Assembly: GCA_027307335.1 (NCBI GenBank)
Contig: DAHUXD010000061.1
Location: 1-58,177 of the forward strand
Origin: Acidobacteriota bacterium
GTDB taxonomy: Bacteria > Acidobacteriota > Thermoanaerobaculia > UBA5066 > Gp7-AA6
DNA length: 58,177 nucleotides
Reading direction: 5' to 3'
Below, piece by piece: positions 1 through 58,177 of the stretch; within the stretch, counting starts at the first letter, position 1; every line of letters starts with the position of its first letter. A program made the translations under genes and the position numbers. Below the pieces are notes generated by a model that saw only the letters and a program-made list of their open reading frames with translations, searched no databases and was not told the DNA's origin.

Positions 1-84
1 CTCGCCGCCGCGCGCGCCGCCGCCGCACCGCCCCGCCGCCGCCGCGAGCGCGGCCGCGGCGAGGAAAGAGAGCGTCCGCCTCAC
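1..84 (-). CDS. N-terminus of a secreted or membrane-anchored protein, probably the efflux adaptor (partial)
   Basis: A GTG start at 84 overlaps the TGA stop of the TolC-like gene (GTGA overlap). The reading frame stays open to the window edge and gives 28 residues: a short basic start, then a long Ala/Leu-rich hydrophobic stretch and a Cys at residue 20, as in a signal peptide or lipoprotein leader. Translational coupling to a TolC-type gene suggests a periplasmic adaptor (HlyD/RND family) of the same export system. That role is inferred from position only, because the diagnostic domains lie outside the window. Confidence 0.5.
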   Translation of the reverse strand, partial: MRRTLSFLAAAALAAAAGRCGGGARGGE

Positions 85-1382
85 GGCGTTCCCCAGCGCT
101 GGAGGGTCGCCTCCGCGACGCGGTAGCGGGCGACGGTCTCGGCGCGCAGGACGGCCGCGTCGAGCTGCGCGCGGTGGGCCTCGAGCACGTCGAGGGCGCT
201 CGCGAGACCGCCGCGGTAGCGGCTCTCCGTCTGGAGGTAGGCGTCCCGCGCCTCGGGGACCGCGCGCGACAGGATCTCGATGCGCGCCCGCAGGCGGTCG
301 CACGCGGCGCGGGCCTTCTCCCAGCTGAGCCGCGCGTCCCGCCGCTCGGCGGCGGCGGCGAGCTGCGCCGCCTGAAGGCCGTGGCCGGCCTCGGCGCGGC
401 GCGCGCGCAGGGCGCCCGTGTCCCAGACCGGCATGGCGAAGACGATCGCGAGGGAATAGCCGCCGTCGCGCCAGTAGCGGTCCCAGAACTGGGTCGTGAA
501 GGGGTGCGTCGTGTCGTCGGCGAGAAAGCCGGCATCGGCGGAGAAGAGGAGACGCGGGCGGAGCTCGGCGCTCGCAATCGTGAAGTCGGCGGCGGCCGAT
601 CGCGCCGCCGCCTCGGCGGCGCCGATGTCCGGCGCGGCCGACCAGTCGCCGCCGGCGGCGGCCGGCGCGGCCGGGGGATCGGGCAGCGGCTCGATCTCCA
701 GGGCCGCGGCGGGGTCGCGGCCCATCAGGTCGTTCAACGTCATGCGGGCCTCGTCCGCGCGCGACTCGACCTCGACCAGCGCGTCCTGCTCGAGCGCGAC
801 GCGGACGTCGGTCTTGCCGAGGTCCGACGCGACGCCCTGGCCGGCCGCGGCGCGCTCGGCGAGCGCAGTGCGATAGGTCGCGAGCTGGTCGAGCCCGGCG
901 CGCCGGCTCTCGGCCTCGGCCTCGGCCGCCTGCAGCTCGCTGAAGCGGCTCCGCACCTCGAGCTCGAGGTCCTTCTGCGCGACGCGGTACCTGGCGCGGG
1001 CGGCGTCGACGCCGGCGCCGGCCTTCGTCACACCCGCGCGGAGCGCACCGCCCGCGTAAATCGGCTGACGGACCACGCCCTGGAGCCGCGCCTCGCCGAG
1101 GTTCGTGATCGCCGCGGAGTAGCCGGGAGGCGCGTAGATGAAGTCGCCCTCGAGCACGACCTTCAGCCACTGCTCCGCGCGGGCCTGTTTCTCGCGCTCG
1201 GAGGCCGTCGAAATTTCGAGCGCCGGGAGCGGAAGATGGGCGTTCGCGGCCATGGCCTCGGCGATCGCCTGCGGGAGCGTCACACGGTCCGCCGCGGAGG
1301 CCGCAGCACGGGAGGCCAGGACCGCGAGGGCCGCGAAGAGCGCCCGCGCCCACGGGAGAGAACCGTCGCTCGGCTGGCGCAT
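81..1382 (-). CDS. TolC-family outer membrane efflux protein
   Basis: 433 residues, a usual length for TolC/OEP proteins. An N-terminal signal peptide (hydrophobic run about residues 12-30, then AASAADRVTLPQAIAEAM) leads into the helical hairpins typical of the family. The conserved 'Y-G-G/A-L' style segment appears as QPIYAGGALRAG near residue 108, and the C-terminal half shows the second OEP repeat with LDVLEAHRAQLDA. It would form the outer-membrane channel of a tripartite exporter. The next gene on the same strand starts within its stop codon, so the two are co-transcribed. The ATG at 1382 was chosen because it precedes the signal peptide. The 277-bp gap to the divergent kinase gene must hold both promoters; I see no clear operator in it. 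Confidence 0.88.
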   Translation of the reverse strand: MRQPSDGSLPWARALFAALAVLASRAAASAADRVTLPQAIAEAMAANAHLPLPALEISTASEREKQARAEQWLKVVLEGDFIYAPPGYSAAITNLGEARLQGVVRQPIYAGGALRAGVTKAGAGVDAARARYRVAQKDLELEVRSRFSELQAAEAEAESRRAGLDQLATYRTALAERAAAGQGVASDLGKTDVRVALEQDALVEVESRADEARMTLNDLMGRDPAAALEIEPLPDPPAAPAAAGGDWSAAPDIGAAEAAARSAAADFTIASAELRPRLLFSADAGFLADDTTHPFTTQFWDRYWRDGGYSLAIVFAMPVWDTGALRARRAEAGHGLQAAQLAAAAERRDARLSWEKARAACDRLRARIEILSRAVPEARDAYLQTESRYRGGLASALDVLEAHRAQLDAAVLRAETVARYRVAEATLQRWGTP

Positions 1383-1659
1383 TCGGAAGGGCTCAGCAGG
1401 CGGCGCCGCGCGCCGATGGGTCGATGGGCCCTGCCGCGACGCGAGACACTTCCGGACTCACGGACGCCCTCCGGCAGGCATCCTACAACGCGGTTTCGGC
1501 CGGAGGGTGCGGGCGCGATTCTTGCAGGGTCCCCGGCCCCAGTACCGTGCGTTCCCGAGAAGGCCGTTCCGAGAACGAACCGAGGAGGCGCTGCGCCTCC
1601 CGCTCCCGTTCCACCGCTTCGTATCGCCCCTCTCCGAGGGGACGTAAAGAGGAGTGCCC

Positions 1660-7182
<5,523 letters not shown>

Positions 7183-7192
7183 GAACGACGGG

Positions 7193-9691
7193 ATGAACGA
7201 AGAGAGGGTCAAGCTCCTCGCGGTCGACGACAACCCGGCGAAACTCCTCTCGCTCGGCGCGGTCCTCGGCGAGTTCGGTCAGGAGGTCCTCACGGCGGCG
7301 TCGGGCCGAGAGGCGCTGCGGCTGATGCTGCAGCACGAGTTCGCGGTCGTGCTCCTCGACGTCCACATGCCGACCATGGACGGATTCGAGACCGCGGCAC
7401 TGATCCGGCAGCGCAAGGCCTCCGAGCACACCCCGATCATCTTCGTGACGTCCTATCCCGACGACACCCACGCCGAGCGGGGGTACCGGCTCGGAGCCGT
7501 CGACTACATCCTGGCGCCCGTCGACCCCGACGGGCTCAAGGCGAAGGTGTCGGTGTTCGTCGAGCTCTATCGCAAGTCGGCGCAGGTCCGCGCCCAGGCG
7601 TCGGCGCTCGAGCGCCGCGCGTCCCGGCTCCAGCAGCTCACCGAGGCGTCGCTCGCCATCAACTCCGCGCTGTCGCCGGGCGAGACGCTGCAGGTGGTCG
7701 CGGACTTCGCCCGGACGATCCTCGGGGCGCGGCAGGCCGTCGCCGTCGCGGCGCCGGAGGAGAAATGGAGCGACGCCCGGCGCGCCGTCTCGATCGACCC
7801 CGACGCCTCGGCGCCGGGGGAGCGGGTGATCCTCCGCGACGGCGCCGCGCTCGTCTCGCTCCTCTCGGTGCTGTCGGGACCCGCCCAGCGGCCTCGCGGT
7901 CCCGAGCCGTCGCGCTGGGACGACTTCCTCGTCGAGGGCCGGCCCGGGCGCGACGGCTGGCTCGCCGCACCGCTGACCGGCCGCGACGGGCGACCCTTCG
8001 GGCTGCTTCACGTGCTCGACCGCGCCGACGGCGACTTCGGACCGGACGATGCCTCGGCCCTGACCCAGCTCGCGCAGATGAGCTCGATCGCGATCGAGAA
8101 TGCGGTCAACGCGGAGGCGCGCGAGGCGAACCGGATGAAGGACGAGTTCCTCACGACGCTCTCGCACGAGCTGCGCACGCCGCTCGCCGCGATCGTCGGC
8201 TGGACGCGTCTGCTTCGCACCGGCCGCCTCGACGCCCCGAGGACGGTGCAGGCGCTCGAGGTGATCGAGCGCAACGTCGCGTCGCAGGCGAAGCTGATCG
8301 ACGACCTGCTCGACGTCTCCCGCATCATCACGGGCAAGCTCCGCCTCTCCGTCCGGCGGGGCTCGCTCTCGAGCGTCGTCGCGGCCGCGATGGACTCCAT
8401 GCGTCCCGCCGCGGACGGCAAGCAGATCGAGCTCCGGTTCGAGAACGCCGTCGCCGCGGGCGAGGACGAGATGGTCGGGGACCCGGACCGACTTCAGCAG
8501 ATCTTCTGGAACCTGATCTCCAACTCGATCAAGTTCACGCCCGCGCACGGCCGGGTCGTCATCGAGCTGCGCCGCAGCGACGCACCCGGCTACGAGGTCG
8601 AGGTGACGGACACCGGGCAGGGCATGTCGCGGGACTTCCTGCGGCACGCCTTCGACCGGTTCCGGCAGGCGGACAGCTCGGTCACGCGGGCGCACGGCGG
8701 ACTGGGGATCGGTCTCGCGATCGCCCGCCATCTCACCGAGCTCCACGGGGGCTCGATCTCGGCGGAGAGCGCCGGGCCGGGGCTCGGATCCCGGTTCCTG
8801 ATCCGCCTGCCCGCGGTGGCGCTCGGCGTCGAGCACGCGCCGGGCCCCGAGCCGGAGGCGTACCCGACGCCCGCCGCCGCCGCCGTGCCTTCGCTCGGCG
8901 GCCTTCGGGTGCTGCTCGTGGAGGATCAGTGGGACAGCCGCGAACTGATGGCGGAGATCCTTCGCTCCGCGGGCTGCGAGGTGGAGGTCGCCGGCGCGGT
9001 CTCGGAGGCCCTCGAGCGGCTCGGGGCGGCGGCGCCGGACGTGCTCGTCAGCGACATCGGCATGCCGGGCGAGGACGGCTACTCGCTGCTGCGCAAGATC
9101 CGCCTGCGGGAAGGCCCGCTCTCGGCGCTGCCGGCGATCGCGGTGTCCGCTTACGCGCGCGAGGAGGACCGCATTCGCGCGCTCTCGGCGGGGTTCCAGG
9201 TGCACCTGGCGAAGCCGTTCGAGCCGGCGGAGCTCCTCGCGGCGGTCGCGCGCGTCTGCGGAAACCGGCCGGCGAGAGTGAAGGGAGAGGGGATGCGGGA
9301 CACGCTGCACGTGCTGGTCATCGAGGACGATCCGGATCTCGGGGAGGGCCTGAGGAAGCTCCTGGAGCTCGCCGGGTACGCGGTCGAGCTCGCCGGGGAC
9401 GGGCCTTCCGGGATCGAGCGCGCGCTCGCCCGGAGGCCCCGCGTCGCGCTCGTGGACCTGGGCCTGCCGGGGCTCGACGGCTACGGGGTCGCCCGCCGGC
9501 TCCGGAGCCTCGTGCCGCGCGAGGAGATGTCGCTCGTGGCGATCAGCGGGCTCTCGCGCCCCGAGGACATCGGCCGGGCCGTCGCGAGCGGATTCGACGA
9601 CTACATCGAGAAGCCCGTCTCCTTCGACCGCCTCGACGCCGTGATCGGCACGCGTCTCGGCGCCGTGCGCGAAAAGGGGTCAGGTCTCTGA
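7193..9691 (+). CDS. Hybrid sensor histidine kinase with one N-terminal and two C-terminal receiver domains
   Basis: 832 residues, soluble. REC1 (about 3-125) has phospho-acceptor Asp in LLDVHMPTMDG. A GAF-like segment (about 150-305) precedes HisKA with SHELRTPLAAIVGW (about 322) and HATPase_c with N-box NLISNSIKF and G-box GGLGIGLAIARHLTELHGG. REC2 (about 565-690, DIGMPGEDGYSLL) and REC3 (about 703-825, VDLGLPGLDGYG) follow. ATG at 7193 lies 10 bp after the upstream kinase stop, so the two kinases probably form one phosphorelay operon. The N-terminal REC suggests it receives phosphate from the upstream kinase. The stop codon (9689-9691) sits inside the left arm of a long palindrome. No DNA-binding output is encoded here. 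Confidence 0.92.
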   Translation: MNEERVKLLAVDDNPAKLLSLGAVLGEFGQEVLTAASGREALRLMLQHEFAVVLLDVHMPTMDGFETAALIRQRKASEHTPIIFVTSYPDDTHAERGYRLGAVDYILAPVDPDGLKAKVSVFVELYRKSAQVRAQASALERRASRLQQLTEASLAINSALSPGETLQVVADFARTILGARQAVAVAAPEEKWSDARRAVSIDPDASAPGERVILRDGAALVSLLSVLSGPAQRPRGPEPSRWDDFLVEGRPGRDGWLAAPLTGRDGRPFGLLHVLDRADGDFGPDDASALTQLAQMSSIAIENAVNAEAREANRMKDEFLTTLSHELRTPLAAIVGWTRLLRTGRLDAPRTVQALEVIERNVASQAKLIDDLLDVSRIITGKLRLSVRRGSLSSVVAAAMDSMRPAADGKQIELRFENAVAAGEDEMVGDPDRLQQIFWNLISNSIKFTPAHGRVVIELRRSDAPGYEVEVTDTGQGMSRDFLRHAFDRFRQADSSVTRAHGGLGIGLAIARHLTELHGGSISAESAGPGLGSRFLIRLPAVALGVEHAPGPEPEAYPTPAAAAVPSLGGLRVLLVEDQWDSRELMAEILRSAGCEVEVAGAVSEALERLGAAAPDVLVSDIGMPGEDGYSLLRKIRLREGPLSALPAIAVSAYAREEDRIRALSAGFQVHLAKPFEPAELLAAVARVCGNRPARVKGEGMRDTLHVLVIEDDPDLGEGLRKLLELAGYAVELAGDGPSGIERALARRPRVALVDLGLPGLDGYGVARRLRSLVPREEMSLVAISGLSRPEDIGRAVASGFDDYIEKPVSFDRLDAVIGTRLGAVREKGSGL

Positions 9692-9738
9692 AAGCGCGAC
9701 TTTCGTCGCGAAGGTCACATTTTCAGAGACCTGACCCC
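9676..9738. repeat. Nested palindrome between convergent genes (terminator or REP-like element)
   Basis: An 18-bp perfect inverted repeat, GGGGTCAGGTCTCTGAAA (9676-9693) and its complement (9721-9738), encloses a second smaller hairpin, CGCGAC (9695-9700)/GTCGCG (9705-9710). The left arm contains the stop codon of the upstream kinase. It lies between convergent genes, where it could act as a bidirectional terminator. The size and perfection of the arms also fit a REP-like mobile repeat. No other copy is visible in this window. Confidence 0.8.
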
Positions 9739-9746
9739 AGGCAGCC

Positions 9747-10142
9747 TTACTCCGTGGTCTTGCCGGCGAAGTGCTCCTTCGCCGCGAGGGCCTCGGCCTT
9801 CGTGGCGTGCACCGTGCCGTCCTTGTGCTCGGGCGGCCCGTACAGCGTGTAGAGCTTCAGGGGCTCCTTGCCGGTGTTCTTCACGTTGTGCCGCGCGCCG
9901 GCCGGGACGAGGATGGCCACGTCCGCCTCGACCTTCGTGCGGTTCCCGTCGATCGTGACCTCGCCCACGCCCGTCTCGACGCGGAAGAACTGGTCGCGAT
10001 CCGGGTGGACCTCCTCGCCGATGTCCTCGCCGGGCTTGATGGACATCAGGACGAGCTGAAGGTTGCGGCCCGTGTAGAGAACGCGCCGGAAATCGCCGTT
10101 GTGCTCCGTCAGGTCTTCGATGTCGCGAACGAACCCTCTCAT
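9747..10142 (-). CDS. Small cupin-domain protein
   Basis: 131 residues, single-domain cupin. The first cupin motif is GEEVHPDRDQFFRVETGVGEV (about 38-58), with one His, an Asp in place of the usual second His, and a Glu for metal binding. The second motif carries PAGARHNVKNTG (about 80-91). Such proteins bind a divalent metal; the substrate cannot be predicted. ATG at 10142 has a strong ribosome binding site (AGGAGGTCACC just upstream). It is convergent with the kinase operon, with the palindrome between them. The 227-bp gap upstream, to 10369, shows nothing I can name. Confidence 0.82.
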   Translation of the reverse strand: MRGFVRDIEDLTEHNGDFRRVLYTGRNLQLVLMSIKPGEDIGEEVHPDRDQFFRVETGVGEVTIDGNRTKVEADVAILVPAGARHNVKNTGKEPLKLYTLYGPPEHKDGTVHATKAEALAAKEHFAGKTTE

Positions 10143-10369
10143 GGTGACCTCCTGATGGGAAAAATGCGGCTCGCGATCGTGCGGGGCCGCGCTCCCATCG
10201 AGAGAGATCAGGACACGATTCCGTCGCGGATCCGAGATCCGCTTGAATCAAGTCCCGGTGCTCCCCCAGAACGGGAAAGACTCTCTTGCCTCGAGCGGTT
10301 CGATCGAGTTGGCGAATCCGCTCCGCCGTGATCGCGGGAATGAAATTCGGAAGGACGAGTCCGGGTGAG

Positions 10370-10762
10370 CTAGCGGCGAGCCGAGACCTCGTTGAAGGCC
10401 ACGGCCTCGCGGAAGAGGGCCTTCAGCCCGGCCTCGTCGAGCTTCTCGCCTTCGTGGATGTCGATGGCGCGCCGAACATTGCCCTCGAGGCTGGAGTTGA
10501 AGAGGTGCTTCGGGTCCTTCAGCGACGCGCCCTTCGCAAAGGTCAGCTTCACCGCGTTCTTGTACGTCTCCCCGGTGCAGACCAGTCCCTGGTGGGACCA
10601 CACCGGGATGTTCCACTTCCACTCCTCGACGACGCCGGGGTCGGCCTTTCGGATTAGAGCCCGCACCCGGGCGAGCGTCTTGCCGCGCCAGTCGGGCAGC
10701 TCCGCGACCCGGGCCGCGAAGAGCTCGGCGAAATTCGAACCTTTCGTGGGACTCTTGTTCAT
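10370..10762 (-). CDS. DUF1801 (YdhG/YdeI-like) family protein
   Basis: 130 residues matching the DUF1801 fold: LIRKADPGVVEEWKWNIPVW (about 36-55), then a 'GLVCTGETYKNAVKLTFAKGA' type segment, then a C-terminal region with DIHEGEKLDEAGLKALFREA. The biochemical function of the family is unknown; some members are linked to iron or stress. ATG at 10762 follows a GTGGAG ribosome site. It stands alone between the cupin gene and the divergent tRNA. Confidence 0.8.
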   Translation of the reverse strand: MNKSPTKGSNFAELFAARVAELPDWRGKTLARVRALIRKADPGVVEEWKWNIPVWSHQGLVCTGETYKNAVKLTFAKGASLKDPKHLFNSSLEGNVRRAIDIHEGEKLDEAGLKALFREAVAFNEVSARR

Positions 10763-10856
10763 GTCTCCACTCTGACATGACTTCGTCCACGCCGGGCCAC
10801 CATCAGGGTGCCGCGGAGCCCCTGCTATGCTCGGCGAGAATCGTGGTCGCGTTCGC

Positions 10857-10933
10857 GGGGCCGTAGCTCAGTTGGATAGAGCAAGAGTTTCCTAAACTCT
10901 AGGTCGGCGGTTCGACTCCGCCCGGTCCCACCA
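10857..10933 (+). tRNA. tRNA-Arg (anticodon CCT)
   Basis: A full cloverleaf can be folded. The acceptor GGGGCCG (10857-10863) pairs with CGGTCCC (10923-10929). The D stem is GCTC/GAGC, and the anticodon stem AGAGT/ACTCT encloses loop TTCCTAA, so the anticodon is CCT. The T arm is GGCGG-TTCGACT-CCGCC, followed by discriminator A and an encoded CCA. CCT reads AGG arginine codons. I see no integrase or attachment repeat beside it. Confidence 0.96.
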
Positions 10934-10982
10934 AGCGATCGGGGCGCTCGGAAGGGCTCGATTCTTGCTCGTTCCGGACGCC

Positions 10983-11216
10983 ATGGCGAGGTCCTTCCGG
11001 AGGGGCGATCACGTGCAGTGGAACTCCGAGGCCGGCCGGGTCAGCGGTCGGATCGTGCGCGTGCACACGAAGGACGTGAAACGCAAGGGCTACGTCCATC
11101 ACGCCACCGCCGACGACCCGCAGTACGAGATTGCGAGCGACAAGACCGACCACGTCGCCTTGCACAAGGGGAGCGCGCTGCGGCGCCTTCCTCGTCGCCG
11201 TCCGTCTCGCGCGTGA
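10983..11216 (+). CDS. DUF2945 (HVA1/Tudor-like) small protein
   Basis: 77 residues from ATG 10983. The sequence FRRGDHVQWNSEAGRVSGRI followed by KGYVHHATADDPQYEIASDKT and HKGSALRR is the hallmark of the DUF2945 family of small beta-barrel proteins. Function is unknown; the fungal name 'hypervirulence-associated' says nothing about bacteria. A TTG at 10965 in frame is an alternative start but lacks a better ribosome site. It is coupled to the next gene by a GTGA overlap. Confidence 0.8.
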   Translation: MARSFRRGDHVQWNSEAGRVSGRIVRVHTKDVKRKGYVHHATADDPQYEIASDKTDHVALHKGSALRRLPRRRPSRA

Positions 11217-11746
11217 CGGAGCCCTTCTTCACGATCGGCCACTCGACGCTTCCGATCGAGGAGTTCGTGCACGCGCTGCGGAGTTCCGGCATCTCGCGGG
11301 TGGTCGACGTGCGCACCGTGCCGCGCTCGAGGAGAAACCCTCAGTACGATCGCGATGCGCTGCCGGGGTCGCTGGCCGCATTCGGGATCGGCTACGAGCA
11401 CCTCGCGGCGCTCGGCGGCCTGCGCGGCCGGAACCCCGACGTGCCGCCGGACGTCAACGCGTTCTGGCGCAACGAGAGCTTCCACAACTACGCCGACCAC
11501 GCGATGGGCGAGACGTTTCGCGCCGGCCTCGCGCGGCTCCTCGAGCTCGGCCGCGAACGGCGCAGCGCCGTCATGTGCGCCGAGGCGGTGTGGTGGCGCT
11601 GTCACCGCCGGATCATCGCGGACTACCTCCTGGCATCCGGCGAGTCGGTGCTCCACATCATGGGCGCGGCCGTCGAACCGGCGCGCCTGACCGAAGCGGT
11701 GCGCCGGACGAGTTCCGGAGCGCTCGCCTATCCGACGGTGGCGTAG
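11213..11746 (+). CDS. DUF488 family protein
   Basis: 177 residues from a GTG at 11213 that overlaps the preceding stop codon. Family marks: FFTIGHSTLPIEEFVHAL at the N-terminus, VVDVRTVPRSRRNPQYDRDAL, the 'Y-E-H-L-A-A-L-G-G' segment, and the Cys-containing AVMCAEAVWWRCHRRIIADYL. DUF488 proteins are widespread; no activity is firmly assigned. The neighbouring DUF2945 gene is a common partner in stress-type gene pairs. I am confident of the family, not of a function. Confidence 0.87.
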   Translation: MTEPFFTIGHSTLPIEEFVHALRSSGISRVVDVRTVPRSRRNPQYDRDALPGSLAAFGIGYEHLAALGGLRGRNPDVPPDVNAFWRNESFHNYADHAMGETFRAGLARLLELGRERRSAVMCAEAVWWRCHRRIIADYLLASGESVLHIMGAAVEPARLTEAVRRTSSGALAYPTVA

Positions 11747-11835
11747 ATCGAGGTCCTCCCCGCGTGCGGCGGCCGCGGGACTGCCCGCCGGCGGCTCTGT
11801 CCCGGAACCTCCGCGGGAAGACTATCCTCGAGGCG

Positions 11836-12471
11836 ATGCCGCTCCGGAATCGCGTCGATCCGGACGGGCGACTGCACGCGGTCGCCGCGCGGGGGACGCT
11901 GATGGGAAACCGGGGCGTGCTGCACGACGCCTCGAGGCGGATCGTTGCGTCGTGGCGGACGCGGCGCTGGATCGCGTGCGCGCTCGAGTTCCGAGGCCGG
12001 CATCGCGAGATGTTCTCGCCGCGGCGCTACAGCGAGCTCTTCTTCCTGGACGAGGCGACCGCGCTCTCGGCGGGCCACCGGCCCTGCGCCGAGTGCCGTC
12101 GAGCTCGGTACGAGGAGTTTCGTTCCGCATGGGCGGCGGGGGTGGGCCGTCGGGGCGATCGGCCGGGCGCGGACGAGATGGATCGGATCCTTCACGGCGA
12201 ACGGAACGAGAGCGCGACCGAGGCCCCGCGCTTCGCGGCGCGGCTCTCGGCGCTGCCGTCGGGAGTCCTGGTCGAGCTCGAGGGCCGGCCGTGCCTCGTT
12301 CTCGACGGCGGGCTGCGGCCGTGGAGCTTCGAGGGCTACGGGCCGGCGCTGCGGGTGTCGCCGCAGGCGAAGATGCGGGTGATCACGCCGAGGTCGATCA
12401 TCGGGGCGATCCGCGCCGGCTTCCTCCCGGCGCTGCACGAGAGCGCGCTCGACGCGCGGGGCCGAGGCTAG
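11836..12471 (+). CDS. Conserved hypothetical protein with AGHRPCAECRR motif
   Basis: 211 residues from ATG 11836 (MPLRNRVDPDGRLHAVAARG). I recognise a conserved but functionally uncharacterised family. Its marks are the N-terminal RNRVDP, GTLMGNRG, the RRWIACALEF strand, ELFFLDEATALSAGHRPCAECRR with a paired-Cys motif, and a C-terminal VITPRSIIGAIRAGF. The His/Cys set could bind a metal, but this is a guess. Its TAG stop overlaps the stop codon of the convergent nonaheme cytochrome gene by 3 bp. Confidence 0.75.
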   Translation: MPLRNRVDPDGRLHAVAARGTLMGNRGVLHDASRRIVASWRTRRWIACALEFRGRHREMFSPRRYSELFFLDEATALSAGHRPCAECRRARYEEFRSAWAAGVGRRGDRPGADEMDRILHGERNESATEAPRFAARLSALPSGVLVELEGRPCLVLDGGLRPWSFEGYGPALRVSPQAKMRVITPRSIIGAIRAGFLPALHESALDARGRG

Positions 12472-13772
12472 GGCTTCTCGCCGGGACCGAGCGTCCGGAT
12501 TTTCGCGACGAGGGCGGCGATCGAGAGGCCGATCAGGACGAGGGAGAGACCGAGCCCCTTGCGTCGGAAGCCCCGCTCGCGCGCGAGTTGCGCCGCCTGC
12601 GCCTTCGCGGTCGTCGCGATCGTGAGACCGCCCGCGACCGTCTGTTGCACCTCGTAGGGACGGAACAGATGCACGTCGGCCCGCGCCTTCGTGAGGTCCT
12701 CCTCCGCCTTCGAGAGCTCGAACTGGGGCTTGGCGACCAGCATGCCCGCCTCGGCCTCGCGCTCGAGCGCGGCCCTGGCCTTCTCCGTCGCGGTCTTCAG
12801 CGCCGTGATGTCCCGGTACATCGCGGCCGCGGCGCGGGCCCCTTCCGTCCCGGCGTCGTGGCAGGCGCTGCACTTGCCGTCCTTGCCGGTGGAGAGGAAT
12901 GCGTCCGTTGGGTGCACGATCTCGTGGTTCTCGTGGCAAGTCACGCAGCCGGGAAGGCCCATGTCGGCGAAGGCCTTCGCGTGCGGGCTCTGCTTGAACT
13001 GGTCGGCGAAGATCGTGTGGCAGGTGCCGCAGACGTTCGCGACCGAGGCGACCTGGGGCGGCGCCGCGCCGTGGTTGCCGTGGCAGGAGTTGCACGTCGG
13101 CGACGAGAGGTCGCCCTTCTTCGTCAGCGCCTCGAAGTGGACGCTCTTTGCGTACTTCGCATAGACGTCCGACGGGAGCTTGTGATCCGCCATGAGCTTC
13201 GCGTCGCCGTGGCAGCGATTGCAGGTCTGGGCGATCCGCGTGGGGAAGACCGGGGCGCGCGAGTCCTTGACCGGGAGGATGCCGTGTGCGCCGTGGCAGC
13301 TGATGCACGTCGCGACGGTGGCGTCGCCCTTCGCCAGTGCCTTGCCGTGGCCGCTGGTCTTGTACTCGGAGAGCTGGTCGACGCGCTGCGAGGGGTTGTA
13401 CTTCTTGATCAGCGCCGCGTCGGCGTGGCAGTTGCCGCACAGCGCCGGGACGTCCGCCGTCTTCGGCTTGCCGCGAAAGCCCTTCTTCGCGTCGTGCGCG
13501 GCGTCCATGTCCTCGGTCGTGGGGTCGCCGCCGTGGCAGTTGGCGCACGTGAAGCCCGATTTCGCGTGGATGTCGTCGGCGAAGAGCTTCGCCGGGGGGC
13601 TCACGCGCGCGTCGTCGAGCGCGAGATGACAGGTGACGCAGCCGATCCTGGCGGCCGGCGCGGCGGCCGGCGGGGCGGCGCCCGAGGCGCCCGGCTTCGG
13701 CTTCGGGGCGCTCTGGCCGAGCGCGAGGGCGGCGCCGGCGAGGATCGCGGCGGCGGCGAGGGCCCCCCTCAC
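12468..13772 (-). CDS. Nonaheme c-type cytochrome of a bc-type complex
   Basis: 434 residues from GTG 13772, which overlaps the cytochrome b stop codon (GTGA). Signal-like N-terminus, then nine CXXCH heme motifs (CVTCH, CANCH, CGNCH, CISCH, CNRCH, CNSCH, CGTCH, CVTCH, CSACH), a helical segment, and a C-terminal membrane helix near residues 408-425 followed by a short basic tail. It takes the place of the cytochrome c1 or f subunit, downstream of Rieske and cytochrome b. It would pass electrons from the quinol site to periplasmic cytochromes. The C-terminal anchor keeps it on the outer face of the inner membrane. Confidence 0.88.
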
Positions 13773-14875
13773 GGCGCGGCTCCCGGCGGCGGGCGCAGGG
13801 CGAGGATGGTGAGGACGAGGGCGCCGATCAGCGCGAGGACCGCGAGGCGGTTCCACCACGGCGACGGAAGTCCGCGGGAGGCGCGGCGATCGAGCAGGGG
13901 GACGAGCACGAGAACGGCCCCGACGAGCCCGAAGAACAGCACGCCGACCATCTCGCCGGGCACGCCGGCGATCTCGGCGGGCAGGTACTTCAGCCCCTGG
14001 AACATCGAGAGGAAGTACCACTCGGGCCGGATCCCCGCCGGCGCGGGCGAGAACGGGTCGGCCTTCACGCCGAGCTCCCAAGGGAAGAACGCGGCGAGCG
14101 CGGCGAGGAGGCCGACGGCGACGAGCCAGCCCACCGCGTCGCGCAGGAGGAAGTCCGGAACGAACTTCATCGTCCGGTACTTCTTCGACTCCACCGACAG
14201 GGGCACGCTCATGCCCTTCTGCTGCACGAGCACGACGTGCGCTCCCAGGAGGACGGTCGTGATCGCGGGCAGGATCGCGACGTGGATGCCGTAGAAGCGG
14301 GAGAGCGTCGCGCCGGTGACGTCGGAGCCGCCGCGCAGGATGCGGGAGAGGAGCGGACCGAGGCCCGGGAGCTGCGCGGGGACGTCGGTGCCGACCTTCG
14401 TCGCGAAGAAGGCGAGCGTGTTCCACGGAAGCAGGTAGCCGGAGAAGCCGAAGCCGAGCGCGAGAAAGAGGAGAAGCGCGCCGGTGATCCAGGTCATCTC
14501 GCGGGGCGCCCGGTACGCCCTGAGGAAGAAGACCGAGAGCATGTGCGCGACGATGACGCCGACGAAGATGTTGGCGCCCCAGGAGTGGATCGACCGGATC
14601 AGCCAGCCGAACGGCACCTCGGCCATGATGTATTGCACGCTCTCGAACGCCTCGGAGGCGCTCGGCCGGTAGTAGAGGAGCAGCAGGATGCCGGTCGCGA
14701 CCTGGACCAGGAACAGGAAGAGCGCCATCCCGCCGAGGTAGTAGTAGATCGTGTAGCGGTGGATCGGGACCTGCTTCTTCTCCGCGAGGTGAGCGATGCC
14801 TTCCCACCCGATCCGGTCCTGGACCCAGGCGAGCGCGGCGCCGAGCGGGCCGCGGTCAGGCGCGGCGGATGACAA
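13769..14875 (-). CDS. Cytochrome b of a bc-type quinol oxidase complex
   Basis: 368 residues, full-length cytochrome b with the b6 and subunit-IV parts fused. Heme ligand pairs are visible in [15 protein letters not shown] (helix B) and in the [18 protein letters not shown] helix (helix D). The quinol-oxidation loop motif PEWY is present in [19 protein letters not shown]. The C-terminal third adds three or so more membrane helices. It lies between the Rieske gene (20-bp overlap) and the nonaheme cytochrome gene (4-bp overlap), so all three subunits are one operon. Confidence 0.95.
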
Positions 14876-15302
14876 TCTTCTCTCCCCGCACCGCCACGTC
14901 CAGCCGGGTCAGCGGCCGGGGCGGCGGCCCCGAGATGTTGGTGCCGTTCGTGTCGTAGACCCCGTTGTGGCAGGCGCACCAGATGTCGCTGCGGTCCCCG
15001 CGATACTGGACCGTGCAGGCGAGGTGCGTGCACGTCGCGGTCAGGGCGCGGAGCTCGCCGGCCGCCGTGCGGAAGAGGATGACGGGCTTGCCGGAGAACG
15101 GCACGATGCGTCCCGAGTTCGGGGCGATGTCGGAGGCCTTCACGTCGAGCTCGACCTCCGAGAGCGACGGCTCCGACGTCTCCGGCGGCACGAGGTACCG
15201 GAGCACCGGGTAGAGGAACGAGACGAGGGTCGCGCCCAGGCTCGTGCCGAGGAGAAACGTCAGCCAGCGCCGGCGGGAGTATTCCGTAGTCGCTGTTTCC
15301 AT
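14856..15302 (-). CDS. Rieske [2Fe-2S] protein of the bc-type complex
   Basis: 148 residues. A Tat-like N-terminus ([18 protein letters not shown]) forms the membrane anchor. Cluster-binding boxes are CTHLAC (Box I) and CACHNG (Box II), giving two Cys and two His ligands. It is the first gene of the Rieske-cyt b-nonaheme operon. The start has no ribosome binding site, and the predicted transcription start lies only about 8 nt upstream, so translation may be nearly leaderless. A TGATGC-type dyad sits 42 nt upstream of the ATG. Confidence 0.94.
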
Positions 15303-15316
15303 GAAGTCTTGGGCGT

Positions 15317-15360
15317 AGCCTAAGCCCGGAGGCCGGCCGGCTCGTAATGAATTCGCATCA
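15317..15360 (-). promoter_or_regulatory. Dyad operator TGATGC-GAAT-TCATTA with -10 TAGGCT, upstream of the Rieske operon
   Basis: Read on the minus strand, the 16-bp dyad covers 15360-15345. A -10-like TAGGCT lies at 15322-15317, 22 nt downstream, the same spacing as at the other copies in the window. The dyad centre would fall near -42, the class II activator position. Confidence 0.55.
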
Positions 15361-15399
15361 TCCCGAAGACTCGACGCGGGCGCCTACGATGGAGCGGCA

Positions 15400-15526
15400 A
15401 TGCGGCGAGGGAACGCCGCATCGGGATCCGGCCCGCGAAGCGGTCCGGATTCCGAAAGAAAGATGCGGCGAGGGAACGCCGCATCGGGATCCGGCCCGGC
15501 GAAGGGGTCCGGATTCCGAAAGAAAG
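15400..15526 (+). repeat. Tandem duplication of a 63/64-bp unit, each with two hairpins
   Basis: Unit 1 (15400-15462) and unit 2 (15463-15526) are almost identical. Each begins with the perfect inverted repeat ATGCGGCG-N6-CGCCGCAT. Each then has a second imperfect hairpin (ATCCGGCCCGC/GCGGTCCGGAT in unit 1) and ends in CCGAAAGAAAG. Unit 2 has one extra base, so the two copies would be read in different frames; this argues that they are non-coding. They fill the leader of the phosphotransferase gene. Confidence 0.85.
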
Positions 15527-15531
15527 GCGCC

Positions 15532-16623
15532 ATGAGTCCCGAGCCTTTCCCCGGCCTCCGCGCGTACCTCGCCGGGCGCTTCGGCCCCGAGGCGAGGGAG
15601 GCCTCGATCGAGCCGCTCGGCGGAGGCGGGTCCGGCGTCAAGGAGGGCGGATACGGCGTGCCCTATGCGGTGCGCTGGAAGGCCCCCGCGGGACCGCGCG
15701 CGCTCGTGCTCGAGACGGTCCGCCCGGGCGCGTTCGGCCACGAGGACCGCTCGGACCGCGCGGCCCTCGTCCTGCGCGCCTACGACGAGTACGCCGGCCT
15801 GCCGCGGCACGTCGCGGCGGTCGACGTCGGGGCCTTCCGGGAGGACGGCCCCGTCGGCCTCGTCGGCACGCACGAGTTCTTCGTGCTCACCGAGTTCGCG
15901 GGAGGCGCGCCGTATGCCGACGACTTCGAGCGAGTCGCGGCGGCGGAGAGGGCCGAGCCGCTCGACTTTCACCGCGCGGAGACCCTGGCCGACTATCTCG
16001 CGACGATCCACGCGAAGCCGGCCTCGCACCCGTCCTGGTACCGGCGGCGGCTGCGCGAGCTGACCGGCTCGGGCGAGTGCCTGGCGGGCGTCGCCGATTC
16101 GTATCCGGCGTCGGTCGGGGGCTTCTGGGACGCCGGCCTGCTCGAGGAGGTGGAGCGGCTCGCTCTCCGGTGGCGGTACCGGCTGCGCGACCGCTCGGAC
16201 CGGCTCCGGACGATTCACGGCGACTTTCATCCCTGGAACATCCTGTTTCGCGCGGGCACGGACTTCACCGTGCTCGACCGCAGCCGCGGCGCGCTCGGCG
16301 ACCCGGCGGACGACGTGGCCGCGCTCGCGATCAACTATCTCTTCTACGCGCTGCGCACGCGCGGGGCGTTCGAGGGCCCGTTCGCCGCGCTCTTCCACGC
16401 GTTCTGGGACTGCTACGCGGGCCGTTCCGGCGACGCCGACCTGGCGCGCGTGATCGCGCCGCACTTCGCGTTCCGCGCGCTCGTCGTCGCGAACCCGCTC
16501 TGGTATCCGAAGGAGTCGGAGGCGGTGCGGCGCGGCCTCTTCCGGTTCCTGCTGTCCGTGCTCGAGGCGCCCGCGTTCGAGCCGGCGCGCATCGCGAACT
16601 ACCTCGCGCGGACGGCGCCGTGA
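15532..16623 (+). CDS. Phosphotransferase of the aminoglycoside phosphotransferase (APH) fold
   Basis: 363 residues. Kinase-fold marks: catalytic loop IHGDFHPWNILF (Asp and Asn in place), then metal-binding Asp in FTVLDRSRGALGDPADDVA, equivalent to the usual 'DFG...GDP..DLA' signature. The substrate is unknown; APH-fold enzymes phosphorylate antibiotics, choline, sugars and others, and nothing here indicates resistance. ATG 15532 was chosen because an AGAAAGG ribosome site lies 5 nt upstream. An in-frame upstream extension would run through the tandem repeat. The next gene, a small P-loop kinase, overlaps its stop, and fused versions of such pairs are known in other bacteria. Confidence 0.8.
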   Translation: MSPEPFPGLRAYLAGRFGPEAREASIEPLGGGGSGVKEGGYGVPYAVRWKAPAGPRALVLETVRPGAFGHEDRSDRAALVLRAYDEYAGLPRHVAAVDVGAFREDGPVGLVGTHEFFVLTEFAGGAPYADDFERVAAAERAEPLDFHRAETLADYLATIHAKPASHPSWYRRRLRELTGSGECLAGVADSYPASVGGFWDAGLLEEVERLALRWRYRLRDRSDRLRTIHGDFHPWNILFRAGTDFTVLDRSRGALGDPADDVAALAINYLFYALRTRGAFEGPFAALFHAFWDCYAGRSGDADLARVIAPHFAFRALVVANPLWYPKESEAVRRGLFRFLLSVLEAPAFEPARIANYLARTAP

Positions 16624-17144
16624 CCTGGGCCGTCTGGCTGACCGGGCCGCCGGCCTCGGGGAAGTCGACGGTGGCGCGCGCTCTCTCGGACGCTCTCCGG
16701 AGACGGGGCGTCCGCGCGGTCGTCCTCGAGTCGGATGCGCTCCGGGCGATCCTGACGCCCGGCGCGACGTACGAGCCTTCGGAGCGAGACCGGTTCTACG
16801 CCGAGGTCGCGGATCTCGCGGCGCTCCTCGTGCGGCAGGGAGTTCCCGTGATCGTCGATGCGACCGCGCCGCGCCGCGCGCACCGGGAGCGTCTGAGAAA
16901 CGCGGTCCGCGATTTCCTCGAGGCGCTCGTTGCGACGCCGCGCGAGATTTGCGAGCGGCGGGATCCCAAGGGCCTCTACGCGCGGGCGCGCGGGGGAGAC
17001 GCGCCGCATCTTCCGGGCGCGACCGAAGCCTACGAGGCGCCGGAGAAGCCCGACGTCGTCGTCTCCGGCACCGCGCCGCCCGAGGAGAGCGCGCGGACGA
17101 TTCTCCGAGCGCTCGAAGCGCGCGTTGCTTTCGCCGCAAATTGA
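16620..17144 (+). CDS. CysC-like P-loop kinase (adenylylsulfate kinase family)
   Basis: 174 residues from GTG 16620, overlapping the APH-like gene stop (GTGA). Walker A is LTGPPASGKSTVARAL. ESDALRAILTPGATYEPSERDRFY and PVIVDATAPRRAHRE follow the pattern of APS kinases ('DGDNVR...GF...DR'), as does ICERRDPKGLYARARGG. It may phosphorylate adenylylsulfate, but no sulfate-assimilation genes are nearby and the pairing with an APH-like kinase points to another small-molecule phosphorylation. The stop codon overlaps a dyad operator for the following Hsp20 gene. Confidence 0.78.
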   Translation: MTWAVWLTGPPASGKSTVARALSDALRRRGVRAVVLESDALRAILTPGATYEPSERDRFYAEVADLAALLVRQGVPVIVDATAPRRAHRERLRNAVRDFLEALVATPREICERRDPKGLYARARGGDAPHLPGATEAYEAPEKPDVVVSGTAPPEESARTILRALEARVAFAAN

Positions 17145-17185
17145 TGCGGCTGGGTCATGACCCGCGCCCCGTTCGGGAGCATGCT
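17142..17185 (+). promoter_or_regulatory. Dyad operator TGATGC-GGCT-GGGTCA with -10 CATGCT, upstream of Hsp20
   Basis: The dyad spans 17142-17157 and starts in the stop codon of the upstream kinase gene. CATGCT at 17180-17185 lies 22 nt downstream, in register with the other copies. A separate palindrome GGGTCATGACCC (17152-17163) overlaps its right half, and a hairpin GTCCGG/CCGGAC (17192-17210) lies in the leader just before the ribosome site. Confidence 0.5.
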
Positions 17186-17227
17186 CGCCTCGTCCGGGTG
17201 AGATCCGGACTTCAATAGGAGGTGGGT

Positions 17228-17695
17228 ATGAACCTCATTCGTTACGAACCGACGTCCCTCAATTTCCCGATCTTCCGCGAGATGGAAGAGATGTCCGATC
17301 GCCTGAACCGGCTGTTCGGGACGTGGACGCGCCCGAACGGCGGCAAGGAACCGCTGACGGTCGTCGACTGGACGCCCTCGGTGGACATCCAGGAGACCGA
17401 GACCGAGTACCTGGTGAAGGCGGAGCTCCCCGAGATCAAGAGGGAGGACGTGAAGGTGACCGTCGAGAACGGCATCCTCACCCTTCAGGGCGAGCGGAAG
17501 CACGAGAAGGAGGAGAAGAACCGGAAGTTCCACAGGGTCGAGCGTTCCTACGGGACGTTCCTGCGGACCTTCACCGTTCCCTCCGACGCGGACGAGGCGA
17601 AGGTGGCCGCGGACTTCAAGGAAGGCATTCTGCGGGTGCACCTCCCGAAGACCGAGAAGCCGCGCCCGAAGGCGATCGAGGTCAAGGTCGTCTGA
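17228..17695 (+). CDS. Small heat shock protein Hsp20/alpha-crystallin family
   Basis: 155 residues. An N-terminal arm (FPIFREMEEMSDRLNRLFG) is followed by the alpha-crystallin domain (about 45-140), with VDIQETETEYLVKAELPEIK, DVKVTVENGILTLQGERK and the conserved ADFKEGILRVHLPK; a short tail KPRPKAIEVKVV carries an I/V-x-V type anchor motif. It is an ATP-independent holdase. ATG 17228 has an optimal AGGAGG at 17216-17221. A dyad operator and a leader hairpin lie upstream, and a strong terminator lies downstream. Confidence 0.95.
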   Translation: MNLIRYEPTSLNFPIFREMEEMSDRLNRLFGTWTRPNGGKEPLTVVDWTPSVDIQETETEYLVKAELPEIKREDVKVTVENGILTLQGERKHEKEEKNRKFHRVERSYGTFLRTFTVPSDADEAKVAADFKEGILRVHLPKTEKPRPKAIEVKVV

Positions 17696-17735
17696 CGCTC
17701 TGATCCGCGGACGGCCGCCGCGAGGTGGCCGGAAA

Positions 17736-17760
17736 CCGGCCCGAAAGGGCCGGCTTTTTT
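17736..17760 (+). terminator. Rho-independent terminator after Hsp20
   Basis: Stem CCGGCCC (17736-17742), loop GAAA, and GGGCCGG (17747-17753) are followed by C and six T. It closes the Hsp20 transcript and separates it from the convergent NapC/NirT operon. Confidence 0.93.
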
Positions 17761-17811
17761 GTTGCGGCGGGATGGTGGATTGGGGCCGGTTCCGCGGCGC
17801 GGGGAACCGAT

Positions 17812-19290
17812 TCAGCGTCCCGGAAACTCGCGCGAACCCTCCTTCGGCTTCAGCCCCAGGTCCGCGAGCACCTTCGGGTCCTGCTCCTCCATCGCGAGGA
17901 CCTGATGACAGGCGCCGCAGTCGTCGTTGATGATCTTTCCGTCGGTGCTCTTGTGTTTGCCGTCGTGGCAGCGGAAGCAGCCGAGGAAGTCCTCGTGCCC
18001 GATGTTGTTCGGGTGCGTTCCCCACGTCACCTTCATGTCCGGGAAGACGTTGCGCAGGTAGATCGCCTTGACCTGTTCGGCGGCCGTTTCGACCGAGGCC
18101 CGCTCGGTCTGGTACACGGCGGGATACTTCGCCTTGTAGAACTCGGCGATCGCGGCGGGGATCTTCTGCGACGCAGTCTCGCGGTCCGGGTAGTCGACCT
18201 TCAGGGCGGCGACGGCTTCCTTCTTGATGTACGGGAGCTTCGGGGTGATGCGGCCGGCGGTGATCGCGTCGTCCACGGCCCGGTCGGGCATCTGGAAGGC
18301 GTGGGTCGGCCGGTTGTGGCAGTCCATGCAGTCCATCTTGCGGCGCGGAAACGCGGCGAGCTCGGCCGGCGTTGCCCTGGAGTCGGTGGAAACGTACTCG
18401 ACCTTCTTGCCGTCGTCGTCCGTGTAGGTCACGAGGGGGATGACCTGGCGCCGCTCGTCGCTCGCCGCGTACTCGATCCGCTCCGTCGTGTCGAGGTGGC
18501 GGCCGTGGATCCCCACCCGGCCGTCGAAGGTGCGGCCACCGATCTTCAGGAGGAGGACGTTCGTCGCCGGCGTGTTCTTCTCGTCGTCCGCGTACTTGGT
18601 GTGCACGAGGAACTTGTCCCCGGTGAACTTCTGCGGCCAGTGGCACTGCTCGCACGTGTCGCGGGCGGGCCGCAGATCGTGGACGGGGGACGGGATGGGG
18701 CGGCTGTACGTCTTGAAGGCCACGGCATAGAGCTGCCGCAGGCCGGAGATCTTGGCCTTCACGAACCACGGGGCCCCCGAGCCGATGTGGCACTCGACGC
18801 ACGCGACTCGCGAATGGGGCGAGTTCGTGTAGGCCGTGTACTCCGGCTGCATGGGCGTGTGGCAGGTCTGGCCACAGAACTGGGTCGAGTCCATGTACTC
18901 GACGGCCTGATAGGAAGCGGTGCCCATGATCGCGAAGTTCACGAGGGACAGCAGGACGAAGAGGATCAGGGCCCGCCGCAGCATCGGGCTCTTGAAGTCG
19001 ACCCGGGGAATCTCGGCGGGGAACCCGCCCTCGGCCTTGAGCTTGCGGCGGCGCAGCATCGCGCCGAGGGGCATGAGGATCAGCCCCAGCACGAAGATCC
19101 CCGGGAGCAGGAAGAAGAAGAGGATGCTGTAGTACGGGTGGATCGCGCCGCCGCGAGCGATCAGGTAGGCCCAGAAGGCGAGGAGGGTGATCGCGGAGCT
19201 CGTCGTCAGGATCGCCCCCGTGATCGTCATGGGATTCATCCCGAGGAACATCGCGAGACGAACGCGCGGTCTCTCCGTGAATCGAGTCAT
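17812..19290 (-). CDS. NapC/NirT-family multiheme c-type cytochrome, membrane-anchored
   Basis: 492 residues. Three hydrophobic segments occupy the N-terminal 130 residues (about 22-45, 55-78 and 105-125), more than the single anchor of classical NapC. Then come six heme motifs: CGQTCH (a CX3CH variant, encoded at 18859-18876), CVECH, CEQCH, CMDCH, CFRCH and CGACH. The segment TPMQPEYTAYTNSPHSRVACV is typical of this subfamily. It would take electrons from menaquinol and pass them to periplasmic cytochromes. It lies 42 bp after the 19-heme cytochrome b fusion and is the last gene of that operon. Confidence 0.88.
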   Translation of the reverse strand: MTRFTERPRVRLAMFLGMNPMTITGAILTTSSAITLLAFWAYLIARGGAIHPYYSILFFFLLPGIFVLGLILMPLGAMLRRRKLKAEGGFPAEIPRVDFKSPMLRRALILFVLLSLVNFAIMGTASYQAVEYMDSTQFCGQTCHTPMQPEYTAYTNSPHSRVACVECHIGSGAPWFVKAKISGLRQLYAVAFKTYSRPIPSPVHDLRPARDTCEQCHWPQKFTGDKFLVHTKYADDEKNTPATNVLLLKIGGRTFDGRVGIHGRHLDTTERIEYAASDERRQVIPLVTYTDDDGKKVEYVSTDSRATPAELAAFPRRKMDCMDCHNRPTHAFQMPDRAVDDAITAGRITPKLPYIKKEAVAALKVDYPDRETASQKIPAAIAEFYKAKYPAVYQTERASVETAAEQVKAIYLRNVFPDMKVTWGTHPNNIGHEDFLGCFRCHDGKHKSTDGKIINDDCGACHQVLAMEEQDPKVLADLGLKPKEGSREFPGR

Positions 19291-19332
19291 GGGCTCACTC
19301 CTCCTGTGGGCGGGTGGGTGGTCTAACGGATT

Positions 19333-22137
19333 CTATCGGTACACGAAGAGCGAGGCATAGAGCATGAGGACGATCAGCAGCAGCCCGATTCCCAGAGCCG
19401 TGAAGCCGAATCTCTTCCACTTCCGGCTGGCGGCGGGAAGGGGCGCCGGCATGATCAGCGTCTCGAGCTTCCCGCTCTCGACGAGCTCGCGGTACTCGCG
19501 CGGACGATCCTTCTTCAGCTCGTCGATCGGAACGCCGGTCGTGAAGATGACCGTGTCGATGGGGAACTTCTCGGGACGGAAGTGCGTGTTGAAGAAGTGG
19601 ATGCTGAAGATGAAACAGACCGCGAGCAGCGCCTCGTCGCTGTGGATCGTCGTGGCGACGTTCACGGCCCAGCCGGGAAGCACGCGCGTGAACACCGTCG
19701 GGAACCACAGGATCAGTCCCGTCATGCCGATCACCGCGACTCCCCAGAACACGGCGAAGTAGTCGAACTTCTCCCAGTAGGTCCAGCGCCCGTAGTCGGG
19801 CCGAGGTCCCTTCTTGAGGAACCACTTGATGGAGCCGAGGAACTCCCGCCAGTCCCGGGCGTTGAGCATCATGCTGTCGCGGCCGAAGACGTACCGGAGC
19901 CACGACTTGCCGCTCGCCCGACGTTGCCGGTAGACGTCGACCAGGTGCAGGACGAAGTACGTGAACGTGGCGATCGCGCAGAGGCGATGGATGACGCCGG
20001 CCGACTCGAAGCCGCCGAAGGCGTGCGAGAGGACCTTCGCCCAGGGCGCGTAGGAGAACTTCAGCAGCATCCCCGTCAGCGCGAGGCCGAGGAAGCTGCC
20101 GATCACGGTCAGATGGAGGTTGCGCTGGTACGTCGTGAAGCGGCGGACGTAGACCGCGCCGTTTCCGGCGGCCGCGTGAGCGGGCCGGCGCTCGGACCAG
20201 GACCGGCGCAGCCAGAGCGCGGTGTGGGCGCCGGCGACCGTCAGCGTGCCGACGAGAAGGGTCGTCATCCCCCAGAACGTGTAGAAGAGGAAGGGATAGC
20301 GCTTCGGGTCGTGGTGCGTGGCGTGGGTCAGGTACCCCGCGAACTGACGGTGCGAGCCGGCGTGGCACTTCGCGCACGTCTGCACGATGTTCGCGTGGGA
20401 CAGGCGCGACCGCGGATCGGTCACCGGCAGGATGTCGTGGGCGCCGTGGCAGTCGTAGCACTTCGCCGTCGTCAGGTAGCCGAGCTTGGAGACTTTGCCG
20501 TGGAACGTGTCGAAGTAGGTCTCGGCGATCTTCTCGTGACAGTGCCCGCACTGGTCCATGATGTGGAGCCGGAAATTCGAGAGGTCCGTCCGCTGGATGC
20601 TGTGGGCCGAATGACAGTCGCTGCAGACCGGCAGCTTCTTGTCCGTCTTCGTCACCAAAGTCGAGTGGACGCTGGCCGTATACATCTCGTAGATGCCCCG
20701 GTGGCACTTGGAGCACGTCTTCGCGACGTTGGCCGGGTTGACCGAGGAGCGCGGATCGCTGGCGGGCAGCTCGCGGTGGGCCGTGTGGCAGTCGGCGCAG
20801 TTGGCGGTGACAGTCAGGCCCGACTGCATCAGCCCCTTGCCGTGAATGCTCTCGAGGTAGTTCTCGACGATGTGCTGCTGCGCGCCCTTGTACCGGATCG
20901 CGGCCTTCTCACCGGCGCGATGGCACCGACCGCAGAGAGCCGGCACGTTGCGCGAGAACGTGGGGGAGCTCGAGTCGTTGTGCGAAAGAGTGCCGTGCGG
21001 GCTGTGGCAGTCGTGGCATTCGGGCGCGTCGGGGCTGCCCTGGGCGAAGAGCTGGCCGTGCTTGCTCTCGCGGTACTGCTCGACCGTCTCGGCATGGCAG
21101 ATGGAGCAGTCGACGCGCGCGCTCATCGTCTTGCACGGGCGAGTGCCGTCCGCCGGATCGCCGCCGGTGTGACACTGGATGCAGGCGATCCTGGCGTGCC
21201 GCGACTTCGAGAGCTGCTCCTTGTCGGCGAAGAGGGAGACATTCTCGGCACCACGCACGGCCCGGAAGTCCGACTTGCCGTGGCAGCGCAGGCAATCCTG
21301 ATCGGCCATGCCCTGCGAGTAAAAGACCTTGCGTACCTTGTGGGGAGAGTGACAGTCCACGCAGGCCGGGATCGCGTGCGGGGACTTCTCCCAGAGCTCG
21401 CCGCGGATGACCTTCCGGTGCACGGTCTCGATCTGCGCATGGCAGCGGGTGCACGTCCTCGAGATGTTTTCCTTGGCGATCGAGGAACGGGGATCGGTGT
21501 GGGGGAGGACGAAGTGGGCCGTGTGGCAGCTCGTGCAGACGGCCGTCACGGTCAGACCCTTCTTGTAGAGGCCCTCGCCGTGGATCGAGTCCATGTAGTT
21601 GCCGAGGATGTTGGTCTCGGGGATCTGCCGGGTCAGGCTGACCGAGGTTCCCTCCTGATGGCAGCGGCCGCACAGCCTCGGCACCTCGATCGTCGACGTC
21701 CGCGAACCGGTGGCGCTCGGGCGGGTGATGTCGTGCGTGCCGTGGCAGCTCTTGCACCCCGGCGCCTCGCGGTCGCCGGCCGCGGCCCGGCGGCCGTGGA
21801 CGCTCGCCGCGAACTGCTTCGCCTCCTCCGAGTGGCAGCCGCCGCAGTCGACCGCGCCGAGCTTCTCCGGGTGGGGGACCTCCTTGATGTCGGCATGGCA
21901 GGACGTGCAGTCGAGGCCGGAGTGGGGGGACGCCTTGAGGGCCGCGGCGTTGTACGGGGGCGCCTCGCCCGCCTTTCGACGGCCCGTCTGCGGGCCGGCC
22001 TCATGACAGGCGGCGCAGTCCTCGTTCCGGGGTGCCGCCGCCTCCGCGGCCGGTTTCGGCGCCGCGTCCTGCGCCCACACCGCGAGCGCGAGGGCGAGAG
22101 AGGACGCCCCCAGCAGGGCGGCGCGGCGAAGCCTCAC
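19333..22137 (-). CDS. 19-heme cytochrome c fused to a diheme cytochrome b domain (CbcL-like)
   Basis: 934 residues from GTG 22137, which overlaps the stop of the upstream fusion gene. A signal peptide (to about residue 22) precedes a periplasmic region with 19 CXXCH motifs (first CAACH, last CAKCH at about residue 596). The C-terminal third (about 615-930) has several membrane helices with His residues, in the style of the FdnI/HydC cytochrome b family: HTALWLRRSW, HLTVIGSFLGLALTG, HRLCAIATFTYFVLHLVD and HSDEALLAVCFIFSIHFFNTH. The layout matches Geobacter CbcL, an inner-membrane quinol oxidase for metal reduction, but with about twice its hemes. Confidence 0.87.
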   Translation of the reverse strand: MRLRRAALLGASSLALALAVWAQDAAPKPAAEAAAPRNEDCAACHEAGPQTGRRKAGEAPPYNAAALKASPHSGLDCTSCHADIKEVPHPEKLGAVDCGGCHSEEAKQFAASVHGRRAAAGDREAPGCKSCHGTHDITRPSATGSRTSTIEVPRLCGRCHQEGTSVSLTRQIPETNILGNYMDSIHGEGLYKKGLTVTAVCTSCHTAHFVLPHTDPRSSIAKENISRTCTRCHAQIETVHRKVIRGELWEKSPHAIPACVDCHSPHKVRKVFYSQGMADQDCLRCHGKSDFRAVRGAENVSLFADKEQLSKSRHARIACIQCHTGGDPADGTRPCKTMSARVDCSICHAETVEQYRESKHGQLFAQGSPDAPECHDCHSPHGTLSHNDSSSPTFSRNVPALCGRCHRAGEKAAIRYKGAQQHIVENYLESIHGKGLMQSGLTVTANCADCHTAHRELPASDPRSSVNPANVAKTCSKCHRGIYEMYTASVHSTLVTKTDKKLPVCSDCHSAHSIQRTDLSNFRLHIMDQCGHCHEKIAETYFDTFHGKVSKLGYLTTAKCYDCHGAHDILPVTDPRSRLSHANIVQTCAKCHAGSHRQFAGYLTHATHHDPKRYPFLFYTFWGMTTLLVGTLTVAGAHTALWLRRSWSERRPAHAAAGNGAVYVRRFTTYQRNLHLTVIGSFLGLALTGMLLKFSYAPWAKVLSHAFGGFESAGVIHRLCAIATFTYFVLHLVDVYRQRRASGKSWLRYVFGRDSMMLNARDWREFLGSIKWFLKKGPRPDYGRWTYWEKFDYFAVFWGVAVIGMTGLILWFPTVFTRVLPGWAVNVATTIHSDEALLAVCFIFSIHFFNTHFRPEKFPIDTVIFTTGVPIDELKKDRPREYRELVESGKLETLIMPAPLPAASRKWKRFGFTALGIGLLLIVLMLYASLFVYR

Positions 22138-24296
22138 GCCGTCTCCGGGGCCTCGCCGCCCGGCTTCTTCTCGTGCAGCAGACGCTCGAGCTCGAGCGGG
22201 TGCTCCTCCTCCATCTCACGCTCGCTGAGCGTGCCCTTCAGCCAGGCCATGTTCATCGGATAGACCTCGGGGTTGAAGATGACGAAGTAGATGTGCCAGA
22301 CGAGGATCGCGAGCGAGGCGAGCCACGCCTCGTAGAAGTGGATCGCGCGGCTGACGTCGTACCCGAGTTTCGTGATGAGACCGATGAACGTGTTGTCGAA
22401 CCACATGCCGAAGCCCGTCGCGGCCATGACGACCGTTCCCCACACGAGGGCCCAGTACTCGGCCTTCTCGACGTAGCTGAAGCGGTCGAACCTCGGGCGC
22501 TCGGCCGACAGCCCGAGGTTGTACCGCACCGCGGTGATCGGGTCGCGCAGGTCGCGGAATCGCCACCACATGTCGCGCAGGAACTGGCGCCCGCGACTCG
22601 TGAAGGCGACGTAGCCGACGTGGTAGAGGCTCGCCGCCACCATGACCATGGCGGAGATCCGGTGGATGATGCTGCGCAGCTCGAAGGTCTTGATCGAGAT
22701 CTTCCGGATGCCGACGACCCACCAGGAACCGGGGTAGCGGAGCATGAACCCCGTGATGACGAGCAGGATGAAGCTCGTCATCAGGGCCCAGTGCTGGATC
22801 CGTTCGATCAGAGTCATCCGGACGTAGACGGCCGTTCCGGCAGGGGGCTCGGGGATCTCGCCGCGGCGGATCTGCATCTGGCGCTTCGACTTCCGGGCGA
22901 AGTCGAGCAGGTTGTGCAGCAGCATGCCGCCGATCACGACGACGATCAGGGCGATGTAGATGGTGCCGATCCAGAAGAGGAGCGGCTGTCCCTGGATCGT
23001 CGCGGCCACGTGGACCTTGCCGGAGGCGAAGCGGGCGTTCGCGCCCGGGTGGCAGCCCTGCGCGCCGCAGGTCTGGGCCAGGTTGGCCGCCGCGATGCGC
23101 GAGGCCGGGTTCGAGGACGGCAGGATGTCGTGGGTGCCGTGGCAGCTCGCGCAGTTGGCGACCTGGACGACTCCCCCCTTGGAGGCGAGCCCGTGGTAGC
23201 TGTCGGCGAACGTCTGCGACCGGTCGGTCGGGAGGTTCCACTTCTCGGTGACGCGCAGCGAGGCATGGCACGGCGTGCAGACGCGGTTCGAGACGTTCGC
23301 GGCCGCGACCGGGGAAAGCGGGTCCTTCGGCGAGAGAATGCGATGCTCACCGTGGCAGTCCGTGCACGCGGGAGCGTCCTTGTTGCCGCGACGCAACGCC
23401 ACCCCGTGGACGCTGCCCTGGAACTGCCGCTCCTCCTTCTCGTGGCACCGCGCGCAGACCTGTTGCACGCGCATCTTGTTGACGGGGGAGGCCGCGTCGA
23501 ATCCGTAGCGCTCGTCGTGCGCGCCGTGGCAGTCGACGCAGTTCGGCGCGCGGGCGTCGCCCCGGGCGAGGGCCTTCCCGTGCACGCTCTCCTCGTAGGA
23601 GGCGATGAAGCTTCGCGTCGGGGTCTCCGCCCTCCGGACGGACGCGTTCTTGACGTGGCAGCCGAGGCAGAGCCGCGCTTGCGCCTTCTTCAGCGCGGCG
23701 GCGTCGGCCATCGCCCCTTCCGTGACTCCCTGGCGATGACAGCTCAGGCAGGTGGGCGTCGGCCGCTCGATCGAATTCGGGACCCTGCCGTGCTCGGACG
23801 CGGCATAGTGGGCCGCGACGCCGTCGTGGCACTTGCCGCAGGCGGCGACGTCTCCGGGGGGCACGAAGCGGAACGAGGCCTTCTTGACCGGGCCGATTTC
23901 GTGCGCGCCGTGGCAGGAGGCGCAGGAGGTTTCGGCCGTTCCCTTGCCGGCGGCCGCGAGGCCGATTCCGGGGTGGAACGGATGCGCGTCGCCGACGGCG
24001 TCGTGGCAGGAGACGCAGGCGACCGGCTTCAACCGTTCCTTGTGCGGGAAGTCCGTCGTCGTCGCGAGGTCCGCGTGGCAGTCGACGCACCCGACGCCGG
24101 CCGCTCCGTGGACCGACCCGGCGAACGCCTTGTCCGAGACGAAGATGGGCCGCCCGTTGGCGCGCTTGGCGCCCGCGTCCCCGTGACAGGTCTGGCAGTC
24201 CTGATTGGTCGGGGGCTTCGGGGCGGGCGGGGCGGCGGACAGGCGGGCGGCGGCGGCGGTCAGAATGGCGGCGGAGAGCAGTTTCGGGAGGCGCAC
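22134..24296 (-). CDS. 13-heme cytochrome c fused to a diheme cytochrome b domain (CbcL-like)
   Basis: 720 residues from GTG 24296. A signal peptide (to about 22) is followed by twelve CXXCH motifs and one CX4CH (CGAQGCH, encoded at 23049-23069). The C-terminal domain has four to five membrane helices with candidate b-heme ligands in RIQHWALMTSFILLVITGF, IIHRISAMVMVAASLYHVG and IHFYEAWLASLAILVWHIYF. The nearest known architecture is CbcL. It is the first gene of a three-gene operon with the 19-heme fusion and the NapC/NirT protein. Two dyad operators lie 154 and 183 nt upstream, with a -10 in register. Confidence 0.87.
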   Translation of the reverse strand: MRLPKLLSAAILTAAAARLSAAPPAPKPPTNQDCQTCHGDAGAKRANGRPIFVSDKAFAGSVHGAAGVGCVDCHADLATTTDFPHKERLKPVACVSCHDAVGDAHPFHPGIGLAAAGKGTAETSCASCHGAHEIGPVKKASFRFVPPGDVAACGKCHDGVAAHYAASEHGRVPNSIERPTPTCLSCHRQGVTEGAMADAAALKKAQARLCLGCHVKNASVRRAETPTRSFIASYEESVHGKALARGDARAPNCVDCHGAHDERYGFDAASPVNKMRVQQVCARCHEKEERQFQGSVHGVALRRGNKDAPACTDCHGEHRILSPKDPLSPVAAANVSNRVCTPCHASLRVTEKWNLPTDRSQTFADSYHGLASKGGVVQVANCASCHGTHDILPSSNPASRIAAANLAQTCGAQGCHPGANARFASGKVHVAATIQGQPLLFWIGTIYIALIVVVIGGMLLHNLLDFARKSKRQMQIRRGEIPEPPAGTAVYVRMTLIERIQHWALMTSFILLVITGFMLRYPGSWWVVGIRKISIKTFELRSIIHRISAMVMVAASLYHVGYVAFTSRGRQFLRDMWWRFRDLRDPITAVRYNLGLSAERPRFDRFSYVEKAEYWALVWGTVVMAATGFGMWFDNTFIGLITKLGYDVSRAIHFYEAWLASLAILVWHIYFVIFNPEVYPMNMAWLKGTLSEREMEEEHPLELERLLHEKKPGGEAPETA

Positions 24297-24421
24297 GGAA
24301 GACCTCGGTCGTTCTGCCGCTCGGGATCACCGCCGGGGTCGGCGGGCGGGGACCCCAGCGGCGGTATTACTTCTTTGCTCCGGGGTAGTCCCTCGTGACA
24401 TGGATGGCGTTCACGAGTTCG

Positions 24422-24494
24422 AGGATAGAAAGAGCGGACGGGGCGGGCCTGATTCGTCTGCATCACCCTGAGAGTCAATGATTTGGATGCATCA
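24422..24494 (-). promoter_or_regulatory. Two tandem dyad operators and a -10 TATCCT, promoter of the CbcL-like operon
   Basis: Read on the minus strand, dyad 1 is TGATGC-ATCC-AAATCA (24494-24479) and dyad 2 is TGATGC-AGAC-GAATCA (24465-24450); their centres are 29 bp apart. TATCCT (24427-24422) lies 22 nt past dyad 2. A leader of about 120 nt follows to the GTG at 24296 and contains a GC-rich hairpin region. Confidence 0.6.
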
Positions 24495-24526
24495 CCGTTC
24501 CGGAATCTGCGCCGGAAACCGGGAGC

Positions 24527-24556
24527 AAAAAGAAAAGGGCGGGCTCGCGCCCGCCC
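24527..24556 (-). terminator. Rho-independent terminator of the first monoheme cytochrome gene
   Basis: On the minus strand, a GGGCGGGC/GCCCGCCC stem (24556-24537) is followed by TTTTCTTTTT (24536-24527). It lies 22 bp after the stop codon, so the gene is monocistronic. Confidence 0.9.
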
Positions 24557-24577
24557 GGAGACTGCCTCGATCGAGTG

Positions 24578-24859
24578 TTACTTGCCCGGGTAGTCCTTCG
24601 CCCACGCGCCGTCGACCTTGTCGACCTTCTTGACGGCCTTCTGCGCCTGGAGCCACTTCCCGCGGTCGTTCAACTCGTTCTGGCCCTCGCCCTTCTTCGG
24701 CAGCGCCACCGTGTGGCAGAACTGGCAATTCTTGGCGTCGACCCCGGCGGCCTTCGCCTGCTTCTGGATGTCCATGTTCGCGGTGGAGGTCGCGCTGAAG
24801 GCGAGCCATCCGCAGACGACGAGAAGCCCCACCGTGACCACGATCCCCTTCTTCCTCAT
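24578..24859 (-). CDS. Small monoheme c-type cytochrome, paralog 1
   Basis: 93 residues. An N-terminal hydrophobic segment (about 5-25) acts as signal or anchor, and one heme motif CQFCH lies near residue 46. A C-terminal conserved part reads ELNDRGKWL and GAWAKDYPGK. At the two positions where the two sister proteins carry Cys (ELNDCGKWL and AKDCPKK), this copy has Arg and Tyr. I do not recognise the family beyond 'small monoheme cytochrome'; the likely role is periplasmic electron shuttling for the adjacent respiratory complexes. A strong GAGGAGG ribosome site, an own dyad promoter and an own terminator make it an independent unit. Confidence 0.85.
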   Translation of the reverse strand: MRKKGIVVTVGLLVVCGWLAFSATSTANMDIQKQAKAAGVDAKNCQFCHTVALPKKGEGQNELNDRGKWLQAQKAVKKVDKVDGAWAKDYPGK

Positions 24860-24904
24860 CCGTTTTCCTCCTCGACGTCGGGAATGCGCGACGCCGTGGA
24901 GGCA

Positions 24905-24947
24905 AGGATAGCCGGATTGCGGGGAGGGGAGTAGTGCGATTGCATCA
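24905..24947 (-). promoter_or_regulatory. Dyad operator TGATGC-AATC-GCACTA with -10 TATCCT, monoheme cytochrome 1
   Basis: The dyad occupies 24947-24932 on the minus strand. TATCCT is at 24910-24905, 21 nt downstream. The dyad begins 73 bp upstream of the ATG, exactly the distance seen at paralog 2, although the sequence between dyad and gene is otherwise different. Confidence 0.6.
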
Positions 24948-24976
24948 GGCGCCCCGGTGCGACGCGGCCGGGCCGG

Positions 24977-25007
24977 AAAGAGAAAGGGCGGGACCTCGGT
25001 CCCGCCC
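24977..25007 (-). terminator. Rho-independent terminator of the second monoheme cytochrome gene
   Basis: On the minus strand, a GGGCGGGAC/GTCCCGCCC stem (25007-24986) is followed by TTTCTCTTT. It lies 23 bp past the stop codon. Confidence 0.88.
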
Positions 25008-25030
25008 TCGTTTTCGCGACGTCGGACGAG

Positions 25031-25309
25031 TTACTTCTTCGGGCAGTCCTTGGCCCAGGCGCCGTCGACTTCCTTGGCCTTCTTGGCTTCCTTCTGGGAG
25101 ACGAGCCACTTGCCGCAGTCGTTGAGCTCGTCGGCGCCGCTGCCCTTCTTCGGCATGGCCACCGTGTGGCAGGTCTGACACTTCGCATCGACTCCGGCCG
25201 CCTTGGCCTGCTTCTGGATCTCCATGCTCGCCGTGGACGTTGCCGTGAAGCCGAGCCAGCCGCAGATGACGAGAAGAGCCACCGTGATCACGATCCCTTT
25301 CTTTCTCAT
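25031..25309 (-). CDS. Small monoheme c-type cytochrome, paralog 2
   Basis: 92 residues, closely similar to paralog 1 along the whole length. It has an N-terminal hydrophobic segment and one CQTCH motif; the residue before the first heme Cys (Asn in the sisters) is missing. It carries the additional Cys pair ELNDCGKWL/AKDCPKK. ATG 25309 has a GGAGGAAAGG ribosome site. It has its own dyad promoter and terminator, so the tandem paralogs are separate transcripts and could be expressed at different levels. Confidence 0.85.
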   Translation of the reverse strand: MRKKGIVITVALLVICGWLGFTATSTASMEIQKQAKAAGVDAKCQTCHTVAMPKKGSGADELNDCGKWLVSQKEAKKAKEVDGAWAKDCPKK

Positions 25310-25353
25310 TGGCCTTTCCTCCAGGCCGCCGACGATCGGCGACGCTACCCGAG

Positions 25354-25397
25354 ACGATAAGGAAGCGCCCGGGGACGCGAATGGTGCGACTGCATCA
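25354..25397 (-). promoter_or_regulatory. Dyad operator TGATGC-AGTC-GCACCA with -10 TATCGT, monoheme cytochrome 2
   Basis: The dyad spans 25397-25382 on the minus strand, and a TATCGT (25359-25354) follows 22 nt downstream. The dyad starts 73 bp from the ATG, as in paralog 1. Confidence 0.58.
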
Positions 25398-25425
25398 GGA
25401 GGAGGCGGACGCCCGTGCGGGCGGC

Positions 25426-25455
25426 AAAAAAAAGAGGCGGACGCGCGTCCGCCTC
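25426..25455 (-). terminator. Rho-independent terminator of the third monoheme cytochrome gene
   Basis: On the minus strand, a GAGGCGGAC/GTCCGCCTC stem (25455-25434) is followed by eight T. It would close the long transcript that starts upstream of the OmcA-like gene. Confidence 0.92.
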
Positions 25456-25482
25456 TCCATTGCCGGGTCGATGAGGAAAGCG

Positions 25483-25770
25483 CTATTTCTTGGGGCAGTC
25501 CTTCGCCCAGGCGCCGTCGACCTTGTCGGCCTTCTTCGCGGCTTTCTGGTCCACCAGCCACTTGCCGCAGTCGTTCAGCTCCTTCGCAGCGTTTTCCTTC
25601 TTCGGCATGGCCACCGTGTGGCAGTACTGGCAGTTCTTGGCGTCGACGCCGGCGGCCTTCGCCTGCTTCTGGATCTCCATGTCCGCCGTCGACGTCGCCG
25701 AGAAGGCCAGCCAGCCGCACACCACGAGAAGAGCCGCCGCCGCCGCGAACCGGGTCCCGTTCTTCCTCAT
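25483..25770 (-). CDS. Small monoheme c-type cytochrome, paralog 3
   Basis: 95 residues with the same plan as the two copies downstream: N-terminal hydrophobic segment, one CQYCH motif, and the extra Cys pair in ELNDCGKWL and AKDCPKK. An AGGAGG ribosome site precedes ATG 25770. Unlike its sisters it has no dyad operator upstream. Only 53 bp separate it from the MtrB-like gene, and this gap holds a small hairpin (25789-25803). It is therefore probably co-transcribed with the outer-membrane conduit genes. Confidence 0.85.
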   Translation of the reverse strand: MRKNGTRFAAAAALLVVCGWLAFSATSTADMEIQKQAKAAGVDAKNCQYCHTVAMPKKENAAKELNDCGKWLVDQKAAKKADKVDGAWAKDCPKK

Positions 25771-25823
25771 TCCCACTCCTCCTTTTGCCGCGGAAGATCC
25801 GCGAACGAAAAACTGAGCTGTCT

Positions 25824-27779
25824 TCAGGGCCGCCAGTGCAGTCCGACGTAGTACCGGTTGCCGTTGTAGTTCGCGAGCGGTCCGGCCTGGTCGAACGCGA
25901 CGCGCTCGACGTACTTGTCCTGGAGCCACTCGAAGTCGGCGCCCCAGTTCTTCGTGAAGAAGTACTCGGCCATCGCCCGGATGCGCTGTACGGTGAACGG
26001 GATCGAGCCGTTGTTGTTCATCCATAGATAGCCGGCGTCGAGCGAGAGCGCGTTCCACGTGAAGCGCACGCCCCCCTCCCAGTTGTGGCCGAGCTCCTTC
26101 TGGTCGGTCGGCACGACCGTGAAGTCCTGCGGTTCCCGAATGAGGATTTGACGGTTCGTCAGGAACTCGCCGCCCGCGCCGTGGAGCGTCAGCATGTCCT
26201 TGAGGATGGTCAGGTCGAACTCTGCCTGGAACTCCCGCACCTGCGTGTCGTAGCCGATCGTGACGACGTCGTCGGAGGCCTTCGTGTCCCGGAAGGAGGC
26301 GCCCACGTCGAGGAAATCCGCGATCTTGTAGGTCGCGCGTGCCGAGAGCCGGTCCCGGTCCATGAAGTCCGTGCGGAAGATTGGCTGGTCGGCGTCGTCG
26401 TGGTGGTAGTCGGCCGTGACGGTGAGTCCCCACTGCGAGAACGTGGCGCCGCCGCCGAACGTGTTGACGCGCCGCTCGTACCGGCCTCCCTGGCCTCCGG
26501 GGATCACGATCTCGGAGGCGTCGGGGGTCGCGGTGACGTTCTGCTGGACCTGCGTCCAGCCGGCATTGACCGCGATGGGACCGAGCTGCCGTGCCGTGAC
26601 GTTCGCGTCGTAGGTCCGGCTCATGTCGTCCACCGAAGTCCGGGCGTTGATCTCCCGCAGAAGGTCGCCCGCGCTCTGGCCGGCGTACGTGACGGTGTCG
26701 AGGAACAGCGACGAGATCAGGGCCTGGCCGTCGAGCACGCGGCTGTTCTCGGCCCAGCCGCCGGCGAGCGACACGTTCTGGAGCAGCGTGATCTCGGCGC
26801 GCGCGGAGGCGCGCCAGAAGTCCGTGTGGGCGCGCGAGTCGACAGTCTCGTTCAGGCCGGCGAAGATGCGCGCGAGCTCGAACGACACGAATCTTCCCGC
26901 GTCCGCCTCGGAGAATCCGGTGTCGTTCGTGCCGTCGGCCTTGATGTAGGTGCCGGTGAGCTTCACGCGCCCGAAGAGGTTCGCCGTGATCCATGCGTTG
27001 GAGACCGGCGTGTCGATCTCGCTCTTCTGGGTGGTCGCGATGCTGTCGGCGGTCACGGCCTGGCCGACGACCGGCGCGGTGTTGTTGCCGGAGCCCGCGC
27101 CCGGCCGCAGGACCGACACGTCCTGCCAGCTGTACTCGCGCCAGCCCTGCGTGAACCCCGCGCTCACGGGGCCGTCGTGGAAGGCGAGGCCGATGCGGTA
27201 GAGCGAGTCGACCGAGTGGACCTGGTCGTCGAGCTGGAACTCGTTCTGACCCAGGTGGTACGTCGTCGAGCCCGGACCGTCGTAGGTGTTGCGCGTGTAG
27301 CCGAGGATCGGCGTGATCATCTTGCCGGGGAGAAGCTCGAGCTCGGCGTCGTAGATGTTCCGGATGCGGTTCCAGGTCTGCTGGCCCGGGACGATCCCGT
27401 CTTCGATGAAGGGATTCGCGAAGGCGGGAAGCGCGCTGTACAGATCCGTCTCCCGCCACGTGAAGGTCAGGCGGAACACGCCGGTCTTCGCGGCGAGGAA
27501 TCGGAGCTGCCCGGCGGGTCCCGCGCCGACGTCGGTCGCGTCGACGTGCAGCGTGTCGAGGAAGCCGACGGGCCCGAGCGACGTGTAGTCGAGCGAGCGC
27601 AACAGCACGCCGGGCCGGTCGTTGATCTGCGTCCGGTACATCTGGTCGTTGCCGCTGACGTCCACGAACCGGTAGCCGAGCTGGACGTCCACCGGGATCG
27701 CCTGCGCCGACAGGCGAGCGGCGCCGGCCGACGCGACGAAGGCGACGGAGGCGAGGGCGCGTCGAAGGACGGGTCTCAT
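25824..27779 (-). CDS. MtrB/PioB-family outer membrane beta-barrel
   Basis: 651 residues. A signal peptide ends about residue 26 (ARLSAQA), then repeated amphipathic strands run to a C-terminal strand ending in YYVGLHWRP, as in outer-membrane porins. No transport or enzymatic motif and no heme motif is present. Position decides the family: it follows a DmsE/MtrA-like decaheme by 10 bp and an OmcA/MtrC-like decaheme, so it would be the barrel that houses the decaheme wire across the outer membrane. The CXXC motif of Shewanella MtrB is absent. Confidence 0.8.
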   Translation of the reverse strand: MRPVLRRALASVAFVASAGAARLSAQAIPVDVQLGYRFVDVSGNDQMYRTQINDRPGVLLRSLDYTSLGPVGFLDTLHVDATDVGAGPAGQLRFLAAKTGVFRLTFTWRETDLYSALPAFANPFIEDGIVPGQQTWNRIRNIYDAELELLPGKMITPILGYTRNTYDGPGSTTYHLGQNEFQLDDQVHSVDSLYRIGLAFHDGPVSAGFTQGWREYSWQDVSVLRPGAGSGNNTAPVVGQAVTADSIATTQKSEIDTPVSNAWITANLFGRVKLTGTYIKADGTNDTGFSEADAGRFVSFELARIFAGLNETVDSRAHTDFWRASARAEITLLQNVSLAGGWAENSRVLDGQALISSLFLDTVTYAGQSAGDLLREINARTSVDDMSRTYDANVTARQLGPIAVNAGWTQVQQNVTATPDASEIVIPGGQGGRYERRVNTFGGGATFSQWGLTVTADYHHDDADQPIFRTDFMDRDRLSARATYKIADFLDVGASFRDTKASDDVVTIGYDTQVREFQAEFDLTILKDMLTLHGAGGEFLTNRQILIREPQDFTVVPTDQKELGHNWEGGVRFTWNALSLDAGYLWMNNNGSIPFTVQRIRAMAEYFFTKNWGADFEWLQDKYVERVAFDQAGPLANYNGNRYYVGLHWRP

Positions 27780-27789
27780 GGCGTAACGC

Positions 27790-28728
27790 TCACTTCAGCA
27801 GCTGCGGCGACACGTTCGAGCCGTGGACGGCGACGTGGCACGTCGTGCAGTTGCGGTAGCGCGGCGACCGCACGTCGTGGAAGGACGGCGGCTGCGAGCC
27901 GTAGGTCTTGGGCGGCGGAGTCTGCGAGTGGCACGAGAGGCACAGCTGCGAGACCTGCGCCCACTGGAGCATGTTCGGGTTGTTCGAGCCGTGCGACTCG
28001 TGGCACGAGAGACAGGTGCCCCCGGAGCCGACCACGTGCTGGAACACGAACGGCCCGCGCTTCTCCGCGTGGCAGTCGAGGCAGGGCAGCTCGCCCTGGA
28101 CGGTCATCTTCACGGGCTCGCCGCGGCGCGCGTGGGGCGCGTGGCAGTCGACGCAGCTCATGCCGCCGCGGTCGAGGCGGTGCACGTACGGTTTCGCGCG
28201 GAACGAAGCAGCCTCGTTGCGGTGGCAGGAGCCGCACAGCTCGACGGGAGGCTTCGCGACGAGGTGCTCGCTCTTCGGCGCGGCGTTGTGTATCGAGTGG
28301 CACGTCAGGCAGTTCACGGCGGCGCTGTTCGCGTGGGGTCCGTTCTGGAACGAGTCGTGGGGGCCGGGAGTGTTCTGGTGGCAGGAGAGGCAATCCTCCG
28401 AGCCGGAGAGGCCCTTGAACGCGTGGATGAGGCTCGCGTCGCCGCCGGCCTCCATGTGCTTGGTCCCGTCGCCGTGGCAGTTCCCGCAGGCGTCGTTCGG
28501 ATCGACGGTGCCCTTGCCGAGGAAGGCGCGGGTGTGGGGATTCGCGGCGAATGCCTTGACGAGGTCGGTGTGGCAGTCGCCGCATTTCGGCGCCTCGGCC
28601 GCCGCCGCCGCGTGCGCCGGCGTCGGACCGGGAGTCGGTGCCGCCGTCTGCGCCCGGAGGGCGGCCGCGGCCGCGACGAGTCCCGCGACCAGGGCCAGCA
28701 CGGGCGGAGCAGCGAGCCGGTGCTTCAT
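27790..28728 (-). CDS. DmsE/MtrA-family periplasmic decaheme cytochrome
   Basis: About 312 residues. A signal peptide (to about 27, ending LRAQ) is followed by exactly ten CXXCH motifs, from CGDCH to CTTCH, in about 270 residues, the density and length of MtrA/DmsE/PioA. It would be inserted in the adjacent beta-barrel and carry electrons from the periplasm to the surface decaheme. ATG 28728 is preferred to the in-frame GTG at 28734 because GATGAGGTG then serves as ribosome site. It lies 39 bp downstream of the OmcA-like gene in the same operon. Confidence 0.9.
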   Translation of the reverse strand: MKHRLAAPPVLALVAGLVAAAAALRAQTAAPTPGPTPAHAAAAAEAPKCGDCHTDLVKAFAANPHTRAFLGKGTVDPNDACGNCHGDGTKHMEAGGDASLIHAFKGLSGSEDCLSCHQNTPGPHDSFQNGPHANSAAVNCLTCHSIHNAAPKSEHLVAKPPVELCGSCHRNEAASFRAKPYVHRLDRGGMSCVDCHAPHARRGEPVKMTVQGELPCLDCHAEKRGPFVFQHVVGSGGTCLSCHESHGSNNPNMLQWAQVSQLCLSCHSQTPPPKTYGSQPPSFHDVRSPRYRNCTTCHVAVHGSNVSPQLLK

Positions 28729-28767
28729 CGACACCTCATCCCTTCGAGTCCTCGGAGGAGACCACTC

Positions 28768-30915
28768 CTACCGCGCGTGCACCTGGTCGACCGAGAACGC
28801 CCCGTCCGGCCCGTGGCACGTCGCGCAGGCCTCGGCGAGCGTGCCGGTCCCCGGGAACGTCGCCGTCATCGTCACGGCATGGGCCGCCGCCGCCTGCGAG
28901 TCGTGGCAGCCGAGGCACGCCGCGGCGTAGTGCTGCATCGGCGTGTACCAGTCGCGCAGCGTCTGCGTGGCGAGGAGCCCCGGAGGCGGCGTCTCGGATA
29001 CCTGCTCCGTGCCGACGCCGTTCGCGTCCGTCGTGTGGCACTTCTGGCAGTCTCGCCGGTCGCCCGGGAAGCGCACGTCATTGAACGTGTTCACGCTGGG
29101 CGGATTGCCGAATCCGTAGATCGTGTAGTTCTGGACGAGGTTCTCGCCCGTGTGGATCCGGTGGATCATCCGCTTGAAGTCGATCGACTCGGGCGAACCC
29201 TGGTCGGCGGGACGGCGAGCGACGTCGCTCGCGTTGGGGTTGTGGCAGATCACGCACTCCTGCGTGTTGAGACGCTGCCCGCCGTGCAGGGCGAGTCGGC
29301 CGTGGCAGACGTTGCAGTTCGCGAGCTGCACGACGACCCGCCGGGAAGCGACGGCGGACCCGTCGACCGACACGTCGAAGATCGGATTGAAGGCGGCCTC
29401 GGTGAAGGTGCTGCTGTCCGACGGGGCCGGGTCCAGATTCACGGTCCGGCGCGCCTCGATCGAGAAGGTCCATGTGCCCGTCGCATTGGAGGGAATCGGA
29501 TGGGTGAACGTGTAATTGAAGGCGCCGCCGACGCCCGCCGTCGCGGCGCTCGCGTTCTCGCGGAACGGGTTGATCGCGTAATCGGCGGTCGGGCCGCCCA
29601 TCAGCAGGTTCAGGTTGGAGCCGAGGGACGCGGGAAGGACGACGCTGCCGTCGTTCTGGGTGAGCTGGAACGCCACCGTCGGCGTCTGCCCGGGCGTCGC
29701 ATTCGAAACCGAGACGATCTGGGCGTTGAGCCCCTTCAGTTGGGTCGACTTGTACGGCACCGTGTGCGCGCCCATGACCGAGGGGTCCCACTCGAGGGTG
29801 CCCTGCGGCTGGTGGCAGGTCGCGCACGCGGAGTCGTCGACCTGGACGCCGCCCGGATGGTTGGCGCCGGTCGCGAAGTTGGCGTCGTCGTGGCACGACT
29901 GGCAGGCGGCGCGGTTCGGGTACGTGTACCAGTTGGCGCTCTGGGTGGGCGGCGGGGTGCTCGCGTTCGCGGCGCCGTGGCAGGTGTCGCAGTTGCGGAT
30001 GTCCTGCGGGAAGACGACGGTCGAGTAGTCGTTGACCGACTGCTGGAAGCCGATGATCTGGTACGGCGTTCCAGCCTGCACGCTGGGCAGGTTCTCGCCC
30101 ATGTGGATCTTGTGGATCATCACCTTGAAGTCGACCGTGTTGCCGGTGTCGGGGTCGATCGTCTGCGGCTGGTGACAGAGCACGCAGAGCTTCACGTCGC
30201 GGCGCGCGCCGCCGTGCGCGGACAGCGGGTCGTGGCACTTGTTGCAGGAGTTGGTGTCGATCATGTCCCAGACCTGGGAGACGGACGCGCCGTTCGGGAC
30301 GAAGTCCTGTTCGACGTTGGCGTAGTAGTTCTTGTCCGAGATCCCCGGCGTGATCAGGTCGCGTGTCGCGTAGATGCCGAGGGTCGTCGTCGCGGTCGTG
30401 TCGTAGCCCGCCGGCACCGCCGTGCCGAACTTGTAGGTCGCATGGCCGAGGTCGATGTCGGTGAAATGCCCGCCGCTGTCGGTGCCGGCCTGCGTCGCGG
30501 TGACTCCGGTGATCGGGCTCGTCTGCTTCCGGGTGGTGTAGGCCGTGTACTGGCGCCCGTTCGGGTCCCACCAGGCCAGGATGAAGCTCGTCGAGATGGC
30601 GCCGGCCGTGATCGCGCCCTGTCGGTCGAGCGGCTGGCCGAGGTCGTCGGTGTAATTGAGGTCGACGACGGCCTTGCCGTCGGCGCCGATCGAAACGCTG
30701 TTGACGGTGATGTTGAGCCCGGGGCGGATGTAGCCGAACTCGTCGGCCGAGAGCCAGAACTCCTTCTGCTGTGGGCCGTAGATCTGCTTCGGGTCCGTCT
30801 CCTGCGAGCCCGCGGCGCGCGACACGACGCGCGTGACGCGCGTGTTCGACATCGGAAGGATGAGCAGCGCTCCCGCCGTCATCGCCATCACGAGACTGCC
30901 GCGCAAGGACTTCAT
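28768..30915 (-). CDS. OmcA/MtrC-family decaheme cytochrome
   Basis: 715 residues. ATG 30915 is preceded by an AGGAGGT ribosome site. There are ten CXXCH motifs in two groups of five (CNKCH, CVLCH, CDTCH, CQSCH, CATCH, then CNVCH, CVICH, CQKCH, CLGCH, CATCH), separated by beta-rich domains. The phrases MIHKIHMGENLP and MIHRIHTGENLV repeat once per half, as is diagnostic of the family. The N-terminus is a plain signal-like helix without a lipobox Cys, whereas Shewanella OmcA and MtrC are lipoproteins. It is the first gene of the conduit operon. No TGATGC dyad occurs upstream. Confidence 0.92.
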   Translation of the reverse strand: MKSLRGSLVMAMTAGALLILPMSNTRVTRVVSRAAGSQETDPKQIYGPQQKEFWLSADEFGYIRPGLNITVNSVSIGADGKAVVDLNYTDDLGQPLDRQGAITAGAISTSFILAWWDPNGRQYTAYTTRKQTSPITGVTATQAGTDSGGHFTDIDLGHATYKFGTAVPAGYDTTATTTLGIYATRDLITPGISDKNYYANVEQDFVPNGASVSQVWDMIDTNSCNKCHDPLSAHGGARRDVKLCVLCHQPQTIDPDTGNTVDFKVMIHKIHMGENLPSVQAGTPYQIIGFQQSVNDYSTVVFPQDIRNCDTCHGAANASTPPPTQSANWYTYPNRAACQSCHDDANFATGANHPGGVQVDDSACATCHQPQGTLEWDPSVMGAHTVPYKSTQLKGLNAQIVSVSNATPGQTPTVAFQLTQNDGSVVLPASLGSNLNLLMGGPTADYAINPFRENASAATAGVGGAFNYTFTHPIPSNATGTWTFSIEARRTVNLDPAPSDSSTFTEAAFNPIFDVSVDGSAVASRRVVVQLANCNVCHGRLALHGGQRLNTQECVICHNPNASDVARRPADQGSPESIDFKRMIHRIHTGENLVQNYTIYGFGNPPSVNTFNDVRFPGDRRDCQKCHTTDANGVGTEQVSETPPPGLLATQTLRDWYTPMQHYAAACLGCHDSQAAAAHAVTMTATFPGTGTLAEACATCHGPDGAFSVDQVHAR

Positions 30916-30987
30916 GGCGGACCTCCTGGAGAAGGCGTAATGACCTGGATGATCTGATTGAACCATATGCTCCGTGCTGCCCTCGGA

Positions 30988-31452
30988 TCAAGTCCCCGAC
31001 GATCTCGACGTTCGAAGACGAGGGCGGGGGGGAGCCGCATCGACTCCTTCCGTCACGATCACTTCGCCGCCCAGAAACTCGGAGCAGAAGCGGGCGAGCG
31101 TTTCGTTCGAAAATTCGAACCAGCCTCGACACGGGCCGGGAGACGCGGCGCGCGCGTCGCACGTGACGCGGACGTGTTGTCTCACCTGCTCGCAGAGCTC
31201 CCAGACGTCGGCGAGTCGCTCGATCTGCCGGCGGTTGAGGTGGGTGCTCTCGCCGAGCACGGGCCTCCACCGGCGGTGGAACTCGTGATCGTCGAAGCGC
31301 CGGAAGCCGCGGCAGAAGATCCCGCGCTCTGCGGCGACGTGACAGGTGGAGTGCTCGGAATCGCAGAGAGGCTCGAGTCCCCGCCTCAGGACCTCGATCG
31401 CCTCGTGTCGAGTGAACAGGGTCGTCTTCGAGCCGGTACCGCCGGCCGTCAT
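30988..31452 (-). CDS. Cysteine-rich protein of unknown function coupled to a USP gene
   Basis: 154 residues. The ATG overlaps the last base of the upstream USP stop codon (TGATG), so it is translationally coupled. I do not recognise the family. Visible features are CDSEHSTCHVAAERGIFCRGF (about 31-51), a helical middle with LNRRQIERLADVWELCEQV, and a C-terminal Cys cluster VRVTCDARAASPGPCRGWF and LARFCSEFLGG. There are seven to eight Cys in total, without the spacing of c-type heme. A metal or redox role is possible. It is not a signal-peptide protein. Confidence 0.68.
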   Translation of the reverse strand: MTAGGTGSKTTLFTRHEAIEVLRRGLEPLCDSEHSTCHVAAERGIFCRGFRRFDDHEFHRRWRPVLGESTHLNRRQIERLADVWELCEQVRQHVRVTCDARAASPGPCRGWFEFSNETLARFCSEFLGGEVIVTEGVDAAPPRPRLRTSRSSGT

Positions 31453-31943
31453 CACGCGCGCCGGCGCCTCGGAGGACGCACCACGGTGACGGGGCGGGTC
31501 GCGAGGTAGATCAGCCGCAGCGCGACGCCCCCGACCACCCATTCGCTCAGCGTGTCCCGGCCCTCGCTCCCGATGACGACGAGGTCGGCGCGCATTCGGT
31601 CGGATTCCCTCCGGATTGCCTCGGGGATCGACTCCTGAGGCCGCGCGCCCACGACGCGGAGCTCGGCCGTGACGCCGACGCGGCCGAGCTCGCGCGCGGC
31701 CGTGGCCAGCGACTTCTCGGCACGGCGACGGGGCTCCTGCGTCTCGCCTTGGCCCCGCTCCGGAGCGACCGTGATCACCGTGAGCGACGTGCCGGGCTTG
31801 GCCGCGAGATCGGCGGCGAACCGTAGCGCGGCGTTGCCGCCCCGCGATCCGTCGGTGGCGACGAGGACCCTCCACTTGCGGGAGCCGGGGCGCGGAGCCG
31901 GTGCCTTCTGCGACCTGGGAGCGACGGCCATCGTGGAAGACAT
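31452..31943 (-). CDS. Universal stress protein (UspA) family
   Basis: 163 residues. After a 25-residue Pro/Arg-rich N-terminal arm, the USP domain begins WRVLVATDGSRGGNAALRFA. ATP-binding marks follow with LVVIGSEGRDTLSEWVVGGVALRLI and VTVVRP. The glycine motif is GxExR...VGG rather than the classic GxxG-x9-GS. Its promoter dyad is a perfect palindrome, and the -10-like hexamer lies only 8 nt from the ATG, with no ribosome site, so the mRNA is predicted to be leaderless. A second ATG in frame (codon 5) is an alternative start. Confidence 0.87.
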   Translation of the reverse strand: MSSTMAVAPRSQKAPAPRPGSRKWRVLVATDGSRGGNAALRFAADLAAKPGTSLTVITVAPERGQGETQEPRRRAEKSLATAARELGRVGVTAELRVVGARPQESIPEAIRRESDRMRADLVVIGSEGRDTLSEWVVGGVALRLIYLATRPVTVVRPPRRRRA

Positions 31944-31950
31944 GTCGGAG

Positions 31951-31995
31951 GATTTAGCAGTCCGTCGGCGCGGACAGCGTGATGCAGTCGCATCA
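31951..31995 (-). promoter_or_regulatory. Perfect dyad operator TGATGC-GACT-GCATCA with -10 CTAAAT/TAAATC, USP gene
   Basis: The dyad (31995-31980) is a perfect 6-4-6 palindrome, the best copy in the window. A -10-like hexamer lies at 31957-31952 (or one base later), with TG two bases before it in extended -10 style. Confidence 0.62.
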
Positions 31996-32038
31996 AAATT
32001 CGATTTTTAGATTCGAGTGACGAATCCGTGACCGGCGT

Positions 32039-34753
32039 TCAGTAGACGATCCGGCGGGAGCGGGCGGGGGCGGCGCGCCGCTCGACCCGCACGCGGGCGT
32101 CCAGCACCCGCGCACCCTTCGCCAGGACCTTCACCGGGTTCAGGTCCATCTCGCGGACCTCCGGACACGTTTCGACGAGCGCCGAGACCCGCAGCAGGAT
32201 GTCCCGCAGCGCGGCCTCGTCCGCCCGCGGCGCGCCGCGGTAGCCTCGCAGGAGCGCGGTCCCGCGGACCTCGTCGAGCATCGCGGCCGCGTCGGCGTCG
32301 GTCAGCGGATGGAGCCGGAACGCGGCGTCGGCGAGGAGCTCGACGAGCGTGCCCCCGCTGCCGTACACGACGAGCGGACCGAACGTCGGGTCTCGCACCA
32401 CGCCGACGATCACCTCGACGCCGCCGGAGACCTGGGGCTGGACGAGGAAGCCCGTGAGCCCCTCGATCCGGGAGGCCATCTGTTCGGCCGCGGCGCGCAC
32501 GGCCGCGGCGGTCTCGAGGCCCACGCGCACGCCGCCGACCCCCGTCTTGTGCACGATCGCGGGACCGACGGCCTTGAGCACGGCCGGCAGCCCGAGCTCC
32601 TCGGCCGCCGCCGCCGCGGCCGCCGGCGTGGCGGCGAGGCGCAGGGGAGCCGTGGGAATGCCGAACGCGGCGAGCAGCCGGTCGCACTCCGCGGCGTCGA
32701 GCCAACCGCCCCCGCGGGCCAGCGCCGCGGCCACGACCGCCTCGGCCTCCCCGCGGCGCACGTCCGGAAGCTCCGGCACGGCGCCCGGCGGCCGGTCGCG
32801 CCAGGCGCCGTATCGGACCGCGCGTGCGAGCGCGATCGCCGCGGGCTCCGGAAAGGCGTAGCTCGGGATCGGCTTGAGGATCTCGGGAGCGCCCCGCGCG
32901 CTCATGAAGATCGCGAGCACGGGCTTCTCGCCCGCGGCGCGGGTTCCCTGTCCGATCGCGCGGGCGACGGCGTCCGTATCGGTCGCGATCGGCGGGATGA
33001 AGATGACGAGGACGCTGTCGACGTTCGGATCCGCGAGGACGCGCTCGAGCGTCCGGGCGTAGTGCTCCGGCGGCGCGGAGGCGAGCATGTCGACGGGATT
33101 CGCGACGCTCGCGGCGGCCGGGAGGAACTCCCGCAGGGCCGCGGCGGTCTCGCTCGCGAGCGCCGGCAGCTCGAGGCCCTGGGCTTCGCACGCGTCCGCG
33201 GCGAGAATGCCGGGGCCGCCGGCGTTGGTCACGATGGCGACGCGCTTCCCGCGCGGCACGGGCTGGTGCGCGAGCAGCGCCGCCACGTCGAAGAGCTCCT
33301 CGAGCGTTCCGGTGCGGATCACTCCGGCCTGACGGAAGAGCGCGTCGACGACCGCGTCGCTCTCGGCGAGCGCGCCCGTGTGGGACGAGGCCGCCCGCGC
33401 GCCGGCGCTCGAGCGGCCGGCCTTGACGGCGACGATCGGCTTGCGGCGGGCGACGCGCCGCGCGATGCGGGCGAAGACGCCGGGGCTGCCGAAGCTCTCG
33501 AGGTAGAGCAGGATGACGTCGGTCCGGGGGTCTTCCGCCCAGTACTGCACGAGGTCGTTCGACGAGACGTCCGCCTTGTTGCCGACCGAGACGAACGTGG
33601 AGATGCCGAGGTTCAGGCGGGCGGCGTAGTCGAGCAGGGCGAGGCCGAGCGCGCCGCTCTGGGACGAGAGGCCGACGCGGCCCTCGGGCGGATAGATCGG
33701 CGCGAAGGTGGCGTTCAGGCGCACCGCGGGGTTCGTGTTCACGAGCCCCATGCAGTTGGGTCCGACCATCCGGATCCCCGCGTCGCGGATGCGGTCGAGC
33801 AGCGCCGCCTCGCGGCGGCGGCCCTCGGCGCCCGTCTCGCTGAACCCGGCGGTGATCACCACGACGCCCTTGACGCCTTTCGCGACGCAGTCGTCGATCG
33901 CGGCGGGCACGAGGGCCGCCGGCACGGACACGATCGCGAGGTCCACGGAATCGGGCACGTCGAGGAGGCGGGGGAAGCAGCGGACGCCCTCGATCTCGGA
34001 GGCGGACGGGTTGATCGGGTAGATCGCGCCGCGGAACCCGGCGGACACGACGTTGTGGAGGATCTCCGCGCCGATCTTGCCGCGCTCGCGGCTCGCGCCG
34101 ATGATCGCGACCGAGCGCGGCTCGAAGAGGCGGGCCATGGACGCGGCCGCGGCGCGCTCGGAGCGGTCGGCGGCGAGGGCCTCGAACTGCGGCGTCGGCG
34201 CGAGCGCGACCACGATCCGGTCGCCGTCCGGCCGGGCGCGGCGCTCCATCGGGAACCCGCAGTTGACGAAGACGTCGAGCATCCGCGGGTTCGGCCCGGG
34301 CGCGAGCGCCTCGAAGGTCGCGATGCCGCGCCCCCGCGCGATCTCGGCGAGCCGCTCGAGGAGCCGCGTCCCGACGCCCTGCCCCTGCAGCGCCGGCTCG
34401 ACGGCGAACGTGACGTCGGCGACCGTCGGGTCGGCGGCGGTGCGGCGGTAGTGCGCGGCGGCGACGATCCGGCCGGCGGCGTCCCCCACGTAGCCGAAGC
34501 GGTCGCGGTAGTCGGCCTCGACCGCGGCCTGCGCGGAGGCGGGCGACGCGCCGGCGGCGTCGAAGAAGCGGAAGTAGACGCTGTCGGAAGGCAGGCGCTT
34601 CTGGAACTCGAAGAGCGCGGGCGCGTCCTCGGCCCGCACGGGCCGGAGGCGCAGCGTCGAGCCCGAGCGGAGGACGACGTCGGACGCCTCGTGGGCCGGG
34701 TACTCGTCCGGCGGCGTCCGCTCCGCGCGGGCGTCGGGCATCTCGGGCGTCAT
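32039..34753 (-). CDS. GNAT acetyltransferase fused to ADP-forming acyl-CoA synthetase (Pat/PatZ-like, GNAT first)
   Basis: 904 residues. An N-terminal GNAT domain (about 25-185, with VEPALQGQGVGTRLLERL as acetyl-CoA loop) is followed by the CoA-binding domain (SVAIIGASRERGKIGAEIL), two ligase domains, and an ATP-grasp_5 domain (about 670-890). Proteins of this make-up are protein lysine acetyltransferases that silence acetyl-CoA synthetase. The enteric PatZ has GNAT at the C-terminus; this is the reversed order. The synthetase His in ASSHTGALAESDA is retained, so the ligase part may be active. It is transcribed toward the USP gene but separated by the USP promoter. Confidence 0.9.
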   Translation of the reverse strand: MTPEMPDARAERTPPDEYPAHEASDVVLRSGSTLRLRPVRAEDAPALFEFQKRLPSDSVYFRFFDAAGASPASAQAAVEADYRDRFGYVGDAAGRIVAAAHYRRTAADPTVADVTFAVEPALQGQGVGTRLLERLAEIARGRGIATFEALAPGPNPRMLDVFVNCGFPMERRARPDGDRIVVALAPTPQFEALAADRSERAAAASMARLFEPRSVAIIGASRERGKIGAEILHNVVSAGFRGAIYPINPSASEIEGVRCFPRLLDVPDSVDLAIVSVPAALVPAAIDDCVAKGVKGVVVITAGFSETGAEGRRREAALLDRIRDAGIRMVGPNCMGLVNTNPAVRLNATFAPIYPPEGRVGLSSQSGALGLALLDYAARLNLGISTFVSVGNKADVSSNDLVQYWAEDPRTDVILLYLESFGSPGVFARIARRVARRKPIVAVKAGRSSAGARAASSHTGALAESDAVVDALFRQAGVIRTGTLEELFDVAALLAHQPVPRGKRVAIVTNAGGPGILAADACEAQGLELPALASETAAALREFLPAAASVANPVDMLASAPPEHYARTLERVLADPNVDSVLVIFIPPIATDTDAVARAIGQGTRAAGEKPVLAIFMSARGAPEILKPIPSYAFPEPAAIALARAVRYGAWRDRPPGAVPELPDVRRGEAEAVVAAALARGGGWLDAAECDRLLAAFGIPTAPLRLAATPAAAAAAAEELGLPAVLKAVGPAIVHKTGVGGVRVGLETAAAVRAAAEQMASRIEGLTGFLVQPQVSGGVEVIVGVVRDPTFGPLVVYGSGGTLVELLADAAFRLHPLTDADAAAMLDEVRGTALLRGYRGAPRADEAALRDILLRVSALVETCPEVREMDLNPVKVLAKGARVLDARVRVERRAAPARSRRIVY

Positions 34754-34821
34754 CGCGCCGTCTCTTGTAACACGGCCGTCTTTCCCGGAGTTCTCCCGCC
34801 GCGGAGGGGTAGCATCGGCGC

Positions 34822-35847
34822 GTGCCCGACGTCGTCACGCTGACGCTCAATCCCTCTCTCGACGAGTCGACGAGCGTCGAGCACGTGCTGTCCGAGCGCA
34901 AGCTCCGATGCACGCAAACGCACTACGAGCCGGGCGGCGGCGGCGTGAACGTCTCGCGCGTGCTGCGCCGCTTCGGGCGCGAGGCGCCGGCGATCTACCC
35001 GAGCGGCGGGCCGGCCGGCGCGCTCCTCGGGCGTCTGCTCGACGCCGAGGGCGTGACCCACCGCCCCGTGCCGATCGCGGCGTGGACGCGCGAGAACTTC
35101 AACGTGCTCGAGCGGGCGAGCGGGCGCCAGTACCGGTTCTGCTTCGAGGGACCGGAGCTGACGGAGGACGACGTCGCGCGCTGCCTGGCCGAGGTCGCGT
35201 CGTTCCTTCGGCGGTCGGCCCTCGCTCCGCTCGGCCCGAACGCCGACGCGGCGTCCTCTCGCCGCGATGCCCGCCCCGCGCTCGCCTATCTCGTGGCCTC
35301 GGGGAGTCTGCCCCCCGGCGTTTCACCCGACTTCTACGCTCGGGTGGCGCGTCTCGCGCGCGACGCGGGCTCGCGACTCCTCCTCGACGCGTCCGGCGAC
35401 GCTCTCCGGCTGGCGCTCGAGGCCGGCGTCTTCCTCTGGAAGCCGAGTCTCTCCGAGTTCGAGCGGGTCGCAGGAGTCTCGGGCGTCGACGAGGCGCGCC
35501 TCGACGGCCTCGCGCGCGAACTCGTGCGCGCGGGGACGTGCGAGCTGCTCGTGCTGTCGCTCGGATCCCGCGGCGCGCTCTGGATGACGCGGGACGGAGG
35601 CGGCCGCATCGCCGCTCCGGCGGTTCCGTTTGCGAGCGGCGTGGGCGCCGGTGACAGCATGGTCGCCGGCATGGTGCACCGGCTCCTCGCCGGCGCCGGG
35701 CACGCGGAGGTCGCGCGCTACGGCGTCGCCGCGGCCTCCGCCTCGGTCATGAGCCCGGGCACGGCGCTGTGCCAGCCCGCGGAGGTGGAGCGATTGTACG
35801 AGGCCATACAAGAACAGATCCCCTCTCCCTCCGGGAGAGGGGCGTAG
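34822..35847 (+). CDS. PfkB-family sugar kinase (phosphofructokinase-2/1-phosphofructokinase type)
   Basis: 341 residues from GTG 34822. N-terminal VVTLTLNPSLDESTSV and YEPGGGGVNVSRVLRRFG are typical of the PfkB/FruK/LacC subfamily, as is ENFNVLERASGRQYRF. The catalytic signature ASGVGAGDSMVAGMVHRLL carries the base Asp. The likely substrate is fructose-6-phosphate or another sugar phosphate. The final residues (about 330-341) are encoded by a repeat-like inverted sequence, so the natural C-terminus may have been changed. It is divergent from the GNAT/synthetase gene. Confidence 0.88.
   Translation: MPDVVTLTLNPSLDESTSVEHVLSERKLRCTQTHYEPGGGGVNVSRVLRRFGREAPAIYPSGGPAGALLGRLLDAEGVTHRPVPIAAWTRENFNVLERASGRQYRFCFEGPELTEDDVARCLAEVASFLRRSALAPLGPNADAASSRRDARPALAYLVASGSLPPGVSPDFYARVARLARDAGSRLLLDASGDALRLALEAGVFLWKPSLSEFERVAGVSGVDEARLDGLARELVRAGTCELLVLSLGSRGALWMTRDGGGRIAAPAVPFASGVGAGDSMVAGMVHRLLAGAGHAEVARYGVAAASASVMSPGTALCQPAEVERLYEAIQEQIPSPSGRGA
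35820..35842. repeat. Inverted repeat CCCCTCTCCC...GGGAGAGGGG at the end of the PfkB gene
   Basis: A 23-bp palindrome-like element followed by CGTAGGGGTGAGGG resembles a REP-like intergenic repeat I know from many high-GC genomes. It overlaps the last codons of the kinase gene and lies between convergent genes, where it can end transcription. Confidence 0.65.
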
Positions 35848-35864
35848 GGGTGAGGGGGCGCTCA

Positions 35865-36577
35865 TCAGCCCGTGGGCGCCAACTCCCCGAGCCACTGCGG
35901 CTCGAGGCCTTCGCGCCGCAGCGTCGAGATCACGCGCTCGGGCGTTCCCCAGTCGCTCCAGTGGAGGGGCGGCAGCTCCGAGACCGCGAGGCGTGACGAG
36001 TCGGCCGCGAGGACGTCCTGGGAAAAGTTCGCGGGCGCGGACAGCGCGTAGGCGCGCTCGAGCGCCGCGTCCTCCTCGGAGGTCCCGGCGAACGCGCGCA
36101 GCCGGCGCAGCCGCTCGTGGAGCTCGGGGAGCGTCCGGCGGCCCGCCTCCAGGAACGTCGCCGCGCGCGCGACCATGACGAAGGTGTTCCACAGACCGCC
36201 CCGCCGGAAACACGCCCGCGCCTCCTCCAGGGAAGGCTTCTCGACGAACCGCACGACGGCGCGCACGTCGCCCGCCGCGGGCGTCTTCTCGATCGAGACG
36301 CCCGGCTCGATCCATCCGTAGCCCGGCTCGGGCGAGTCCGGCTTCGCCGCCACGAGGACGATCCGCTGCGCGTGCCGGGCGACGACCAGCCGCAGCGCTT
36401 CGACGTGCCGCATGAAGCCGGCGTCGTCGGCGACGAAGTGGTCGGAGGGGAAGACCGTCCGTCGGCATGAATGCGCTCGACGAGCGGGCGCAGCCGGAGG
36501 CCCTGTCCGCCCGCGAGCACGACCGCCCAGAACCGGCCGGCGGGAACGCCCGTGAGCACCGGATTCAACGCCGCCAC
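35865..36577 (-). pseudogene. Decayed sugar-phosphate nucleotidyltransferase (mannose-1-phosphate guanylyltransferase-like)
   Basis: The N-terminal part, from ATG 36577, reads WAVVLAGGQGLRLRPLVERI, the nucleotide-binding signature of sugar nucleotidyltransferases. At about 36451-36470 the frame is lost. The homologous protein resumes in another frame with TVFPSDHFVADDAGFMRHVE, continuing with GWIEPGV, VEKPSLEEARACF, WNTFVMV and LPPLHWSDWGTPERV to a stop at 35865. Compared with the family, roughly 80 residues that normally separate these two parts are missing. An internal deletion with frameshift, real or an assembly collapse, explains this. Confidence 0.8.
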
Positions 36578-36695
36578 CCGAAGGACATGAGGGACCCCAC
36601 CCGGAAAGATTCATTCAAGCGCATTCGCCGGGCGAGAAGCAAGTGCGCTGCCGGCTCGCTGGGCCCGGGCGCGCGGCCTTCGAGCACCGGCCAAT

Positions 36696-36739
36696 TGATG
36701 CATCCGAATTAGCCGGCTTCCGGTCGAGCGGACCAGACT
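36696..36739 (+). promoter_or_regulatory. Dyad operator TGATGC-ATCC-GAATTA with -10-like CAGACT, hibernation factor operon
   Basis: The dyad (36696-36711) is followed after 22 nt by CAGACT (36734-36739), a weak -10. The ATG of the next gene starts 35 nt after the dyad, about where transcription would begin, so the mRNA would be leaderless or almost so. Confidence 0.52.
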
Positions 36740-36745
36740 TCGACC

Positions 36746-37114
36746 ATGAAGAGTGAACCGATCCTCAATCTCAGAGGCGTCGAGGATGAGGCCGGGCTCG
36801 CCGAGAAGATCCGCCGTCGCGTGCGCCGCCTCGACCGGTATCACGAGGGCATCCAGCACTGCCAGGTCTGGGTCGAGGCGCCCCACGGCCACCATCGCCA
36901 GGGCCGCCTCTACGAGGTCCGGCTTCGGATCACCGTGCCGGAGGGCGAGATCGTCGTGGGCGGGCAGCCGCAGACCGACGATCTTCAGGTCGCTCTTCGG
37001 CGTGCCTTCGATGCCGCCCGCCGGCAGCTCGAGGATCAAGCGAGGAGGCGGCGGGGAGACGTGAAGAGCCACCGCGGCGCCGCTCTCCCCGCGGCCGATA
37101 AGGGAGGAGCCTGA
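36746..37114 (+). CDS. Ribosome hibernation factor of the HPF/RaiA (sigma-54 modulation) family
   Basis: 122 residues. The beta-alpha-beta-beta-beta-alpha pattern of the HPF fold is visible: NLRGVEDEAGLAEKIRRRVRRLDRY, then HCQVWVEAPHGHH, LYEVRLRITVPEGEIVV and DLQVALRRAFDAARRQLED. A basic Arg/Lys-rich tail follows. Short HPF forms bind the 30S decoding site in stationary phase. No ribosome binding site precedes ATG 36746, in line with a leaderless transcript. The gene heads an operon with a CBS protein (1-bp gap) and a USP. Confidence 0.8.
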   Translation: MKSEPILNLRGVEDEAGLAEKIRRRVRRLDRYHEGIQHCQVWVEAPHGHHRQGRLYEVRLRITVPEGEIVVGGQPQTDDLQVALRRAFDAARRQLEDQARRRRGDVKSHRGAALPAADKGGA

Positions 37115-37115
37115 G

Positions 37116-37529
37116 ATGCGAGGCGATCAAGTCCGGGACCTGATGACCGAAAAGGTATTCACCCTGCGCCCGCAGGACGACCTCATGGCCCTTTACGATC
37201 TGATGGACACCAAGCACATCCGGCACGTCCCGATCGTGGACCGGGACAAGGATCTCGTGGGCCTGGTCACCCACCGGGACTTCACGCGCAGCGCGCTCGG
37301 GACCGAGGAGGCGCCGCTTTCCCTGCAGCGTGAGATGCTCGGCCGGCGAAAGATCCGAGAGATCATGGCGACCGAGATCGAGACCGTCGAGCCCGACGAG
37401 GACCTGCGCGCCGCGGCCGAGCTCCTGATCGAGAACAAGATCGGCTGCCTTCCGGTCGTCGAGGGGACGCACCTCGTCGGCATCCTCACCGAGTCGGACT
37501 TCGTCCGCCACTACGTCAAGAGTCACTAG
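37116..37529 (+). CDS. CBS-domain pair protein
   Basis: 137 residues, made of two CBS domains: QVRDLMTEKVFTLRPQDDL...HIRHVPIVDRDKDLVGLVTHRDF (about 5-60) and KIREIMATEIETVEPDEDL...IGCLPVVEGTHLVGILTESDF (about 75-132). Such stand-alone pairs bind adenine nucleotides and act as energy sensors. It follows the hibernation factor gene by 1 bp and precedes a USP gene by 24 bp, a combination that recalls dormancy regulons. Confidence 0.9.
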   Translation: MRGDQVRDLMTEKVFTLRPQDDLMALYDLMDTKHIRHVPIVDRDKDLVGLVTHRDFTRSALGTEEAPLSLQREMLGRRKIREIMATEIETVEPDEDLRAAAELLIENKIGCLPVVEGTHLVGILTESDFVRHYVKSH

Positions 37530-37553
37530 GGGACGCCCCGGAGGGAGGGGACC

Positions 37554-38000
37554 ATGAAACCCATACGGAACATACTCGTCGCCACCGACTTCTCCTCGGC
37601 TTCCCGTCCCGCGTTCCGCCGCGCGCTCGAGCTCGCCCTCGCGAACTCGTCGGCGCTCTGGATCGCGCACGTCGCGGCGCCGCCGGGCCCGCTGTCGCCG
37701 GATGGCTACGTGCTGCCTCGGATCTACGAGGAGATGGAGCTCGCCATCCGCAGCGACGCCCAGAAGCGGCTGCGGGTCCTGCTGTCGCGCGCCCGCCGGC
37801 TCGGCGTGCGCGCCCGCGCCCTCCTGTTGAAGGGCGCCCCGCACGAGGCGATCGTGCGCGCCGCTCGAAGCCATCGCTCCGACATGATCGTGCTCGGGAC
37901 GCACGGTCGCACCGGCGTGGCGCGTTTCTTCGTCGGCAGCGTCGCGGCCCGCGTGGTCGCCGCGGCGTCCTGCCCCGTGCTGACCGTCCGGGGCCGCTGA
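37554..38000 (+). CDS. Universal stress protein (UspA) family
   Basis: 148 residues. The classical USP domain begins RNILVATDFSSASRPAFRRAL, and the ATP-binding motif MIVLGTHGRTGVARFFVGSVAARV fits G-2x-G-9x-G(S/T). It would bind ATP. A GGAGGGAGGGG-type ribosome site precedes ATG 37554. It is third in the HPF-CBS-USP operon. Confidence 0.93.
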   Translation: MKPIRNILVATDFSSASRPAFRRALELALANSSALWIAHVAAPPGPLSPDGYVLPRIYEEMELAIRSDAQKRLRVLLSRARRLGVRARALLLKGAPHEAIVRAARSHRSDMIVLGTHGRTGVARFFVGSVAARVVAAASCPVLTVRGR

Positions 38001-38033
38001 GGCGGCCGCCCCGAGAGCCGCGCGGTAGGAGCG

Positions 38034-39227
38034 ATGGAAGCCGCCCCGGCGCCGCTCGCGCCGGCGCGAAGGCGCCTCGGGCGGCCGCGCCGGTGGATCC
38101 TCTGGGCCGCCGCGCTCGCGGCCGCCGCCGCGATCCTGCGCCTGACCGTCTTCGCGCCGGACGTCGTCCCCGTCACGGTATTCCCCGCCGAGAAGGGACG
38201 AGTCGAGCAGAGCGTCACCAACAGCAAGGCCGGAACGGTGAAGGCCCGCCGGCGCGCGACGCTCTCCTCGGAAATCGGCGGTCGGGTGATCGAGCTGCCC
38301 GCCCGCAAGGGCGTTCGCGTCCGCCGCCGCGACCTGCTGATGCGGGTCTTCGACGCAGATTACCGGGCGCAGGTCGGTGTCGCGGAGAGCACGCTCGCCG
38401 CGGCCCGGGCGACGCGCGCCGAAACCTGTCGCGGTGCCGAGCTCGCCGAGAAGCAGCTCGTGCGCAACCGGGCGCTCGCGCTGGACGCGCTCGTCTCGAC
38501 CGACGTCCTCGACCAGTTCCAGAGCCAGCGGGACGCCGCCGTGGCCGCCTGCGAGGCGGCCGCGGCGCGCATCCAGGAGGCGGAGGCGTCGCTTCAGGTC
38601 GCGCGGGTCAACCTCTCGAAGACCGAGCTGCGCGCTCCCTTCGACGGCGTCGTCGCCGACGTGGCGACGGAGCTCGGGGAGTGGATCACGCCGTCTCCGC
38701 CCGGGATCCCCATCCCGGCCGTCCTCGTCCTGCTCGAGACGGACTCGAACTACATCAGTGCGCCGATGGACGAGGTGGACGTCGGCAAGGTGCGCGTGGG
38801 TCAGCCGGTGCGGGTCACTCTCGACGCCTACCCGGGACGCTCGTTCTCCGGCCGCGTGACCCGCGTCGCCCCGTACGTGCAGGACGTGCAGGAGCAGAAC
38901 CGGACCTTCGAGATCGAGGCCGAGCTCGACGATCGCGCCTTCGCGGCATCGCTCCTGCCCGGCACGTCCGCCGACGTCGAGGTGATCCTCGCGGCCAGGG
39001 ACGGCGTGCTGAGGATCCCGAGCTACGCGCTGCTCGAGGGTGGACGGGTCCTGGTCTTCCACGACGGGCGCCTCGAGGGGCGGAAGATCGAGACGGGTCT
39101 CCAGAACTGGCAGTACGTCGAGGTCCGCAGCGGACTCTCGGCCGGCGATCCGGTCGTGGTCTCGCTCGACCGCCCGGAGGTGAAGGAGGGGATTCGGGCC
39201 CGGATCGCCGCGGAATCGAAGCGGTGA
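38034..39227 (+). CDS. Efflux periplasmic adaptor (MacA/HlyD family)
   Basis: 397 residues. A membrane anchor (about 20-40, WILWAAALAAAAAILRL) precedes a short biotinyl-lipoyl-like part with EIGGRVIELPARKGVRVRRRDLL, a coiled-coil hairpin (about 110-190), the second lipoyl half LSKTELRAPFDGVVADV, and beta-barrel and membrane-proximal domains. It is the adaptor between the following ABC transporter and an outer membrane channel; the TolC gene at 81-1382 could supply this. It lies 33 bp after the USP gene and may extend that operon. Confidence 0.9.
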   Translation: MEAAPAPLAPARRRLGRPRRWILWAAALAAAAAILRLTVFAPDVVPVTVFPAEKGRVEQSVTNSKAGTVKARRRATLSSEIGGRVIELPARKGVRVRRRDLLMRVFDADYRAQVGVAESTLAAARATRAETCRGAELAEKQLVRNRALALDALVSTDVLDQFQSQRDAAVAACEAAAARIQEAEASLQVARVNLSKTELRAPFDGVVADVATELGEWITPSPPGIPIPAVLVLLETDSNYISAPMDEVDVGKVRVGQPVRVTLDAYPGRSFSGRVTRVAPYVQDVQEQNRTFEIEAELDDRAFAASLLPGTSADVEVILAARDGVLRIPSYALLEGGRVLVFHDGRLEGRKIETGLQNWQYVEVRSGLSAGDPVVVSLDRPEVKEGIRARIAAESKR

Positions 39228-39928
39228 TCGAGCTCGAGACGATCGACCGCGACTTCGTCGTGGGCGATTCGGTCGTGCGCGCGCTGCGCGGTGTGTCGCT
39301 GACGATCCCCGACGGCGACTACTGTTCGATCATGGGGCCCTCGGGCTCGGGGAAGTCCACGCTCCTGAACATCCTCGGGTGCCTGGACCGGCCGACGTCG
39401 GGAATTTATCGTCTCGACGGCGTCGACGTCTCATCCCTCGACGACGACGCACTCTCCGCGATCCGTGGCCACCGGATCGGCTTCGTGTTCCAGTTCTACC
39501 ACCTCGTGCCGCGCCTGACCGCAGCCGCCAACGTCGAGCTGCCGATCATCTTCGCCGGCGCCGAGCGGCGGGAGCGGACCGAGCGCGTTTCCCGCGCCCT
39601 GGCGTCGGTGGGCCTCACCCCGCGCGCGCGGCATCTCTCCGAGCAGCTGTCGGGCGGCGAGCGGCAGCGGGTCGCGCTGGCGCGGGCCGTCGTGATGGGC
39701 CCCTCGGTTCTCCTCGCCGACGAGCCGACCGGAAACCTCGACAGCGCCGCCGGGGCGGAGATCGTCGCCCTGCTCGAGGGGATGAACGCGCGCGGCCTGA
39801 CGCTGATCGTCGTGACGCACGATCCGGATGTCGGGCGCCGAGCCCGTCATCGCCTCCGCCTGGTGGACGGCGCGATCGCCGAGGAGGCTCGCAGCGCTCC
39901 GACGAGCGTCCCGGGGAGCCCCGCTTGA
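39224..39928 (+). CDS. ABC transporter ATP-binding protein (MacB/LolD type)
   Basis: 234 residues from GTG 39224, overlapping the adaptor stop codon. Walker A GPSGSGKSTLLNILG, Q-loop VFQFYHLVPRLTAAANVELP, signature LSGGERQRVALARA, Walker B VLLADEPTGNLD and the H-loop VVTHD are complete. It energises the two permeases that follow. Confidence 0.96.
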   Translation: MIELETIDRDFVVGDSVVRALRGVSLTIPDGDYCSIMGPSGSGKSTLLNILGCLDRPTSGIYRLDGVDVSSLDDDALSAIRGHRIGFVFQFYHLVPRLTAAANVELPIIFAGAERRERTERVSRALASVGLTPRARHLSEQLSGGERQRVALARAVVMGPSVLLADEPTGNLDSAAGAEIVALLEGMNARGLTLIVVTHDPDVGRRARHRLRLVDGAIAEEARSAPTSVPGSPA

Positions 39929-41130
39929 GTCCCCGCGATCTGCTGGCGTTCTCGGCCGGGGCGCTCCGCGGCCACCGGCTCCGCACCGGACTGTCCCTCC
40001 TGGGTGTCGCGATCGGCGTCGCCTCGGTGGTGCTCCTGACGAGCCTCGGCGAGGGCGCGCGCCTCTACGTCACGGGAGAGTTTGCGTCGCTCGGGACCAA
40101 CCTCGTGATCATCCTGCCCGGGAAGACGGAGACGACCGGCGTGACGCCCTTCATCTCGGGAGTCACGCACGATCTCACGGTCGAGGACGGCGAGACGATC
40201 CTGCGACGCGTGCGCCCGGTGCGCCGCGTCGCCCCGCTCGCCTTCGGCACCGCGCCGGTGAGATTCGGCGAACGCTCGCGGGACGTGGCCGTCATCGGGA
40301 CGACCGCGGACTTCCTCGGCGTGCGCAACATCCGGCTCCAGAGCGGCCGCTACCTGCCGGTCGGCGAGGCGGCGCTCGGCCAGAAGGTGTGCGTGATCGG
40401 CGCAAAGGTCCGGGAGGAGCTCTTCGGCGGGCGCAACCCGCTCGGGGAGGCCGTGCGCCTCGGGCCCGAACGGTTCCGCGTGGTCGGGGTGTTGGCGCCC
40501 CGCGGCGTGTCGATCGGCATGGACCTCGACGACATGGTGCAGGTGCCGGTGACGGCGGCGCTGCGGCTCTTCAACCAGTCGAGCCTCTTCCGGATCCTGG
40601 TCGAGGTCCGCTCGAACGCCGAGATCCCTCCCGCGAAGGCGGCGATCGAGGCGCTCCTGCGGGAGCGGCACGGCGGGGCGGAGGACGTCACGCTCCTGAC
40701 GCAGGACTCGGTCCTCGCGACGTTCGGCAGGATCCTCGGGCTCCTGACCGCCGCGCTCGCCGGGATCGCGGCGATCTCGCTGACGGTGGCGGGGCTGGGA
40801 ATCATGAACGTGATGCTCGTCGCCGTATCTGAGCGAACGCGCGAAATCGGTCTCCTCAGGGCGCTCGGCGTCACGGGCCGGCAGATCGTCGCGGTCTTCC
40901 TCGTCGAGGCGGCGATCCTCTCGACGGCCGGCGGCGCGGCCGGGCTCGCGGCCGCGTTCGCCGGAGCGGGGATCCTGCGTCACCTGTTCCCGTCCTTCCC
41001 CGTGCAGCCGCCGGCCTGGGCCGTGGCGGCCGCAGTCGCCGTCTCGCTGGTCGTCGGGCTCCTCTTCGGTGCGATGCCGGCGCGCCGCGCCGCGAGGCTC
41101 GATCCCATCCAGGCCCTGGCGCGCCGATGA
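39925..41130 (+). CDS. ABC transporter permease, MacB-PCD/FtsX family (first copy)
   Basis: 401 residues from TTG 39925, which overlaps the ATPase stop (TTGA). An N-terminal membrane helix (LRTGLSLLGVAIGVASVVLLTSLGEGAR) is followed by a large periplasmic domain (about 55-280) and three C-terminal helices with the FtsX signature VSERTREIGLLRALGVTGRQI. It ends in MPARRAARLDPIQALARR, as MacB-type permeases do. Confidence 0.92.
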   Translation: MSPRDLLAFSAGALRGHRLRTGLSLLGVAIGVASVVLLTSLGEGARLYVTGEFASLGTNLVIILPGKTETTGVTPFISGVTHDLTVEDGETILRRVRPVRRVAPLAFGTAPVRFGERSRDVAVIGTTADFLGVRNIRLQSGRYLPVGEAALGQKVCVIGAKVREELFGGRNPLGEAVRLGPERFRVVGVLAPRGVSIGMDLDDMVQVPVTAALRLFNQSSLFRILVEVRSNAEIPPAKAAIEALLRERHGGAEDVTLLTQDSVLATFGRILGLLTAALAGIAAISLTVAGLGIMNVMLVAVSERTREIGLLRALGVTGRQIVAVFLVEAAILSTAGGAAGLAAAFAGAGILRHLFPSFPVQPPAWAVAAAVAVSLVVGLLFGAMPARRAARLDPIQALARR

Positions 41131-42329
41131 CGACCGCGGAGCTGCTCGCGTTCTCGGGGCGCGCGATCGTCGCGCGGCGCCTGCGCTCCGTTCTGACGAT
41201 CCTCGGCATCGTCATCGGGATCGCCTCGGTGATCCTGCTGACCTCGCTCGGGGAGGGCACGAAGCGCTACATCCTGGCCGAGTTCTCGCAGTTCGGCACG
41301 AACCTGATCGCCGTGCACAAGGGCCACACGTCCACGGGCGGTGTGCCCGGCGCGATCGGGGGAACGACGCGCCGGCTCACGATCGAGGACGCCGAGGCGG
41401 TGCGCCGCGTCGCTGGCGTCGAGAAGATCGTTCCGGTCACGTTCGGATCCGCGCGCGTCGAGGCGGGGGAGCGGGGACGCAACGTGATCATCTACGGCGT
41501 GACCTCCGACGTCCCGGACGTCTGGAGGTTCCGGGTGCGACAGGGGCGGTTCCTGCCGCCGGCCGACCCGCGGCGGGCCGCGCCGTTGACGGTGCTGGGT
41601 CCCAAGTTGTCCCGCGAGCTCTTCGGCGACCGGAATCCGCTCGGCGAGCACGTGCGGATCGGGGGCGCGCGCTTCCTCGTCATCGGCGTGATGGAGCCGA
41701 AGGGCCAGTTCCTCGGCTTCGACATGGACGACACGGCATACGTGCCGGTGGCCAGCGCTCAGGATCTCTTCCACCGCGACGAGCTGACCGAGATCGACGT
41801 GCTCTTCGGGCGGGAGGCCTCCGCCACGAGCGTCAAGGAGGGGATCCGGCGGGCGCTCATGGACCGCCACGGCGGCGACGAGGACTTCACGGTCACGACG
41901 CAGACCGAGATGCTCGACGTGCTCGGCCGCGTCCTCTCGGTCGTGAGCCTTGCGGTCGGCGGCATCGCGGCGATCTCCCTCCTCGTCGGCGCGATCGGGA
42001 TCCTGACGATGATGTGGATCTCGGTCGGCGAGCGCACGGGCGAGATCGGCCTCGTCCGGGCCCTCGGTGCGACGCGCGCGCAGGTGCTTTCGGTGTTCCT
42101 GGCGGAAGCGGCGATGCTCTCGCTCGCGGGCGGCGCGATCGGCGTCGGCGCGGGGCTCTCGATCGGGGCGCTGCTGCGCCTGGCCGCCCCGGGTCTGCCG
42201 CTCCATACGACGCCGATCTTCGTCGGCGCCGCGCTCGCGACCAGCCTCGCCGTGGGCCTGGCCTCGGGAGTCCTTCCGGCGCGCCGCGCGGCGGCGCTCG
42301 ATCCCCTCGAGGCGCTGCGGGCGGAGTAG
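41127..42329 (+). CDS. ABC transporter permease, MacB-PCD/FtsX family (second copy)
   Basis: 400 residues. It has the same plan as the preceding permease: N-terminal helix RSVLTILGIVIGIASVILLTS, periplasmic domain, FtsX helices with VGERTGEIGLVRALGATRAQV, and the terminal ARRAAALDPLEALRAE. The two are diverged paralogs and would form a heterodimer. ATGA-type overlap with the first copy. It converges with the PAS-LuxR gene, with only 18 bp between stops. Confidence 0.92.
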   Translation: MTTAELLAFSGRAIVARRLRSVLTILGIVIGIASVILLTSLGEGTKRYILAEFSQFGTNLIAVHKGHTSTGGVPGAIGGTTRRLTIEDAEAVRRVAGVEKIVPVTFGSARVEAGERGRNVIIYGVTSDVPDVWRFRVRQGRFLPPADPRRAAPLTVLGPKLSRELFGDRNPLGEHVRIGGARFLVIGVMEPKGQFLGFDMDDTAYVPVASAQDLFHRDELTEIDVLFGREASATSVKEGIRRALMDRHGGDEDFTVTTQTEMLDVLGRVLSVVSLAVGGIAAISLLVGAIGILTMMWISVGERTGEIGLVRALGATRAQVLSVFLAEAAMLSLAGGAIGVGAGLSIGALLRLAAPGLPLHTTPIFVGAALATSLAVGLASGVLPARRAAALDPLEALRAE

Positions 42330-42347
42330 GAGGGAGCGGGCGCGGGC

Positions 42348-43139
42348 CTAGCGGCGCGCTCGCACCGGCGCGGCGGTCTTCTTCGGAGCCGGAGGCTTGC
42401 GGGACTTCGCCGTCTCCCGCGAGGTTCCTCCGGAGCCGGAGAGCCTCGAGAGCGACGGCAGCTCGCGCATGTCGGAATTGACGAGGCCGTTCTGGTACGC
42501 GAAGGCGACGGCCGCGAGTTTCGTGTGCACGTCGAGCTTCGACAGAATCTTCGCGATGTGGTTACGCACGGTCACGGGCGAGATGAAGAGGTCCTCCGCG
42601 ATCCCGTCGGTCGTCAGCCCCTGGGCCATCTTGCGGAGGATCTCCTGCTCGCGCGACGTTAAGGACGCGAGCGTGCCCGCGGGGCCGCGGCCGGGCTTCG
42701 GCGCCGGGCCCTCCTCGACCGCCTCGGCGAGCTCGTTCTCGAGCGGCGAGGCCTGCGCCTCCGGGTCGCGGAGCACGTGCACGATCGTGGCGAGCGAGGG
42801 ATGGCCGCCCGAGATCGCGAACGGAGTCGCGCACAGGCGACGCGTCCCGCCTCCGGGCATCGGGTAGTCGATGAGGAACGCGTGGAGCTCGTCGTCCGGG
42901 TGCCGGCGCGCCTGCGTCGTCACCGGGCACGAGGCGCCGCAGTAGCGATTGCCGTACACGTCGCGGCCGCACATCACGTCGTAGCAGCGGCGGCCGAGGA
43001 CCTGATACGCGGGACGGCCGAGCAGGCGCTCGCACGCCTTGTTCCACAGGATGATCAGGTCGTTGCCGTCGAGCGCGAAGACGGCTTCGCCGCTCTTGGC
43101 GATCTTCTCCAGGACTTCGACCGGCTGAGACATTTGCAT
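42348..43139 (-). CDS. PAS-LuxR transcriptional regulator with four-cysteine PAS cluster
   Basis: 263 residues from ATG 43139. The PAS domain (about 5-125) starts VLEKIAKSGEAVFALDGNDLIILWNKACERLLGR and contains RCYDVMCGRDVYGNRYCGASC, a C-x4-C-x9-C-x3-C cluster. A linker rich in Glu and Pro leads to a GerE/LuxR helix-turn-helix (about 178-240), with LTSREQEILRKMAQGLTTDGIAEDL and SPVTVRNHIAKILSKL as recognition helix. The Cys cluster resembles the [4Fe-4S]-binding PAS of the oxygen sensor NreB (C-x2-C-x11-C-x2-C), here fused directly to the output domain. No receiver domain is present. A start further upstream (43322) is open in frame but gives low-complexity sequence unlike a domain. Confidence 0.85.
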   Translation of the reverse strand: MQMSQPVEVLEKIAKSGEAVFALDGNDLIILWNKACERLLGRPAYQVLGRRCYDVMCGRDVYGNRYCGASCPVTTQARRHPDDELHAFLIDYPMPGGGTRRLCATPFAISGGHPSLATIVHVLRDPEAQASPLENELAEAVEEGPAPKPGRGPAGTLASLTSREQEILRKMAQGLTTDGIAEDLFISPVTVRNHIAKILSKLDVHTKLAAVAFAYQNGLVNSDMRELPSLSRLSGSGGTSRETAKSRKPPAPKKTAAPVRARR

Positions 43140-43141
43140 CA
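43126..43141 (-). promoter_or_regulatory. Dyad TGATGC-AAAT-GTCTCA over the start codon of the PAS-LuxR gene
   Basis: On the minus strand the dyad (43141-43126) contains the ATG of the gene. No -10 lies at the usual distance downstream. A GATACC just upstream could be a -10 that places transcription start at the ATG, so binding here would block rather than activate. Confidence 0.42.
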
Positions 43142-43305
43142 GTATGGTATCTCGTTTCGGAAGGGCGGTTTTCCGTCGTTCCGGTCCGACGAAGCCGGCC
43201 GCGATCGGGGGCCCCGCGGCGGCCCCAACCCCCGTCGGCTGAGGGCCCTGCGCGAGGGCGAGGAGAATCCGCGGACCCGCGACGGCCTGACCGCTTCGCT
43301 CCCCA

Positions 43306-43321
43306 TGAGTCGTTTGCATCA
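43306..43321 (-). promoter_or_regulatory. Second dyad TGATGC-AAAC-GACTCA upstream of the PAS-LuxR gene
   Basis: The minus-strand dyad (43321-43306) lies 167 bp upstream of the preferred ATG, in the gap to the SDR gene. It resembles the copy at 43126 more than the others (AAAY spacer, CTCA end). No -10 is seen in register. Confidence 0.42.
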
Positions 43322-43350
43322 TGAGGGCCGCACCCGTTTCGACCGCAAGG

Positions 43351-44193
43351 CTACCGGGTCGACCGGATGCGCAGCGCCCGGCGCATCAGGCCGTCGAGAC
43401 AGCGATCGGGCAACATCCACTTCAGCGGGAAGAGAGCGCGGGACATTATTCCCACCGCGTACCGAGGGCGCGGCCGCTCGGACTCGATCGCGTCGATGAT
43501 CACGCGCGCGACCGCCTCGGGCGGCTGCACGCCCTTCTGGAAATCGCCCTCCATCGCGCGCTCGGCGAGCGCGTACAGCTCGCGATAGGGACCCGGCCGA
43601 GCGATCAGCGGCGCGACCACCGAGCGGGCGCGCTCGGTGAAGCGCGTCTCGATCGGCCCGGGCTCGACGAGCACGACGCGGATCCCGAACGCCGACAGCT
43701 CGACGCGCAGCGCGTCCGAGAGGGCCTCCAGCGCGTGCTTGCTCGCGCTGTACGGCGCGGCGAAGGGGATCGCGACGCGGCCGGAGACCGACGAGACGTT
43801 GACGATCGTGCCGCTGCGCTCGCGGCGCATCGCGGGCAGGACGGCCTGAATCGCCGCAATCGCGCCGAAGAGGTTGACCTCGAACTGGGCGCGCCACTCC
43901 TCGAGGGTCACCTCCTCGGCCGCGCCGTACTGTCCGTACCCGGCGTTGTTGACGAGGGCGTCCAGGCGGCCGGCCCGGGCGAGCGCCGCCTCGACGGCCG
44001 CGCGGACCGCGGCGCCGTCGGTCACGTCGAGGGCGAGGGTCTCCAGGCGCTCCGGGCGCTCGAGATCGGCGAGGTCATGACGGTTCCGGGCGGTCGCGAA
44101 CACGCGGTGACCGCGCGCGGCGCCTTCGAGGGCGGTCGCGCGGCCGATGCCGGAGGAGCATCCCGTGACGAGGATCACGCGCTCACGCGGCAC
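43351..44193 (-). CDS. Short-chain dehydrogenase/reductase (SDR)
   Basis: 280 residues. Classical SDR: VILVTGCSSGIGRATALEGAARG (TGxxxGIG), LDALVNNAGYGQYG (NNAG), catalytic Ser in IVNVSSVSGRVAIPF and YSASKHALEALSDALR (YxxxK). C-terminal extension typical of SDRs acting on lipids or retinol-like substrates. The substrate is unknown. It is alone on its strand, with the ECF sigma promoter region upstream. Confidence 0.92.
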   Translation of the reverse strand: MPRERVILVTGCSSGIGRATALEGAARGHRVFATARNRHDLADLERPERLETLALDVTDGAAVRAAVEAALARAGRLDALVNNAGYGQYGAAEEVTLEEWRAQFEVNLFGAIAAIQAVLPAMRRERSGTIVNVSSVSGRVAIPFAAPYSASKHALEALSDALRVELSAFGIRVVLVEPGPIETRFTERARSVVAPLIARPGPYRELYALAERAMEGDFQKGVQPPEAVARVIIDAIESERPRPRYAVGIMSRALFPLKWMLPDRCLDGLMRRALRIRSTR

Positions 44194-44305
44194 GGCGCGA
44201 TGTTACCCTTGAGACTCGCGGCGAGAGACGGGGTTCCGCGAAGGGCTCGCGGAGACGGACCCGTCCCAGAGACGAAGTTCTTTTCCTTCGAGGCATTTGC
44301 CGCGG

Positions 44306-44333
44306 TAAACCCCGCGCGGATCGCGGTCGTCTA
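44306..44333 (+). promoter_or_regulatory. Candidate ECF-type promoter TAAACC-N16-CGTCTA
   Basis: TAAACC (44306-44311) and CGTCTA (44328-44333) are 16 nt apart, the spacing and style (AAC at -35, CGTC at -10) of many ECF sigma promoters. It lies directly before the ECF sigma gene, suggesting autoregulation. Confidence 0.5.
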
Positions 44334-44339
44334 AAGGGT

Positions 44340-44954
44340 GTGCCCGCACTGGCGATGATTCCACGCGAGACGGCCTCCGAGATGGATGAAGCGGACCTGA
44401 TTCGCCAGGTCCGGAACGGGAACGCCGAGGCGTTCGAGCACTTCGTCCGGACCTATCAGCGCCGCCTGACGCGCATCGCGTACCGCTTCCTCCGGGACGC
44501 CGCCGAAGCCGACTGCGCCGCCCAGGAGAGCTTCCTGCGCGCGTATCAGAACATCGGCGACTTCCGGGAGGGCTCGACGTTCGAGACCTGGCTGACCCGG
44601 ATCTGCATCAACTGGTGCAAGGACCGGCTGAAGCGCCGCCGCCGCGTCGTGTTCTTCCACGAGGCGCCCGTCCGCGAGTCGGACGACGAGGCCGACGAGC
44701 CGGAGGAGCGGGCGCCCGCGGGAGACCCCTCGCCCGAGCGGCGCGCGATGGGACGCGAGATCCGGGAGCGCCTCGCCCTCGCGCTCGACAGCCTCTCGCC
44801 GAGGCAGCGCGTCGTGTTCGGGCTGAAGCACTTCGAGGAGATGTCCATTCCCGAGATCGCGGCTTCGACGGGGCTGGACGAGGGAACGATCAAGTCGCAC
44901 TTGTTCCGCGCCGCCCGGAAGATCCGGGAGCGGCTCTCGGAATTTCAGTCCTAG
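44340..44954 (+). CDS. ECF-family RNA polymerase sigma factor
   Basis: 204 residues if started at GTG 44340; ATG 44355 is the alternative. Region 2 is DEADLIRQVRNGNAEAFEHFVRTYQRRLTRIAYRFL...DAAEADCAAQESFLRAYQNI and region 4 is LDSLSPRQRVVFGLKHFEEMSIPEIAASTGLDEGTIKSHLFRAARKIRERL. An acidic linker (about 110-138) joins them. No ribosome site precedes either start; the predicted transcription start makes GTG 44340 leaderless. It is followed by an anti-sigma-like gene and a Spy-like periplasmic protein. Confidence 0.93.
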   Translation: MPALAMIPRETASEMDEADLIRQVRNGNAEAFEHFVRTYQRRLTRIAYRFLRDAAEADCAAQESFLRAYQNIGDFREGSTFETWLTRICINWCKDRLKRRRRVVFFHEAPVRESDDEADEPEERAPAGDPSPERRAMGREIRERLALALDSLSPRQRVVFGLKHFEEMSIPEIAASTGLDEGTIKSHLFRAARKIRERLSEFQS

Positions 44955-44962
44955 AGGAAGCC

Positions 44963-45478
44963 ATGGACGAGGAACGGAACGGAACCGGGACGCATCTGAG
45001 CGACGCGCAGCTCTTCGCGCTCGCCGCGCCCGCGGCGGGGGAGCCCGAGGCGCTGCCGGCGCACCTGTCGCTGTGCCGCGACTGCGCGCGGGCGCTGCGC
45101 GAGTGGAAGGCGGCGGTGGGCGCCGTCGGCGAGGCGGACGCGGGCGAGCTCGCCCGCCGCTCGCCCGAGGAATGGCGCGCTCGAGAGGACGAGACCCTGG
45201 AGGCGATCCGGAAGGCGGGCAGCCACCGCCACTCGATTCCCGCGTGGCGGTGGGCGCTCGCGGCCGCGGCGTCGCTCGTCGTCGCGGTGCTCGTCCTGAC
45301 CGCGCGCCGCACCGCGCCCCCCGTGGCCGCGGTCGCGGCGCATGCCACGCCCGCCGTGGCGGCCTCGTCCGACATGTCGGCGGCCGACGCCGCCGACGAC
45401 CGGCTCCTTCGCGACGCGTCGTACCTCGCGGGCGGCGGCGACGTCGACTCGGGATCGGGGCTGGAGTCTCGGCTGTGA
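44963..45478 (+). CDS. Membrane anti-sigma factor with zinc-binding-like N-terminus
   Basis: 171 residues. The cytoplasmic N-terminus has LPAHLSLCRDCARALREW, a His-x3-Cys-x2-Cys set as in ZAS anti-sigma factors. A single membrane helix (about 96-113, WALAAAASLVVAVLVLTA) leads to an Ala-rich periplasmic tail. Position directly after the ECF sigma gene (8 bp) supports the role. The ribosome site AGAGGAAG precedes ATG 44963. Confidence 0.82.
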   Translation: MDEERNGTGTHLSDAQLFALAAPAAGEPEALPAHLSLCRDCARALREWKAAVGAVGEADAGELARRSPEEWRAREDETLEAIRKAGSHRHSIPAWRWALAAAASLVVAVLVLTARRTAPPVAAVAAHATPAVAASSDMSAADAADDRLLRDASYLAGGGDVDSGSGLESRL

Positions 45479-45993
45479 AGAGGCTCCTGATCGCCGCCGC
45501 CGCGGTTCTCCTCCTCGCCGGCCCGGCCCGGGCGCAGCAGGCCATCGCCGAGGGCAAGTGGTGGAAGCACCCCCGCATCGCCCAGGCGCTCGCGCTGACG
45601 CCGGCGCAGACGGCGGAGCTCGAGAAGATCTTCGCGAAGAGCCGGCCGAAGCTGATCGACCTGAAGGCCGATCTCGAGAAGAAGCAGTTCGCGTATCAGC
45701 AGGCGATGAGCGCCGACAAGGTCGACCGCAAGGAGGTCGAGGCGACGATTTCGGCGCGCGAAGCGGCTCGAGCGAAGCTGCAGACCGAGCTCTCGCTGAT
45801 GGAGCTCGACATGAGGCAGGTCCTCACGCCCGAGCAGCGGGAGAAGGCGCAGCAGCTGCGCGAGGAGCTGAGGGAGCGGCTGCAGGAGCGCCGGCGGCAG
45901 ATGCGCCAGGGCGCGGCGGCCGACGAGGACGCGCCCCCGCCGCGCGGCGGCGCCGTGCGGCGCGCACCGCAGGCGACCCCGCCGAACCCCTGA
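45475..45993 (+). CDS. Periplasmic Spy/CpxP-like (heavy-metal-sensor-like) protein
   Basis: 172 residues from GTG 45475, overlapping the anti-sigma stop. A signal peptide (to about 20, AGPARAQQ) is followed by long helices: LALTPAQTAELEKIFAKSRPKLIDLKADLEKK and LMELDMRQVLTPEQREKAQQLREELRERLQERRRQM. The LTPxQ motifs are typical of Spy/CpxP and the zinc-resistance-associated family. The tail is Pro/Arg-rich. It may sense or buffer envelope stress for the sigma/anti-sigma pair. Confidence 0.8.
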   Translation: MKRLLIAAAAVLLLAGPARAQQAIAEGKWWKHPRIAQALALTPAQTAELEKIFAKSRPKLIDLKADLEKKQFAYQQAMSADKVDRKEVEATISAREAARAKLQTELSLMELDMRQVLTPEQREKAQQLREELRERLQERRRQMRQGAAADEDAPPPRGGAVRRAPQATPPNP

Positions 45994-46027
45994 CGCGGAA
46001 CGGCAGTCCGGCGGATCGGAACGGGAC

Positions 46028-46391
46028 TCAGTCGCCCCGGAACCGCTCCTCCCTCCACGGGTCGCCGCGCATGTGGTACCCGTTCTCCTCCCAGAAGCCC
46101 GCGCGGTCCTCGGCGACGAGCTCGAAGCCGGTGACCCACTTGGCGCCCTTCCAGAAGTAGAGGTGCGGGATCACGACGCGCACCGGCGCGCCGTGCTCCG
46201 CGGTCAGCGGCTTTCCCGAGTGGTGCGTCGCGAGGATCGCCCCGGATGGAGAACGTCCACGTCGCGAGGTCGACCTTCGGGACTTGTCCGTAGTGCAGCA
46301 CCGGCCACTGCTGGGTCACGAACTGGCCCGGCGGGACGCGCGACGGGTCGGGGTTCGGGAAGCGGATGTTCGGATTCCTGCGGATGATCAT
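46028..46391 (-). pseudogene. Decayed sulfite-oxidase-like molybdopterin oxidoreductase
   Basis: From ATG 46391 the frame reads [43 protein letters not shown], the N-terminus of the small soluble sulfite-oxidase-like family. Near 46245 the frame is lost. The family C-terminus then reads in another frame: [31 protein letters not shown]... ending [18 protein letters not shown] at 46028. The stretch between, about 70 residues with the catalytic Cys, is missing. No functional enzyme can be made. Confidence 0.82.
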
Positions 46392-46408
46392 GCGGCTAGT
46401 ATCCCTTC

Positions 46409-46972
46409 ATGGACGCGGGGGCGCGGAAGAGGATCGAGGACTACGTGCGCCCGCTCGCCGTCGGCCTCGACGGCGTCACGAATTACGGCGACGTCCAGCG
46501 GATGGTTTCCGCCGCCGAGGCGGTCGCGGACGGCCGGGCCGGCCTCGACGCCGACCTCGTCTTCCTCCTCGCGGTCTTCTCCGGCCAGGAGAAGTGGGTG
46601 TCGCGCATGGGGCACCGCAGCCGCACCGAGACGTTCCTCGCCTCGCTCGGCGTGCCGGCGAGGACCGTGCGCGTGCTCTTCCGGGGTCTCGAGCGGTTCG
46701 AGAACGCGCCCGCGACGCCGGAGGAGGAGGTCGTCCACGATGCCGTGCGCCTCGAGTCGATGGGGGCGTACGGCGTCGCCCGCGGTCTCGCCGACGCGTA
46801 CCGCGAACGGCTCGACATCCTCGAGATGGCCGACGCGGTGGAGAGGGGGGCGGAGACGGCGCTGTGCACCGAGGCCGGAAGGCGGCTCGCCGAGCCGCGG
46901 CGCGAGCTGATGCGGGCCTTCGCGAGGCGCCTGCGCGAGGAGCACGCGCAGTTCGAGCGGCCCCCGAAATGA
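46409..46972 (+). CDS. Hypothetical protein with HD-phosphohydrolase-like C-terminal motif
   Basis: 187 residues, all helical by appearance. I do not recognise it firmly. The segment EEEVVHDAVRLESMGAYGVARGLADAYRERLDI resembles the 'DADRLDALGAIGIAR' helix of HD-superfamily phosphohydrolases. The upstream part, LAVFSGQEKWVSRMGHRSRTETFLASLGVP, aligns in place with the HD region but lacks the His-Asp pair. It could be an inactive relative. It starts 17 bp from the divergent decayed gene and ends at a strong hairpin. Confidence 0.6.
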   Translation: MDAGARKRIEDYVRPLAVGLDGVTNYGDVQRMVSAAEAVADGRAGLDADLVFLLAVFSGQEKWVSRMGHRSRTETFLASLGVPARTVRVLFRGLERFENAPATPEEEVVHDAVRLESMGAYGVARGLADAYRERLDILEMADAVERGAETALCTEAGRRLAEPRRELMRAFARRLREEHAQFERPPK

Positions 46973-46973
46973 C

Positions 46974-46997
46974 GCGGCCCCGGTCGCCCGGGGCCGC
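46974..46997. terminator. GC-rich hairpin between convergent genes
   Basis: Perfect 10-bp stem GCGGCCCCGG (46974-46983)/CCGGGGCCGC (46988-46997) with a TCGC loop. No T-run follows on either strand, so termination strength is uncertain; the position between convergent stops suggests that role. Confidence 0.6.
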
Positions 46998-47024
46998 GCG
47001 TGCGATTCGAGAGGACCGTGGGGA

Positions 47025-48677
47025 CTAGGGGCCGTACAGCACGAGCGTGAACGTCTTCGTCAGGAAGACCGCCATCTGGCCGCGCGTGTTCGGATTGTTG
47101 GGACAGTAGAGGAGCGGAGAGGCCTGACAGCCGCCGGTCACCCCGTCGGCGTAGAGCTTCTCGATCCACGGATCGAAGATGCCTCCGGTGCACGGCACGT
47201 CGCCGAAGACCGTGCCGGTGCACGGGGGCGGGACGTACGGCGCCCCGCGCAGGGTTTTCTCGAGGAAGACGGACATCTGCGCTCGGGTCACCGGATTTCC
47301 CGGGCAGTAGAGGGGCGGCGAGACCTGGCAGCCTCCGGTGATGCCCTGGTTCGCGAGATCCTCGATCCAGGGATCGAAGATGCCTCCCGTGCAGGGCACG
47401 TCGCCGAAGACCGTGCCGGTGCACGCGGGCGGCGTGTAGGTCGAGCCGTTCTTGGCCTTCAGCAGGAAGACCGCCATCTGAGCGCGCGTGACCGTGTTGG
47501 CCGGACAGTAGTCGGTCCCCGCGCCGCAGCCGCCCGTGATGCCGTTGTGGTAGATCGTCTCGATGTACTTGTAGAAGTTGTCGGTCGTCGGCACGTCGGT
47601 GAAGCTCTCGCCGACGTGGAGCGTCCAGACCTTCGGCGGCATGCCGGCGTCCGGAGCGAGGAAGCCGACCGACGGCTGCTCCGTCAGCGACGCATCGAAG
47701 TGCTGGCTCGGCCGCGTGCCGGTGATCGTGACGGCCATGCAGTCGCCCGTCGCGGTCTCGCAGTTGGACGTCGCGCCTCCCGCGACCGCGCCGTAGTCCG
47801 CCGAGCCGTCGTTGATCACGTAGGACGGTCCCAACGGGCCGCTGAAATCGGCGGCCTGGCCCTGCAGCAGGAAAACGGAGGCCGTGCCGTTGTTCCAGGA
47901 AGGCGCGATCGTCGCGGTCTCGCCGATCTCCAGCATGCCGTTCTGGTTCCCGGCCCCGGTCTCGTCCACGAGGAGCGCGGTGGGGGTCGCGACGACGGAC
48001 TGCCCGTAGAGCGTGAACATGAAATCGGGATTGGTGGAACCAAGGCAGGGCTGCAGCTGCCCCCAGTCCGTGCATCCGGTTCCAAAGCCGTTCAGTGGAT
48101 TGCGCCAGATCGCCGGGGAATTGCTCTGGACGGTCCGCGCTTCCCAGCCCCATTCGCCGCCCGCCGAGAAGTCCATGCGGGCCTGAACGTCGAGCCAGTA
48201 GGTCCCGGTGGGGAGGAAGCACGTGGTCGGCAGGGAGAAGGTGAACGTCCCCGTGGAATCCGAGGGCGTCTGAAGCGGATAGCTGCACTCGACGGCTCCC
48301 GGAACCCCCGCGTTGTCGTCGAAGATCGTCAGGTTGACGGCTGCCGCGGGTCCCGAACCGTTGAAGTACTGGCCGTTGGTCGTCACGGCCATGATCGCCC
48401 AGGTCACCCCCGGAGGAACGACGAAGTCGTCAGCGCCTTCCGAATCGAAACCGTCGAACGCGGTCTCGAAATCCTGCGACACGAACTCGGTCGAGGCGTC
48501 GTTGTCGGCCTGGTCGTACAGGACCGGCGGAAAGACCAGCGGCGCCGCGGGACGTCCGGCGGCCGGAATGTTGGGGTGGCCCGTCACGGCGGGCAGGGGC
48601 ATGGGACCGGATTGGGCCAGGGCAGAAGCACCGATGAGGCAGGCCGCGAGCACGAGCAGTGACCGGTGGATCCTCAT
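47025..48677 (-). CDS. Secreted protein with three C-terminal S-layer-homology-like units
   Basis: 550 residues. A signal peptide (to about 21) precedes a beta-rich region with FDSEGADDFVVPPGVTWAI (about 78-96). Three repeats of about 65 residues then run from about 355 to the end, each with FxDVP...I(E)xL...GITGGC...YCPxNxVTRAQMAVFL. These are SLH-like units with a conserved Cys pair. The end, FTLVLYGP, is a form I associate with Acidobacteriota. It would attach to the cell surface. A GGAGGAGATTTC ribosome site precedes ATG 48677. Confidence 0.85.
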   Translation of the reverse strand: MRIHRSLLVLAACLIGASALAQSGPMPLPAVTGHPNIPAAGRPAAPLVFPPVLYDQADNDASTEFVSQDFETAFDGFDSEGADDFVVPPGVTWAIMAVTTNGQYFNGSGPAAAVNLTIFDDNAGVPGAVECSYPLQTPSDSTGTFTFSLPTTCFLPTGTYWLDVQARMDFSAGGEWGWEARTVQSNSPAIWRNPLNGFGTGCTDWGQLQPCLGSTNPDFMFTLYGQSVVATPTALLVDETGAGNQNGMLEIGETATIAPSWNNGTASVFLLQGQAADFSGPLGPSYVINDGSADYGAVAGGATSNCETATGDCMAVTITGTRPSQHFDASLTEQPSVGFLAPDAGMPPKVWTLHVGESFTDVPTTDNFYKYIETIYHNGITGGCGAGTDYCPANTVTRAQMAVFLLKAKNGSTYTPPACTGTVFGDVPCTGGIFDPWIEDLANQGITGGCQVSPPLYCPGNPVTRAQMSVFLEKTLRGAPYVPPPCTGTVFGDVPCTGGIFDPWIEKLYADGVTGGCQASPLLYCPNNPNTRGQMAVFLTKTFTLVLYGP

Positions 48678-48769
48678 GAAATCTCCTCCGCCAAAAATTG
48701 GGCATGAGCCGAGTCGCTAGATTCTAGCGCGATCCACCCGTGGCGGAGCTGAGAATGTCGAGGCGCTGC

Positions 48770-49510
48770 TCAGAGGAGACTCGTTCCTCCGTCGACGTGC
48801 ACGATCTGTCCCGTGACGAATCCTGACCCCGAGGACAGGTAGAGCACGGCATCGGCGACGTCCTCGGGAGCTCCGAGACGGCGCAGCGGAATCTCCGACG
48901 CCCAGCGCGCGGCGACGTCGTCCGGCGTGGTGGCCGGCACCAGCACCGTGCCGGGCGCGACGCCGTTGACCGACACCTCCGGCGCGAGCTCGATCGCGAG
49001 CGCGCGGACGAGCCCCTCGACCGCTGCCTTCGACGCCGCGTGCGCGACGTAGCCGCGGACCGGCGAGGTCGCAAGCGCGTCCGAGACGAGAACGATCCGT
49101 CCGCGGCGCTCCCTCAGGGTCGCGGCCGCCTCGCGCGCGAGCAGCAGTCCCGAGCGCGCGTTGACGTTCAGCGCGTCGTCCCAGACGCTCTCGTCCGTAT
49201 CGGCCAGGGGCGCGCGGTGGAAGTTCGCGGCGGAGTGCACCAGCACGTCGAGGCCGCCGAGCGCGGACACCGCGGCGCGCACGAGCCGTCGGCAATCCTC
49301 CGGGTGCCCGAGGTCTGCCCGGAGCGGCGTCGCGCGCCGGCCCGCGGCGCGGATCTCGGCCGCGACCTCTTCGGCCTCGGCGGAGGACCCGCGGTAATGA
49401 ACGGCGACGTCCGCGCCCGCCCGGCCGAGCACGAGCGCGATCGCGCGTCCGACGCGCACGCCGGCGCCCGTGACGAGCGCCGTCTTGCCGTCGAGCGATC
49501 CGGCGATCAC
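48770..49510 (-). CDS. SDR family oxidoreductase (3-oxoacyl-ACP reductase-like)
   Basis: 246 residues from GTG 49510. TALVTGAGVRVGRAIALVLGRAGADVAVHYRGS at the N-terminus, LVHSAANFHRAPL, catalytic Ser in IVLVSDALATSP and YVAHAASKAAVEGLVRALAIELAPEVSVNGVAPGTVL, ending with GFVTGQIVHVDGGTSL. The N-terminal VRVGRAIA form also occurs in pteridine reductases, so a folate or pterin substrate is possible. Its start overlaps the upstream membrane protein gene. Confidence 0.87.
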   Translation of the reverse strand: MIAGSLDGKTALVTGAGVRVGRAIALVLGRAGADVAVHYRGSSAEAEEVAAEIRAAGRRATPLRADLGHPEDCRRLVRAAVSALGGLDVLVHSAANFHRAPLADTDESVWDDALNVNARSGLLLAREAAATLRERRGRIVLVSDALATSPVRGYVAHAASKAAVEGLVRALAIELAPEVSVNGVAPGTVLVPATTPDDVAARWASEIPLRRLGAPEDVADAVLYLSSGSGFVTGQIVHVDGGTSLL

Positions 49511-50067
49511 GGGAGCGAGCGGGGCGCGGGCGCGGCGCCGGCGCCCGTCCCCGCGGCGGGGCGGCCGCGGACGAACGCGGCCGGGTCCGCCATGAGGCGC
49601 GCGTTCTCGATGAAGGCGGACCACTCCGCGACGAGGGCCCACGCATGCGTCCCGACGGCCGCGAGCGACGCCGCCAGGTGGACCCACGACGGGAGCGCGG
49701 ACGTATGCACGGCGCCGCCGAGCACGAACACCGCGATCGCGGACAAGAGCGCGAAGGTCGCGGGCGGCGACGTCTGGCGCTTGAAGCCGCGGAGGACGCC
49801 GAGCACGGCCCGCCGATCGGCCTCCGCAAAACCCGCGACCTCGTCCTTGACGAGCCGCCCCGTGCCGATGAAGAAGAAGATGACCATCGACTGCGAGAAG
49901 AGCGAGAGGAGCACGGTCGGGATCGCGTAGGCGACGTGTTTCGTCACGAGGAGGCGCGCGGCCGGGGCGGTCGCGGCGAGGTGCGCCGCGACGGCGAATC
50001 CCTGGACCGAGGTGAGGAGAAATCCCGCCAGAGCGAGCAGGGTGCCGACGAGGAGCGCGACCGCCAT
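49507..50067 (-). CDS. Four-helix integral membrane protein of unknown function
   Basis: 186 residues from ATG 50067. Hydrophobic segments lie at about 3-25, 43-70, 102-118 and 122-142, the second with AYAIPTVLLSLFSQSMVIFFFIGTGRLVKDEV. I do not recognise a named family. The C-terminal tail is Ala/Pro-rich and cytoplasmic. It is coupled to the SDR gene by a GTGA overlap and divergent from the acyl-CoA synthetase gene with a gap of 100 bp. A longer open frame extends upstream, but that part has no hydrophobic or family character. Confidence 0.65.
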   Translation of the reverse strand: MAVALLVGTLLALAGFLLTSVQGFAVAAHLAATAPAARLLVTKHVAYAIPTVLLSLFSQSMVIFFFIGTGRLVKDEVAGFAEADRRAVLGVLRGFKRQTSPPATFALLSAIAVFVLGGAVHTSALPSWVHLAASLAAVGTHAWALVAEWSAFIENARLMADPAAFVRGRPAAGTGAGAAPAPRSLP

Positions 50068-50167
50068 ACCGCCGGTTAGCCTAACGCACTCGCGCGCCGG
50101 GACTTGATCCGTGCGAACCTTGACCCGCCCGGGGGCGCGGGACACAATCGGCCGGGGGGAGAGAGCG

Positions 50168-51965
50168 ATGGGCAGCGAGCCGCGGACCCTTTGCGACGTC
50201 TTCGCCGCCGCGGCCGCGTGCGGGAAGCCGAACCTCCTGCTGTCCAAGGTCGACGGCGCCTGGAGGCCGATCTCGGCGGCGGACTTCGGGTTCACGGTGC
50301 GGGCCCTGTCGCTCGGCTTGAACGGGCTCGGCATCCAGCCGGGGGACCGCGTCGCGATCCTCTCGGAGAACCGGCCCGAGTGGGCGATGGCCGACTACGC
50401 GATCCTCTGCGCCGGCGCCTGGTCCGTGCCGGTCTACCCGACACTGCCCGCGGCGCAGATCGCGCCCCTTCTCGCCGACTGCGGGGCGCGCGCCGTGTTC
50501 GTGTCGAACCTGGAGCAGCTCGGCAAGATCCTGACGGTCCGAGCGCAGCTGCCCGGCCTCGACCACGTCATCCTGATCGAGGGACATCCGCCGCCGGAGC
50601 CCGGCTTCGCCACCTTCCACGAGGTCGTCGAGCGCGGCCGGCCGACCCTCGAGATGAGCCCGGGGGTCTTCGAGCAGCGCGCGGCGCGCGTGGGTCCGGA
50701 CGACGTCGCGACGATCATCTACACGTCGGGCACGACGGGCGAGCCGAAGGGCGCGATGCTGACGCACGCGAATTTCGTCTCGAACGTGCTCGGGGGCTGC
50801 GAGGTCATCCCCTTCACCGCCGATGCGATCGCCCTGTCGTTCCTGCCCCTCTCGCACGTGTTCGAGCGGATGCTCGACTACTCGTACATGCACAAGACGG
50901 CCACGATCGCCTACGCCGAGTCGATCGACAAGCTCGCGGCGAACTTCCTCGAGGTCAACCCGACCTGTTTCGCGGCCGTGCCCCGGGTCTACGAAAAGGT
51001 CTACGCGAAGATCACGGCGAAGGCGGACTCGGGTGGCGCCCTGAAGAAGCGGCTCTTCGACTGGGCCGTCTCCGTCGGGCGGCGCCGCGTCCCCTACCTC
51101 GAGCGCGGCGAGCCCCTCCCCTCCGGGCTCGCCGGACGGGCGAGGATCGCGGACGCGCTCGTCCTGAAGAAGATCCGCGGCGCGCTCGGGAATCGCTTCC
51201 GATTCGCCGTGTCCGGCGGCGCGCCGCTGTCGCGCGACCTCGCCGAGTTCTTCGTCGGCGCCGGCGTGATGATCTACGAGGGCTACGGCCTCACGGAGAC
51301 CTCGCCGGTCATCTGCGTCAACGGGCCGGGGCGGATGCGGCTCGGCACGGTGGGCCGTCCCATCGCCGGCGTCGAGGTCCGCATCGCCGAGGACGGCGAG
51401 ATCCTCACGCGCGGGCCGCACATCATGAAGGGCTACTTCCACAAGCCGGAGGCGACCGCGGAGGCGATCGACCGCGAGGGATGGTTCCACACCGGTGACA
51501 TCGGGGAGCTGCGCGACGGGTTCCTCTCGATCACCGACCGCAAGAAGGACCTGATCGTGCTCGCCGGCGGCAAGAAGGCCGCGCCGCAGCCGATCGAGAA
51601 CGAGCTGAAGAAGTCGCCCTTCGTCGCGCTGCCGATCGTCGTCGGCGACCGCCAGAAGTTCCTCGCGGCGCTGATCGTGCCGAACTTCGAGCGGCTGCGG
51701 CAGTGGGCCGAGGAGGGCCGGCTGCGAGTGGACTGGAGCGCCCTCGACGCGCACCCCGACGTCCGGAAGCTGTTCCAGGCCGAGATCGACGCGTACAACG
51801 CCGACCGTCCGCACCACGAGCAGATCCGGGCGTTCGCGCTCCTGCCCTCGGACCTGACCGTCGAGGACGGTTCCATCACGCCGACGCTGAAGGTCAAGCG
51901 CCGGATCCTCGAGAGCCGCTACGGAGCGCTCATCGAGCAGATGTACGCGGCGGCTCAGAGGTCGC

Positions 51966-51976
<11 letters not shown>
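50168..51976 (+). CDS. Long-chain acyl-CoA synthetase (AMP-forming)
   Basis: 602 residues from ATG 50168 (GGGGGAGAG ribosome site). ATP/AMP signatures: IIYTSGTTGEPKGAMLTHANF (P-loop), YEGYGLTETSPVICVN, and WFHTGDIGELRDGFLSITDRKKDLIVLAGGKK. The latter is the FAA1/FadD15-type C-terminus, which lacks the usual PKT lysine form and instead carries KKAAPQPIENELKKSPFV. It activates fatty acids to acyl-CoA. It heads the beta-oxidation operon and overlaps the thiolase gene by 11 bp. Confidence 0.95.
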
Positions 51977-53248
<1,272 letters not shown>

Positions 53249-53252
<4 letters not shown>

Positions 53253-55411
53253 GCGCCTTCACCCTGCAGGTCGAGGAGGACGGCCTCGCGATCCTCACGT
53301 TCGACGTGCCGGGGGAGAGGGTCAACACGTTCTCGACTCCCGTGGGCCTCGAGTTCGCCGACGTGCTCGTGCGGCTCTCCCGCGAGGCGCGGATCCGCGC
53401 GCTGGTGATCCGGAGCGGCAAGCCCGACGTCTTCATCGCCGGCGCCGACATCCGGGAGTTCTCGACGATCCGGCCGGAGGACGTGCGCACCGCGGTCGAG
53501 CGCGTGCAGTCCCTCTTCGAGCAGCTCGCGAACCTGCCGTACCCCACGGTCGCGGCGATCAACGGCGCGTGTCTCGGCGGCGGCACGGAGCTCGCGCTCG
53601 CCTGCGACCACCGGCTGATGTCCGACGCGCCGAGGGCGCAGATCGGCCTGCCCGAGGTCCGTCTGGGCATCTTCCCGGCGTGGGGCGGCGTGACGCGCCT
53701 CCCGCGCGTCGTCGGCCTCGCCCCGGCCCTCGACCTGATTCTGACCGGGAGGAGCCTCGACGCGAAACGGGCGAAGCGCATCGGTCTCGTGGACGAGTCC
53801 GTGCCCGCCGCGATCCTCGACGACTTCGCGAAGCGCTTCGCACGCGAGCGGCTCGGCGGCGCGAAGCCCGCCCCGTACCGCGGCCGGCAGGCCGTCGCGC
53901 AGCGCGCCCTCGAGGCCACGCCGATCGGCCGGGGCGTCGTCTTCTCGCGCGCGAAGAAGACCGTGATGGAGACGACCGGCGGCCACTATCCCGCGCCGCT
54001 CGAGGCCCTCGAGGCGGTGGAGGAGAGCTACGGCAGGCCCGTCGCCGACGGCCTCGCGATCGAGGCGCGCCACATCGGCCTCGTCTTCGGCGGCGAGGTG
54101 CAGCGGAACCTGCTGCGGATCTTCCTGCTCACCGAGGACGTCAAGCGGGAGTCCGGCGTCGCGGATCCGGCGGTGCGGCCGCGGAGCGTGGCGCGGGTCG
54201 GCGTGCTCGGCGCGGGCGTGATGGGAGGGGGCATCGCCCAGCTCGCCGCGGACAAGGGGCTTCCGGCCCGGATGAAGGACATCGACCCGCAGGCGCTCGC
54301 TCATGGGTTCGCCGCCGCGGCCGCCGTCTGGAAGGAGTCGCTCCGGAAGAGGCGCCTGACGCCGCGCGAGATGGCGCGCAAGATGGACCGTCTGTCGGGC
54401 GCGCTCGACTACTCGGGCTTTGCCCGCTGCGACGTGACGATCGAGGCGGTGGTGGAGAAGCTGGCGGTCAAGCGCGCGGTACTGAAGGAGTGGGAGGCGG
54501 CCGTGCCGCGCGAGGCGATCTTCGCGTCGAACACCTCGACGCTCCCGATCTCGGAGATCGCGGTCGGCGCCTCGGAACCGGGACGCGTCGTCGGCATGCA
54601 CTTCTTCAATCCGGTGCACCGGATGCCGCTCGTGGAGGTCATCCGGGCCGAGCGCACGAGCGACGAGACCGTCGCGACGGTCTTCGCCCTCGCGAAGACG
54701 CTCGGCAAGACGCCCGTGGTCGTGCGGGACGCGCCCGGGTTTCTCGTCAACCGGATCCTCGCGCCGTACCTGTCCGAGGCCGTGCGCCTCGTGCTGGAGG
54801 GCTGCCGGATCGAGGACGTCGATGCCGCGATGACGGCGTTCGGCATGCCGGTCGGCCCCCTCGCGCTTCTCGACGACGTGGGGCTCGACGTCGCGGCGAA
54901 GGGCGGCGAGGTGCTGCAGGCCGCGTTTCCGGAGCGCCTGAAGATGGGCGGCGAGGAGGCGCTCGCCGCGGCGGGACGGCTCGGGCGCAAGAACGGCCGC
55001 GGCTTCTACGAGTACGAGACCGGGAAGCGCCGCGCCCCGTCCCGCGAGGCGTACGCCGCGCTCCGCGTCGAGCCCCGGAAGGAGTCGCCGCTCCCGGCGG
55101 GGGTGATCGAGGCGCGCCTCGTGCTGCCCATGGTCAACGAGGCGGCGTTCTGTCTCGAGGACGCGATCGTCGAGGATCCGGCGCGACTCGACCTGGCGAT
55201 GATTTTCGGCACCGGGTTTCCGCCCTTTCGCGGCGGCCTCCTCCGGTACGCCGACACGATCGGGCTCGGCCGCGTCTTCTCGCGGCTCGACGATCTCGCC
55301 GAGCGGCTCGGGCCGCGCTTCGCCCCGTCCGACCTCATCCAGCGCCTCGCCAACGCGAGGCGGGGCTTCTATCCGGACACGTCCGCGACCGAGAGGGAGA
55401 TCACCGCATGA
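53249..55411 (+). CDS. Enoyl-CoA hydratase/3-hydroxyacyl-CoA dehydrogenase (FadJ/FadB type)
   Basis: 720 residues from ATG 53249 (ATGA overlap with the thiolase stop). The N-terminal crotonase domain (about 5-190) has the oxyanion-hole FIAGADIREFSTI and AAINGACLGGGTELALACDH, with Glu in GLPEVRLGIFPAWGG. The NAD-binding domain begins RVGVLGAGVMGGGIAQLAA (about 313), with FASNTSTLPISEIA and MHFFNPVHRMPLVEVI. Two C-terminal 3HCDH domains follow, with NRILAPYLSEAV. It is the trifunctional alpha-subunit type, working with the adjacent thiolase. Confidence 0.95.
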
Positions 55412-57180
55412 CCGACGACCGTTCCGCCGCCGCCACCTCCACCGCCGTCGACACCCGCCTCTCGCCCGTCGTCAAGTCGCTCTTCGCCGGCGAGATCCCG
55501 GAGGACACGGTGTTCCCGTACCCGGAGGTCGACGCCTCCGAGCGCGAGACGGTCTCCGTGTTTCTCGACTCGTTCCGCAGCTTCGCGAAGGACCGGATCG
55601 ACTCGGCGAAGATCGAGCGCGACCACGCGATCCCGCCCGAGGTGATCCGGGGCCTCGGCGAGCTCGGCGCCTTCGGCATGACGATCCCGGAGGCCTACGG
55701 CGGCTACGGCTTCTCGGCCTCCGCCTACTGCCGGGTCACCGAGGAAGTCGGACGCACCGACGCGTCGCTCGCCATCCTCATCGGCGGCCACCAGTCGATC
55801 GGCATGAAGGGCCTGCTCCTCTACGGCACCGAGGAGCAGAAGAAGCGCTGGCTGCCGCGGCTGGCGTCGGGGGAATGGATCGCCGCCTTCGCGCTGACGG
55901 AGCCCGAGGCCGGTTCCGACGCCGCGTCGCTGAAGACGACGGCGGTGTACGACGAGAAGACGAACGAGTTCGTGCTGAACGGCACCAAGCACTGGATCTC
56001 CAACGGCGGCTTCGCCGAGTTCTTCACGGTCTTCGCGAAGGACGTGAAACTCGAGGCGCCGGACGAGCACCGGAAGATCACGGCCTTCGCGGTCCCGAAG
56101 GAGCTGGGCGGCGTCCTCCCCGGCAAGGAGGAGCGCAAGCTCGGGCTCAAAGGCTCCTCCACCGTGCCCGTCGAGCTCGAGAACGTCCGCGTCCCCGCGT
56201 CGCACGTGCTCGGCGAGCGGGGCCAGGGGTTCAAGATCGCGGTCGAGATCCTGAACACGGGCCGCACGTCGCTCGGCGCGGGGTGCATCGGCGGATCGAA
56301 GGTCATGCTCGAATACGCCGCGCGTCACGCGACGCAGCGCAAGCAGTTCCAGACGCGCATCGCCGACTTCGAGATGATCCGCGCGAAGTTCGCGCGCATG
56401 GTCGTGTCGACGTACGCGCTCGAGTCGATGGTCTACCTCACCGCGGGCCTGATCGATCGCGGCCTCGACGACTACTCGCTCGAGGGCGCCTGCTGCAAGA
56501 TCTACGGGACCGAGGCCGTCTGGCGGAACATCAACGACGCGCTCCAGATCGCCGGCGGCAACGGGTTCATGGAGGAGTATCCGTACGAGAAGGCGCTGCG
56601 GGACTCCCGCATCAACATGATCTTCGAGGGCACCAACGAAATCCTCCGCGTGCTGGTGGCGCTCTCGGGGATGCGCGACGTCGGCGAGGACCTGAAGGAG
56701 GTCGGCCGGGCGCTCAAGGCGCCCCTCTCCTCGATCGGCATCCTGTCCGACTACGCGGCGCGCAAGTTCCGGGGCGCCGTCGCGCCGACGCGCTTGACGC
56801 GCATCGCGCCGGAGCTCGCGCCGCAGGGGGAGATCGTCGCGCGCTATGCCCGCGCGGCCCACGGCGCGGTGGAGACGCTGCTCCGCAAGTACGGCAAGGG
56901 CGTGATCGCCAAGGAGTACCACCAGGAGCGCCTCGCGAACGTCGCGATCGACCTCTACGCGTCGCTCGCCGTGCTCTCCCGGGCGACCGCGGCCATCCAG
57001 AAGAAAGGGTCCGAGAAGGCGGCGGACGAGGCGCGGCTGGCGCGGTCGTTCGTCGAGGGCGCCAAGTACCGGATGGTGGGGCACCTGAAGGAGATGGACA
57101 AGAACCGGGACGGCGAGCAGACCGCGATTTCCGAGACGGCTTACGCCTCGCTCGGGTACGGCTTCCCGCTGTGGGAGTGA
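55408..57180 (+). CDS. Acyl-CoA dehydrogenase (very-long-chain/FadE-like)
   Basis: 590 residues. The ACAD core (about 50-430) has ALTEPEAGSDAASLKTTA, WISNGGFAEFFTVFAK, TGRTSLGAGCIGGSKVMLEYA and NGFMEEYPYEKALRDSRINMIFEGTNEILRVLVAL, which includes the catalytic Glu. An extra C-terminal helical domain of about 150 residues is like that of VLCAD/ACAD9. FAD-dependent first step of beta-oxidation. An ATGA overlap joins it to the FadJ-like gene. Confidence 0.95.
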   Translation: MTDDRSAAATSTAVDTRLSPVVKSLFAGEIPEDTVFPYPEVDASERETVSVFLDSFRSFAKDRIDSAKIERDHAIPPEVIRGLGELGAFGMTIPEAYGGYGFSASAYCRVTEEVGRTDASLAILIGGHQSIGMKGLLLYGTEEQKKRWLPRLASGEWIAAFALTEPEAGSDAASLKTTAVYDEKTNEFVLNGTKHWISNGGFAEFFTVFAKDVKLEAPDEHRKITAFAVPKELGGVLPGKEERKLGLKGSSTVPVELENVRVPASHVLGERGQGFKIAVEILNTGRTSLGAGCIGGSKVMLEYAARHATQRKQFQTRIADFEMIRAKFARMVVSTYALESMVYLTAGLIDRGLDDYSLEGACCKIYGTEAVWRNINDALQIAGGNGFMEEYPYEKALRDSRINMIFEGTNEILRVLVALSGMRDVGEDLKEVGRALKAPLSSIGILSDYAARKFRGAVAPTRLTRIAPELAPQGEIVARYARAAHGAVETLLRKYGKGVIAKEYHQERLANVAIDLYASLAVLSRATAAIQKKGSEKAADEARLARSFVEGAKYRMVGHLKEMDKNRDGEQTAISETAYASLGYGFPLWE

Positions 57181-57614
57181 CGGTGCGGCGGCGCGGCGCG
57201 GCTCTTCTCCTGGTCCTCGCGTTCGCTGCGGTCCCAACTCGCGCGGCCGATCCCGCCTCGGCGGCGGACGCCGAGAAGTCGGCCGAAGCCGCGGCACGCG
57301 GCTGGCTCGCGCTCGTCGATGCGGGCAAGTACGGCGAGAGCTGGGACGCCGCGGCGTCGCTGTTCCGATCCGCGCTGACGCGGGAGCAGTGGAAGGCCGC
57401 GCTCGACAGGGTGCGTCGCCCGCTCGGCCGCGAGTCGTCGCGGAAGCTCCTCGGCGCGAAGTTCGCGACGGAGCTCCCGAACGCGCCGAAGGGCGAGTAC
57501 GTCGTGATTCAGTTCGCGACCGACTTCGAGCACGAGACCGGCGCCGTCGAGACGATCACGCCCACGAAGGACCGCGACGGAACCTGGCGCGTGTCCGGCT
57601 ACTTCATCAAGTAG
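57177..57614 (+). CDS. DUF4019-containing secreted protein
   Basis: 145 residues from GTG 57177, overlapping the acyl-CoA dehydrogenase stop. GTG 57183 is an equal alternative. Signal peptide (to about 24, PTRAADP), then AARGWLALVDAGKYGESWDAAASLFRSALTREQWKAALDRVRRPLG, the DUF4019 signature, ending with RDGTWRVSGYFIK. Function unknown. It is the last gene of the beta-oxidation operon by overlap. Confidence 0.85.
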   Translation: MTVRRRGAALLLVLAFAAVPTRAADPASAADAEKSAEAAARGWLALVDAGKYGESWDAAASLFRSALTREQWKAALDRVRRPLGRESSRKLLGAKFATELPNAPKGEYVVIQFATDFEHETGAVETITPTKDRDGTWRVSGYFIK

Positions 57615-57626
57615 CGCGTTCATCAA

Positions 57627-57649
57627 CGCGAGAGACACGTCGTCTCGCG
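57627..57649 (+). terminator. Hairpin after the beta-oxidation operon
   Basis: CGCGAGA (57627-57633) and TCTCGCG (57643-57649) form a stem, extended inward by GAC/GTC with a bulge. It starts 13 bp after the last stop codon. No T-run follows, so it may slow rather than strictly end transcription. Confidence 0.5.
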
Positions 57650-57652
57650 GTG

Positions 57653-57668
57653 CGTGACGCGTGTCACA
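57653..57668 (+). promoter_or_regulatory. CRP/FNR-family-like palindrome CGTGA-CGCGTG-TCACA
   Basis: GTGA-N6-TCAC is a perfect inverted repeat matching the core of the CRP-type TGTGA-N6-TCACA site. It lies upstream of an AT-rich stretch (about 57700-57765), which contrasts with the GC-rich surroundings and looks like promoter DNA. A GC-rich segment with several possible hairpins (57770-57880, for example CTCCA/TGGAG) follows before the next gene. Confidence 0.5.
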
Positions 57669-57911
57669 CGCGGCGGCCAACGGCGCGTATCGCTCATCGC
57701 GACTTTTTTCGCCTCGTTCATCTTTTTGTGTAACGTTTTGCACATCCGTCCTTAAACTGTCTTCGCGAACCGACTTACCCGATCGGCAGTGTGCCGGGCG
57801 AGCAAGTCGGCTCCAAATGGAGTCGATGCGGAGTACTGCCGGAGGCCTGTCCCGGGCGGGTACGATGCTCTCCCTGTCTCCCGCTGAACCATTCGGCGAC
57901 GAGGCCGAGTC

Positions 57912-58177
57912 GTGAACGGATCCGCGCTCGCCGCCGTCGCGCCCTCGTCGGTGCTCGCCGGCGTGACGACTCTGCATCTCGCGCTCGGTCTGATTCGTCG
58001 TCATCGTACGCACAACCGTGCCCGGGGTGTCGTGTTCCTCGCCATCTCGGTGGTCTTCGCCGCGACCGCCTGGATCTTCCCCTCGTACCGCGACCTCGGG
58101 ATGGCCGCCGGCGCGCATCTCGTATGGTTCGTCGTGAGCGGCCTCCTCGGGGGCGCGCACGCCGCCCGCCCGGCGAG
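57912..58177 (+). CDS. N-terminus of an integral membrane protein (partial)
   Basis: From GTG 57912 the frame is open to the window edge (88 residues). Three hydrophobic segments are visible: LAAVAPSSVLAGVTTLHLALGLI, GVVFLAISVVFAATAWIF and AAGAHLVWFVVSGLLGGA, with short basic loops (RRHRTHNRARG) between. No family can be assigned from this part. The long AT-rich and hairpin-bearing leader upstream suggests independent and regulated expression. Confidence 0.6.
   Translation, partial: MNGSALAAVAPSSVLAGVTTLHLALGLIRRHRTHNRARGVVFLAISVVFAATAWIFPSYRDLGMAAGAHLVWFVVSGLLGGAHAARPA

Follow-up and report, generated by a model that had tools for sequence, protein, structure and literature searches.

A one-component PAS-LuxR regulator with a conserved cysteine loop as candidate binder of the TGATGC-N4-GCATCA box in an Acidobacteriota bacterium

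We examined a stretch of 58,177 nucleotides from an Acidobacteriota bacterium (the window), which carries on its minus strand a gene for a PAS-LuxR one-component regulator (42348..43139). The longest frame of this gene runs from 42348 to 43322 and comprises 324 codons. Because close homologues begin to align at about residue 62 of this frame, translation most likely begins at the ATG-CAA-ATG of 43139 or 43133 and not at 43321, and residues of the core are numbered here from the ATG at 43133. Domain profile searches found a PAS domain (PF00989, E 1.1e-5; 42759..43106, minus strand) followed by a GerE/LuxR-type helix-turn-helix (HTH; PF00196, E 1.4e-17; 42483..42671, minus strand), and nothing beyond these two; PF00989 or PF13426 matches the PAS domain in 13/13 family members scanned. 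The fusion of PAS directly to GerE, with neither kinase nor receiver, is therefore as the original prediction had described it. The protein has no Crp-type HTH or cNMP-binding fold and no histidine kinase output of the NreB type. It also lacks the LOV flavin motif GxNCRFLQ: by eye, its loop GRRCYDVMCG resembles that motif in the position of the cysteine alone. The architecture is best explained by a cytoplasmic one-component protein that holds sensor and output in a single chain. An AlphaFold2 model of the core, built from the single sequence, reached a mean pLDDT of 46, and about 35 in the PAS domain.

The PAS domain contains a cysteine loop, C50-x4-C55-x9-C65-x3-C69 (42927..42986, minus strand), whose C-x4-C-x9-C-x3-C motif reads RCYDVMCGRDVYGNRYCGASC, as claimed beforehand. 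We surveyed these cysteines in 78 rows, made up of 77 relatives sampled over the phylum and the query itself. The first cysteine (C50) is kept in 73/78 rows, the third (C65) in 78/78 and the fourth (C69) in 77/78, whereas the second (C55) is common to 12/78 only. When a fourth cysteine is present, it lies mainly at one of three positions within the same loop, giving C-x4-C-x9-C-x3-C in 9 loci, C-x6-C-x7-C-x3-C in 11 and C-x9-C-x3-C-x3-C in 10, while 30 loci have C-x14-C-x3-C alone. In addition, H119 of the PAS domain (IVHVL; 42777..42779, minus strand), a candidate fourth ligand, shows no variation in either alignment of selected members (A1 and A2). The NreB-like set of four cysteines that had been proposed is thus not supported as it stood: three of its members are conserved, joined by an invariant histidine, but the second is not. 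A classical four-cysteine cluster is not required, because 30 relatives have only three cysteines; the recurrence of the fourth at three loop positions, together with the invariant histidine, suggests residues that ligate one centre instead of simply pairing in a disulfide. From this pattern of conservation it is reasonable to infer a site for a metal or a cluster, in which three cysteines are fixed and the fourth ligand is variable or a histidine. The NreB-like label is an analogy, and the spacing in NreB, C-x2-C-x11-C-x2-C, differs from that of the window protein.

The window also contains a series of inverted repeats of the form TGATGC-N4-GCATCA (the box). One perfect box, TGATGC-AGTC-GCATCA (31980..31995), lies 37 bp from the start of a Usp gene; a co-oriented gene for an ADP-forming acyl-CoA ligase has its 3' end about 44 bp before the box. 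Boxes with one mismatch are found at 24450..24465, upstream of a multihaem cytochrome/cytochrome b561 gene (22134-24296, minus strand), and at 25382..25397, about 520 bp upstream of a small cytochrome gene (24578-24859, minus strand). Box-like sites with two mismatches occur at 24479, beside the 24450..24465 box, at 24932..24947, where the small cytochrome gene starts 73 bp away, at 17142..17157, 65 bp upstream of Hsp20, and at 15345..15360, 43 bp from the start of a Rieske/cytochrome b operon. The last of these falls in the gap that separates the Rieske/cytochrome b genes from a divergent gene for an APH-family phosphotransferase, about 40 bp from each. Between 17142 and 35847, Usp, Hsp20, the ADP-forming acyl-CoA ligase and PfkB fall within 20 kb, beside multihaem cytochromes, forming a DosR-like set in which PfkB is without a box of its own. 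At the regulator gene itself, a degenerate box, TGATGCAAATGTCTCA (43126..43141, minus strand; 2/12 mismatches, PWM 17.9), covers the likely start codon, and another, TGATGCAAACGACTCA (43306..43321, minus strand; 2/12 mismatches), lies about 170 bp upstream of the start. By the density of such sites in the window, two of them at this gene have a chance of about 0.001, with the ATG itself being part of the 43126 match. The two dyads predicted for the start region are therefore both there, one of them over the likely start codon, but each is weak.

Across the genome, the box behaves as a regulon signal. Allowing at most one mismatch (two-mismatch sites were surveyed in the window), we counted 39 sites against 7 for a reversed-pattern control, and when exact TGATGC...GCATCA pairs were collected at spacers of 0 to 14 bp, 11/14 had the 4-bp spacer (p 3e-11). 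Among the loci fetched, 25/35 sites are intergenic (17% expected) and 18/35 lie within about 120 bp of a gene start (7% expected). The consensus is TGATGC-R-N-N-Y-GCATCA, with A+T-rich spacers. These results bear out the earlier proposal of a genuine 6-4-6 box. In 8/34 sites a TANNNT hexamer stands 19-23 bp after the box, compared to about 0.9 expected, for an offset that was picked post hoc. At many targets this hexamer comes about 21-23 bp behind the box and would place the centre of the box near -42 from the predicted start, a class II activator position, which suggests activation. In one other genome (G020; C21, C66, C91), three exact boxes share the identical spacer CCCC and are probably copies of a repeat and not regulatory sites.

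The genes behind the boxes belong largely to energy metabolism. In the genome of the window, boxes precede genes for PFOR/NifJ, a 2-oxoacid:acceptor oxidoreductase, HypF, malate dehydrogenase and fumarase C, and also stand at cytochrome c assembly (Ccm) genes; one more box is about 420 bp away from a gene for hemerythrin. Several of these targets recur elsewhere, with boxes at PFOR in G013, at 2-oxoacid oxidoreductase in G017, at Ccm in G015 and, for enoyl-CoA hydratase, in both the own genome and G006. Genomes of genus g8 carry a box at an MtrC-like multihaem cytochrome, and in G007 a COX1-family oxidase subunit, cbb3-like by eye, lies 429 bp from a box. Judged by the known families among them, the targets would form a low-oxygen regulon of electron transfer and energy metabolism that resembles the DosR gene set, in agreement with the anaerobic and energy-metabolism functions expected at the outset.

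Next to these targets, the box is found at genes of the regulator family itself. Orthologues of the window protein in four species of genus g8 have a one-mismatch box, TGGTGC[A/G]TTCGCATCA, at the regulator's own promoter, and an orthologue from another family (G023) has a one-mismatch box, TGATTCATCCGCATCA, at the same place. The PWM scores of these own-promoter sites are 23-25, compared to about 5 or less in the class's other family members, and the chance of such boxes is about 1e-5. An inverted repeat at the own promoter is thus kept among the orthologues of g8 and G023; it is absent from g5 orthologues and from group B regulators (g4 and G015), though their genomes carry the box. Autoregulation, originally suggested (as negative) from the two dyads in the window, gains its best support from these orthologues. 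In the own genome, which encodes nine GerE proteins, a start-region box was seen at two only, both PAS-LuxR proteins of the family, in a scan in which two loci (L156 and L157) gave no usable frame. Two further PAS-LuxR paralogues are encoded there, L019 (G000:C28:62912-63766) and L020 (G000:C13:24419-25162), of which L020 alone has a box over the start codon. A DECG branch of PAS-LuxR genes from further classes of the phylum (L189, L192, L195, L200, L207, L210 and L211) has ACAATAATCANNNCGCATCATTT in common, often followed by TGATG and at an almost constant position upstream of the start; this is possibly an operator of their own with the same half-site.

The distribution of the box also follows that of the family, in comparisons that ignore phylogeny and leave shared ancestry uncorrected. 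In 12 other genomes of the order with group A or B members, 19/33 exact pairs have the 4-bp spacer (p 2e-13), as opposed to 0/5 in two genomes of the same family that lack the protein (G001 and G002). This correspondence is not complete: G023 has the protein and its own-promoter box but shows no genome-wide enrichment (11/10; 0/6 by spacer), and two f8 genomes without the family show a marginal preference for the 4-bp spacer (G038, 4/20, p 0.06; G056, 3/10, p 0.04). Some f8 genomes have more boxes in the raw counts, which was considered as strong counter-evidence and rejected after the spacer control. The link between regulator and box, formerly pure inference, is now supported by the orthologues' own-promoter boxes, by co-occurrence and by the failure of Crp/Fnr proteins to track the box, and on these sequence comparisons the PAS-LuxR family is the best candidate binder of TGATGC-N4-GCATCA, which the window protein most likely recognises. 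The title of master regulator is partly right; since two PAS-LuxR paralogues of the own genome carry a box at the start, reading or feeding the box may be shared there by more than one member of the family.

We compared the window protein with known systems. DosR/DevR of mycobacteria shares a GerE-type output, with DevR matching the HTH profile in a PDB search, and a similar target set of Usp and Hsp20, with PfkB nearby but without a box; it is, however, a two-component protein with no PAS-HTH fusion, and its DNA box differs from TGATGC-N4-GCATCA. FNR/Anr of the Crp family is likewise one-component, with an Fe-S oxygen sensor, for which the window protein is a candidate, an anaerobic regulon and an activator geometry near -42, but differs in fold and half-site spacing, and Crp/Fnr does not track the box here. 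EL222, a LOV-HTH photoreceptor that the PDB search (8a5r/3p7n) gave as the one-component PAS-LuxR relative, has a PAS-type sensor joined directly to a LuxR/GerE HTH in the same N- to C-terminal order; unlike the window protein, it senses light through a flavin, lacks the cysteine triad loop and serves an unrelated regulon. In staphylococcal NreB/NreC, a four-cysteine PAS domain holds an oxygen-labile [4Fe-4S] cluster and a LuxR-type protein, NreC, serves as output for an anaerobic respiration regulon (PMC4601167, PMC8774646), but the system is built of two proteins and a phosphorelay, and its four cysteines are not conserved in the window family. FG214 of Fimbriimonas ginsengisoli is a one-component protein with PAS and LuxR-type HTH and, like the window protein, a redox or oxygen candidate. 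It dimerises to bind DNA, with haem reduction driving the switch, but its HTH is N-terminal, its haem is bound via histidines and only an artificial DNA target has been reported (PMC13060918). PAS-LuxR fusions are common, with more than 6000 noted (PMC13060918). The fusion is thus of a kind already known, and by sequence the cysteine-triad/histidine PAS loop appears to be without a named family: searches of Pfam and NCBIfam gave no named family with this loop, a PDB sequence search gave no relative clearly covering it, and a literature search for a Cys-PAS-LuxR family found no paper. Related loci in genome contigs amounted to four distant partial PAS matches, and viral contigs gave no relatives.

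Taken as a whole, the best explanation, to which we assign a probability of about 0.6, is that a Cys/His PAS domain senses oxygen or redox state, gates a GerE dimer on the box and controls a low-oxygen energy regulon. The PAS domain, with its C-x14-C-x3-C triad, its histidine and, in the window protein, a fourth cysteine, would respond to oxygen or to redox state, and a metal or Fe-S centre is the most likely means of doing so. By the precedent of LOV and haem PAS proteins, a change at this centre may release or pair the HTH and so control GerE dimerisation, and the dimer would bind TGATGC-N4-GCATCA, consistent with the footprints described above. Acting from about -42 it would activate many targets, and a site that overlaps the start or the core promoter would let it repress its own gene, giving negative autoregulation. 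The regulon would comprise pyruvate and 2-oxoacid ferredoxin oxidoreductases, HypF, cytochrome c assembly, multihaem cytochromes, fumarase and malate dehydrogenase, as well as the Usp near the ADP-forming acyl-CoA ligase.

The same regulator and box could work with another chemistry, the cysteines serving thiol/disulfide chemistry or structural zinc, in which case the signal would be the redox state of quinones or thiols and not oxygen sensed by an Fe-S cluster. With only three cysteines invariant, the fourth position variable or absent and ArcB as a precedent for redox-active PAS cysteines (PMC4601167), we regard this as a possibility at less than even odds; the fourth cysteine at its three alternative loop positions and the invariant histidine speak instead for the ligands of one centre. 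A PAS-haem sensor is improbable: H119 is invariant and could ligate haem as histidines do in FG214, itself a one-component PAS-HTH protein (PMC13060918), but the invariant cysteine loop would have no role in known haem PAS domains, and the domain order of FG214 is opposite.

Other doubts concern the protein that reads the box. A regulator of Crp/Fnr type or another one-component protein might bind it, with the PAS-LuxR gene merely a target; boxes at the own gene would fit simple target genes equally well, and g4, g5 and G015 genomes carry the box while their regulator promoters do not. We consider this unlikely, as Crp/Fnr is absent from the box-bearing G006 and present in the box-lacking G001 and G002, the GerE proteins of the own genome that were scanned have the box only at the two PAS-LuxR members (L156 and L157 unscored), and the 6-4-6 geometry suits GerE dimers. 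Less likely again is a main role in binding for the contig 13 paralogue L020, which has a box over its start codon, with the window protein secondary. L020 has four cysteines, as does the window protein, and its box scores a PWM of 18.9 against 17.9 at the window gene, but in other genera it is the window protein, not L020, whose orthologues carry the footprints.

A Cys/His PAS sensor acting through GerE would thus take the role that FNR, NreBC or DosSR has elsewhere. More tentatively, and at less than even odds, the family may be a widespread class of one-component oxygen sensors in which the cysteine triad, the histidine and a migrating fourth cysteine hold an Fe-S centre and gate the LuxR HTH, making it the order's equivalent of FNR, complete with a 6-4-6 box and an anaerobic regulon of its own. 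For a switch to anaerobic energy metabolism in this bacterial order, on which the papers searched gave nothing, our analysis puts forward a concrete candidate regulator together with its operator and a list of targets, and it defines a cysteine-PAS family across the phylum whose cofactor is directly testable. If an Fe-S centre is present, the protein would be a one-protein counterpart of NreB-NreC.
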